Below, piece by piece: positions 1-64,000 of a stretch of DNA of 64,000 nucleotides. A program made the position numbers and the translations under genes. Source of the DNA: Antedon mediterranea. Taxonomy: Eukaryota > Echinodermata > Crinoidea > Comatulida > Antedonidae. The stretch is from positions 3,263,001 to 3,327,000 of the forward strand of contig NC_092680.1 of the NCBI RefSeq assembly GCF_964355755.1, given 5' to 3'. The notes beneath the pieces were generated by a model. It worked only from the letters and a program-made list of their open reading frames with translations, did not search any database and had not been told where the DNA came from. Each line of letters begins with the position of its first letter. Positions within the stretch are counted from its first letter, which is position 1.

Positions 1-2795
1 CACTGCACAGAATTATATTCAAAGGGTGAGTAATAATTGTTAAGAAATAAATTGTGATCCAGAATGATTTACACACTTTAGTATAAAAAATGCCTGAAAA
101 GGTGTTATCCTACCATATGTACAATGTATGCTTATGAGTAGAATGCACAATTTTAGAAAACATCGGGTAATGAACTCGGTTTCAAAGAGTATTGTGAGTG
201 GCCGAGCGGTTACAGTAAGATAGTGGAAGCGTAATTATGTAGCCATCGGCAAGGGTTCGAGGCTCACTCGCTCCATGGTTCTGGTGGTAGAACAAGTCTT
301 CTCGGATAAGAACTTTAAACCGTAGGTTCAGTGTGCACATCTAGCTCATGTGCACTTTAAAGAACCTAGTACGAGTAGAGTGTTACCCTGGTGTACTAGT
401 ACATCACAGCCACTGATCATACATAACTGGGCAGTCTGGGAGACCAGTCTTTGACTGAAGAGGTCACCCAGTATAAATAAATAATTTCAATTTATATCCT
501 CTACGCATCCTTATTTTAGGTCCACAAGGCTCTTAGTAAAGAACGTTATGTGTACTTCTCAAAAGGCCTACAACAATACAAAAAGGTATGATTCACTCAC
601 TGTTATAAAAAAAAAGCTTTGAATCCATGATAGTATACAAAATTCAACAGTGCGTACTATTTCGCGCCATGTGACCCACAATCATTCAATCAAATGACAG
701 GAATTTATTAGGGTGTTATATAAACTGAAATAACACATCTGTTGGAAATGATCAATTTGCCATTTCTATTGAAATATCTTTTGAAATGCATATCTTTTGA
801 TTTTCATTCAATTATAAATTTATATATACCGTACTATATTGAAATTATTTTATTGCTTTTTGACAACCAGTATTCAATTACCATTTGAAAGGAACATGCA
901 TGCATTTATGTTTATGGATCAGTTTAGATATTCCTATTTCAGTTTATATGAATTTGATATTAACAGTTTATTTTCACATTATTTTTGTTACAAAATTAAT
1001 TTTCTTTTGCACAGGATGAGGATTTTTCAGAGTTGGTTTCAACTTTAGCAACGTTATTTTTAAATAGTCAAAGCGAATTTATTCTTTTCCGAGGTAAGTA
1101 CAGTCTCTTATCCAACAGCTTCCCTGAATTTCTGTAGTTTTTCTGACCATCTCAAATTTATCCATATTCAATCCACAACCCTGCTCCTACTAAAATCTTA
1201 TATTCCATTCATCAGCCTAGCTGCTATCTCCACTCATCCACTTGTAAAGTGCCTCAAACAAACATGGAAAATTCTAATTCTAATGGACATTTTTCTGCTG
1301 TAACTTTCCTTTGGAATTCACTACCTTACAGTATATGTATTTCATCAACATTGAGACAGTTTATTAAGCGCTGTCTACACTATCAAACTTTATGTGACAA
1401 AAAAATGTGATGTGCCCATATATGGACATGATGACGTCATAGTAATACCATATTTGGGCATATCACTACCGTATTTAGACAGAGCTTTACTTTAGTATTC
1501 AGATCATTATTATGATTGACTTTTTTTAAATATTTTTTAAAAGATTTTTACAGGTTTGTGCGGCCGCATCATAAGAAAGAATTTTCTGAAGTCTGCTTTA
1601 ATTTGACGGCTTTGTCTTGTAATTACAAACCAGAACACAGCATATCGAAAGTAAAAGAAGACGCAAAAGGTTAGATATAGCTCTTTTTTAGTCCTAAGTT
1701 ATTTATCATTCGTGGTTGGTTAAATCACTTGTGTTTCGTTACGTCCTTAAGCTTGGTTCCAACTAGGACGCAACTCACGACGCTTGTGATTGGTCAAATC
1801 ACCTACATTGCGTTCACGTCTATGTTGCGTCTCTAGTGGGAACCAAGCATTAGGTTATTTCAAATCACCTACATTGCGTTCACGTCTATGTTGCGTCTCT
1901 AGTGGGAACCAAGCATTAGGTTATTTCAAATCACCTACATTGCGTTCACGTCTATGTTGCGTCTCTAGTGGGAACCAAGCATTAGGTTATTTCAAATCAC
2001 CTACATTGCGTTCACGTCTATGTTGCGTCTCTAGTGGGAACCAAGCATTAGGTTATTTCAAATCACCTACATTGCGTTCACGTCTATGTTGCGTCTCTAG
2101 TGGGAACCAAGCATTAGGTTATTTCAAATCACCTACATTGCGTTCACGTCTATGTTGCGTCTCTAGTGGGAACCAAGCGTTAGGTTATTTCAAATCACCT
2201 ACATTGCGTTCACATCTATGTTGCGTCTCTAGTGGGAACCAAGCATTAGGTTATTTCTTGACATCTATTATGACAATTTAGGGTCAGCTTTTTTTTTAGT
2301 AGAAATTCATGATTATCGTCTGTTACGCTTTTGCGTTCTCTAATCGTCTACATGAATCTCTTTCAGTGGTCCCAGGGTCTGTCATTAACTTTATTCGATC
2401 AATGTAATTGGTTTTTTTTTAGTTCTTTGTATATCTTTCCTACCCAGATAGTTTTGGTTCTGCCATCTATACAGATTCAGATAACGCCCTCTATTTTGTA
2501 TTAGTTAAATTCTTAGCAATGTACCCACCTTATTTCTCAATGTTACTACATACTGTATATAAGTAATTAACAAAAAATCTTTTTCCAAAATCTTTTTTCA
2601 ATTGATGCTGAGCTTGGGAATAACATATATATATATAATAATATTATATAACATCAATATTTTTAAAGTGTAATTTTGTTTTTATACATTCTAGATGGTA
2701 ATCTAGAGAAGAAAAGAAGGCTTGACAATAATCAACAAATTCAGACGAATTTAACCAAAAAAACGCATTATCAAGGAATAACAGAGGCCAAATAA
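1..2795 (+). CDS. RTEL1: RTEL1, C-terminal exons (5' partial)
   Basis: Regulator of telomere elongation helicase 1 is an Fe-S DNA helicase that resolves T-loops and D-loops in the nucleus. Only the C-terminal harmonin-N-like region is in the window. Exons by phase: 1-25, 520-585, 1015-1093, 1544-1669, 2695-2795 (stop TAA 2793-2795). The joined peptide reads [22 protein letters not shown], then [15 protein letters not shown], then [24 protein letters not shown] and the preceding helices match my memory of the vertebrate RTEL1 C-terminal domain. The acceptor at 1544 (after TTTTTTAAAAG) was chosen over the AG at 1552-1553 because it keeps the frame and restores FYRFVRP. Only about 60 residues follow the domain, ending in a basic tail with no RING, so the protein looks shorter than long vertebrate isoforms. 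The helicase core lies upstream, outside the window. Family call is confident; exon edges are inferred. Confidence 0.85.
194..485 (+). mobile_element. tRNA-derived SINE, full length
   Basis: It begins with a tRNA-like head. An A-box-like TGGCCGAGCGGTT, as in class II Leu/Ser tRNAs, is followed by a B-box-like GGGTTCGAGGCTC. A unique body with the stretch CTTCTCGGATAAG follows, and then a tail ending CACCCAGTATAAATAAATAA. Three relatives lie at 23.2, 31.1 and 33.9 kb. It sits in an intron of RTEL1. Confidence 0.8.
1365..1490. mobile_element. MITE family A copy 1
   Basis: Family A has inverted ends CTGTCTACACTATCAAACT / AGTTTGATAGTGTAGACAG around GTGATGTGCCC, ATGGTAGTGATATG and GGGCACATCAC segments. 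This copy lies in the RTEL1 intron; its right end is eroded to TTTAGACAGAGCTTTAC. Confidence 0.8.
1747..1853. mobile_element. MITE family D (TTGGTTCCCACTAG ends), founder of array
   Basis: The left end GCTTGGTTCCAACTAGGACGCAAC is inverted as GTTGCGTCTCTAGTGGGAACCAAGC at the right. A second complete copy is at 61418-61566 and a lone end is near 10900. The right half is amplified into the adjoining tandem array. Confidence 0.75.
1795..2256. repeat. 66-bp tandem array, 7 copies, from half a MITE
   Basis: Seven nearly identical 66-bp units start TCAAATCACCTACATTGCG and contain GGGAACCAAGCATTAGGTT. Because 66 is divisible by three, a 163-residue open frame of 22-residue repeats appears. It has no other coding features and is an artefact. 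The array lies in the last RTEL1 intron. Confidence 0.9.
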
Positions 2796-2974
2796 ATGAC
2801 GCAAATTATGAACAGTAAAATTTTATAAAATTTATAAAATTAGGTTTTTCCTAATTTATAATAATTAATAATATTTTTAAGTAAATTTTAATAGATTTGT
2901 AAGAAAACATCTGTAATTTGTAAAGTATTTATTCAAAAATCATTATAAACCAATTTTCCAATATAAAAATGTGT

Positions 2975-2980
2975 AATAAA
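2975..2980 (+). terminator. Poly(A) signal of RTEL1
   Basis: A canonical AATAAA lies 180 bases after the RTEL1 stop codon, in AT-rich DNA. It is the first AATAAA hexamer on this strand after the stop that I noticed. Confidence 0.5.
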
Positions 2981-3580
2981 TATAAAGAAGTACTGCATCA
3001 CATAGGTTTTTTTATCTAAATTGCACAACCCTATATACCAACCCAATTACAGTACCATAATAGTCAATATATTTAATATATTGCACTCTACAACTTTGTA
3101 CTAAATTATTTCTAATCCCCGTTCCCCTGAATTGCACCCTTAACCATATAAATACCATATATTTAAAGTTATATAAATAGAACCTTAACTATTCCTCTCA
3201 TATCATTGCAGAAGATACCATGATTACCTAGTTTTTAAAAGTTTAAACCTTCCCAAAAATAAAATTTTAAAAATGAACTAAAATGTAAATAATCGTATTC
3301 AATAATCTATGTATCATGTTATTTGGAAAAAAATAACGAAGTCATGTTGGGGTGTTAAGAAAATGATTTAAATCACAAAACATCATCATCTTTGATTCAC
3401 TTACACATCTGTGAGTAAAGTGTCAAAACTGAGCACCAGTTTGATTTTGTTCGTTAAACAATTAAGTTTAGTGGTTTAAATGAACAATAGAAAATAATAC
3501 CTGTTCATTAAAAATTATATGACCACAACAACCATGTGTTGTATAAATAAAGTTGAATTGAATTGAATGAAACCAATCCG

Positions 3581-3921
3581 TTAAAGATGTATTGTCCCCC
3601 TGAAAAAATAATTATTAAAATTTTTGTTGTTGAATATGCCATTTTAATGTCTTATAATAGTTATCCACTTTGACCAAAAATTAGATTTTTAAAAAAATTG
3701 TTTACCTGAAAAAACTGTAATTCAAAGCAAAAAATAGTCAAATTGGCTGCCAGCCAATGGATTTTTGGTTGAACCATTTATTTTATCATTTTATTATCAT
3801 TTTTTATTATTTTTTCCGTTTTTTTTTTCTACGGAAGTGGTTAACTTTATTAAAACTACAAAATAACCTATTCAAAGTCTGATTTAATTAATCTTTACTT
3901 TTGGGGGACAATACATCTTTA
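3581..3921. mobile_element. MITE family C copy 1 (long palindrome)
   Basis: Inverted ends TTAAAGATGTATTGTCCCC / GGGGGACAATACATCTTTA enclose an AT-rich interior that is also roughly palindromic. Related copies are at 28062-28343 and 61871-62206, and a lone end is near 63390. Confidence 0.75.
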
Positions 3922-4148
3922 GGTTTAGTGGTCCAAATGAACAATGGGATACACTTTCCTTAAAAATGATATGGCCACAACAATGTGTTGATATGGGCCT
4001 GCATGGGAAAATAAAGTTTCATTGAATGAAAGCAGTCCATCAACAAGTTACTTCTCAGTAAGCTGAGAAATGCCAAGTTCCATCTTTGTTTAAAAAGTTA
4101 TAAAATTGGAAGAGAATAATTTGTGAAGCTGAGCCTTCTTATTGCATG

Positions 4149-6302
4149 TTATGAATTTGCAGGTAATACCACACCCCCTACCATGTACAAAGCATTTGGT
4201 ATTGTCTGCTTTTGAGTTGACCAATTATTTGTTCTCTCATCGTAGCAGTCTATTGTGTTATGAGCTTCTCCGCTTATTTTCCCGCCAAGAAGCCAGATCT
4301 TTTCTCTGGAAGACACAACGGCACTAAAAGTTCTCTGTTGATTACAGTTGGAAAGTTTTCTACATTCCTTCGTCTCTGGATTGTACGCTATAACTTCTCG
4401 AGGTTTCCTCGCCCCGATCACAACAATCTCATTCTTGAAGTGCAATGCTTGAGGAATCTTACGGCACACTAAGAAGTCTGTCACTATCGACCAGATGCTG
4501 TTTTCTGGGTCTAGGCATTGTATTATGCTAGCAGGACTGTCATAATCATTAGCTCCACCTATAACATAAAGTTTTCTCTGGCACCCAACGACGGCTGCAA
4601 CACTGACAGCTGTTGGCATGGGTGGACACTTCTGCCATTCGTTTTGAAATGGTTTGAAGACTTCAACACTACTCAGCCTGGCTTCTTGTGTGGTGCTCTT
4701 TCCGCCTACAACGTATATACAATCATTCAACGTCGCAGAACCGTGTGAGTGCCTCGCTGTGTTTAAGTCTCCTAGTCTGTTCCATTCATTGGTTAAAAAG
4801 TTAAACTGCCACGTTTCTGATACTGATTGGTCAAAACTTGCATCATAACCACCAGACACAACTACGTTCCATCCTGAATAAAGACAAGAAAAGAAAATCC
4901 ATTTTAATAGTTAAAACAAATATTACCATTGTGCATATACAATACAATTTGTTAAAACACATTTTAAATGATGGTTTGGTATATCAAGACTCCTAAAGGT
5001 ATTAACTTGAAAATGAAATGAAAAGAAAAATGGAAAGATGGACATAGTTGGAGAAGAATAATGATGGAACTTGGTTGAAATGAAGAAATGGGGATTAGAT
5101 TTAGGGATTAGATAAAATAATAATAAATAATAATAATAATAATAATTTACCAGAAGGCAGACGGCCAATGGTGATTGTTGGGTAGTATTTAGCAGAAACC
5201 ACATGGAAGTGTGTGTATGCCTAATCTTCATATTTTAGTTCTCAACTATATACCAACCTTTAGCAGTTACACTATATTTCCTTTTCTCGTATTTCGGCAG
5301 GTTCAGTAATGATTTCCACGCCCCCAATGCGCCGTCGTTAATTTCGCAATACAGAACGCTTTCACTATAAGTATAGCCTTCTTCAAATTCATTCCTATGA
5401 CCTCCAACCAACACAAGAATGTCTTTAACTCTGTGTTGTGATCGCGGAGTCGTCTGCCTCCCCAAGACTCTGTAACCCTTATGGATCAATGTTTTGCAGC
5501 ACATTGCTTCGTCGATTAAACTCGATACATTAAAGTTATTGTCCGACTGTTCCTCTAGGAGTCTGAGGTACGAGTCATCCAGTAGCGCCAGACGAACCTT
5601 TTCCAGTAGTGTTGTGAAGTGATGACGTCTTAAAGGGTGATCATTGTTAATCCATCGTAAGATCGCTTCAACTATGTCTGATTCGCTGTCAATCTTCAGC
5701 CGATCGTTCGATAGAATGTCAACTAATTCCGTGCAAGACAATTCAAGAAAATCTGACGTCGTTGATACGTCAGCAAAATTTGACAAGATGAAGGATTTGG
5801 AAGACTCGAGAAGTTCGACACAATGAAATGCCTCGGCAAATTTGTGGTAATGAATGCAATTTGGTATCTGTAGCCGACGTGTCATGAACTCGACGCATGT
5901 CTTACTCACAGTCTCATACTGGAGATACATTGACGTTTCGAAAAGTTCCTCAACTGTTTCTTTCCGGATGTATATCTTGGATGTGTACGAGAACTCTACG
6001 AGAGCTTTGACAGAATCAGCAGATAATCCTAGCAAGGTGATGGTGTCCTGTTCACTCTCAATTACGTTACTCGTGAACATAGATTTGAAGTAGTGACTAC
6101 TGGCAGCAAGGATGGCTCGATGGCAGGGGATACGCTCTCCATCGACGCACACGATGACATCGACGCACTCAGACAGTGATCGCATTTCGTTCAGCGTTGC
6201 CAGAACCTTGTTGGATTTTGATGGCATGTGGAGAAGAAGACAATCATTCTCTTTTATTCCTGATGCCAGCGGGTTCACGACGTCATCGTTTTGACTCTTC
6301 AT
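4149..6302 (-). CDS. Kelch-like protein (BTB-BACK-kelch)
   Basis: Likely a substrate adaptor of a Cullin-3 ubiquitin ligase, as known for the KLHL family. Two exons: 6302-5258 and 4873-4149 (phase 1, donor AAAG|GTTGG, acceptor TTCAG|GATGG), giving 589 residues, the usual KLHL length. A BTB domain (about residues 40-150) has the D-x-x-x-x-V-G-x-x-x-x-x-H-R-x-x-L-A-A-S-S-x-Y-F layout (CVDVIVCVDGERIPCHRAI). A BACK domain follows (about 150-260), then about six kelch repeats from residue 295 with VVSGGYD, YVVGGK, YVIGGA and WLLGGK strands. The start is the first ATG of the open frame (6302). A frame opening at 4859 would begin with GTG inside the second exon and is not a separate gene. The subfamily was not recognised; generic KLHL is as far as I can go. 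Confidence 0.88.
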
Positions 6303-7040
6303 GATACCGTCTATGATTTATACATTGCCTAATTCCTGGAAATACAGAAAATAATACTTTGTGAAATGAGAGATCATCTTAGTAACCCCAAGTGGCCCCC
6401 AACGCTGGAGGCATCTAATCGGGTGTCTTTAGCTATTTCGACATATTTTAATACCTCTGGACACCCCCCATAAGATCAAATCCGGGGCCCCTGGGTTTAG
6501 CCAGTGAGCGCTCATAGCCGTTACGACACTGGAGGTAATTGCTGTATTTTATTCTGGTAGCGCTTTACATGCAGTTGGTATTTAGGAGGACCGCGATGTT
6601 TAGCACTCATTTTGTTAATACAGTAGGTGACATTTCTAGGCATGGGATTTTCACACGCTTTCATAACATAGCAGTAATTGTTACTGTCGTGTTCAAACTT
6701 CTGTTAGTTCACGAGGCACTAAACCGTGAGTGATTTTGTCAGATTAATCCATGGTTCGATCGTTCGACGTGAAATCAGTGTAAACACAGTGATCAACACC
6801 GATGCCGCTGTCACAGTATTTATTTCGTGTCAGTATTGTTTGAAAGTAAGCCTGATTGAACGTTTGCAATGAAATCAACAGTTGTGACATTCACGTCCGT
6901 TTCTCATGATAACTTTGATCGCTGAGATTTCGACAGGGGGTATACCAGGTACGCTATCGAATGATTACAATGTGATTGATGCATTAAGATATATAAGAGT
7001 TCATAATAAGCAAATGCATTTTTTTGTACGGAGATCATCG

Positions 7041-7175
7041 TTAAGCCTTGTCTACGCTATCAAATAATGGTAGTGGTATGCTCAAAGATGGTAGTGATAT
7101 GACATCATCATGTCCATGTATGGCCGCATCACACTTTTTTGTCACATAAAGTTTGATAGTGTAGACCAGGCTTTA
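7041..7175. mobile_element. MITE family A copy 2
   Basis: Ends TTAAGCCTTGTCTACGCTATCAAA and GTTTGATAGTGTAGACCAGGCTTTA, with internal GTAGTGATATG and ACATCATCATGTCCAT. Confidence 0.8.
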
Positions 7176-7707
7176 CAGTACTCGACTCGACTTCTAAACG
7201 CGTTACGTAGTTTAGCATTCATCTGGCCCTAATAATCTAAACAGATGGCATCCCTCTTTTTTCGAGGGATCGGATCGGGTTGTATTATAACAGTACAGTA
7301 TAGGCTTCCATAGAGCTATACTAAGTAAATACAAAGCATAGCGTTTTAAGGATATTACTGGTATTCATATTGACGTCTAGATAGAATTACTAAATATCAA
7401 TATCCTGCAGCAATTTACATCTACTAGTTTGGATTGATAATTAATAATTAGATCAGATTTGTAATGATTTAATAATAATATCTGATAAAAACTGCAAAAC
7501 TTATCGAAACCCATACTATAGTACAGTATATAATACTCATGTACACCTGAGGTATAATCCGTAATATTCTCTGGTGCAACGTCCGTATTTATATATGTGG
7601 GGACCAGTATAATTATCATATTCAATTAGTAATGGTTTTAGAATTAATTATTAATGGTAATTGTTTACTGTAGAAAAAAATCGTATGCATGCAGTAACAT
7701 GGTCGGG

Positions 7708-7900
7708 GTTGGGGAGGGGTGTGTTGAGAGTGGGTTGAGGGGCGTGTTGAGAGTGGGTTGAGGGGCGTGTTGAGAGTGGGTTGAGGGGCGTGTTGAGAGT
7801 GGGTTGAGGGGCGTGTTGAGAGTGGGTTGAGGGGCGTGTTGAGAGTGGGTTGAGGGGTGTGTTGAGAGTGGGTTGAGGGGCGTGTTGAGAGTGGGTTGAA
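7708..7900. repeat. 23-bp minisatellite, 8 copies
   Basis: Eight near-perfect copies of GGGGCGTGTTGAGAGTGGGTTGA. It is strongly G-rich on the + strand against an AT-rich background. Confidence 0.9.
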
Positions 7901-8011
7901 GGTTAAATTAAACTAAATCCAGATATTTTAGGGGAAAGAAAATACTAGAGATTTACATAAGGTGGCCAGACACTGTTGAATTAACCTGTGACAAGGATGA
8001 AAAGCGGTAGG

Positions 8012-8178
8012 CCTTAGCTCTATCTCAATGTCAAACTTGTTTGACAAAGTGTGATGTGCCCAAATATATGGTAGTGATAATACACAAATAATGGTGGTGA
8101 TATGACATCATCATGTCCATATATGGGCACATCACATTTTGTTGTCACATAAAGTTTGATAGTGTAGACAGAGCAAAG
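8012..8178. mobile_element. MITE family A copy 3
   Basis: Diverged left end CTCTATCTCAATGTCAAAC, right end AAAGTTTGATAGTGTAGACAGAGC, with characteristic GGGCACATCACATTTTGTTGTCAC. Confidence 0.75.
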
Positions 8179-9551
8179 CGTAATCCCAATATTAGTTGGT
8201 AACTAAATATGATCACGTGAAAATAACATAGAAATTAATTGTATGTGTTTTGTTGATTAACAGCCTAAATAGTGATACATGCATGTAGACCGAAAATCGA
8301 CGACGTATTTGAAAATGATGCAAAACATAATATTATTATTATACTTTACATACCTTATATCCGAGTCTTCTCTTCCTGTTGCTGCACAGCACGACACTGT
8401 GAGAGAAAACCTACTACAACCAGGTATTATAATATATGCGTGATTATCGATGCGAAATAATGCAACAATTGGAATTAATGACAAATATTGAACCGTTCAA
8501 CGGAGAAAGGGTTATTTCATTGAGAAAATACGATTCGTCCGCATACGAAATTGCTTTATGATATGCGTGTGGATATAACTCTGAATTGATAGCATGGTTT
8601 ATGCGGGTGCCGCGATGTGTTTTAAATATTAATTTCAAACATAATCTGTTAGTAATATATTAAATTCAGAATAGGTGATTGATTATGATGTTTGTTGTAT
8701 AAGCTTTTACATATTACATTTGGTTTTGAGATAATGTTGGTACTATTATCTAATTATAATAATTGCTGTGTGGTGATTGGTTTGATGGATGCCATGGCTG
8801 GTGGAGTGGAACCGTATATATTAATTAGAGTATGTTAGATTAGACCATCAAACATTAGGTGAATTGTCGATCCTAATTATCATTATTGGCGTATTTATAA
8901 GTCATGAATGACACACCCAACTTGAATACTTTGAGTAAAGGTCTCCGTCCTTCAATTAAAGACTGGGACCCGGTTATAGGCCTAGTGGTCTTGTATTGGT
9001 CTCAATAATCACCCAACTAGGCTTATAAATACGATACTGGCAGCCGTACTAGTAGAAGTCGTCTTAAATTACCAAATTTAGAGGGAAAATTCATAACGGG
9101 TGCCCATGAGATAATAGTTGGTTATAAATTAATGTCCTTTCCATTAAACAGTTTCTTAATACACCATGGAGGAAAAAAGAAAAGACTGGCCTGGGTCATT
9201 TCTGCAGGCTTCTAATTAATTAAAAAGAAAGTTTACGTCGTCTACTTTGTACAACTATAAATTGTGCCAGCAATTTATCTAAAAGATTTTGGTATCAGCC
9301 CATTACGAGAGAAGACAGGTTCTTGACAAATTTACCCTCTCCGTATGATGGCGCTCTACTAAACACGTTCTTTGTTAGTTGTCCATGTTGTTTACACTAC
9401 ACAATCGAAGTAGGCTGGGCTGCTGCGTTGCGGTGTGTTTTGTGTGTGAGGCCTTGTTCTTTTAACAAGAATTCCAGGGACTGGCTAGGTACTAGGCCTA
9501 GAAATATAGGATAGAATAAAGTTAAAATATCCTACGAAATACACTTTGACG

Positions 9552-12500
9552 ATGCCGTATAAGTATTTAGGTAAACATCATCTTGATGGGTTTGACAAAT
9601 ACAAAGTAAGTAACGATATATTGACAGCTCTTACTAGTAACTAAACTAGGCTAGGCTAGGCCTGACCCGACCTTCTGAGCTAGGTATGTTGCTAGGCCTA
9701 GGCTAGGTTTAGCCTAGTAATATGTAGTAAGAGGCCCTCTAGATAGCAGCTATGCTATCAGAAGAGAAGCCTAGCTAGTAGTAGTAGCCCATTTCTCCCG
9801 GCTATCATGACAATGTGTGAATTAATCATGCCATTAATGTTGTGTGAATTAATCATGCCATTAATGTTGTGTTATTATCATAATTAAAAAAACAGGTTTC
9901 ATAATTAATAATATTTTAAACAGTTGTTACTATGCCAGGCTATATATGAAATTAAATAATTAAAATTAAAATATATTAATTTAAATTCATTCATAAAATC
10001 ACAAATTGTAGTAGTACTAGTAGCAAGGGTATACTATACATTTTGAGTAAACATCCAACTAAAGAAAGTTTTTTCTGAAAGAAGCAGAAACGATATAAAA
10101 TTTTAAAAATTCATTGGCCTAATATTAATAAGATTATTAACAATAATTAATATTTTTCAATTGTTCTTATTTCTTCCAGTACAATGCTGTTGACACATCA
10201 CCTCTTTCAAACTATGTCATGCACCCCCTTTGGGATAAATGCATCAAGGTAAGTTACTAGGCCTATAGATGATAATAATTTTGCAACTGTCAATTGGTTT
10301 TGTAATCTGATTTAATACACTTATATTATTATGTTGGTGGTATTATACTAAGCCTTCTGTGTGAGGCAAAACAGGGTGTGGAGCTTGAGCTAATAATATC
10401 GGATTATTCACTGGTTGACAGCAGCCATATCATACCACACCAAATATTTCCTGATAATGATAATACAAGCGTAATAATGGAGAAACAGGAATTGTACATG
10501 TATTTTTTTAATATTCCGCAATTATTAATTTTTACAGTATATACTGTAGCTTTTATACAAAATAAATCTGTTTCTGTTTGTGGAAATGAATGAATATAGA
10601 ATGAATATTCTTTAGACTAAAAATGAATTACCAAGTAAATTGAATGAATAATTATAGCATTAATAGAATCTGTTTTCAAAAGTAATTTAAAGACATGTTT
10701 AACAATTTTCTTAAGCTCTGTCTTCGCTATCAATCAAACTTTATGTGACAAAAAATGGGATGTGGCCATATATTGACATGATGATGTCACATTACTACCA
10801 TATTTGGACACATCACACTTTTTTTCTCAAACTAGTTTGATAGTGTAGACAGAGCTTTACCTGCCCTCAATTTCACACGTCAGTTTTTTCATCTTAATCC
10901 TTGGTTCCCACTGAAGAAATACATAATAAAATAAAACACCATTCATGAAATAGGTATATGATCTTGTGATAGATTAGAACAGTATGCGAGTTTTGCAGGC
11001 AGATCCCTATTCACGTCAATAGACTAAAATACTGTAGAAACTAGGCTCAACATTCACCTGTATGCAAATTCAGTTCCACTCCAACACAACTTCCCTACCT
11101 CACAATCAGATACACAAATTCACTAATTGCTAGAATAGAATTTTTCAAATGTTTTTATCAACAGATATTTCCAAAATGGTTGGCTCCAAACTTGATGACC
11201 TTCTGTGGCTTTCTTCTTCTGGTTTTTAATTTTTTACTCCTTTCATATTTTGACTGGGATTTCTATGGCAGCAGTAGGCTACATCCAGCTTATCCTATTG
11301 TACCAACATACGTATGGATTACTTGTGGTGTCTGTCAGTTTGTGGCTCACCAACTTGGTAAGTTTAATGTTTTGTTCAGCAAAATCATATTTGTGAAGTA
11401 ATAAGTTACTACTGTAACTCCTTTTTACAAAAAGATGCACTTGGTTCTTTAAAGGCAAATTTACACAGATGAGCAGTAACGGTAATGAAAATATAGAATC
11501 TATGTTATTCCTTATGACCACACACTGCAGAGTGGACGGGCGGTTTCTACATGGGTCAAGCTACATGGTTTTCCACTTACCGTCACCGTTCTTTTCTTTA
11601 ATAAATCGGCCTATAAGTGCACACAGATGTATGCTGTCCTTTTCCAAGAAGATTTGTTCTACCGACGACCATAACTACATGGCCAAAGAGTGCCATGAAC
11701 CTGTGCTGATACAGTCAACTCTCCCAATACCGGACACCTTTGGGCTGGCCTAATATGTCAGATTTTCTGGAATTCTGGTATTCTGAATTATGTTTTTAAT
11801 GGTAAAAATGAATTTGGACCTCAAGAAAATTCTGGGAGAGTTTGCGGTTTGCAGAGAGTCCAGTATTGGGAGAGTTGACTGTATTAGGCCGCTTGACTTG
11901 ATTATCACAGAAAGTAACTTACTAAAAAGGGTTTATTGTTAATAAGTTGAAGTCATTAAAAAAATGTTTTCTAATTTTGATATGAATTATTTCTCTTTAA
12001 ATTTAGATGGTATGGATGGTAAGCAAGCAAGAAGAACCAAATCCAGCACCCCACTAGGAGAGTTGTTTGACCATGGCATTGACAGTTGGGTAGCAGCGTT
12101 TATGCCAATCGAACTCTACTCGTGTTTTAGTCGATGCGAAGAGGATTATGGAAAGAATGTATTCATCCTGTTTTGGATCTTGTGGAATATTGTCGGAGTG
12201 TTCACGATATCTCACTGGGAGAAGTATAATACAGGCGTTCTGTTCCTTCCATGGGGATATGATATAAGTCAGCTTGTAAGTAATATGATATAAAATATTG
12301 TATCCAGTGTATCTGGCGCATCTGGCGTGAGGCTCATACTTTTTTACCCAAACACAAGCTCTGACGGCACACATCTCTCAATTTTTAAACCTTTTTACTT
12401 AAATCGTCAAAATTCTTTTGTTTATCATGCTTAGATTCATTGATCCTAGGCTGGAACATTTCTGCCCACTTTTCACAAAATTGTTAAATTCTCAAGCCAG

Positions 12501-15500
12501 CTGTAACCACAAACCTGACATGATCCTGTCAATTATAATTACTGTGTCTATATATAAATTTACGTAAGGGCAAAATTCGGTAAATCGCGCCTTACTTTTA
12601 GAATTTTTACTCGATGGTATGTAAAGTTGGTTAGTACTTTCGGTACTGATTTTAACCACCTGATGTAACCCTGTTTACTAATTAAATTAAGTTAGATAAT
12701 TAGTTATTGACGATTAAAACGAATTTAGGTTCAACGATTTGCCCCAGATAGGGGTGTTTTCCGATCGTGGTATACACTGTCTAATGGATGTCCATCTTGA
12801 AAAATACCCGCCACAAAAATGCGAGGAGGCTTCGCATTTTCCTATCTCCTCCTACGATAATTGTTTTTAATAGCTGAAAACCGGTTGAACAGCTCGAGTA
12901 CTGTATCATAATGTTGAAGACCGGCCGATTTTCTTAAAAAAATACTATTTTGATAGATTTAATATACGTTTATACAAATGTATTGATTTGCGATGAATGG
13001 AACATTCCAATCTCTGTGTCGTTCCACAAGTGTCTATTCCCTCAGGCGTCGTAAAGGAAAGTACTGTATACTCATAACAGAAATTCGATCCATTTTTTTT
13101 TTCAATCTGTGCTGCAGAGGTTGGATATAATTTTTTTTAAACGGATAATGAGCTAGCGTTTTCAGTCGCCGTAATTTAATATTTATTACCGATTAAATCG
13201 AATTTATGATTTTCCCCGAATAGAGGTGGTTTTCACAAATTGTTTAACTTTATATATAAACATACGTAGTGATGTATCGTTACATGTGCTGTACTATTTC
13301 AATCGACTACGACGGTGATAGTTTCAACAAAGTATTACATCGCAATGTTTTACTGTGTTTAGTGGTATATTATTTGTAAAACATGTTAATTAATATTTTG
13401 TTACAAAATAAAGAATATATTTAAAAATTGTTCCTCTTTGCACCCATCCTCTTCTCCATCTCTCAACCATAATGTTACATACAAAACACAAATTAAGTTT
13501 GTTTAAATTTGACTTAAACAATAATGGTCTCATTTTGTGACAACTTTCTCTTTCGGAAGTAATTCCCAGTGTGCTAATTTTAGTTGAGTACATAAATCAC
13601 AGTGTCTATTTAATCGTTCCTGTAAACGACATATATTATTGTCCTGCATTATTGTACATTTGATGAATCGCCAGTTTTTTAACGCTGAAATTACTGTGTA
13701 TTCGAGAACCATCTGTGGGCACGACCTAGATGGTACGCGAGCGTACCATCTAGTTATATTAAATTAACAAAAATACATCCATTGAAAATAAAATTATACT
13801 AAGTACTGTCAACTTTTGTAACACGAACAAACCTAGTATATCCGGGCCCAACATCATCTCCTACTTGTTCATTACCTTGCAATGTAATTTCTTTATACAT
13901 AATTATAAATAATTTACCATAAATAACTAATGTAATCAAACATGATGTAGTCTTATACCCTTTTCACATCTGCATAGATTTGTACCAAGCATACGCGAAC
14001 CTTGAGAAATCTCTGATGGAAAGTGTAGTTGCGCGCTATTTGATTATTATTATTGGTCCATTTAATACCCGTGCAATACACGCGCGCAGTAAGAACTCGG
14101 AACAAAAACAGGTGTGAGGAGATGTTCTACAAAATAGTATTCACACTATGCAAACCTGGTTACAAGTCGTTACATTTTGCAAATGTGAAAAGGGTTTTAA
14201 CCAACTATTTGCTATTGTTCTTTTTTGTTTTACAGAGTCTAGCAGCTGTGTATCTTGCAACGGGTATATTTGGTTATGAATTTTGGAAAATTACTGTTTA
14301 TGGATTCGAATGGAGGGTGTTATTAGTTCCTCTTGTATTTTGTAAGTTAATTAAATGTTTAATTGGGTTAGTATCAGATTAATACGTTACTAAGAACAAT
14401 GTACAGTACTAAGATAGATTGACTTACTTAAGATGTTTATTGTAGAATCTTTTGTGTGTGTGTGTGTGTTACCGCTGCGTCGGTTTTGTTTTTGTTTTTT
14501 ATACCATGAAATATGAAGGGTAAAAAAAAAAATTAATACGTTTCTCCACTCATCCATTCTATGTTACTGCAGTAACTGCAGTATTAATGATCCCTAAAAA
14601 TATTAATAATTATATTGATTATTATATTATTTATTATTGTGTATTTATAGTTGGTTCAGCTGGTCTTTCCATACCACAAAGCCTTTACAATATATACAGG
14701 TAATTTACTTTTTAAATTATTACATTTGAAACTGTCCTTTTAATTACGTTTATGAAAGTTAATTTCTATCCAGGTAGAATATAAGATTTGAATGATCAAC
14801 TGGACTTACTTTATTAAAACATCGACATACTTATAGTTGAAAAATAAAAGTTTAAGTTTGTCAGAACAGGTTTTTTTTTTTAAGATTAATTTAGTATATT
14901 AGACTTTTTAGCATAATATACCATTTTATATATAAATCCAAAGGCAAATTACTGAAAAAATGGCAATTCAGTGGCTGGATCTCAATGGAGATACAAAATA
15001 AAAGCTAAATCTAAACGAGAGGTAAAACAGCCAGAAAAGTTAGCACAGCTTTCGGGCAACACTAGCCCTTCATCATTTTATATATATATATATATATACC
15101 ATTTTTTTAAATATATACCATCGTTTTGGTATGTTCGACTGTAATACATTATTTAGAATTATATACACAAATAGAGAACAAATAATATAATGAATATTAC
15201 TATTAATTTTTTTTCTTTCTTTAGAGGATACAAGGATGGTACTGGTAAAATGAGGTCTTTTAACAGAGCAATGGAGCCTCTATATCCACTATTTGCCCTG
15301 TTTGCATTGTCAACTATCTGGGTTTACTTTTCACCAACTGGTATTTTAGAACTTCAACCAAGAATATTTTGTCTAGCTATTGGTACCATTAATTCAAATA
15401 TTGCTGTAAGTATTATGACAGTTATTATTATTATTTAAAAAAAAGCTACTCAAAGAAACTTGTGTCTTCTGCTTTCACTGTTTCAGATGACTTGTGGTTT

Positions 15501-16526
15501 CATAGAGTTAAGCTCTGTCTACACTATCAAACTAGTTTGTCAAAAAAAGTGTGATGTGTCCACATCAGATAGTGATATTCCCAAATATGGTAGTGACATC
15601 ATGACAGCATGTCTATATATGGGCACATCACATTTTTTTGTCATATCACTACCATATTTAGGCACATCACACTTTTGTTGTCAAACTAGTTTGATAATGT
15701 AGACAGAGCTTTACATTTGAATACTAGTCTGAGTAGCATATAAATAAATCTAAATATTGCAATTTGTACTTCTCCTATTTATTTATGTTAAAATACTGTA
15801 GGGAAGAATGAAAGAAAAATATGTATATGTATCATTTCTTTTTTTAGTGTCGTTTGATTATCAGTCAGATGTCGGATACGCTTTGTAATTCGTTTAATCA
15901 ACTCCTCATTCCACTAGCCCTGTGTGTTGTTTCTGCGTTTGTATTCCATGATAGTACAATAGAGGTATATCTGTTGTACTCTTTGTGTACCATTAGCATT
16001 GTTGCGCATGTTCACTACGCTAGTTGTGTGGTAAGTATATTTGAATTTTTGTATACAAACATAGTATATTGTTATTAAATATCCTCAAAAATTGAGGAAA
16101 TTTCGATTAAGCCCTCTGCCATGCCACAGTGTAGCATCTACTATGATAAACACACCGGAAGATATTCCCATACTTTTTTATTAGTTCTTTACCATGTGCA
16201 TTGTATGTATACAGGACCAACAGCTTTATTTCTCATCTGAAAGTTGAGCTAATATGAGTATAGTATATGGCACAGAAAGGACGGTCTTGAACCCATGCCT
16301 CTTATATTCAAACTGATGTCCCTTTCCATTGTGCCATATTAATCTCGATATGAAGTCCGCTATCAGTTATAAATGGTTCCCTTCAAGTTTAAAAAATTGA
16401 TAGCTTTATTCCTTAATTCAATTAAAATGAATTACTTGTTTTCTGTTTTTACAGGTATACCAACTGGCTGACCACTTTAATATTCATATTTTTTCACTTA
16501 AGAAAAAGAAAGAACGAAAAAGGTAG
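9552..16526 (+). CDS. SELENOI: Ethanolamine phosphotransferase 1 (EPT1/SELENOI), no Sec tail
   Basis: An integral membrane enzyme transferring phosphoethanolamine from CDP-ethanolamine to diacylglycerol or alkylacylglycerol in the Kennedy pathway. Nine exons keep frame: 9552-9605, 10180-10248, 11165-11357, 12007-12275, 14236-14341, 14651-14699, 15225-15405, 15848-16030, 16455-16526; 390 residues. The N-terminus [16 protein letters not shown] and [13 protein letters not shown], and the later [20 protein letters not shown], match vertebrate SELENOI. The CDP-alcohol phosphotransferase motif DG-x2-AR-x8-G-x3-D-x3-D is intact (DGKQARR ... GELFDHGID). Hydrophobic segments alternate through the chain. 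The protein ends [13 protein letters not shown] at a TAG, where vertebrate SELENOI continues into a short tail containing selenocysteine. An exon joined through the weak GTAGAC donor cannot be excluded, but I found no in-frame UGA exon with a matching tail. Confidence 0.9.
10711..10860. mobile_element. MITE family A copy 4
   Basis: In EPT1 intron 2. Ends TTAAGCTCTGTCTTCGCTATC and GTTTGATAGTGTAGACAGAG; in the opposite orientation to copy 2. Confidence 0.85.
11452..11613. mobile_element. MITE family B copy 1
   Basis: Family B has ends like GGCCAATTTACACAGACAAGC and an inner ACGGTAA...AATATAGAATCTATG...ATTCCTTATGACCA block. This copy runs from AAAGGCAAATTTACACAGATGAG to TTAATAAATCGGCCT in EPT1 intron 3. 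Confidence 0.7.
11710..11883. mobile_element. Tc1/mariner-type MITE with TA flanks
   Basis: Inverted ends TACAGTCAACTCTCCCAATAC and GTATTGGGAGAGTTGACTGTA, 174 bp, bounded by TA on both sides, the target-site duplication expected of Tc1/mariner. No open frame inside. In EPT1 intron 3. Confidence 0.8.
13726..13753. repeat. 28-bp palindrome, 13-base arms
   Basis: CTAGATGGTACGC, then GA, then GCGTACCATCTAG: perfect arms with a two-base centre, inside the long EPT1 intron 4 (12276-14235). Confidence 0.9.
15509..15713. mobile_element. MITE family A copy 5
   Basis: A long copy (205 bp) in EPT1 intron 7 with clear ends TTAAGCTCTGTCTACACTATC and GATAATGTAGACAGAGCTTTA. Both halves end in ACTAGTTTGA, so it resembles a fusion of two left halves. 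Confidence 0.85.
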
Positions 16527-17024
16527 ACAATGTTACATTTTTAACCTTTTAAATATTTCCTGTAAATAGTTTTGGAAATTAAAGGTAAATATTATACCTC
16601 TAAAGTGTTAATTTGGAATTATGGAAAAGTTGTCATTTTAAAATGCCTGTTATTTTAAATGGGGCATAAATTGAGTTTTAAGGGGTTGGCCTACCCTAGT
16701 TTCCCACCACCCCACCACGGATGGCTACACTGTTCCAGGGTGAAGATGCACCATTGACTGATATTTTAATATGCAAATGAATATGCAGATTTATGCATTT
16801 TCATCTTCTTGTTTAAACAAACCATCTATCTACTCAATTTTTTGGGGTGGAGGAGGTTTGCTGGTGTAAGTATAAGTGTGTGTTCATAATGGTATGTTTG
16901 TAGAATGAGATTTTACATTTTATTTACAAATTAAAAAAGGATTTAAACAGATTTTTTTGTGTGCAAACTTTGGTAATTTCGTAAGATTCGTTTGCTTTAT
17001 AATTAAATTAAGATTTATAGGAAT

Positions 17025-17188
17025 TAAAGGTCTGTCTACACATCAAACTAGTTTGACAAAAGAAGTGTGATGTGAACAAATATGGTAGTGATATGCCTAA
17101 ATATGGTAGTGATATGGCATCGTCATGTCCATACAGGAGCACATCACATTTTTTGTCACATACAGTTTGATACTGTAGACAGGGCTTA
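17025..17188. mobile_element. MITE family A copy 6
   Basis: Ends AGGTCTGTCTACACATCAAACTAG and AGTTTGATACTGTAGACAGGGCTTAA. Two internal AAATATGGTAGTGATATG units. Confidence 0.8.
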
Positions 17189-17227
17189 ATATTTGATATC
17201 TTCAGTTATAATAATCATTCATTTGAG

Positions 17228-17795
17228 AATGTATGATTGTGAGACAGGAGGGGGTGACCTTCCAGCCAATCACATGATATTGTGAGACAGGAGGGGATGA
17301 CCTTCCAGCCATTCACATGATATTGTGAGACAGGAGGGGGTGACCTTCCAGCCATTCACATGATATTGTGAGACAGGAGGGGGTAACCTTCCAGCCATTC
17401 ACATGATATTGTGAGACAGGAGGGGGTGACCTTCCAGCCATTCACATGATATTGTGAGACAGGAGGGGGGTGACCTTCCAGCCATTCACATGATATTGTG
17501 AGACAGGAGGGGGTGACCTTCCAGCCATTCACATGATATTGTGAGACAGGAGGGGGGTGACCTTCCAGCCATTCACATGATATTGTGAGACAGGAGGGGG
17601 TGACCTTCCAGCCAATCACATGATATTGTGAGACAGGAGGGGGTGACCTTCCAGCCAATCACATGATATTGTGAGACAAGAGGGGGTGACCTTCCAGCCA
17701 ATCACATGATATTGTGAGACAGGAGGTGGTGACCTTCCAGCCAATCACATGATATTGTGAGACAGGAGGGGGATACCTTCCAGTCAATCACATGA
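17228..17795. repeat. ~43-bp minisatellite, 13 copies
   Basis: Thirteen copies of a unit with ATTGTGAGACAGGAGGGGG, TGACCTTCCAGCCA and TCACATGATA. Units differ mainly by one G and by ATT versus AAT in the CAATCACATG segment. An open frame on the minus strand is a by-product of the repetition. Confidence 0.9.
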
Positions 17796-17866
17796 TGTTT
17801 CTCTAGTTGTTACAGGTTTCCTTAACCTTTGTATAATTGACATTATATGCATGTTTGCAGCTTTTT

Positions 17867-18032
17867 TAACTCTGTCTACACTATCAAACTGTATGTGAAA
17901 AAAAAATGTGATGTGGCCCATATATGGACATGATGTTGTCATATCACTACCACATTTGGTCATATCACTACCATTATTTGGAAAAGCACACTTTTTTTGT
18001 CAAACAAGTTTGATAATGTAGACAGAGCTTTA
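17867..18032. mobile_element. MITE family A copy 7
   Basis: Ends AACTCTGTCTACACTATCAAACT and AAGTTTGATAATGTAGACAGAGCTTT. Confidence 0.8.
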
Positions 18033-19600
18033 AGAAGTTATAAAAGTGAATTTATATGTGTATCATAAACAGTATTACTACTAAGTGAAGATGGTATATA
18101 TATGTATTATTTGTTATGCAGACACATCTGAAATTGACACGCCTCAAATTGGAATTTGATATTTATTTACAATTTTTTTGTTTTCAGTTCATTTATTCAG
18201 TTCCTCCTGCCCATTTTACAATAAAAAATCATGTTCATTTTCGGGCATGCAGAAATGTCTTTTTTTTTAAATGATTTAGCTAAATAATGCAATTGCAATA
18301 GTTATAATAGTGATGCTGCAGTTAGTCATGTATTCTTATTGTGTTTTCTATAGCCTAACACATTTGGTATAGTTGTTATTCATTTGATCAACAATATAAG
18401 TAATGCTTTGGGTATATGTGTTATATTCTTTATTGTGTGTAAGGTATACACTTAATTTTAATTTGTACTAGACTCTGTTGTGCTAGGAACTCCACTAAAT
18501 AATATAAAGCAAAACATTAAGCCTCAATTTTCAGAATCATTTATTCTGTACTTCAACTGTAGGTACAGTACATTAGGTTATACGCTGAATTAGATTGTTT
18601 ACGAGTAACGTCGTGAGGTGGTTTCCCGATTAATCGTACGATCAAAACGGTACTGGGTATGATCAACTAGCGTTCGTGTTCCCACCTAATCATCCATTCA
18701 TAGAAGTACTGATGAAGATATCAATCTGTGGCGACAATAGAATGGACCCGAGACCTGCCTATCTTCGACTTTTAAATAATAGAAAGTTTTGAAAAATTGT
18801 GTTAGGGTAGAAATGTACGTAGGCCTATTATGATGTGTATGTTTATTGAAAATGGTAATAGGCGATACGAAAACTGTTATTTAATTGGAGTAAAAATACC
18901 CTGGTACAATATATTAGGGATCATGCTAAAATTATTCAACGTTGTACTACCTTAATTTAATTCAGTTGAGTTTTTAAACACAAGATAAAGGTACCTACAG
19001 TAGTGTATTGTAGACAATAGGTTTTACTAGGAAAGTTTTGTTCTCAAACTGCAAGTTGATCGTGTTTTCGAACTAAAGTTTGCTAATGTAGAGAGGTTTA
19101 ATAAGACAGCCATGCAATAAACAGTGTGTACGATTACATAGTTTGCTAAATAATTGCATAATTAGTCGAGTCAAGTAAACAAAATGTACAATAATGTTGT
19201 CAAGATCTTTTACAAAGAAGATAATTTTTAACCTTTTAATTGAGCAATGCAATCGCAACACTAGATATAATTAAAGTTAAGTCAATTCGTTCATAAGGTC
19301 ACCACTGCTTATAGATAATACTTATATTATTATTAATTTCTTCTATTTTTGCCAAATTTAAATATTGATTTTGTATTTTAATTCCTATTTATTTTGTATG
19401 TATTTTTTATTTTTATACATTCCAATGTAATTATTATTAATCAACAATAAGGTAAGGAAATTTTATCTAAAAATTAATTTTGAATGCATAAAAAGTGATT
19501 CACACTATTAAAAATGTTTTATACTGAGTTGATTGAATAGTGTGTTGACATATCAATGAAATATAGGGTAGAGATATATGTGACCCTTATTTACCTCAAC

Positions 19601-19744
19601 TTAAGTTCTGTCTACACTATCAAACTTTATGTGACAAAAAAATGTGATGTGCCCATATATGCACATGATGATGTTATAGACTACCTTATTTGGGCTTATC
19701 ACACTTTTTTGTCAAAGTAATTTGATAGTGTGGACAGAGCTTTA
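19601..19744. mobile_element. MITE family A copy 8
   Basis: Ends TTAAGTTCTGTCTACACTATC and TTTGATAGTGTGGACAGAGCTTTA. Confidence 0.8.
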
Positions 19745-20070
19745 GAGTAACTATCCCCAAATAGTTTTTGCCTTGTGTCACTCAGGAAAATATTGAGAAT
19801 TTTCAAGATTTAACATTTTCGTGAAGGCACCAGCTGATATTAACTTGTTTTAATAAAACACCTTTTTCATGTAATTACTTAGTTTGTTAAGTATATTACT
19901 CAATTTGTATAATTCATGTTTCAATATAAATTATTGATGTCATTAAATATTGTATAAGTAAACTATTTAATCAATTAACTATAAATACTGGGTAAATATT
20001 ATCGTAATTAAATGAGGCTGAAATTGTTGCTGAACTCTTTTTTATGTTACTTCTTACCATACATACAAAG

Positions 20071-20240
20071 TAAAGCTCTGTCTACACTATCAAACTAGTT
20101 TGACAAAAAAGTATGATGTGCCCAAATATGGTAGTGATATACCCAAATATGGAAGTGATATGCCCAAATATAGTAGGGATATGACATCATCATGTCCACA
20201 TTTTTTTGTCACATAAAGTTTGAGAGTAGAAAGAGCTTAA
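20071..20240. mobile_element. MITE family A copy 9
   Basis: Left end intact (TAAAGCTCTGTCTACACTATC). Three tandem AAATATGG-A/T-AGTGATATG-like units lie inside, and the right end is degraded (AGTTTGAGAGTAGAAAGAGCTTAA). Confidence 0.8.
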
Positions 20241-20649
20241 GGTAACGTGTACGATTATAATAATAAGGAATAGGTTTGGATCCATCTATTTCTAAAGGTC
20301 TCTAAAATAATAACATCTGTACCGAATTCAATATAACATATTGTACGTAACAAGACTCCAATGCGCTACAAGAACGTTACAAAGTAAAAATAAGGATGTT
20401 TTTCTCGTTTGAATAATATACTGATGGAACTTGTTTCGCGGCGGATCACACAGTAGATAAGTGCAGAGAAAGTACCATAGGAATTGATTCACATTTCCAT
20501 CCAATATTATTAATAACAGCCATAGTTATGTACAATGTAATACTTTAACAATGCATGATATATATAATATAATATGGTATTTAAACGGTTAGATCATGGA
20601 GTTATATATCACATAGAATTCCATAGATGATATTTTACAACCTGGAAAT

Positions 20650-21606
20650 TTAGACATCGTTCGAAAATCTCCTTGAAAGGTTGTACGATCTCTGATTAGG
20701 AGACACTGTTGCGTCAAAATCAAAAGTCTGAGATCTGTGCAGTTGTTTGTGACTTTGCTTTAGTTTCTTGCGTTTTTCCAGATTCCAACTTTGAATTTTA
20801 AAACACCCTTGTTCGTTGTAAGTGGAATCATTACTATTATGTAACATATCTAACGGTGCAAGTGTCTTGAAGAAATTCTTTTCCGGAGATAATCTACTCG
20901 CCCACTTGGATTTGATTGACGATGGCGCTGCAGATGATGTCAATGGCTGTCCGTTCATTTCATATCTAAGATTACTTTCAAATGTCTTCAATTTTAAAAC
21001 AGATTTGAATTTTGAGTGTCCTCCTGTGCTCATATCGATCGCTTGCAAGTTTCGTATTTTCTCTCCTTTACGATTGTAAAAAGAAAGTTGTTTAGAGACT
21101 AGAATTGGTAGTTGTAAGCCATCTTCCACCAACTGACTCTGTCTCAAAGTGTTATACCCGAACGTTGCGTGCGACAATTTTGGGTAGAAAAATCCAGTTA
21201 TAATGCTGTTTGAAACTGATGGGGGAAACTGTGGGCCTATGTATTTTCGGCAAGCTCTCTGAGTTGTGACGATTTCTGTTTTTGAAAACTGTTTAGAGTT
21301 ATTTGTCAGTACATTTAGTCTCTCTATTGCTAAAGGCGGTAACGTTAAACCAACGTTATCCTCCAGTTTTTTGGACAATGTTGATGCTGTTGGAAACGTC
21401 ACCACTTCTGATGATGACTCGTTGTCTAGTGATACGTCACTCTGACTTTTTTCGGATTCACCACCAATGTGTTGGAACTCTTCCTCGTTGGTATCGACAT
21501 CATTAATGTCCTGGTTACTGGTGGTTTCAATGTTTTCTCGTTCGCTGATCTGTTCTGAAGACGGTATGTCTACAGAGATAGTTTGGGTAGCAATTTCTCG
21601 AGACAT
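20650..21606 (-). CDS. Unknown single-exon protein, 318 aa
   Basis: Not recognised. The frame is uninterrupted for 318 codons; I place the start at the first ATG (21606, MSREIATQTI), because the open frame upstream offers only TTG. The first ~100 residues are acidic, Ser/Thr/Glu-rich and probably disordered. From about residue 105 the sequence is more ordered-looking (KYIGPQFPPSVSNSIITGFF, then KLSHATFGYNTL), and the C-terminus is basic (KKLKQSHKQLHRSQ). There is no signal peptide, no membrane segment and no catalytic motif that I can name. Its start is about 0.9 kb head-to-head from EndoU, so a shared promoter region is possible. It could be a real intronless gene or a retrocopy; I saw no adjoining poly(A) tract to support the latter. 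Coding status is supported by length and composition only. Confidence 0.6.
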   Translation of the reverse strand: MSREIATQTISVDIPSSEQISERENIETTSNQDINDVDTNEEEFQHIGGESEKSQSDVSLDNESSSEVVTFPTASTLSKKLEDNVGLTLPPLAIERLNVLTNNSKQFSKTEIVTTQRACRKYIGPQFPPSVSNSIITGFFYPKLSHATFGYNTLRQSQLVEDGLQLPILVSKQLSFYNRKGEKIRNLQAIDMSTGGHSKFKSVLKLKTFESNLRYEMNGQPLTSSAAPSSIKSKWASRLSPEKNFFKTLAPLDMLHNSNDSTYNEQGCFKIQSWNLEKRKKLKQSHKQLHRSQTFDFDATVSPNQRSYNLSRRFSNDV

Positions 21607-22521
21607 TATTGTGGTCCGATTACATAGTAGAACACTAATTACTAATTGCGTAACCGTCTTCACCAACAACTTAACTGTATGCTGTATTCAGCTTACTTGA
21701 GTAACAAATCTATAGTGCATCCAACGATGGAACGCTCTTTGGGCCATATATACAACATCCAAAGAAACAATTTAAGATCATTCGGGTACCGTAACACCAC
21801 ACTCTGTCTTAGGCCGCCGGATAGACCTAAGTGACTCGAGTTATTGTTACAGTGTGTTATTTATTAGCTCAGTTTCGACCAGCAATAAATCAATTCCTTG
21901 GTTTTCTTATTCTAACGTTCTTTTTATATGCTAAACAAAAGATCGATCGTTTGAGCGTTGCAATAACAACAAACAATCGATAGTTGGACCCTACTGATGA
22001 AAACATGGATACAAATCCGATAGATACACGAAAAGGTGACATAAAATCAATACAATGGCGTGTAAAAATACGTTATTGTTACAAAACATGCGTGTTGATT
22101 GTGTATTGATTACGTTATAAGTGCGAAGAATTTATTAATATATAAATTATAATTAAGCATTGATCATCTCAGTATAATTCGGTCACTTATTTATATAACA
22201 TTTGCACTTTTAACCCTACGAAAGCGTTGATCGATATACAAAAGTTCTTTTACCTTTGAGATTACAAAATGGCATTTATTTAAAATTATAATTTCAGGGG
22301 AGCGATCTTGATGCATCGAGGTATAAAATTAGATTTTACCATCATGCTTCATACTTTAACTTTCTGGTAGGTAATAAGAGGGCGTGGTTTTGGTTGTTGT
22401 GACGTAGGCTACTCACGTTTTTGGTTGACAGATAGGCTAGCGTATGTGTAGCCTAGAGTAGTAGGCCTGCCCTGGTATAAATTCTATAATTCTTCGCAAT
22501 AATAACTGTAGAAACTACGCC
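21607..22521. promoter_or_regulatory. Divergent promoter region, unknown gene / EndoU
   Basis: 915 bases separate two outward-facing start codons. AGGCCTA/CTAGGC motifs cluster near 22430-22470 before the EndoU start and near 21810. No TATA box stands out. Confidence 0.4.
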
Positions 22522-25181
22522 ATGGCGAGGTAAGTTTTGATTGATTGTATATAAATATTAAGAGGCTATGTTATTAAAAAATAGATGTAAACTAACTTAA
22601 ATAACATGTTAGAAAGGCTAAGCCCAAGGTGGGGCCGGAATAGCATGAATTTGAATGGTTGAGACACCCACACAATGACGTGGCATTGGCTACGATCTTC
22701 CTACTAGGGCCTAGCATTACTCCATGGGCCTAGGCCTAGCTAGGCCTACTTATTCTTATTATTTAGCATAAAATATGCTGAATATTGGCATTATGTCCTG
22801 CAAAAAGGTTCCAATACATCCAGGCCATATAGTTACTATGCATTATATCATTAATGAATTAAGTTGATTCTTAAATTAAAATTTTTAAAAACATTCCAGA
22901 TATTATTGTCATAATACGTTTTTTTTTAAGTTTCAAGCCAGATAAGGAATTTTCTGATATAGCAACTAAATTGTGGGATGCGGATGAAAATCGTCTTACA
23001 CCTGGTACGGATTACGCCATCAATCTCCAAGGCAAGACCTTCTATCACAACATGGGTCAACGGGACAGTGCAAAAGAACCACTATTTTCATATGTAAATA
23101 TGGAAAAATTGAAGAAGATGCCTACATATAAATGTTAGTGATTGTTTCAAAATTGATGACTCCGCCCTATAGCCCCTTTTGGCTTATTTTCAATATCCAC
23201 ACATTAAGAACTTTTTAAATAAGATGCTAAAGAGAGAGTGAGTGCCCGAGCTGTTAAGACCGTTGAACCGTAATTATGTAGGGTTTGAGAATGACTCGCT
23301 CCATGGTTCCAGTGGTAGAACGAGTCTTCTCTGATAAGGACTATAAACCGTAGGTCCAGTGTACACATCTAGCATGTGCACTTTAAGAACCTAGTATATC
23401 TTTCGAGACGAGTAGGGGGTTACCCCAGTGTACTAGCCACTAATCATCTTGGAGACCAGTCTTTTACTGAAGAGGTCACCCAGTATAAAAAAAATGATAA
23501 ATAAAAATAAATAAATTTAAATGTTTTATTAATTATGAATGTTTGCCCTATTCTGGTTTGAATTTAGAGTTGGGCAAAATGTCCAAATTACTCTCTGATG
23601 CAAAAATATATCTTATGTTTTGTAGGTTTTATCGCATTGTTGGACAACTATGAAAGTGAAACCGGCATTGCAGAGGTTGTTACTGAGGCTGAAGTTAGGG
23701 AAAACCAAGTTTTTATTGATGCAATTATGGAAACAAAGGTACTCAATATAATTAATTAGTTTCTGTAATCAATTAATATTGTTTAAACATGCAGATTATT
23801 ATTATATTGTATTGCATTGACTGTTTTATTATTCATTGTCTTTTTCTTGTAGGTTATGAAAATAGTCCACAAATATTTAGCAGATAAAAAACTTTCTCCC
23901 AAAGATGTCCGAGGTTTTAAGCACCAACTTTATGACATGTGGTTTAAACTTTACAGAAGAACACGTGGTGATAGGTATGCATGTCTTAAGATCCGTCTAC
24001 ACTATCAAATTAGTTTGACAAAAAACGTGTGATGAGCCCAAATATGGTAGTAATATGCTTAAATATGGTAGTGATATATCATCATGTCCATATATGGGCA
24101 CATCACATTTTTTTGTCACATAAGGTTTGATAGTATAGACAGAGCTTCAGAATTTCTTAATATTTTAAATTATCTCTTGTCCCCAGCTAAATGGTTGTTT
24201 AAAAGTCATTTAGGCTCTACTACAAGGTCCTAGTTTAAGAATGCACATCCATTTTCAAGTTGCGACCTCTGCAATAAATGTTCTGCCACAGAAAGTAATT
24301 TCCATAATTTCTTCCAATAAATATATTATAATTCTATATTTTTCAGAGATTTTGACTCATCAGGCTTTGAACATGTATTTGTTGGTGAAAACAAACGAAA
24401 CACGAATGAAGTGACAGGCTTTCATAATTGGATCAAATTTTATCTAGAGGAGGTAAAAGGCAATATTGACTATAAAGGATGGCTACCACCAAAGATCAAG
24501 GTAAGTAATTAACCATACTGTACCATTATTAATTACTAGTTTGAAAAAAGTGTGATGTGCCCAAATATGGTAATGGTATGCTTGACATCATCATGTCCAT
24601 GTATGAGCACATCACATTTTTCGTCACATGAAGTTTGATAGGGTGATGGTATACATGCTATTTGGCCATTTTAAAAAATGTAAAAAATAAAAAGGTGGAA
24701 ATTTGGTCATTTTTCGACATTTTTATTTGTTGACACAACTATTTCAACTCTATACCCACTCTCAATCATAATGCGCGAGTTTTACGAGGTTCGACTTTTT
24801 ATGTCTTGTGCATACATGGCTATTTTTGGAAAAATTAATATACAAAAAACCAATATTAACTATAAATGGCATCTAGGATGCTTGCAGAAAAATAAAAATG
24901 ATTGTATTATATTGTATTGTTTATTTCAGAGAGGTCGACCAAGAGCAGACAACAATGCCCAACTAGTTACTATCCAATTCACGTGGAAGGGCGGAGTCAA
25001 GCCCCTCGGTAGTTCGTTTATCGGAACGAGTCCTGAGTTTGAAATGGCTCTATACACATTGTTTTTCCTAACATCTGAAAAAGATGAACAAGATGTAGAG
25101 ATTGAAGATTATGATGTTCAGGTCAAAGTTCATCACCTTGGTAAAATGCTAGGCAGTTGCTATCCTGTCATTAGGCAGTAA
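22522..25181 (+). CDS. ENDOU: EndoU-type poly(U)-specific endoribonuclease
   Basis: A metal-dependent RNase of the XendoU family that cuts at uridylates. Six exons: 22522-22529, 22931-23133, 23626-23738, 23853-23974, 24347-24500, 24930-25181 (stop TAA); 283 residues. All junctions keep phase. The first coding exon is only eight bases (ATGGCGAG, good Kozak context GCCATGG). Family blocks seen: [37 protein letters not shown], the catalytic region [11 protein letters not shown] with its His, the second His in GFHNWIKFY, and the Lys in [11 protein letters not shown] followed by [19 protein letters not shown]. All three catalytic residues known for XendoU (His, His, Lys) are therefore present. There is no signal peptide and no somatomedin-B domain, unlike secreted vertebrate ENDOU, so a cytosolic or nuclear form is likely. 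Complete and apparently functional. Confidence 0.93.
23235..23505 (+). mobile_element. tRNA-derived SINE copy 2
   Basis: In EndoU intron 2. The head is degraded (AGTGCCCGAGCTGTTAAGACCG; B box reduced to GGGTTTGAG), but the body (GAGTCTTCTCTGATAAGGAC) and tail (CACCCAGTATAAAAAAAATG) are clear. Confidence 0.75.
23986..24149. mobile_element. MITE family A copy 10
   Basis: Starts 12 bases after the splice donor of EndoU exon 4. Ends TTAAGATCCGTCTACACTATC and GGTTTGATAGTATAGACAGAGCTT. Confidence 0.8.
24535..24645. mobile_element. MITE family A copy 11, truncated
   Basis: Starts at ACTAGTTTGAAAAAAGTGTGATGTG and ends AAGTTTGATAGG, so both outer CTGTCTACAC ends are missing. In EndoU intron 5. Confidence 0.7.
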
Positions 25182-25242
25182 GTAATTATAGAAATGATCA
25201 TCTAAGGTACGATGTTGTATTATATTTATGATACTAGCTTAA

Positions 25243-25248
25243 AATAAA
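25243..25248 (+). terminator. Poly(A) signal of EndoU
   Basis: AATAAA 62 bases after the EndoU stop codon. Confidence 0.6.
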
Positions 25249-25653
25249 GAATTTTAAGAAAATGGTTGATTAATTGCATGAATTAAAATCCTTGTATTCA
25301 TATGGTCATGGAAGTTTTAGTTTATGAGTTCCTAAAAAATCTGTGGAATCCACACATAGTGTTCAGAAAAAGATATCTGTATTTCCAGTCTAGACCACCA
25401 AGCTGATACTGTAGCTAGTATGGTAAAACATTGGTTAAAATTATTTAGATCTATTTCGTAGTAAAGCTATGAAACTATTTGTTTTAAATATTTATCATGT
25501 TTAATCTTGGACAGTGCGGCCACACACAAGTTTATGGTCTTCCATGTTAAGGTGTATATTTCACAGTATTATTGTGTTCATGACGATATTGGCAATAACC
25601 TACTGTACCATTGATAGAGATTCATGTACTGCACTTGTTGCTTCAAGATTAGG

Positions 25654-25844
25654 CTTAAGGCCAATTTACACAGACAAGCTTAACGGTAAAGAAAAATATA
25701 GAATCTATGACATTCCTTATGACCATACACACACTGCAAAGTGGACTGGCAGTTCCCACTCAGGATTGATACAGATTCTAAGTGGCACAAAGCTATGCAG
25801 TTTTCCGCTTACCATTACCGTTTGTCTATTTAAATTGGCCTTTT
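25654..25844. mobile_element. MITE family B copy 2
   Basis: The best copy: AAGGCCAATTTACACAGACAAGC at the left, AATTGGCCTTTT at the right. Interior AACGGTAAAGAAAAATATAG pairs loosely with CTTACCATTACCGTTTG. Confidence 0.8.
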
Positions 25845-26090
25845 CTCATTCCTTTGATCCCAATTAAAACCCTTTTAATTCTTGTATTGCACATGTGGTG
25901 TATTACACAAGGTGATGGGACAAAAAAAAATGTGTTTATGATTAATTTTGTTTAAATATTTGGCCAAATGTTCTCTGAATGATTACTGTATGTATTCTTG
26001 CCCAATTTTGTGGCCGTATGTTTTTGGTGCTTTCAAATGATGAGTATATTATATATACTATATATTAATTACCAATAACAAAATAGCTGT

Positions 26091-26370
26091 AGATTAGTTT
26101 ATCTTTAGACATAATGTATTAGGTAATATGCACATGAACTAAATCATGAAATTAAATTGTATACTATTTTATGGTAAGTTTGTTTTTATACTGTGTAATA
26201 AAAAAAATTTATTTTGTAGTACAGTATTAAATAACTTCACTTAAATTCCATCCATGAATTATAGTACAGTATGTCAACTTGTTTATTCTATATATTTCTA
26301 TAATAAAATCAAGCACTTCATTATTTATTCTCCATGTGTGTTTGTCTTTGCATGCTGAATAGCAATATTA
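26091..26370. repeat. 280-bp direct repeat, left copy
   Basis: From AGATTAGTTTATCTTTAGACAT to CATGCTGAATAGCAATATTA. It is matched almost base for base over its last ~190 bp by 27732-28011. No TG..CA termini, so it does not look like an LTR. Confidence 0.85.
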
Positions 26371-26394
26371 ATTTCTTTCTGTAATTGACATACT

Positions 26395-27235
26395 ATTTTC
26401 GAAAAATGGCCGATTTTCGACCCTTTAATTTTTTGACATAAATGGTTACTATTGCATAATAAACATGCGCAGAGTCGAATAATGGGTTCTGCGCATGTCA
26501 ATTGTGCTATCATAACCACTTTTGACATAAATGGTTACTATAGCATAATAAACAGTTGGTAGGTTGGTCAGTCGGTCGGTCGGTAAACACTAATGAGCAC
26601 GCGACTGCAGCCATCTATATGGCCTTGTTTGTATATAGATGATATCGACAGCCTCATAACAAAAGTGTCTAAGTCATAATTCACGCGACTTATGGCTGTT
26701 GGCCTTGTTTTGAAAAAGGCCGATTTCCGACCCTTTTATTTTTTGTCATAAATGGTTACTTATGCATAATAAACATGGGCAGAGACGAAAAATGGGTTCT
26801 GCACATGTCAATTGTGCTATAGCAACCAGTTTTGACATAAATGGTTACTATAGCATAATAAACATGCGCAGAGGCGAATAATGGGTTCTGCGCATGTTAA
26901 TTGTGCTATAGTAACCAGTTTTATCAACCAATAAAAAGGTCGAAAATTTGCAATTTTTGGAAAAAATCCCTGTACTATAGTACATGGACATTTTTAAAAA
27001 AATGGCCGATTTTCGAGCCTTTTATTTTTTTGACATAAATGGTTACTATTGCATAATAAACATGCGCAGAGACGAATAATGGGTTTTGCGCATGTCAATT
27101 GTGCTACAGTAACCACTTTTGACATAAATGGTTACTATAGCGTAATAAACAATGGGTTCTGCGCATGTTAATTGTGCTATAGTAACCTGTTTTATCGACA
27201 AATAAAAAGGTCAAAAATTTGCCATTTTTTGAAAA
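26395..27235. repeat. Array of nested palindromic units
   Basis: Repeated unit GGTTACTATAGCATAATAAA-CATGCGCAGA ... TCTGCGCATGTTAATTGTGCTATAGTAACC, whose arms are inverted. About five units are set within an outer inverted pair, ATGGCCGATTTTCGACC and AAGGTCGAAAATTTGCCATTT. Confidence 0.75.
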
Positions 27236-27731
27236 TTGTTTTTCATGTTTCTTGTATTTTTACTTTAGTTTTAATTTAAGAGGGAGAATATTCAATAATA
27301 ATATCATTACGGTGGTCACAACACATAGTCTCTCTCCGGGGTATTTAATTCTAAATATTCCAGAAATAAAATTAATACTCTAATAATAACTAATATTGAA
27401 TAAAATAATTATTGACAATTATTCGTAGGGCAGTGCCAAATTATGTTTAAAACAACAACATTACACAGCTTGCTGTGCAATTAACACCATTGTTGTGCAC
27501 TTGAATGGGTTTCCTATGATAATAGTTGTTAATATGTTATTTGAGTGAGTCTTTCATGGCATTTGTAGTTGAGTTACTCTTTGGTGACAGGGATTTTTTT
27601 GAAAAATGGCCAAACTATCCACTTTTTAAAATTCAATAATTATGCGATAATATTGCAATGTATTGTGTTATCATCTGATAGAGCCATAGTAACTAGTTAT
27701 TTCAAAAAAGAAAAAAATAGATATTTTGACT

Positions 27732-28011
27732 AGATTAGTTTATCTTCAGACATTATGTATTAAGTAATACGACATGAACTAAAACATGAAAGTAAATTGT
27801 ATACTGTACTGTATTGATAAGTTTTTTTTATACTGTGTAATAAAAAAATCTATTTTGTAGTACAGTATTAAATAACTTCACTTAAATTCCATCCATGAAT
27901 TATAGTACAGTATGTCAACTTGTTTATTCTATATATTTCTATAATAAAATCAAGCACTTCATTATTTATTCTCCATGTGTGTTTGTCTTTGCATGCTGAA
28001 TAGCAATATTA
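27732..28011. repeat. 280-bp direct repeat, right copy
   Basis: Second copy of 26091-26370, 1641 bases downstream in the same orientation. Most differences lie in the first 90 bp. Confidence 0.85.
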
Positions 28012-28061
28012 GTACATTATTTGAATTCTAGTAAGTCTATAAATTAGATGATCATAATGGC

Positions 28062-28343
28062 TTAAAGATGTATTGTCCCCAAAAATCATGAAAAATAAAG
28101 ATTTTTAAAATCGGACTTTGAATAGGCCATTTTGCAGTTTCAATGAAGTTGTTCACTTCCATAAGAAAAAAAACGGGGGAAAAAAATTATTTCACCTATA
28201 AAAAGACAAAATAAACAGTTAAATTACCCAAAAACCCAGACCCAATTTTTTGTGAGAGTGAATAACTATTATGTGACATTAAAATAACATATTCAACAAC
28301 AAAATTTAAAAAAATATTTTTTTAGGGGGACAATATATCTTTA
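28062..28343. mobile_element. MITE family C copy 2
   Basis: TTAAAGATGTATTGTCCCC at the left and GGGGGACAATATATCTTTA at the right. It abuts a family B copy directly. Confidence 0.75.
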
Positions 28344-28532
28344 TGGACAATTTACACAGACAAGCGGCAACGATAAGCCGAAAACCGCGTAACTTATGCC
28401 ACGTTGAATCTGTATCTATCCTCAGCAGAAACCACCTGTGTCTGCTCCGCCCTTGTGTAAATGGTCATAAGGAATAACTTGGATTCCATAGTTTTATTAC
28501 CATTACTGCTTGCCTGTGTAAATTGGCCTTTA
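28343..28532. mobile_element. MITE family B copy 3
   Basis: GGACAATTTACACAGACAAGCGG at the left and TGCCTGTGTAAATTGGCCTTTA at the right. It lies just beyond the GNL2 stop codon and carries AATAAA on the minus strand near 28490, a candidate GNL2 poly(A) signal. Confidence 0.7.
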
Positions 28533-28620
28533 CAGTATCTCAGATTTGGCCTTTATCATATCAAATGATCATAGTATCTGTGTTGGGTCAGTTCATTTGT
28601 CTTCATATTTCACCTTTGAC

Positions 28621-31600
28621 CTATGACTTTTTGCTTCTTTTATTCCTGTTTTTCACGTTTGTTACTTTGTAAAAGTGTGTTCCTATCTTCTTCTCTTTTT
28701 GTTTTCTTTCAAGATTTCTCCTCTGAAAAAGGAAAACAAGTCAATGGAGTACAGTACAATGGTTAACACATGGTCTACTTTTGAAATCCGAATGCGATTA
28801 AAAACCCTTAATTTAGTTGTGCTACAAGATTAATATGGGAAAATACCACAGGGTTTCACTATAATGTTAAAATCTACGTTTTGTGTGATATCCAAGACAG
28901 CATGACTACATATCTGAGATGGTTTTTGAATCATCTCAAAATTAAGTATAAAAGTACATACCTGTTTTGATGTGAGGTTTACGTTAACATCATCATCATC
29001 ATTGTTGTCATCATCATGCTTGCGTTTCTTTGATGTTTTCACTGTTTGGACAGCTGGTTCTGTGTAGAGTAAGTGTTTACTAGGAGTTATACCAGCACAA
29101 AATCTCGCTAGCTATAACACTAGTCTGACAAAAAAAGGTGTGATATGCCCAAATATGGTAGAGATATGCTCAAATATGGTAGTGATATGACATCATCCTG
29201 TCTATATATGGGCAAATCACATTTTTTTTGTCACATAAGTTTTCATTTCAGAAACAAGTACACATAGTTACACCAGGATACACTATACACAAGACACAGC
29301 TTGTATTGCAGAGCTATGCTGTCAAAATTTGGGAGATTAAAAACACAACAAAAATTCATAGAGGGTGCTCGTCAATGTTTATGTGTGGAGAAACTATTTG
29401 TTCAGGTGTTCAAAAGATGGAATGGTCTATTTAACCCAAAATGTACTGACAAACATGTCGACAGATCCAAACTATGGATGTAATCAATCAAATGGTTTCA
29501 AGCTGTCTACAGCCAAGTTACCTTTCTCTTGTTGGTTTTTACTCCTGCTCTGCTTCATCTCTTTCACTGCCTTCATCTCTTCTTGATTCTTGTTGCTAAG
29601 GAAAGCACTTACACCAGCTATCACTCCTCCCTCTCTTTTTCGTTTGTCTTTACCTTGGAAATCTTCAAGGCTTACTTCTACAGCACCTTTTACCACCTTC
29701 CCTCGTTTCTTCTTGTCTTTCACGTTTACCGATTTCCTTCGAGACGTTCCTGCACTTTTATCATCATTCTCTAAATCTGAAACCCTTTCATTGGTCTCCA
29801 TCCTGTTATCATTTTCTACAAAGTCCGGTGTTTTATCATCAAAATTAAATTTCGGCCCAACAATGATTTGAGAAAAGTCTTGTACAACACCAGTTACTTG
29901 TTTAGATTTCTTTTTATTCTTTTTAGTTTCCTTTTCTTTGATAGCACTCTCTACAGAAGACTGTTCCTCAATATCATTCTTTTCAGTGGCATCTGTTGCT
30001 TTAACAAACTCAATGAAGTTTGATTGGACTTTTTCTTTGGACTTTTCCTCTTTCTTTGAAGGCAATTGCTATAAAATATACAGATTAGGAAAGAGTATTA
30101 TAATCAGTATACAGTAGAACTCATATCAAGGGGGGGGGGGGGGGAGACACCTTTGCGACTTACCAAAGACTACATTTAATAGGACTACCTTCTGAATAGG
30201 AGTTGGCCATAGTGTTAGAACATGTGTTAAAACATACATTTCCCCTGTATTTTGAGTTTATTTTATGTAGTTAAGTTCTTCTGGGGCCCCAGACATTTCA
30301 TGTTATGGTGACTTTGTTGCTTTTGGGGTCCCAGGACATGAAATATGTGAAAGTTTCACCAAAGTGTGGTACTTTACTGTATTCTTCACATGATTTTAAT
30401 TCAAATAAGACAAAAAGAGAAATGATAATCAAGCAAGCAAAGCCTAACCGTTTTATCATCGCTAGGTGGCGGTCTAACATAGAAAGGTATCTTGCCGCGT
30501 TGCCAATCATTTAGCACCATCTTAGCAACTGTACTAATGTCAGGCTCTCCTTTCTGTAAGATAAAATTAATTATAAGTAATTACAGTACTATAGTATGTT
30601 AAAAAATAATACTAATTCATTCATTCATCAGTGGAAAATTACTTCAATTTATTGTCATTTGCATATAAAATATACATAGAAATTATGTTTGCTCCAAGAT
30701 ATACAAAAACAGATAAATGAAAAAAAATAACAAAAACAATTAAAAATTTAATTTACACTCTCGTAATAAAACAAACATTAACACAAATATTAACCCACTT
30801 TAAAAAAGACAGTTTTGGAGCATTTATTTATACATTTTGAAGAAAAATAAAAACAAACACAAAGATAAAATTTACCTTGAGGAGTTTACCACTTCTACGA
30901 GCTAGCTGTTCTAGAAAATCTATATGATCTTTCCATTGCGTTAGTCGATATGTTTTTGTGATGTAGTCTGGCTTTACACGTCGTAGCACCTCTGGGATGT
31001 GCTCCTCAGGAAATTTGACATTCTCAACTCGTACCTGAAATGACGAAGCAACTTAATTATAGTTATTTCATAAATGTAATATTAACAGTGGAACCGTAAT
31101 TACGTAGCCATAACATCGGCAGGGGTTCGAGGCTCACTCACTCCATGGTTCTGGTGGTAGAACGAGTCTTCTCGGATAAGGACTATAAACCGTAGGTCCA
31201 GTGTACACATATAGCTCGTGTGCACTTTAAAGAACCTAGTACATCTTTCGAGACGAGTAGGGGGTTACCCCGGTGTATTAGTACATCACAGCCACTGATC
31301 ACCAACTGGGCCCTCTGGGAGACCAGTCTTTGACTGAAGAGGTTACCCAGTATAAATATATATTTCAATTCAATTCAATTCAATTAATTATTACCATTTA
31401 AGTGACATTTCCAACACCAATCAATGGAATATATATTATATATATTTTTGCTGCAATTTGCTTTTATTTAAACATGTAATCCTCTAAAATCTATCAAAAC
31501 ATTAACTTCCTTATTCTTTTCTATTATTTATGTTTTTTATTAATTCGGATTTGTCTAAAGCTCTGTCTCCACTATCAAACTAGCTTGACAACAAAAGTGT

Positions 31601-34600
31601 GATGTACCCAAATATGGTAGTGATATGCTCAAATATGGTAGTGATATGACATCATCATGTCTATATATGGACACATCAAACTAGTTTAATAGTGTAGCTA
31701 CAACTCTAATGGCATTGGGTACAATTCTACTTACCACACCCTTCAGTATAATCTCTGTTTCCGTGTCTCCAGTCGGGTTCACTGTGCCAGGGCAGTCGAT
31801 GAGGTAGATACGTCGCATCAAGGTTATGTACTGCCAAACTTTGGTTTCACCAGCTATAGGTGCAACTTTGCAAACTTTCTTTGAGCGTAGTGTGTTGATG
31901 ATTGAACTTTTACCTACATTTGGGTAACCTATAAAGCCGACGCTTATCTGCTTTTTATCAATGTGAAGCTAATTTAAATAAAAGAAAAAACAGTTGCTTT
32001 AATGAAAAAAATGTGTCCATGTGTTTAAAATATAGAATTGTGATGTATCTACACATTTAAATGACAGTATTTACTTTTGTAACATTACCCCTACTCCTGT
32101 CAATTTATCATTTTTTATAAAACTTAAAATCAGAGTAGAAAAAACAATGCATATGCTATACAAATACCAAAATTAAAATGTATTTATTAAAAACATCATT
32201 TGTAAAATGATCAAACTTCATGTTTAGTGATTTCCAATTTCACAGGCACGACAATATAAACTATGCTGCTCCTAAAACAAAGTCCAACATCTTGTATATT
32301 TAACTTTATTCATTATTATGCCAAGTCTATAAGTAACTGTTTAAGTTCTCAAATTTCTACTAAAATTGGTAGAAACTGTTATACTCACTTTCGAAAATTG
32401 TCGCAAAAGTTGGATGAGAGCACCTTTTCCAAAAGGATTTTTCACACTTGCATGGAATGCTAATGTGGGGCATTCACTGGATAACACAGCAACCCAGTGT
32501 TTCTGAAATGACATACAACAGAGACATAAAAACATCATTAAATACATAAAATAAATACCATACTTATACATTTATAACACACCCTAAAGCTCTGTCTACA
32601 CTATCAAACTTTATGACAAAAAAATTGTGATGTGTGCCCATATATGGACATGATGATGTCATATCACTACCATAGTACGGGGTATCAATACCATATTTGG
32701 GCACATCACACTTTTGTTGTCAAACTAGTTTGATAGTGTAGACAGAGCTTAAGTGTATCCTTGCCATTGACTGGTGCAGTGCATTTTGTTGGATCCTGGT
32801 GATTAGGTGGTACATTGTACCTTCAGGTTTGAAATACGTAGACACTGTGATGAGACCATAGGCCGGACCAATATGTCCGCTTAATAGTGTAGAGTAGAGT
32901 TTGTGTTTTGCCCCAGGTTCAATTCATAGGAAAGTGTTCCCTTAATAGGAGTGTCCCAAAGGATGGTTTTACTGAAAGTGCATTTCAGTTTATGAAATGT
33001 AATTGCAGGGTCTTAACACTAAAATAATACAAAAAATATAGTGTAATGTGAACTCACTGTGACCCAGGTTGGTACTAAGTCAACCTTATTCAAAATAAAG
33101 ATCAAGTGCTTAAATGGTTTCTCCTTCTTTAAGTAACTTTCTATGTGCTGTGATCTTGTACCCATTGGGTCTCTTGCATCAAGAACTTGTATCAAAACAT
33201 CTGAGGAATCTACTACCTAAAATAGAAAATATAAATGTTGACTTCTTGTATTGTTTTCTTTTGTCTATCTGGATATTGAAGTGCTTCTTAAAGAATAACA
33301 GACTAAACATTTTGACAAACAGGTCAAATTAGCAATTGAAGTGACGGTACCTATCTCTTGCATGTTAACAACAGTGAAAACTCATGAGTTAGATTTTGCT
33401 AAGCACACTTGACGTCACAGCAATTTACGATGACGGCTGCCATCGCGCACTGCGATATTGCAAGTCTCGCAATTGTTCTGAAATCGTATGTACATCCGTA
33501 ATATGTAGTCAAAATATGGTTCTCGGTAAATTGTCCTTTAATGTTACTGAAACTAATAGATTAAGCTATATTGTTAGAACAGCAAGATATTTGCGCAACA
33601 CTTGCCTTGTATAACTCGTTCCAAATTCTCTTTGATTGGCCAGCTCCAAAAACCCAATCTCGCACTTCGTCCTTGATCCCATCGTCATCCTCCTTTTCCA
33701 GATCATTGTCTTTCTCTTTGTCGTAATCATCCACAGCTTTATCTACAGTAGTTGCCATTTCCTAATGAACAATATTTATATTATACAGTATTCATATTGA
33801 AGATAAAACAGAACATATATATTCATATATCGTCATCATCTTACATCCTATACAGTGCAGGACCTCATTTGAGTATAGTCACACATGGTTGAATTGAATT
33901 GACCCACTTACAGTATGATCAATTGCAGTTATGTACTAGTGCACATGAGCTAGATGTGTACACTGGACCTACGGTTTATAGTCCTTATCCGAGAAGACTT
34001 GTTCTACCACCAGAACCATGGAGCGAGTGAGCCTCGAACCCTTGCCGATGTTATAGCTATGTAATTATGGTTCAACTGTCTTAACCGTTGCGTAAATAAT
34101 ACTGGACATTTTTCACAATGATACACTCAAAATGTTGCAATGCAGATGTACAACTGAGTAAGGGGTGTCACCTCAAATGAGTGTATCTGATTCACTGATT
34201 ATTGCAGCCATATTCCATGATCCCTCTCTATGGTGAATCACTTTTTGGGCTGTGATTACATTAGAGTTAGGCTCTTGTTAAAAACTCTTTGGTTGTTACT
34301 TACAGACATATCTGAGAACTTTATATTGACTCTTTTGCGCTGTTTTTTGGGTCCAAATGTTCTTTCAAAGCTCTGTGTATCTAACAGATGAACTCTGGAA
34401 TGCTAAACAAAAAGACAGTTCATAAATAAACAATGCATCTTCACTTTGCTTATATACTATTAGACAATTAGATATTCTTGTGTCTAAAATCTATTTAGCA
34501 TCAAAAGAATAGAAATCCAATTTAAACTGGAATTAGACTATGACAATGATGCGAAAGGGAATTACATAATTTGATTATTAATTGATTTGAACCAAACCTT

Positions 34601-36365
34601 GGCTCTTTCTTGTAGAAGGGTAACCGGTAGTTGTGTTGGTTTCATGACCACTTTGTATGGATCTCTTAGTACTTTACCAAGCTCTTCTTGAAAGTTCTGC
34701 AAAGCACCCTGGGTAATTACTCTTGTGTTACCTATTAAATACAAATGATAATTGTATTTTTTATTTCAAATCAAAAACAATTTCAAAAACCTGCATTAAA
34801 AAGTTGATAAACAATAGTTGACAACACCTGACATATGTTGTTTATTGCATGGTCAGAGATGCAAGTTAGGCTGGGATATGGAGCACTGGGTACTGAAAGC
34901 AAAAAAAATAACTCATTTTTTTCTACCTTCAAAGGCTTAAAGAACTAGAGAATAACATCTCATATAACAGTCTTGATTTCTGCCATTACACTGTATTTTC
35001 CAGTAAAAACTTAGATTTGGTGGTATTTGTATGGTATTTTAACGATGCGTTGATCCCCATGTTCAAACTAAACCCATGAAATCAGTGGCGTTATGGCTAT
35101 GAGCGCACAGGCACATTTTTATACCTGTTAGAAAGCATACCCAGCCCTTTACTTATAATACATTCATTTTATATTGTTAATATACAGAATAATGGAATGA
35201 ACATTCACTATGGGTTATCAACTTAATAGTAACTACTGGAATAAACTCACCAAACCACCGTCGGTTAGGTTCAACTCGTGCGACTGTGCCAGGTTTCAAA
35301 GCTGATTGGAAGGCGGCTGCTTTCACTATCTTTCCCTGCCGATTTCTAAAAGAAATATACCATTTATGACAAAGTATAATCTAATTTAGGGGTAAAATCC
35401 CATACCATAATTTGGCTCAGTCAGGTACTTCTTTCTATTTCAATTAAAATTAATATCATTTAATTATTAATTATAATATAATACAATTTTTAAACTTTTA
35501 TACATTTAATTTTTATTCCTTTATTATTTTAGCTTAACCTCGTGAAAATATAACCTTTTTTCTTTCAGCTCATGAAGTTATTTGTACCATTGCACTAATA
35601 ACCATTCATTTATGTATAAAATATTCAATGCCAGTGCAGTGCTTATATGACTTCAGTGCATATGTTTATTGTCTAGGCCTACTGATTTGGTACAGTACCT
35701 TTGCGCTTTTCCACCACGGTACATATTCAGCCGTTTTATGGTGGCCTTGTCCCTCATGTTCCTTCCTCCACATCCTTTTTCTCGGTCTATATAATATCGT
35801 AAAAATACAGTTAGAAAAATGACAAGCTTTTGCCGTTTTAGGCAGAACAAAAATAAAAATGAACTTTCCTCGTATCGTATCGCAAAAGGCAAGGTACTAA
35901 ACTAAACAAAAATAGAATAGACTCAACAATCACTATTTATAATAAATATTCATTAATAATTCAATTCAATTTCTTTATTGCTGCAAATGCCACCAAGAAG
36001 GGCTAATATCCGCTTAAACATACTACATCATACAAACATATAATATACATATTTACATACTAATAATAATATCCTCCATTACAGCCTATTCTAGCCTGGT
36101 TCAGGGCAGTTGAATGTGTAAGCCTACTTAGCTAGGACCTTAGCTAGGTGGCTACGCCTCTAACCGGGCCTAGGCCTACATAGCCTGCCACCAGCGACCG
36201 CCCTAACTGCTGCTTACTAGATAGCCCACTTACTAGCTAGGCTAGGTAGGCTAGGCTACCCTAGTTTAGAACTATTATAAAGTTAACCCACTTACCAGGA
36301 TTTGTACTGCTATTAGATTTCTTAATTCTATTTATATTTTTCTTCTGTAATTTTGTCTTTACCAT
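28621..36365 (-). CDS. GNL2: Nucleolar GTP-binding protein 2 (GNL2)
   Basis: A circularly permuted GTPase (YlqF/Nog2 type) that associates with pre-60S ribosomes in the nucleolus. Fourteen exons, all in phase: 36365-36296, 35786-35699, 35345-35251, 34731-34598, 34402-34304, 33761-33606, 33216-33058, 32502-32389, 31968-31735, 31034-30876, 30553-30449, 30068-29522, 29059-28962, 28722-28621; 719 residues (human about 731). The NGP1NT region is clear ([39 protein letters not shown]). The G motifs come in permuted order: G4 NKVD with [10 protein letters not shown] before it, then G1 GYPNVGKSS, then G3 [13 protein letters not shown] and [12 protein letters not shown] are also conserved. The C-terminal 200 residues are Lys/Glu-rich and low-complexity, and the last exon ends in basic [14 protein letters not shown]. 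The intron after exon 6 starts with GC, not GT (AAG|GCAAGT). Confidence 0.93.
29105..29245. mobile_element. MITE family A copy 12, truncated
   Basis: In a GNL2 intron. Begins ACACTAGTCTGACAAAAAAAGG and ends GTCACATAAGTTTTCA; the outermost CTGTCTACAC segments are lost. Confidence 0.7.
30129..30145 (+). repeat. Poly-G run
   Basis: About 16 consecutive G (GGGGGG... then AGAC) in a GNL2 intron. Its length is prone to sequencing error. Confidence 0.8.
30620..30745. repeat. Interspersed repeat, copy 1
   Basis: ATTCATCAGTGGAAAATTAC ... TTATTGTCATTTGCATATAA ... AAAACAATTAA is repeated with few changes at 54395-54520. It looks like the 3' end of a dispersed element. In a GNL2 intron. Confidence 0.7.
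31086..31380 (+). mobile_element. tRNA-derived SINE copy 3, 5'-truncated
   Basis: Lacks the A-box part but has the B box GGGGTTCGAGGCTCACTC, the body GAACGAGTCTTCTCGGATAA and the tail CACCCAGTATAAATATA followed by (TTCAA)n. In a GNL2 intron. Confidence 0.8.
31558..31700. mobile_element. MITE family A copy 13
   Basis: Left end AAGCTCTGTCTCCACTATC. The right end is a diverged copy (ACTAGTTTAATAGTGTAGC). In a GNL2 intron. Confidence 0.75.
32586..32751. mobile_element. MITE family A copy 14
   Basis: Complete: TAAAGCTCTGTCTACACTATC to GATAGTGTAGACAGAGCTTAA. In a GNL2 intron. Confidence 0.85.
33932..34095 (-). mobile_element. tRNA-derived SINE copy 4, without 3' tail
   Basis: On the minus strand: A-box remnant near 34085, B box GGGTTCGAGGCTCACTC, body up to GTGCACTAG near 33935. 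The 3' third seen in the other copies is absent. In a GNL2 intron. Confidence 0.7.
35945..36065 (-). mobile_element. 3' end of a non-LTR element
   Basis: On the + strand it opens with TTCAATTCAATTTCTTTATTGC, the reverse complement of an AATAAA...TTGAATTGAA tail. Similar tails are at 3550, 31360, 38110 and 39905. In GNL2 intron 1. Confidence 0.45.
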
Positions 36366-36901
36366 GATGATGATCAGCTTGTTTACAACAAATTATAGCA
36401 ATAAAAAACAGATAACGACAATCATCCACCACATGGACAATCCGTGTAAAAAAGATATCCGTCCGTCGTGGTGAAATAGGTCAAGCGTGACCGGAATGTA
36501 TGGAAGGCAAATTTGGTCAAACAACATCGAGGATAAAGGTAACGAAAGTCGATTCGGCCCCTAAATCTTAATTCCTTAGTAAGTGGTCCAAACGGGGTTC
36601 TTCCGTACAAAGGTTCTTTTAAATATTGTTATTACATTTTTTTTCACGATATATTTATCTTTTGCAACATTAATAAATATGTCAGTCCCTAAAAAAAGTG
36701 TTCTTGTATCTGGATCAATAACAAGTAATAAATGTAAGTACGATGATCGATATATCAATCGTTTCACTTTATTGCATCATGTAAACTATGATAGATAACA
36801 AATATATAAATATTTAGCAAAAACAAATTAAATACATGAGAAGAGTAATTACAAATAATGCATTGAGTAGCAATCATAATCGAGTCCCCAAAAAATAAAC
36901 T

Positions 36902-36973
36902 CTCCCTGGCGGGGAATTGAACCCCGGTCTTCCGCGTGACAGGCGGAGATACTCTCCACTATACTACCAAGGA
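36902..36973 (-). tRNA. tRNA-Asp (GTC)
   Basis: 72 bases read on the minus strand as TCCTTGGTAGTATAGTGGAG ... CCTGTCACG ... GGTTCAATTCC ... CCAGGGAG. A box TAGTATAGTGG, anticodon GTC between CCT and ACG, and the B box are intact. The acceptor stem pairs over seven positions with one T-G pair. A T-run terminator (TTTTTTGG on the minus strand) follows. The first of a tandem pair. Confidence 0.95.
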
Positions 36974-37336
36974 TTTGGTTGATTCAATGGCACTTAGGTT
37001 TTGTTTTAATGTGTAGATTGTTTTATTTTTCAAGTTTGTATCGTGCGATATACATACTGTATACATATAGTAATACCGAAAATAAATTTGATTAATTTAA
37101 TTTAACTTTTTTTAAAAATTTTTACATAATCCAATATATTGTAATTATGATTAATCAATAATTATTATAAAACGATGAATGATATATCAATTTTCAATAT
37201 CTTTTCACTTTATTGCATCATGTAAATTATGATAGATTAAAATATATAAACATTTAACCAGGGAATTAACAACTCCCTGATTTAACAAAAATAAATTAAG
37301 CAGCATATTAATGATCGAGTCGCCAAAAAATAAACT

Positions 37337-37408
37337 CTCCCTGGCGGGGAATTGAACCCCGGTCTTCCGCGTGACAGGCGGAGATACTCACCACTATACT
37401 ACCAAGGA
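37337..37408 (-). tRNA. tRNA-Asp (GTC), second copy
   Basis: Differs from the copy at 36902 only in the D loop (GTGGTGAG versus GTGGAGAG), with the same anticodon GTC and T-run terminator. Starts are 435 bases apart. Confidence 0.95.
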
Positions 37409-38420
37409 ATTGGTTGTTTCAAACAAGCTTAGGTTTTGTTTTAATGTGTGGATTGGTTTATTTTTTAAATGCGTATCGACGCGTGCGATACATAAAATAA
37501 TATCGAAAATAAATAAATGTCAAAGTTTAATTTAATCAGGGAGTTGCCCCCTGATTTAATGTAACACAATAATAGAACAATTTAAATTGCAATTATTAAT
37601 CGATTAAAATTAATTCGTCTTACATTTTGCTATATTTTCCTATTTATAACGAAATAAATGGCCACAGGATAATTTGTTTACATTCTTTAATTAGTGCTAG
37701 GCGGCCAGAAGTAGAAAGAACTCTCCGATTAGGCCGATCTAATTAAACAAAACATAAACCACAAGTTAATATTATTTATTAAGGTTGTAATTATGTGTGT
37801 ATGAAATACCACTAAATCATGAAATCCAGGAAAATCGATATATTGTTGACGACAAAAAGCTTATTTAAATCTCGAGTCATCTGTATCTTCAATATGGGCC
37901 GAAATAATCAATAGCATGCCCTCTGCCGCTTTTTTATAATGACAATGAAGTGTGGTGTGCGTGCCACCAAAATCCGAAGATTTTTGGCACGCACCACTTC
38001 ATTGTCAGTTGAGCTGTGCGCTAATTTATTTAATTCATTTGCATAGGCTCAAATACTATTCTACATTTAAGCATAAAAAAACTTCTTTATTTATACAGTA
38101 TTATATACATTCAATTCAATTCAATTCAAGGAACATTTATTCACGTCCAAAAGACAAAAGTAACAAAAACAAAATGGCAAGTGATAAAACAAGAAAATGG
38201 ACGAAGGCAAATCCCAAAAAGATTACAATCTTGTGACGGGATTGCCTTTACAAAATATTTAACATTAACAAACAATAACGATACAAAACTACATCTGAAA
38301 AGTGCAGTAGCACGGGGCGACGTAGCCGTTTGGCCTCTAAGCATGTGTGCTCCCGGAGATGTATTTCTCGATTTCAAACTACCCTGATGATGTTAATACC
38401 ACATTTTCTTTTAAAACGTT
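37409..38420. other. Gap between tRNA genes and the unknown six-exon gene
   Basis: No gene seen. It holds a 68-bp hairpin (37940-38007) and, from about 38110, a non-LTR-like tail (CAATTCAATTCAAGGAACATTTATT) followed by ~270 bp that may be its body on the minus strand. Confidence 0.45.
37940..38007. repeat. 68-bp imperfect hairpin
   Basis: TGACAATGAAGTGTGGTGTG... folds back on ...GCACCACTTCATTGTCA, with GTGCGTGCCA pairing with TGGCACGCAC and a small central loop. It contrasts with its AT-rich surroundings. Confidence 0.85.
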
Positions 38421-41053
38421 TTAAATCTGTACTTCTCGTTCCAAATACAAAATCCAGAGTATTTCTAACGTTGATTTGATGTTATTTAAAAGTTTAAAAC
38501 TATCATCTCTAATTGTGATGTGCGTTTTGTGGTTACTCTGAATTTCTAAAAACCCAAGGTTCTGTAGTAAAAGCCACGGCCGCCGATGGTGATGTCGAAC
38601 ATTACGTAATGTTGCATGTGTTGAATCAACTCGATAGTCACCATCTTGAAGACCGTAGAAATAATACAACTATTTAAAAAGTAAAAACAAAATGGTTTAA
38701 TCAAGGAGACAGATAAACAAATGAATAACGTGCAGTTTTATTTCCTCTATGGAAAAAATGTTTTGAAATTATGTTAATGTTTTCAGTTATGGATGATTCC
38801 ATGAAATCATAAATATGTTATTATTATTATGTTATCATCAAGGGAATAAAGACTTACGAATTGATGTGTTTCTTTGCCTTCTTCTTTCGTTAATTGTAAA
38901 ACCACGCGCAGGACATCGTATGGAATATCTATGAATAAATTCAATTTTTGTTATATTTTACGATAAACATGGGAACATAATGTATTTTGAATCATAAATC
39001 TTAAATGATTATTTTCTAATAATTAAAAAACACTAACACAAAGTTGCAGATCGACAAGAATGCAAAAATAGTAACTGTGTCACCTAGACCCAGGGGTCAC
39101 CGTCAATTGGGTTCATTTTACTGCTGAACGATTTTTACCATGTCTTTAAGCCTGGTTTCCATTAAAATCGCATTTTAATTGAACATATTTCACTTACTTG
39201 ACATATTGTATAGAAGTTTTGTAAACCTCTGAATAGATGTTCTTGTCAACTTATCAGTGAGAACCAATGAAGTACGCATCATATCTGTATCTACCCCGGG
39301 GCCTTCAATAGTGAAACCCACAGCACTTATGAAATCTACCCATCTATGTACACTTAATGTGATTGGTTTTGGGCAATCTATGTCCGAGAATTTAATAGTT
39401 TTTGGTGTTTTAGTTGTGCATCGCAATAATAAAGCTCTTGAAAACTGAAAAAAAAAATGGAATAAGTCATGCGTAAGTGAATTATTTGGATTATCTTTTT
39501 TTCAAAACCTAATGTTCATTCTATGCGTTTTAATAATTAACATGGCTTGTCTACACTATCAAACTTTATCCATATGGGCGCATCACAATTTTGTTTTCAC
39601 ATAATGTTTGATAGTGAAGACAGAGCTTTAGTTTGGCCTACACTTGTGACATACCACTGATTGAAAATGTGATATGGTTGCCTGAAGTGTTGATTTGAGA
39701 CAGTATTGGACCATCCATACTAGACTAGTCCTCCAGTCCACAGGTGGTTTTGGAAGAGCAGGCGGTTGGGACGACGGTCGAGATACATTTGAAACTGAAA
39801 AACAAAGTCATCAAAACAATCATGATTTGAAAACTGAAAATGATGCATTATTATCAATACTAGATGTAAATCAGATTTTAAAAAGCACTTCAATTAAAGT
39901 TTATATCAGTTCAGTTCAGTTCAATAATACATTTATTTAAGATGGTCACAATATATAACAAACAATATTACAATAAACAATAATAAACAATTAATATAAG
40001 ACCATCTTAGGGATCAAAATTAGAAGTAGAACTTGTCTCACATTGACCCCTAAAATAATAATAATAATAATTCAAACAAAAATAAGAACGGTACCGTATA
40101 ATATAAATAGATCTACGTGAATTTTGATCGTGGGCATGTTTATCTTATTTCCTTATTTAATTATAAATGCCAATTATAGGATAGAAATAAATATTTTTAG
40201 AAAAAAAAAGAACGACAAGCCTCCAAATTTAAAGTCACAGGCCTGGAAATTACACCTTCATATATTTTTATTTTTTTATTTTTATTTATTTTTTTTTTTT
40301 TTTGGAATTTACGCTTAAATTAAACTATTAAAATTGTTAAATTTACAGTACCCAGTTATAATACACAGAATTAAAATATACATTTTAAAAACATTAGCGC
40401 ATAAGAAAACATGCAGAAGGCGCAGTGCATTGAATAGGGTTATAATATTGATGGCAGACATCAACAATTATACCTTCTGTTATTCTACTGAGACCAAATG
40501 ACGTTGTCTGTATGAAAGGAGAACGTCGAGTTTCACCACCATCACTGGACTGGTTTTGCCGATGAGGGAATGTCAACACCATGTGTGTACTCTCCTCTGT
40601 GCTGTCAGCAATCGGCGTTAACACGGGTAGACATTGATTTTTCCTTTTACAAAGATCTGCATTCCGGACATCTTCCAATCTTTTTTTCTTCCTCTCGATT
40701 GATTTACATAAAGAATCAGCCTCTTCTCCTGTTTTTGGCACTGCTGTACCGATTATTCCAAAATATGACGGCGGTGGGTCAAAACTTGTTACAACTTTGG
40801 AATACGATGGTGGCCTTTCGAAACGATTAATGGATTTTCGTCTCCTCTTTTGTCTGTTGAAGAAATGTTAAAATGCTTGATGACGATGACAACATAAAGT
40901 TTAACATAACAATAGGACAGCAAAAAAAAAAAACTAGCAGTTTTATTGGGATAAAACTAATATAATGTGTTCATTGAGGAGGAATCGCTTTTCCAACAGC
41001 TGTTTGGAATTTACTTACCTTTTGAAGAAGTTTTTTGTTTTTTTACAGAACAT
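38421..41053 (-). CDS. Unknown protein with PPSY motifs, 373 aa
   Basis: Not recognised. Six exons keep a single frame: 41053-41019, 40853-40474, 39794-39655, 39444-39198, 38928-38858, 38669-38421. The N-terminus is very basic (MFCKKTKNFFKRQKRRRKS). It is followed by two proline motifs, RPPSYSKVV and DPPPSYFG, of the PPxY kind that can bind WW domains of NEDD4-type ligases. The next stretch (about residues 70-170) is Ser/Thr-rich and probably disordered. The last ~200 residues look folded: FSDIDCPKPITLSVHRWVDF, NIPYDVLRVVLQLTKEEG, QFLYYFYGLQDGDYRVD and PWLLLQNLGFLEI. There is no signal peptide or membrane helix. The start was chosen as the first ATG after an in-frame upstream stop. An out-of-frame ATG 17 bases earlier (41070) could make a short overlapping uORF. 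Consistent splicing and composition support a real gene; the function is unknown. Confidence 0.72.
39541..39632. mobile_element. MITE family A copy 15, internally deleted
   Basis: Only about 90 bp: CTTGTCTACACTATCAAACTTTATCCAT to ATGTTTGATAGTGAAGACAGAGCTTTA, with the centre missing. In the intron between exons 3 and 4 of the unknown PPSY gene. Confidence 0.75.
39905..40080. repeat. Dispersed element end with (TTCAG) start
   Basis: AGTTCAGTTCAATAATACATTTATTTAAGATGGTCAC, with AAGACCATCTTAGGG inverted about 75 bases on. Probably a minus-strand non-LTR 3' end. In an intron of the unknown PPSY gene. Confidence 0.4.
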
Positions 41054-41664
41054 TTTCTCCAGTTCCACATCAACGACACGATAAAACGTGTAGTACACTC
41101 AAAACCAACACATAGTAATGTGAGTGCGTGATCAGAACATCAATTTAATATACTTCCTTGTTGAAAAGATACATAAAACTAATGTTGGTTTATCCCGGAT
41201 GTTAAATTGAAGTTGTTGACACTCCTAGGAGTTTAATCGCCACATAGTGTCCAGAACTCCCTGTTTGGAAGTATATCACGATCAGCCTCTACAATGATTG
41301 GTTGATTATGAATGAATATTATGACGTAATTGTGCTATTCATTAATTTTAGTAATTGATGAAACATAAATGGATACATTATTTTAAGTTTGAGTTGAGAT
41401 AATGGAAAAACAAATAGGCCTAAAGTTAAGACCCAATTAGGCCTATATACATTATAATTCAAGAGTTAAAATATTCTTGATTCTGATTTCAGCCACAATG
41501 GTTTTATTTTAATATTGACGGTACTTTTCAAAACAAGTGAGTCTGAATACTAAAGTAGCATAATTATATTAATAAGAATTCTAATTTATTAGGAATGACG
41601 ATATTTTTATAAATATTTTCTGTAACATAGGCCTAAAATCTTATTATCCGATCTATGTATAGAG

Positions 41665-41830
41665 AGGAAGGTATTCCAAATTGTGATAGAAGGAAGATAT
41701 GAAGGTAATACAAGAAGAGGAAGGAAAAGGATAGCTATGCTTGATAGATTAAAACATAACACTAGGCCCACATATTCGGAATTGAAAGAAGAAGCACTAT
41801 AGAGAATCATGGGGAAAGCCTAGACTATCA
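41665..41830 (+). pseudogene. Relic of a LINE reverse-transcriptase C-terminus
   Basis: Reads KVFQIVIEGRYEGNTRRGRK, then RIAMLDRLKHN, TYSELKEEAL, a stop, RIMGKA, a stop. The pattern (I-x-EG-x-x-EG-x-x-x-RGR-x-R, then an S-E-L-x-x-x-A region) is that of the end of RTE/BovB-like non-LTR retrotransposon polyproteins. Two in-frame stops show decay. The rest of the element was not found. Confidence 0.6.
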
Positions 41831-41990
41831 TGGGCCTGCAAATGGTAGATGACAAGGTAGGTATAAGCAGAGTTTATTACATACGGTATACGATACATTC
41901 TCGTGGTCAGGTCACAAATGAGTCACAAAGATGGTCAAACGCTTAAGACTCACACGAGACAAATGTATATAACTTGTGTTCTTATATTAG

Positions 41991-42022
41991 CAGGGAGTTG
42001 TAAAATAAGTACAACTCCCTGG
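41991..42022. repeat. Short hairpin CAGGGAGTTGT / ACAACTCCCTG
   Basis: Perfect 11-base arms around TAAAATAAGT... . A related CAGGGAATTAACAACTCCCTG lies at 37259 and an AATCAGGGAGTTGCCCCCTGATT near 37536, so it may be a very small mobile palindrome. Confidence 0.7.
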
Positions 42023-44904
42023 TATTAGTTAATAAAGTTTGTTTAATTTATAATATCGCTATTATTAATCTGTTTAATTATTCATTTTTACTAATTGACG
42101 TGTTGAATAAATAAAGTTGAATTGTTGAATTAATTATGTCGTTTGTATCTATATTAAAACCTTTAACCGATATTACCATTCGGAGTCAGAGTTTATTATT
42201 GCGTAGGTTAGTGTAGCCAATACTTAGACAAAATCAATTATCTAGTAGTAGTCATGAAGCATGCTTAACGGCTAGTTAGCTTCCTATTTGCTTGCCATGC
42301 TTTACAAAACAATATTTAGAAGGCAAGTATACAGGTTGGCATATTAGTTGTTAATAATTAACACTCCATCGACGATAAATGAAACATACCTTAGGCCTAT
42401 ACCTATCTTACATAAAACAAAACAAAAATTGAAAAGTTGTCATTCTAGAACAATGGGATAACCATTTATGCTGTCTTTAATAAAAATAATATTTTTTTAC
42501 AAAATTCAATTAATTGACGTCATGATCAATCGGTTAGGGTAAACATTACAATCTAACATGTCCTCAATTCCAACCCTCCAACATTCCCGAAAGTATTTCT
42601 AGAAATTCCAACGAATGGAAACCCCCCGGCGTGAGTCATCCGGGTCTCCGACAACTCTATGGTGCGCTCTCGAATCAGAAGACTTGCCCCATAGTCTGTA
42701 TTAATTTCGAGGCTTTTAGATGTGCCAAAATATTTAATTTAATATTAAGACAAAACTCCCAGGGAATCACCAAAATGATGCTAGGTAAAATAAGTTTCGA
42801 TGGCATAGCTTCTTTACTGTATATTCCGTATCTTTATACCTTGATTAAAATCAGGCTCATTAGAAATATGAATAAACGTATTTTATTAACTATATTATTT
42901 CGCAGTATCGTGTTAATGAATCAGCAACTTCAGATAATGTCAACATACGTTTTATCAGGAAATATTTAGGCCTAACTGACGTATTGATGCTTTGAATTAC
43001 CTTTTCTTATAGTGTTATTTCAAGTGCAAATTCGACGAATCTAACATCCGTGTCTTTATACCCTACATAACACGGATTGAATGAGACAAACTATCGTCGA
43101 TGACGATACAGTACAAGGCTGAACTTCAGGTGGATTGTTGATGAATGATTGTGTGTGTATATTTCCTCATCTTTATCACGGCTTCAAATTAATTATTAAT
43201 TAATTTCAGTATATCACCGGGCGGTTTAGAATTCATGTTTGTGTGCCTCATGTGTTTTATTATATTTAATTAAACACATCTAATGACAAAAGAATCAACA
43301 GATGTATTTTCGATAGCTTTACAAACAATATTGTAGGCTACAATACGACAATAAAATTAGCTAAATTCATTGAAATAGGTCATGGCCGCACCTTTAATTA
43401 CCACAACTGTATACAATAGAATCTGTTTTAGAATGCTCTTAAATTTAGAGCCATACATTTATTAATAGAATACCATACCAGAACAAGCTAACATTATATA
43501 GTGGGTCGTTATGTATGTAACTATAGTCTACAAAGTACCTTCTTTCTATCGATGAAATACAACGTAGGCATGCTACATAGATGAGACAAATTATAGTTAT
43601 CACAGGTAAGACACTGTTAGAGCATGAGATATAAACGGCTCCATGGTTAGAGTCCAAATAAGAACGAACGTAAATTAAAACGTTGATATAATGAGGAATT
43701 TAATTGTGGTTGAACGAAATATCAAAATCTGACTGACAATCGATAATACCGAAATTGTGAAAACATTTTTCTTTCTCTGGTTTTGATTACAGTATTGATA
43801 TGTCTTGAAACGTATAGTTAAATTTATACTGGTTTACCATTAATGAATATACCGAAATTGGATGAAATGTCTTTCCCGTTTATAACTGCTGATAGGCCAC
43901 CTATAGTTCTTCTAGGCTGGATACTCAGTTTAACAACGTTAGTTCGATCAAAATATTATGGGTTTACGGGCCTAATCTAAAAAAAAAACGTATTCAGGCC
44001 CTCCTATGGTGAGAATAACTGCATGTAGGCCTAAATAAATAAAACCAGAACCATGCTGCGCTTCAGTTCTATAGCTTTTATGCTACAGCCTACTTACTTT
44101 GTATCAAAGGCCTCCTTTGACCAAAACATATGTGGTCGATAAATTCTACCAGGCTTTGGCATGAATTCCATTTGTGTATAGATATTATACAGTATGCTTA
44201 CACCTATAGGCTTCTAGCAGTTTCAATTTCCAATGTCGCTTACTAAGACACTAACTGTTTATAAAGCTCTCAAGAGCGGAACGGATTAAGCGGCATTTAA
44301 AAGATCTATTTATTTAGAAAAATAATAATAAAACCTCAAACAGATTTCAATGAAAGCATTTGCGTAAAAATGTGAAGTGGGGAACTAAGTTATCTTAAAA
44401 TACATCGACGTAAGTAAATTACAAGTGTTCAATTTACTGTGGCATGCTATTCTACAGAAAATTTCTGGACAATAAAGTTCTTTGAAGAGAATGATTGAGT
44501 TAAATTAATCAATTGTGAATTCTCGAATTGTTTCCCCAATTCCCCAAAGTTTCTTGTAAGTCTAATTTTTATCTGTTTAATATTTAAATGTCACTCTATT
44601 TTCATTGGATAGGCTCAGCAACGTTTTGGGAGTGTCACTAATAAACAGTGCCATGGATACCAAGTTGATCAATGGCCCTGAATATCATTTTCAATTCATT
44701 TTAATTCAATACATTATTTTCTTCTTATCTTTTCTTCATTATATAAAATGACTATATTACTCGATTCCCAGTGCTGTATCTCCACATACTATCTATTTTT
44801 AAATCATTATATTTATCATTCTTGACTCGTTCTATATTTTACTTGAATTGTTTATGTTTACCTCATTTTCTTGAAGGAAGAAAAAAATGTTAAGATGAAT
44901 TTGA

Positions 44905-45039
44905 ATTTCCGAAGTATCATAGGAATATTTGGTAATACAGCATCTTATTATCACACGTGTTGCCTGTATCATGTATGGTTAAGGGTTACTACCAGATACA
45001 CGTGAAACACCAAATATTCCTGATTGATACTTCGGAAAT
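44905..45039. mobile_element. 135-bp palindromic MITE-like element
   Basis: ATTTCCGAAGTATCATAGGAATATTTGGT at the left pairs with ACCAAATATTCCTGATTGATACTTCGGAAAT at the right. Inside, ACACGTGTTGCC and GATACACGTGA also pair. No coding frame. Confidence 0.75.
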
Positions 45040-48000
45040 AGATAGTACCGAGAATAGGCTGATATTTCTTCATATAAATCAAACGGTGGGTACCGTAACG
45101 GAAAGTAACAAATAACGTACAAGCTAATAGTCACGTCTAATAGTCACGTCAAGTCTAATAAAAAAACAATATACATTTTAAGAATACAATAAACCTGGAG
45201 ATATACTAAAATAAATTACATTTCTAAAAAAAAATGTTTTGTTTACCATAAGAGAAATAATTCACATAATAATTCAATTAAAACAGTTGTTCAAAATGTC
45301 TCAAATAATATAATCAATAGGGCAAAATATAAATTAAAGAACGAATTTATTTTCAATTCAAATGGGTTATAAGTTCGAGGGGAGAAAATGATATGAACAA
45401 TACAAATATTGACAAAGCAACACATGTTTATACGTAGTTGTTTACAGTACAATAATCAGATTATAGATTATGATCTAAATCGTTTGTGGTTCTGCAGAAA
45501 TTTTAGTAATATAATAAAATCTATAATCTTATCCAAGTAGAGATAATTGTTTCTTACATGCCTGGCTTTTAAACACGGCAAGATAAGTGGATAACATGAC
45601 ACACTGTTTTCTGACTACAAAATTAATCTACAATATCTAATAATTTGGTATAATCATATAATGCTGTCTTTGATAAATTTAATATTTAAAAAAATCTAAT
45701 TCAATGACATCATGATCAATAAAAACAATATAAATGTTTGTATTGTCACGATATTTAATTGCTCTTTCTAATCATGACGTTGATTGGACGTGTGGAAAAA
45801 TCATTTTCATCAAAGAAAGCATGACGGTTATACTATAGTTCTATGATTACAGCTCTTTAGATTTCTTTTGTTTTATGTATGAAAAATGTATCTATTTATC
45901 GTCGATCATTATCGTCCTAGTGTAAACGGGCCTTAAGGCATCAAAAGTATTTGGACTATTTATTAATAAGCTACCCCATCGTATGGGCCTAGATAGGCCT
46001 ATTGTAAACAATTAGAACATTTTAAATTAAGAAGAAAAACAAACGTTATAAATGACATCTTTTAATAAATCCAACACAAAAAAATTAAAAGTATTTCCAT
46101 TGCACAAGGAAAAACAATATTACCTTTCAGTTAACTTAATTAGGCTTATCACGATTCAAAGTAAAGTTATGGAACGTTTTAAAAGAAGTAGCATAGTGCC
46201 TAAATGTTTTATATATTAATAATAACTTTCTATAAAAGTTGTATTTTTGATTTGATATGTTTAATTATTTCATTTTAAGTTTAATTTCTGCGTTTTCTGG
46301 TTTTAAATTGTTGTTTTTTATCATTAATATTATTATCCTTATTGTAAATAACTCTCACAATTTTAAGTTTAAAACATTTTAATTGTAATGTACCGTATTG
46401 TATATTCAATCCAGTCGAGTTTTTTTTTATTAGAATTAATATAAATCGTTATCGTTTTGTTATTTAGGCCTAGGTTATCTAAAATCATGGTTTCACAGCA
46501 CATGATGTCGATAACCATGCACGCGAGGCGCAACCTTTCAATATTGTTTCATCGGTTACAACACTAAGTACCTTCGACCAATCACATGTCGCATCGGGTC
46601 TTGATCCCAAGCCACGTGTCTGCTATATATTGCTGAAAACACCTCGGCGATACCTCAACTGCACGCACATAAATAAATAAATCTGGATAGAGGCCTCATA
46701 TAAATTGCATCAGTTAAAAGAAAACAAGCAAAAACAAATGCCAAATACAATATGCATATACATTCAAGCAAATTTGGCCTCACAATACAGTTTTCATAAT
46801 ATTCATTCAAGAACACAAAGAAGTACAATATTTCCGGGATTGTTTTCGTGAAAGAGTATTAGTGTAAACACTTGCATTGAACAACAAAGAATGTAATACC
46901 GACGTAATGATAATGACTCATTCATTGATACAGTAGGCTAGTAATATTTATTTAGTAGGTCCTTGTAATTGCAATGTTTATTTCCCGGTTTATTTCTATT
47001 TTTCTTGTCGTTTGACAAGAATTAAATTATATGATAAGGTATAATAATATATTAAACCTAACCGAGGCAAAAATTAATACTCTGCACGCTTTCTTTATCC
47101 ATTTGTCTCAGGCTGCGGATTGTTGTCTGCGTATGAGTCAACTTCGACCGCATGCCTGCATGCTTGAGTGGGTCTGAGTTTGCGCACTTAATGCAATTCT
47201 ATCAAGGACAAAGGGTATTGTTATGATTTTTGTTACTGAGCGATGCCGATTGAGGTTGGATAAAGAGGTTTGTTTTGTGGTATTATTGTTTTTGTAAAAA
47301 GGCGGCAGCTGAATTAACACATTTCAGTACCTTGGTTCTTTTATCCATGGTTTATGCAACCAGTGAGTACCACGAGAGCCATTTTATTTCCGTGATTAAG
47401 ACGTAAGTATGCTACTAAATCTATTGCGTTTTGGTTGGGCCTAACCATTGAGTAACCTACAAGAAAGGCTCGAGTCACTATACGTACATGTAATGATTAG
47501 ATAGGGATTCTCATCTAACTGTATGTTATGGTCTGAACAGCAACGAGACATTTCGAAGCTTAGCATGATGGAGAACTTCCCAATGCATGTACTGTTATGT
47601 ATTATAATATTCTGCTGTTTTTACTAATTACAATAAGAAAGATGTGCTCTCATATTATTCATTATTTCACTGTGACAAGAAAGAAAGAAGCACACAATGA
47701 TCTAAGCTGTACAATAAATCAATACTCATGAATATTATGAGGTGTATAAAAATGGTGAAATGAAATGTTGAGCAGCTCAATCTTATGTTTTATCTTTTGC
47801 ATTATAAATTTCAAAATTTAGGGGAAGTGGGTCAGCTTTGGTCCCATTTTTAACTTAATTTTGTTACCATTCCTTGATTCCTCGATTTGAGACCTATTTT
47901 TTTTTCTTATTTTTATGTATCATTTTAACATTGATTACCGAATAAAGAATCCCATGTGAAGCTCATAAAGGTTAACACCACATATAAAGTCATATCAATT

Positions 48001-48583
48001 TTAATGTGCAAAAGAGAAACTGTAACCAACGAGTGATAATTCTAAAATAATTATTTATGTGTACAGTAAATACAATAGACTTGCTCCAAGTCTGTATTGT
48101 TTTTTTAAATAATTTATTTGTTTTTATTTCGACCGCGATTTTTGTCTGAAACTCAAGTAATACACGTATGAAACGCCATATGTGCAAAAATGTTTATATT
48201 TTTACTAATATTAAGAAAAAAACTCCGTCTGGAGCCCAAACTATAAATACAATAACATTAGCATGAAATGAATCTCCATATTACTGATACGTCATGTACC
48301 TGCACATACCTCTGGCACAATATCAAGTCATTCCTCTACATGACATGTTCTTGTGAATTATATGGAAGCCTATTAGTGTTATTCTAATGACAAACTCTAC
48401 TCCCAAAGACTTGTAATAAGACTATGAGAGAGAGAATCTTGTGTATATGTTTGTCTTGTGAACAGGATTTTCACCTTTAAGAAGGATAGTGAATGAATTC
48501 GCTTATGGTATCCTTGGCAATTTGCCTAAATATATAATTAAAAACAATTATGTAATTGTCTTTGTGGTTTTTTTTTTTTACAG

Positions 48584-49983
48584 ATTTTGTACTTTTGATG
48601 TGTGATTGATGATGACCTTTCAAGCTCCTGATTGGCCAATTCATGGTCTGTCATAGAAACTGAGAAACAATTTTGTCACTGTTGTTGATAATTTAATCAT
48701 GTTTCAGTAGACACATTGTATAGTGGACACTTTTGAATCTGGTGTATCATTTGTAGAATTATTAACTCAACTATTCAGTAAAATGACTTACAATTTTAGT
48801 TGCAATTATATCGACGAGCCTCCAGTACGAAACTTTTGTCCAGACAACTGGACTTGGGATCTAGAAACCAAGTCACACGAGTGCCGATTGGAAGGTGTTG
48901 CCTTTCGCAAGAGTTTCTTTCATCCTAATTGGTCAAATGGTACAGCCGGCGTCCGTGGCACCAAGCCCCTCAACGGAGGACGTTATTATTGGGAAATTTA
49001 CATAAACAGTCGTGTGTTCGGAACGAGCATGATGGTTGGTATCGGAACAAAACAAGCGAGGACGCACGTTGATGCCTTTGTTAATCTTCTCGGTGAAAAT
49101 AATATGAGCTGGGGTTTGTCCCACAAAGGACTGATTTGGCATAACGGTACGTCACAGATATACACTAAACCGTTTACCGAAAACAAAAGTACGACAATCG
49201 GCGTTTACTTCGACGGTATGCAGGGAACGCTAAGCTATTATCAAGATGGCGTGTTTATTGGTGTTGCTTTTGATGGCTTAGATGCGGTGACGGAGGAAAT
49301 ATATCCGATGATTTCGTCGACGGCAGCAAAAACAATAATGACTCTAGCATCAGCATGGCGTGAAATGACGACGTTGCAGGATCGATGTCGAATGGTTCTC
49401 ATGAGAAATTTAAAAGGATCTTCACAAGACGTAGAAAATCTAAACTTACCGAGAAGCTTGAAAGCCTATTTGTGCGATTTAAATAAAATTAAAATAGGAT
49501 ATGTTCCTGACCATTATAACTCTGGTGTCTGTTTGAGAGAACAGTCGTAAAACACGTCTGATGATCTGTAACTGTGACATAACCACTAATTAGGGCGCTT
49601 TTGATTGGCGTTGACATACTGTAGGGCTTAATTATGCATTTGTTTATTCGTTTGTCCCCAAGTCGTCGACTGTACACCCAAAAAAGATTAAAAGGCACAT
49701 TCTGTGAATGTCAAAAGTCATCTGCACCTAGTATTGACCAACTTAAATCAGACTTAGACGACAAAAATTGACAAACAAACTAAACATATGCAAAGAGTGC
49801 CTACACATGACATCATCCTACAGTAGCTCATAGCAAAATCAAAAGCTCACATTAATTTACATAAGATTTTGGAGTTTTGTATAATTTGTATCAGTAGTTA
49901 TAGTTGGTCACAAAAAATTACCGTTCCACCTGGCCTAAAAAAAAAATTGTATTTATGTGTTGTGCATAATTTTTGTTAATAAA
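48584..49983 (+). other. Probable SPSB3-like 3' transcript exon
   Basis: A strong acceptor (TTTTTTTTTTACAG) ends at 48583 and an AATAAA lies at 49978-49983. A final exon of about 1.4 kb containing the whole coding region is likely. A possible upstream non-coding exon ends at a GTAAGT near 47402. Confidence 0.45.
48783..49550 (+). CDS. SPSB3: SPRY domain SOCS box protein (SPSB3-like)
   Basis: Likely substrate-recognition subunit of an Elongin B/C-Cullin ubiquitin ligase. A single coding exon, 255 residues. I start at the ATG (MTYNFSCNY), since the frame opening 60 bases earlier begins with GTG. The SPRY domain (about residues 20-190) shows TAGVRGTKPLNGGRYYWEI, FGTSMMVGIGT, MSWGLSHKGL, GVYFDGMQGTLSYYQDG and YPMISSTA, closest in my memory to SPSB3 rather than SPSB1/2/4 (GT-x-MMVGIGT, F-x-x-LLG-x-x-x-x-SWGL). 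The C-terminal SOCS box carries a BC-box-like TLQDRC and a later LPRSLKAYL. The protein is shorter than human SPSB3 at both ends. No signal peptide or membrane segment. Subfamily assignment is likely but not certain. Confidence 0.85.
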   Translation: MTYNFSCNYIDEPPVRNFCPDNWTWDLETKSHECRLEGVAFRKSFFHPNWSNGTAGVRGTKPLNGGRYYWEIYINSRVFGTSMMVGIGTKQARTHVDAFVNLLGENNMSWGLSHKGLIWHNGTSQIYTKPFTENKSTTIGVYFDGMQGTLSYYQDGVFIGVAFDGLDAVTEEIYPMISSTAAKTIMTLASAWREMTTLQDRCRMVLMRNLKGSSQDVENLNLPRSLKAYLCDLNKIKIGYVPDHYNSGVCLREQS

Positions 49984-52067
49984 TTTGGAATTCATAATTT
50001 TTAAGGAAACTAATTAAAAAGGATAGCAGGCGCTTCACTATATTGTTGATATGGCTACTGTAGTGTTCACTTTTTGAGAATTGTAAAAAAAAAAAGACCC
50101 ATTATCCAATATTAGCCTTTCTGGTAACTCCCTTTTTGGCCTCATCAACCGTTTTCTAAATAGACGGAAAAAACAGGGTAAAACTAAACTGGTTATTAAT
50201 AATGGTCAAACTCAATAACCTTTTTGTTTGTTAATACACTTGCATACTTTGAAAGCATTTATTTATTTTGCAACAATAGAAATTCTCTTCTTTTTGGTAG
50301 ATTCTGAAATCAGCAATACTGGTAGTTAAACACTATTTAAAAAAGAATGGTTATTATTATATATTGTTCACCATATAATAATACAAGTGCAATTGGATAT
50401 GTAGAGATATTGAAACACATTCTGATTGATATTTTTTCCATATTTGTGTTGTTGATTAACAATAGCATATTAATTAAGATGAGATTTGTTAACAAACCAA
50501 TAGTAAATGTTGTCCAAGGTAATGTACTAAACTTGTGTACATATTAGTAGTGAGTGTGTGCAATAAATTTATGCATACGTAGGTATGTTAAGTAGCAGCA
50601 TACCATGAACCATATGTATAATTGTCGTTTTGATTGCATTGACAATTGCCACTTTTCATATTAGTAAAAAAAAAAAAAAAAATATAGTTCCACTATTGGA
50701 TTTTCCCATTGTTTGTAAATGCCACTTGGAATCGTTATTAAATATGCTTTATAGTCACTGTATTTGTGTTTTATATTATATGTATGGCATTTTGAGAGAT
50801 CCTAAAAGAAATATGGGAGAGTTTATTCGAGTGTGACCAAACTGTAGAGGGTGCTATCATTTCTTGTGTAGTGTAGTGGCATATGCTATTTGCATTGTGC
50901 AAAATGTTTTCTTTTTATACCAACAATCTGGAGAAATTGCAGCTTCAGATTTTCAACCATAGATGGTTATACATTAATATATCATGTGACGAATTTAACT
51001 GTTGAATACTTGAAATGTCCGCGGCGTACACTAAATCACGATACATTTTACTATAATTAACTGAGTGCAACAGTGCTTTGATTCGCAGGTGGTTTAATAT
51101 TTGTGTGTAATCAAATATCCGATATTATATATTAATTTTATTTCCTGTACAGCAAGTAGTCTTTGATGCCGAGTTAATAATAACACACAACAATACAGTA
51201 ATAAAGTTGCAACACAGTCAAGCAAAATCCACTTCGATGAATTTAATTGATATGAAGATGCAAATATGACAATAACGTGGCCGTAATTACAGGCAAACAA
51301 TTCATTTGAAAAGTACACTATGTATTAGTGAGAAATGGTCTGTCTATTTGTATTTTTATCATTTTGGATTATTTAAATTACAAAATCTGAATTAAAATTA
51401 TTATGACAATAATTTCACACAGAATATGATTTTTTTTAATTAACATATAAATTATGTATCCACAGCATCTGTTGAAGTAATGGTTACATTTATGTTTTCC
51501 AGTTTTGAATGTACTGTATGGGCATTGTTTACATTGATTTAAATTTTATATCTACAGCATCAGTTGAAATATTGGTTAAATTCAAGTCTGTGACGCATTT
51601 CCTTAAATAGCTTAGTTCTATTAAAGTGCTATTTTTAAACCATTAGAACCTTCATTTTCACCAGATTATCAGTACGGTATAGATATCCATATGATAATTC
51701 TGTAATACAACATTACATATATCTCCTAGTATCATAGACAATAGCCTAACCTTTATCCTACAACCTTACATGATACAGCAGAACATGTGATACACATGAG
51801 AAGCTGTATTGAGATGAGATACTATGATTCTGTGCAAATATAGCACTGAGAATCTGCCATCCTTTACTGTAGGGCCTTGATAAAATTACAATCTCAGATT
51901 TTAGTCACATCCATTTTCATGTCATTTTAGACGAAACCAAGATTATGGAGTTTTGGAAATGTTTAATCTAAAGTATACCATATACCATGGTATAATAAAT
52001 AACTAGTGTTAGATTAGGTGAGTTTTAGTTTATTATGAATTAATTTTTCTTGTCTTATCTGATTTTT
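49551..52067. other. Gap between SPSB3-like and EIF3H (convergent)
   Basis: The first 430 bases are probably SPSB3-like 3' UTR. Beyond that I see AT-rich sequence and two related ATC(C/T)ACAGCATC(T/A)GTTGAA(G)TA blocks near 51458 and 51552. No gene, and no family A MITE until 52342. Confidence 0.5.
52029..52034 (-). terminator. Poly(A) signal of EIF3H
   Basis: AATAAA on the minus strand, 34 bases after the EIF3H stop codon, implying a very short 3' UTR. Confidence 0.6.
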
Positions 52068-55000
52068 TCATTCTTTCGGTTGAAGAGCTTCTGCCATAAA
52101 TAACTTGCCAAAGCTTTGTGTAGCAAATCTGCTGATCTCATCACAATGCTTCTTCATCTGTCCAGATATAAGAAGACTGTCTAAGCGCGATGGTACAGCT
52201 GGTCCCTTCTGCTTACTTAAGTCTTCCTCTGGTAGTGGAGGAAGACCCTTTGCTGCTCTCGCCTCGTTCTCTTGTTTCTAAGATTCCAAGTTTAAAATTT
52301 AGTTTGAAATAATCTCAGTATGCAACAATATTCTTTTAACTATATGTTCTGTCTACACTATCAAACTTTATGTGACAAAAAAAATGTGATGTGCCCATGT
52401 ATGGACATGATGTCATATCACTACCATATTTGGGAATTTCACTACCATTATTTGGGCACATCACACTTGTTTTGTCAAACTAGTTTAATAGTGTAGACAG
52501 AGCTTTAGACATAAAAACTAGAGATGTTTAATTTTGACCATGGTGGAATTGCTAGTCTAGGCATGGCACATTCTGCTAGAGTAAGATTTTTCTACCTAGG
52601 ATATATAACATGTTATATTGACTGGGTAAAAAGGATCAGTCAGATGACATTTCTACCAATTATGTTCATATATTTGTAAGGCTATGTAATACATAAACAA
52701 CATACCCTTTTGTACACCTGTTGATGTTTATTGGCATTTATCTTGTATAGCGTTCGTTGATAGTTTAAAAATTTCATTGTTTCTTGGTTAATGTCATCTA
52801 GGCAATCCATCAACAATTCCATGTTCTTTTCCAAAACATTGCTGAAAGAACAATTCATTAGTAGTAGCATCAATATCCAAAATGATACAATATCTAAATT
52901 ATTTGTTTGTATTGATGATCTGAGCTGCTATACAAATAATGAATGTTTTGAGTTAAAATGGTGAGAATATTTCATGAGTTCAGATGGACTTTTCAATTTA
53001 ACGAGGCAGAGCTAGGCTTAATAGACAGGCTTTAAATGATTGAAAACATTCTCCTATATAATCCTTTTATTTTATCACACACCTACTATATAATCAACTG
53101 ATTTCCTCACTACCATAGGCCATTTAAAAATGCAGTGCTTAACATTTTAGCCGAATATTATTCCAGACAATTGCAGAAAATTCTCAAAATGTTTACAAAC
53201 AGTGGAATGTGCAATAGGATCATTAAATAGTTTTCTGACTGAATGTCATATGACACAAAATTAACCAATCCGACAGTAAAAATACCATCAGGTGTGTTAT
53301 ATAGATCTTACAATCTAATAAAAATATATTTTCCAAAGTATTTTCAGGATTTATAAAAACAATCTTACCCAGTGGCTAGGTTGAGAAATGTGTCGCCACA
53401 AGGTGGTGATTTCTCCTCCAGTTCACACAGCATTATGTTGATAAGATGCGAATTACGGATGTTCACCGGTATCTCTTCAAACAGTTTGTCATAAGTAAGA
53501 CCATTCTTTTTGGTACTACAATTAACAAAATAAAAATTGTTATTGAAAATAAAAAACTTTCTACTGTATTAATGTACATCTATGTACATCAACCTTGTTT
53601 ATAGAAAGTCTATGCACATCATCATTAAACTTGTTATCACCAGTCCTGTTATTCTCTTTACAATGTCCACAATTGCATCTATATTTGTTATTCACACAGA
53701 GAAAAAGACCTGGGAAGGGAGAGAGACCTGGGGAAAGAGACAAACCTGGGGAGGAAGGCAGACCTGGGGAGGGAGACCTTGGGAGAGACACAGACCTGGG
53801 GAAGGGGACAGACCTGGGGAGGGAGGCAGACCTGGAGAAGGGGACAGACCTTGGGAGGAAGACAGACCTGGGGAGGGAAATAGACCTGGGATAGGAAACG
53901 GACATGGGGAAGGAAACAGACTTAGGGAAGGAGACAGACCTGGGGAAGGAAACAGACCGACAGAATTTGACTAAGGATAATACTTGTAGAAGTTTATGTT
54001 GGTACTGTTCTCCAATAAGTGCCTGTACTGGCAATTATTTACCATTCAGGTGAAAAGTCTTGTTCCCTGTATGTTTCCATTGCTTGAGGTGTTAAACGGT
54101 ACGCTTTTAGGCTAAGACTTCCTTTTGCTGTCTTTATTGGATCTAAAGGGGAAAAACAATTTGTAAATTAAACATTGCATTTGCACCCATAAAAGAAACA
54201 ATTTTTAAAGTTCACAGTAAAGTTTAATCCATTTTCACACTTTGCTTTTATCCATGCAAGATTCTCAAGAACATTATTTCTCCGTCAAGAAACTTATAAG
54301 GTATTAAAAGACAGAGCTTCTATAATAAGGGGACACATTTATGATTGTCTTTATTTCTAAACCAACATCCTAACAAATGTGTTACATTATATGCATTCAT
54401 TCATCAGTGCAAAATTACTTCTATTTATTGTCATTTGCATATAAAATATACATATAAATTATATTTGTTCCGAGATATACAAAAAAAGATAAATAAAAAA
54501 CCACCAAAAACAATTAACATCACTCTGGTACGGTATACTGATAAGCATTCATTGGCCGAATACATGTTATTATTAACTATGGTGACCCAATTCTTACCAT
54601 AAATGAGGACAACAGATTCTTCTATAGAATGTTGGTAATTAAATTGTGAGTCTAACAACTCTTTGTTTAGAAACGTTCCATAGTGAGTGGACTGGTACCA
54701 GCCTACATGAAGATGGTCAATATTCACGTGTCGTAGGTTTCTCATCATCTCCATCTGGTATTGAACTAAAATAAGACAAATATGGTGGTGATATGCCCAA
54801 ATATGGTAGGGATATGACATCATCATGTCCATATATGGGCACATCATATTTTTTTTGTCACATAAAGTTTGATGTTATGTAGACAGATCTTTAAAGACAA
54901 TTTATACAGTGTAGGTACAATCAGGATGAAGCAGAGTCTATATTTTTAAGGAATTATGATTTATTAATTATACAGATTGTTGCCGTTATGTACTTGATAC

Positions 55001-55877
55001 ATAAATATTTTCATTCTTTACTATATTTATTTTACAATTAATATGTCGTCGTTACCTTCATCAAAGTCTTCATCGTCGGTGTGCTTCGGGAAGGGAAAAC
55101 AATTTGTTATTTCAAGAGTATCCTTGGCAACAAGACCAAGCAGCACCCCTTGTACAAGTTCACCGGTGCATCCTCCTTCTTCTTCACAATGCTTAACAAT
55201 CTTGAGGGCAACCTGTAAACAAGAATTACATATAAATTAACTCTCTCTGTGTACCTTGGCAGCGTATATAGTGATGACAACATCGTGTCAAATCTGCTGT
55301 ATGCCAGGTCAGCACTGTCAGAGTTGTTACCATACAGTAAGCATTCCAACCCGCCCAATTCCTACCGAATTTTAATTAATTAACAAAATCTCCCCAAATT
55401 TTGGTTCTAGCTAGGCTAGGCCTAGATAAAAATCTTAAAAACATCTTCTTTTTTATAACACAAACACAAGTTTAATTGTTGTAAATTATGTAATTCTTTT
55501 TTTAAAGGTTTTTTTTTGTATTTTTAAATACATCCAGCAGCGGAGAAGCGAGGCCTAGCCTTCTTGACTAGGCCTAGCTTAGTACGGATCCGCTTAGTAC
55601 TACTACTAGCTAGTAGGCCTAGTAGGCCTCTTCTTTTCTGCGCGCCTCCCTTCTTGCCCGCCCTTCTTAGTAGGCTTTGCTTTTGATTAATATGCCTAGC
55701 CTATCATCATATTTTACGTATTGAACAGCAATACGACTCATCTCTACAACCTATACACGAGTTTACTAAACTATTAAGTTAACTTTCCATTAATAAATAC
55801 ACTAAAAAACGACATACTAAGCCATCAATCTGTACTTGAGATACAGGCTGGTCCAACGTGCTCACGACGGCTGCCAT
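52068..55877 (-). CDS. EIF3H: Eukaryotic translation initiation factor 3 subunit H
   Basis: An MPN-domain subunit of the eIF3 complex on the 40S ribosome. Seven exons in phase: 55877-55818, 55212-55056, 54765-54598, 54142-54043, 53515-53369, 52841-52706, 52277-52068 (stop TGA); 325 residues (human 352, mostly a shorter N-terminus). The start is [20 protein letters not shown] with ATGGC context. Family blocks: [10 protein letters not shown] and [20 protein letters not shown], then [20 protein letters not shown] and [10 protein letters not shown], then [33 protein letters not shown] and NSHLINIM. The C-terminal helices include [12 protein letters not shown]-like and [22 protein letters not shown] and [11 protein letters not shown]. 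The MPN domain has WYQST where active JAMM proteases have their His motif, as in other eIF3h. A complete gene; the start lies head-to-head with UTP23. Confidence 0.95.
52342..52508. mobile_element. MITE family A copy 16
   Basis: In EIF3H intron 6. Ends TTCTGTCTACACTATCAAAC and GTTTAATAGTGTAGACAGAGCTTTA. Confidence 0.85.
53698..53960. repeat. ~18-bp purine-rich minisatellite
   Basis: About 14 imperfect copies of GACCTGGGGAGGGAGACA lie in EIF3H intron 4, between exons ending 54043 and beginning 53515. The strand is nearly all purine; the minus-strand frame (repeated PRSVS) is a by-product. Confidence 0.9.
54395..54520. repeat. Interspersed repeat, copy 2
   Basis: Counterpart of 30620-30745 with roughly ten differences, in EIF3H intron 3. 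Confidence 0.7.
54770..54893. mobile_element. MITE family A copy 17, left end lost
   Basis: Begins at AATATGGTGGTGATATGCCC and ends GATGTTATGTAGACAGATCTTTA. It lies a few bases from the acceptor of EIF3H exon 3. Confidence 0.75.
54888..54990. mobile_element. Possible family B MITE fragment
   Basis: AAAGACAATTTATACAGTGTAGG resembles the family B end, and CAGATTGTTGCCGTTATG its inner region. Weak and incomplete. Confidence 0.35.
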
Positions 55878-56715
55878 TTTTTTCACTTCTTCGACATCCT
55901 CTTCCCACATATTTAAAATAGTTTATAATATTCAAAAAAGTTTATTTTTTCATATTAAAGTCAATTTGTATAGTATTTAATCTTTTTAAAATTAGTAAAT
56001 AATTTCTTCTGTTATATTTTAGCTGAACTATTTTTTTTATTAGTTTTTATACTTTTAAAAGGTTAAATGTCAAACACATGTGCTTCACTGTTCGTTTGTT
56101 TTTGTGTTTCGCGGAACGTCGATCTCTAGTTTTGGTTATTAATTTGATTCTGTTTGTTGCAATTGATTGCAATTATTAATGTCAGTGTTTAATTAATACG
56201 TGTAGAGACGCCTATTAATAGCCATATAGAACTAGGCCTCTAAATAAGCTAGTTTTAGTTTATCTTAGCTAGGCCTATGAACTATGATGGACGGTCTACC
56301 TAGATAGCCGGCCACGAACAATCTTTTCGGGCCGGCTGCCCTCTTCCTTCTAGGTAGTGATGTGAGTCCTCGACCTAACTAGTCTCGTAGACCTACGGTA
56401 GTAGGGTGTGCGCTGTGCAAAGAGTGTGTAATACTACTGTACCCGCAAAAGTCTTGCTACACCTTCTATCTTATGATTTTAGACATAGTAAGGTGTTTAA
56501 TTTTATAATTAATAATATTTAATAATTAACATTATATTTTAATTAAATAATTTCATGCCAGTCACCCAAAATAACTGTTCAGTAAATTATGTTTTGGTGG
56601 GCAAAGTGGATATTTAATGTTTCCAAAAGCTAGTAACCAGTTTATTAACATTTTTTAAAACAAATATTTTTACCTCTCCCATTTTCCTCCCATTTTCTCT
56701 CCCAGTAGCAACAAA
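55878..56715. promoter_or_regulatory. Divergent promoter of EIF3H and UTP23
   Basis: 838 bases between the two start codons. The UTP23 side carries CTAGGCCT motifs (56230-56290) and a locally GC-richer block (56290-56420). No TATA box is evident. Confidence 0.5.
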
Positions 56716-58344
56716 ATGAAGGTTAGACGATACAAACATGCAAGACGCTTTTTGTCATTTTATAAGAACAACTACCAGTTTCGAGCACCTTACCAGATTC
56801 TCATTGATGGTACATTCACCAATATGGCTCTACAGTACAAAATCAATCTCAAAGAACAGATACCAAAATATATTGGAGAAGAAGTTCAGGTACTTAAGCA
56901 CTTGATTGCATTATGGTTATGATGATTTACAGCATTGGGGAGCTTAAGATTTGAGAGACAAAATCGAGAGAATTAACAGACAGCGGCAGGGGACTAGAGT
57001 GCGCTTTCAGTCTTAGCTGCTAAAAATGCATTTTTATTTAAAGACATGTCAACACAATTGATGACTAGCCTCCTAGATTTGTTATAGACTGAAAAGTAGT
57101 AGTGTATTCTGTGCTTATAATATGCATCATATCATTCACAGATTGAATAGAAAGCTACCTACCATTGAGTTAACTCCATACACAGGTGGTTCAACTACTG
57201 TATTTACTCAAACCAAATATTGAGATATCTTAACATGATAATTTATTTTTTTTTAAGCTTCTCACTACCAATTGCGCAATATCGGAAATGGAAAACCTTG
57301 GGAGTAAATTGTATGGCGCCATGTCAATCTTAAAACGGTTTAAAGTGCGGAAATGTGCACATCACGGTAAACCTGTCGGTGCGTCAGAGTGTCTATTGAG
57401 CATGCTAGTGGACGGTAATCAGCATCATTATTTTATTGCAACTCAGGTAGGCTAAAGATGTTGGTTTCATTGGTTTTCCACTGATCACGTGATTGTACCT
57501 AATGTAATAATATGTCTGGTGACTCCCTAGGAAGTGAAAAAAAGATTGTGGGTATATGGTGGATAATTTTTGCTGTAGCACAAAAATAAAAATCTGAAGT
57601 TGAATAAAAATACCAGAAACATAAAATTAAATTATATTATCTATATTAAACCATCTGAAAACATTTTTTACCGTGTCACAGTTTATTTTTCATAGTATTT
57701 TAAAATTGCCTCTCTCTATTTACAACAGTTGTGTTTAAAAGAATATAGATTTTACTGTGTAATTTTAACTATCTCCCCCCCCCCCCCCCCACTGCCTGGT
57801 AAGAAAGTGCTTATTTTCAACGAGATTGTGTAACACAAATAAAATTCCAACAAATATACCTTCAATCATAGATTTTATGTGCTTTATTTATTTTATTTGT
57901 ATGTCTGTTTGAAAATACATTGTGATAAGTGTATAGTACAGTGATTCCAACCAAATTGTTTCTTTAACTCACTAGGATCCAGATTTATCAAACCAATTGA
58001 GAAAAGTTCCAGCCGCACCTTTGCTGTATATAAACTTCAACGCCATTGTATTAGAAAAACCGTCACTTGTGTCCCAAAAAACTGCAGACAATAAATTAAG
58101 CAATAAATTGGCACCTTCAACAGAGGAAAAAGACACTCTTAAGAAATTAAAACAAAGATTCTTGCCGCAAGCTGAGAGAGTTCGTTTTAAAAAGAAAAAA
58201 CCTAAAGGACCAAACCCATTGTCGGTTAAAAAAAAGAAGAAACGAAGTGAAGGAAACATTGTAAATAAATTGGGAAGTGAGGGAAGCAAAAGAAAAGGAA
58301 GGCAAAGAAGGAAAAGAGCTAATTTACCAAAGTTGACTGATTAG
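56716..58344 (+). CDS. UTP23: rRNA-processing protein UTP23
   Basis: A PIN-domain protein of the small-subunit processome, acting in the nucleolus on early 18S pre-rRNA. Three exons: 56716-56889, 57258-57446, 57976-58344 (stop TAG); 243 residues (human about 249). It opens MKVRRYKHARRFLSFYKNNY, followed by FRAPYQILIDGTFTNMAL, the start of the PIN fold. A Cys/His cluster typical of UTP23 follows in KCAHHGKPVGASECLLSM, then HHYFIATQDPDLSNQLRKVP. The C-terminus is strongly basic (KKKKPKGPNPLSVKKKKK and RKGRQRRKRANLPK), fitting nucleolar RNA binding. It lies head-to-head with EIF3H, the same neighbour arrangement as in vertebrates. Complete. Confidence 0.95.
57774..57790 (+). repeat. Poly-C run
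   Basis: About 16 consecutive C in UTP23 intron 2, the complement of the poly-G type run at 30129. Confidence 0.8.
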
Positions 58345-58517
58345 AACATTTAGATTGTCTAGAGCACTAAACAAAAGTATTGACAATCAATCAATCAATC
58401 AATTTTTTACAACTATTAAGCCGAGACACTATTAATATTTGTTTTGATAGAGTTTAGCTTTATGGCATAAACTCCTGTCTGATTAGAAATAACATTTTAT
58501 TCAATAGTGTGCTGTAT

Positions 58518-58641
58518 GAAGCTCTGTCTACACTATCAAACTAGTTTGACAAAAAAAGTGTGATGTACCCAAATATGGTAGTGATATGACATCATCATGT
58601 CATTGTGGGCACAATTTTGATAGTGTAGACAGAGCTTTACC
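58518..58641. mobile_element. MITE family A copy 18
   Basis: GAAGCTCTGTCTACACTATC to GATAGTGTAGACAGAGCTTTA, with part of the right arm deleted. Between UTP23 and the adhesion GPCR. Confidence 0.8.
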
Positions 58642-59002
58642 TCAGTGTCTTCAACTTCAAACAAGTAATATTTTTAATCAAATGGCAAATCTAACACAAT
58701 AATATCACATAACTCATAAAATTTACAAAAGTGTTGATAAAAGTTTAAATCGCCCAGCAAAAGAATAATTTGAGATCTTAAATAAAATGTTCAAGAGTGA
58801 AATAGATATTTTTGTTTTTGTACAAAGCCGAGTTACACAGTACATTGTTTTATGCAGTATGGTAAACAACTTCAGGTAAAATAAGTCTGGAGGTCAGTCT
58901 GAAAGAATAACGATATAATTTATAATTAATAAATATAATATTTCGAGAAGTTGGTGAATATTTTGCACATTTTAATGAATTAATGCCGTTTTGAACTAAA
59001 TA

Positions 59003-61627
59003 TCAATATATTCTGTTTACCCTCGTAATTGTAGTGGTGGTTTTTCTCGACGATATCTGGTTGTTAAAACATTGAAAGTGTTTCCTGAAGGCATATCGAA
59101 CCTGAAAATAAATCAAATGTTTTAAACTAACGTATCGATTAATTCCTAGTTCATTTACACCGGAAAGCAAGTGGGGCTATTGGCAATAATTATACTATGC
59201 CTAAACGTTAATGATACTTGGGAAACTTCTGTGTGATTGAGTGATTGTACTCTAGGCCTACAATAAGAAGATGAATCCTGGCATTTGCTGGACGCTGTCT
59301 TTGCAAATAAAGAATAAAGCATTGCAGATGTTCTGATGTGGCAGCCAAAACATGGGCTTGTACTGGAGACGGATAGTGGTATGCAGAGAGAGGAACAATG
59401 GCAGATAGGAAGTATAGAGAAATATAGTCATATAAGTTCGGGTATGTCCCGGAAAAATTATAAGTAAGGCCTACAATTATAATGAAGGCCTACCTCTCGG
59501 CTTAGGGAAAACTGTGAGATCCAGATCCACAAACCCTGAAATGCAGCAGAAACTATGAAGATGAATTGAGTATACATTGAATCATCAAGAATGACGAAGA
59601 AGCCCGTCACCCACGGCAATCCAACCACTGGGGCTAACAACAACACCCTGTATGACATTGATCTACAACAATGAAGATAGCGATAATTAATAATGATGCA
59701 TCTTATAAAAATTAGGCGTAAAAGAGACAAATGCCTTCTGAACTATCAAACTAGTTTTACAAAAAAAGTATGATATACCCAAATATGCACAAATATGGTA
59801 GTGATATGACATCATCATGTCCATTATTATATGGGCACATCACATTTGTTGTCACATAAAGTTTGATAGTATAGACAAAGCTTTACCTTAGTCTCTTCAA
59901 CTTCAGATGTTCATCGTGTTCGCTGGTAGGCATTGATGTTGATTTCTTATGTACTTCATAAAATACAACGATTAATTGAACTGATACAGTCTGGAGAATA
60001 CAATTGAGCAATATTATTGAACTAAATAATTAAATATCCGGAAAAGGTTCAGCTTAGTCGTGAAAAGAATCCAGTTTATCACAATATATTACACTTGATG
60101 TTTTTGCAATACTGCACATTTTTTTGTATTCAATATTACGGTACTATTTGTGGATGTCATACTATTTTATTTCTATTTATTCAATTGAAACCAACAGCGA
60201 TAAAAACAGCCACTGCAGTTTTGATGAACATAAAGCAAACATAGAAACATTCACACCACAGCAGATGCTGTGTTCAATATAGACCTATCAATTTGAGAAT
60301 ATTACCAGAATTGTTGAAGCAACTGGTACAATGAACGTCATGATCACTCGATTACTTGTATTCAACCAGCAACTGAAATGACAAAGATTCTAAAATTTAT
60401 ACATCAATTCTCTTATAAAAAGTAATTTGATAGGAAGTTGTTTCCTATAAATACTACCGGTTCTAGCAAAGTTTCGAAGCCAGTCAACATTAGCTGCATG
60501 TTTCTGTTTATTCCCGATGTTTTGGAAGGAAGCCCTCTAAAAATGTTAATAGGTGTATCGTTTTAATATACTATACTTAGTAAATAACCTTACCTGGATG
60601 ATGCGTATTCCTCTCTCGTAACACCAACTACCGTTGCTACACCTACGAGAGGCAGCATCCAACCAATCACTCGAAAGTATTTAAAACGTTTCTGGTGATC
60701 TGCAAACGGATGTCTGATCTTACAGTACAGTTCTGTACACCAGAGAATCATCCACAAGAAGGATACGAGCAGACTGTAATGAAGGCTTGCAGCTACAATA
60801 ATGCAAACAACCTAAAATAGATCTAAAAAGTCTGTTTTACACTATCAGGAAAAACTCAACATTGTGGTATCTCATGGACTCTTCAATATGTCTATGTAGA
60901 CCTTGTAGAATTTCCAGTATCGCGAGCGGATTAATATTCTCACTATCGAATGTAGCCTATTTATACACATTTATGCGATTGCGCAGATATTTTGGCTTCT
61001 GGGAGCTTAAACACTGATATCATCTATAATGTGCCAAGCTAACTTCAATATCCAACATTTCACATCGTTTTAGAACAATAAGTTAAATCACTTAATTACA
61101 GATAGGACATCTTCATCATGGGACCACAAATTTGAATATGCAAATAAGGAAACATGATTTCCTTTGAGTCGTAAATCTACACAATCCAAATTAATTTTGC
61201 AATTAAAAAAAAAATTACTTACACGGTGTTTAATGTTCAGTGTCAGACATGTGAATGATGTGTTTACGCAGAGAAGAGAAATCACAAGATGCCGCAAAAT
61301 AACAAAACGTTCATTCTTACGCAATTCTCTATAAATACAATTGCAATAGTTTGACCGTGGTTACTTGTATTATATTTACATACACAGCGTTTAGTCTAAC
61401 GCAGGGTATTATTTATGATTGGTTCCCACTAGAGACGTAACACAACGACGTAATGCAACGTAAGGGATTTGACCAATAACAAGCGATGGATTTATTCGAC
61501 TGTCGCTTGTCAAGTCATTTGCGTTGCGTTTACGTCCTTGCGTTGCGTCCTAGTGAGAACCAAGCTTAAGTTAGACGCCACGGAGATAAGTCCAGTGACC
61601 ACTTGTTGTTGAAATCAATCAAAAGAG

Positions 61628-61671
<44 letters not shown>

Positions 61672-63515
61672 GCCTATACTTTATTGCGCTTCATTAGAGA
61701 GGACTGCAAAGCAATTTACAAACCTCAGCATGAGCAAATAGTTTCTCTAGACACGACCTAACTTCTGCAAATTAGTTTTATGAATTTTGCCGAAGTTTAT
61801 CAACTGGTATCTAATACTATGTTTTCTTGCCAAACTCAAGGGTTTGCTCGAGTGACAAACTAAACGTTACTTTAAAGATATATTGTCCCTCAAAACATGA
61901 AAAATGAAGATTAATAAATCGACTTTAAATAGGCGATTTTGCTGTTTTAATAAAGTTATTTACTTTGTAATAAAAAAATAAAAAATTACAAGTTTACTTT
62001 AAAGACAAAATAAACGGTTAATTATAACCAACATTTATTGTCTGACAGACAATTTAAGTATTTTGCTTTAAATTACATTTTTTTCAGGTAAATAATTTTT
62101 GTTCGATCCAGTTTTTGGTCAAAGTGAATAACTAATATTTGACATTAAAATGGCATATTAAAAAAATTGAAAAAAAAAATGTTTGTTAAAGGGACAAGAT
62201 ATATGTAAGCTCTTAAGTTATTAAAAGTGATGTAAAAGAACAAACTCACGGTATCATGTATATAATGATTATTATTGAAACTAGAAATATGGTTGAAACT
62301 GAAATACCGATCAACGTCAGTACGCTTGTCATCAGTTCCTTCACTTCGTCCAGTACCTAAAAACGTACAGTCAATTTATTATCAGAAATAATTTACGAAG
62401 ATGCAAGAACATACTATGCCGTTAACGTTGTAGTTTTAGTTTATGTATAATTAGAACAGCCAAATCGAATCAAATCGACAATTTAGAAGATAAAAGTAGG
62501 TCACAGGATAAAATGAAGATGTTACGGAAAGAATTCATGATAAATATGGAGAACATTTAGGAATGTATTGTCAAAGCTACTAATACTTAAAACCCAAACC
62601 GAAGACAATTTAGAAGATTAAAGTATGTGTGGGATAAAAATGAAGATTTTACGGAAGCAAAGAATTCATGATATAAAATGTAGGCATGTATTGTGAAAGT
62701 TACTTAAACGTGCGCAAGGACACAAGCGCACCACAGGAAATTTGAGCAAACCGCTTGCGTTGCACCTAAGTCGCTACACTACGTACAAGTGGGAACAAAA
62801 ACAAATTAGTTATTGTAGGCACTTTGATATTTAAAGTCATGCAAATTACTGTGGTTAATCAAGTTTGCTTTCAGAAACGAATACCTCACTGCCACTGCTC
62901 TCTACTTGCATAAGAATCGCAAAAGAAGTCAAATGGTTGCACACACACGTGACACTTGTCGCTTGGTTGTTATCCGTTTGAATTGAACAGCCTTCTGTTG
63001 ACCAAAATCTTACAAAGAAACAATAATAATTTCATAGTAATGTGTTTTTTGTTTATTTATGTGATACTATGAGTAGACCAATCCCTCATTGATTGAACTT
63101 ACGGTATATCTGATGTTGTTCCATCCAAAAAACAGCACGTTAGCTTTCGATTTTCTTGAATATTGTTTGCATGCTAAAAGTAAAACATATTATACATCAT
63201 TAGGCCTATACTCACCATAACAATATTGTTACTAAATTATTGGACAACAGTTTAAATAATAATAATACAGGTAAATCATTTTTTTGTTTATTAACTATAT
63301 AGGCCTACACATGATTAAAAATATTGAACCTCCAAAAGATTTAAGTAGGAGGGGTCCGGACAAATGTTAATAAATCATTTTTTTCGGGGGACAATGCCTG
63401 ATGACTTACTGGCGGCAATGTTACGTTGACGTTCACATCCGTTACTTCATCCAAATTTGCATCATATACATTTATAGATATGATATCGCTGATTAGTGTC
63501 ATCGGAATGCCAGAT
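59003..63515 (-). CDS. Adhesion G protein-coupled receptor, 3' part
   Basis: A cell-surface receptor with autoproteolytic GAIN domain and seven membrane helices. Ten exons in phase: 63515-63410, 63173-63103, 63008-62885, 62356-62250, 61328-61223, 60811-60594, 60372-60306, 59990-59887, 59662-59494, 59101-59003 (stop TGA); about 389 residues. The GPS is intact: CCFLDGTTSDIPFWSTEGCS, then CVCNHLTSFAILM, with cleavage expected at HL/T. TM1 is LTLIGISVSTIFLVSI. The TM2-TM3 exon gives ILRHLVISLLC, and VVCIIVAASLHYSLLVSFLW covers TM3. ECL2 has the family CW (CWLNTSNRVIMTFIVPV). TM6-TM7 read LLAPVVGLPWVTGFFVIL and FIFIVSAAFQGLWIWI. The tail is only ~30 residues. The extracellular N-terminus lies beyond the window, so the subfamily cannot be given. 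Confidence 0.9.
59738..59886. mobile_element. MITE family A copy 19
   Basis: From AACTATCAAACTAGTTTTAC to TTTGATAGTATAGACAAAGCTTTAC. Its right edge coincides with the splice donor of the GPCR exon 59990-59887. Confidence 0.8.
61418..61566. mobile_element. MITE family D copy, complete
   Basis: TTGGTTCCCACTAGAGACGTAAC at the left and GTTGCGTCCTAGTGAGAACCAAGC at the right, with TTTGACCAATAACAAGCGA inverted inside. In a GPCR intron. Confidence 0.8.
61621..61672. repeat. (AATC)n microsatellite
   Basis: About 12 uninterrupted TCAA/AATC units in a GPCR intron, followed by GCCTATACTTTATTGCGCTTC, which may be the end of a dispersed element. Confidence 0.9.
61871..62206. mobile_element. MITE family C copy 3
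   Basis: TTTAAAGATATATTGTCCCTC to AAAGGGACAAGATATATGTAAG. More diverged than the other two copies. In a GPCR intron. Confidence 0.65.
62465..62705. repeat. Imperfect ~110-bp tandem duplication
   Basis: CAATTTAGAAGATAAAAGTA ... GGATAAAATGAAGATGTTACGGAAAGAATTCATGAT ... is repeated as CAATTTAGAAGATTAAAGTA ... GGATAAAAATGAAGATTTTACGGAAG ... Two units only, in a GPCR intron. Confidence 0.7.
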
Positions 63516-63658
63516 CTGTTGATAAAATTATATTTCTTTAGACAGCGTTGACTAAATTTTCTGGAGCTCTTATTTTATGATCGCCCTCACCCATATTTTT
63601 CAATATTATTAGGCCTATTATTGATACCTTGAATTGAAAAAAAATATCTTTATTGTTT

Positions 63659-63784
63659 ACAGCTTTGTCTACAGTGTGATTTTCCTAAATATGGTAGTGA
63701 TATGCCGAAATATGGTAGTGGTATGTCCATGGGCACATCACATTTGTTGTAACATAAAGTTTGATAGTATAGACAAGGCTTTAT
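63659..63784. mobile_element. MITE family A copy 20
   Basis: CAGCTTTGTCTACAGTGTGATTTTCC to AAGTTTGATAGTATAGACAAGGCTTTA, with two AAATATGGTAGTG units. Upstream of the first visible GPCR exon, probably intronic. Confidence 0.75.
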
Positions 63785-64000
63785 AGCTTAATCGTATCCT
63801 TTAAGTTTATTCTAAAATCTCTGTAATTTAGAATTCAAACCCTTGGTATCTTTATTATAAAATCGTCTTCTATTAATAAAATACATTGGCAGTCAAATTA
63901 CAAAGACAGAAGACTTTTTTATTTTCTCTATAAACAGCAATAATTTAAGTTATCTAAAATTCCTGATTTTCTTTATTGAACTTCTACCATTAATGTTGTA

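Follow-up and report, generated by a model that had tools for sequence, protein, structure and literature searches.

A MITE-like element at a splice donor of an adhesion GPCR gene in Antedon mediterranea: probable insertion into an older donor

When an exon ends flush against a transposon, its splice donor may belong to the host or to the element. This question is raised by an adhesion GPCR gene of the crinoid Antedon mediterranea, which lies on the minus strand of the window (the whole stretch of 64,000 nucleotides that was analysed). The original prediction described exon 59990-59887 as ending in CTAAG with a MITE-like end adjoining its donor, and reading of the minus strand bears this out. 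Very probably an old donor was struck at its TA(A) by a MITE-like element that targets TA or TWA, and its GT was kept; the use of this donor, the order of events and the prior GTAAG are what we infer from sequence comparison.

The gene and the exon that borders the element

The features needed to follow the argument are listed below, in the direction of transcription.

62885..63008, minus strand: exon b, encoding a GPS motif (FWSTEGCSIQTDNNQATSVTCVCNHLTSFAIL), assigned by eye
60594..60811, minus strand: exon d of the same gene, donor GTAAGG (GTAAAA in the close paralogue)
59887..59990, minus strand: exon f of the adhesion GPCR, 104 nt, end of TM5 to start of TM6, phase 2, terminal CTAAG
59663..59886, minus strand: predicted intron after exon f, 224 nt, GT...AG, of which about 140-160 nt are element; the frame continues across it
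59885..59886, minus strand: obligatory donor GT; the G is host flank and the T is the first base of the duplicated target
59883..59885, minus strand: exon-proximal target-site duplication TA(A), equal to donor positions +2 to +4
59742..59882, minus strand: core of the MITE-like element, AGCTTTGTCTATACTATCAAACT...AGTTTGATAGT, delimited by alignment of 30 copies
59725..59741, minus strand: eroded distal terminus, GTAGACAGAGCTTTA in the family and TCAGAAGGCATTTG... here; the distal duplication is unrecognisable and the end approximate
59494..59662, minus strand: exon g (TM6-TM7), RSMSYRVLLLAPVVGLPWVTGFF...

Exons d-g, when joined, give an uninterrupted product of 186 codons that matches Pfam 7tm_2 (E=2.1e-27), and since they are also collinear with a close paralogue, exon f can be taken as real. 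With a 7tm_2 domain and a GPS-like motif ahead of it (the latter recognised by eye), the gene is an adhesion GPCR (family B2). Exon f has an open frame, TVSVQLIVVFYEVHKKSTSMPTSEHDEHLKLKRL(R), and reads ...HLKLKRL-AG up to the donor. After its CTAAG the intron starts with GTAAAGCTTTGTC (the longer stretch is GTAAAGCTTTGTCTATACTATC), and the acceptor at 59664-59663 is separated from the element by about 60-80 nt of non-element intron. Comparison of exons d-g with the paralogue gives dN 0.048, dS 0.158 and dN/dS of about 0.3 with zero stops, which points to continuing constraint on the gene.

The element family and its target

The 22-mer that opens the intron occurs 17 times in the window with up to three mismatches, compared with 0 in 100 shuffles, and the element stretch finds at least dozens of copies in the genome that are 82-88% identical to it. 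One 22-base element end has 7,305 exact matches in the 354 Mb genome. The base preceding TAAAGC is G in 1,400 of these (19%) and A, C or T in the other 5,905; the share of G is near the 16-17.5% found before TAA/TA in window DNA. Because this base varies among about 7,300 copies, the G at donor position +1 is flanking host DNA. These counts contradict the claim that the family ends in exactly GTAAAG, whose TA(A) is target site. In the alignment of 30 copies, the common sequence begins with TAAAGC or TTAAGC and the bases outside it are unrelated; the element's own start is (A)AGCTCTGTC, and the TA(A) before it is the target-site duplication. The window core diverges from the consensus of the aligned copies by 5.8% (8/137).

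Both flanks could be read in 66 copies. In 51 of them each side shows TAA or TTA (17 TTA/TTA, 14 TAA/TAA, 17 TAA/TTA and 3 TTA/TAA), with equal triplets in 31. Where the triplets are equal, a 3-bp TWA duplication would fit; the TAA/TTA class agrees with a 2-bp TA duplication around an element reading AAGC...GCTT. Under both models donor positions +1 to +3 are bases of the host or of the duplicated target, and the element contributes +5 and +6, at most +4 to +6. Among superfamilies, TA is the target of Tc1/mariner elements and TWA that of PIF/Harbinger elements. In most copies one end reads AGCTCTGTCTACACTATCAAACT and the other AGTTTGATAGTGTAGACAGAGCT, as terminal inverted repeats; the window copy has an eroded distal end. 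The family is short with inverted repeats, present in high copy number and flanked by a target-site duplication of 2 or 3 bp, and is MITE-like on these grounds.

The family also occurs in other arrangements. At C5:24097788-24098902 the element is repeated in tandem about every 168 bp, a MITE-derived satellite, and the end motif is found in a 42-bp-spaced array at C1:410887-412373. Next to the element copy at 58516-58640, 19 nt at 58641-58659 on the minus strand (TGAAGTTGAAGACACTGAG) agree at 17 of 19 positions with the final 19 nt of exon f and are aligned with the element end just as exon f is. Shuffles give 0.07 such matches per window at three or fewer mismatches, and this flank is either a chance match or a copied flank.

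Paralogues, the age of the donor and the competing readings

A collinear paralogue (L054/L059) lies about 245 kb away at C11:3,074,302-3,078,409, with exons a-g in the same order. Its exon f (L059:4615-4718) ends CTAAG/GTAAGACAGG (the slash marks the junction), and no family copy stands beside the donor in that intron. The paralogue therefore has GTAAG at the position identical to that of GTAAAG in the window, and the blastn alignment of the pair breaks off at 59883, directly past GTAA. The original prediction named an identical donor in species without the MITE as refuting it; at the paralogue level, within the same genome, such a donor is found for GTAA. The reverse arrangement is seen beyond exon d, where the window is the empty partner:

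60577..60579, minus strand: empty TAA target, 14 nt past the exon-d donor, in the context TTTAC-TAA-GTATAG

At the same place the paralogue (L059 ~3865) is filled and reads TTTAC-TAA-AGCCCTG...GACAAGGC-TAA-ACATGG, and the two form a natural empty/filled pair for the target duplication of the family.

Among the more distant adhesion-GPCR exons of the genome 17 were compared, and in every one the acceptor AG falls at the corresponding codon in phase 2. The donor at the matching codon is readable in 15 of these (L045 and L053 are the two loci that lack a readable preceding exon) and is GTAA in 11 and GTAT in 4. As codon and phase are shared by close and distant paralogues, the intron and its GT donor appear to be ancestral and the window insertion later. 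Gene conversion may have made the exon ends of the two close paralogues alike, GTAA included; against this the distant paralogues speak for the position of the intron only. Between window 59494-63515 and L059:1302-5409 the exons are 88-97% alike and the introns scarcely align, though dS is about 0.16, a contrast that may reflect either gene conversion of exons or fast turnover of introns. Insertion probably followed the gene duplication, as the divergence of the element from its consensus (5.8%) compared with dS (0.158) would indicate, on rates that are uncalibrated and with introns that scarcely align. Elsewhere in the window, a 33-bp unit matching L059:3582-3614 repeats every 66 bp at 1821-2249.

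A course of events that accommodates these observations can be proposed. An ancestral phase-2 intron between TM5 and TM6 would have carried a normal GTAA(G) donor; the prior GTAAG of the window gene itself is suggested by comparison, its own pre-insertion sequence being unreadable at the eroded distal end. The MITE-like element would then have inserted into the TA(A) of this donor, and the target duplication would have left G-TA(A) beside the exon. The first bases of the element, (A)AG, would have completed a usable donor, changing GTAAG to GTAAAG. The donor would have survived because the duplicated target and these first bases rebuild it. Only positions +5 and +6 (at most +4 to +6) would have been rewritten, and the element would now occupy most of a short intron, with the exon boundary and GT remaining those of the host. 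Splicing at GTAAAG is likely given the continuous frame and conservation. The change from GTAAG to GTAAAG is predicted to weaken U1 pairing, with a predicted duplex of -9.5 kcal/mol for the paralogue donor and -6.8 kcal/mol for that of the window.

It could instead be supposed that the host donor was lost and that the transposon edge supplies a functional donor, GT included. The sequence from GT onwards does resemble the family end, and the genes bearing the MITE splice in silico at that GT, but the +1 base differs from copy to copy, TA(A) belongs to the duplicated target and GTAAG stands at this position in the unoccupied paralogue; this reading is very unlikely. The idea that the insertion landed at a donor is thus upheld, while the idea that it replaced the donor fails for the obligatory GT, which consists of a host G and a duplicated T, with a duplicated A next at +3, where the paralogue reads CTAAG/GTAAG. 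That the insertion broke the donor, leaving a mis-spliced gene or pseudogene with an apparent donor out of use, would agree with the weaker predicted U1 pairing. Against it stand a frame that continues over the junction, exons d-g that are free of stops with dN/dS of about 0.3, and paralogues that also have GTAA donors without G at +5, and it too is given little credence.

Introners are transposon-derived introns; those built from DNA transposons, with splice sites derived from target-site duplications, are documented (Gozashti et al. 2022, PMC9860276), and they offer a precedent for an insertion that made both the intron and the exon boundary. The element makes up about two-thirds of the 224-nt intron and is flush with the donor, as such a gain would have it. 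Yet the close paralogue has an intron with identical codon position and phase, as do, judged by the acceptor, the 17 distant exons, where the element is absent; the 60-80 nt beyond the element carry an acceptor of their own; and elements at donors of two other genes, Argonaute and P450-like, are likewise trailed by ordinary intron. An intron gain of this kind is extremely improbable, and the proposal that the insertion created this exon boundary is refuted by the shared codon and phase 2.

Other donors carrying the element, and comparison with known systems

MAG precedes GTAAAGC in 18 copies of the genome, and the upstream 300 nt were read for 16 of these 18 and for two in the window. At least four further genes carry an element end at a donor, at what look like true exon ends.

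L106, C1:5.37M: Argonaute exon; Piwi E=2.9e-11, PDB argonautes E ~1e-26, and the next exon continues the protein
L107, C2:39.49M: HIBCH-like exon; ECH_2 E=2.8e-25
L108, C3:3.74M: AKAP14-like exon; E=5.6e-6, with the family match limited to the first 25 bp
L110, C7:23.96M: P450-like exon; a weak match, E=0.019 when the following exon is included

An uncharacterised open frame (L099) is one more candidate of the MAG type. The Argonaute junction reads ...PQQ-AG/GTAAAGC...GACAAAGCT-TAAGTCAG with the far end GCT-TAAGTCAG, and the P450-like junction reads ...AAG/GTAAAGC...GACAGAGCT-TAAGACG with the far end GCT-TAAGACG; hundreds of nucleotides of ordinary intron follow the element in both. Without the element and one TAA, the donor reads GTAAGT in Argonaute and GTAAGA in the P450-like gene, which directly supports insertion into pre-existing donors. 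MAG is not enriched before G copies of the element end (18/1,400 vs 61/5,905, or 1.29% vs 1.03%, Fisher p=0.39). A rough expectation for random TA insertion, which takes the genome to have about 34.5 million TA sites and assumes 100,000-150,000 introns, is about 4-6 MAG-type donor insertions against 5-6 seen, so that the frequency of donor insertions is about what random TA insertion predicts. As the element targets TA(A) and starts with (A)AG, its insertion into GTAAG automatically rebuilds GTAAAG. It is doubtful, and can be offered as speculation, that the family is a "donor-safe" transposon which repeatedly occupies and softens donors, thereby tuning the splicing of several genes.

At the other element ends in the window that follow a G (10860, 15714, 20070 and 58640), no donor was demonstrated. 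The end at 10860 (CAG/GTAAAG) is preceded by an open stretch of 59 nt, but the search for homology gave none and the end lies on the strand opposite to a phosphotransferase-like gene. That gene, CDP-alcohol phosphotransferase-like as judged by eye, has its open frames at about 11200-16000 on the plus strand.

The proposed insertion shows a route by which a splice donor can survive being struck in its core by a transposon. It also carries a caution: an exon that abuts a transposon edge need not have transposon-derived splicing, the obligatory GT here being host DNA. With at least five genes in the same arrangement, natural pairs of paralogues or alleles could be used for gauging the effect of a change from G to A at +5 on splicing.

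The element resembles ordinary intronic MITEs in being about 150 bp long and non-autonomous, with inverted repeats, thousands of copies and a duplicated target containing TA. It differs from their usual insertions in that the target is the donor itself and the duplicated bases are +2 to +4. Splicing of the maize Ds and dSpm elements uses sites within or close to their termini, and Ds insertions are mostly exonic, supplying alternative or cryptic donors. In maize as here, the terminus of an element contributes to a splice donor, whereas the GT of the present donor, unlike that of Ds, is host-derived and at the original boundary. A literature search for MITE ends acting as splice donors returned no direct match. 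Introners (PMC9860276) share with this case an inverted-repeat DNA element, a duplicated target and splice-site bases common to the duplication and the element. They create introns, whereas here the intron predates the insertion and keeps its own acceptor; with the intron present in unoccupied paralogues and the element ending short of the acceptor, membership among introners was rejected. On present sequence comparison, the window case is an ordinary insertion at an old donor, with splicing at that donor predicted.
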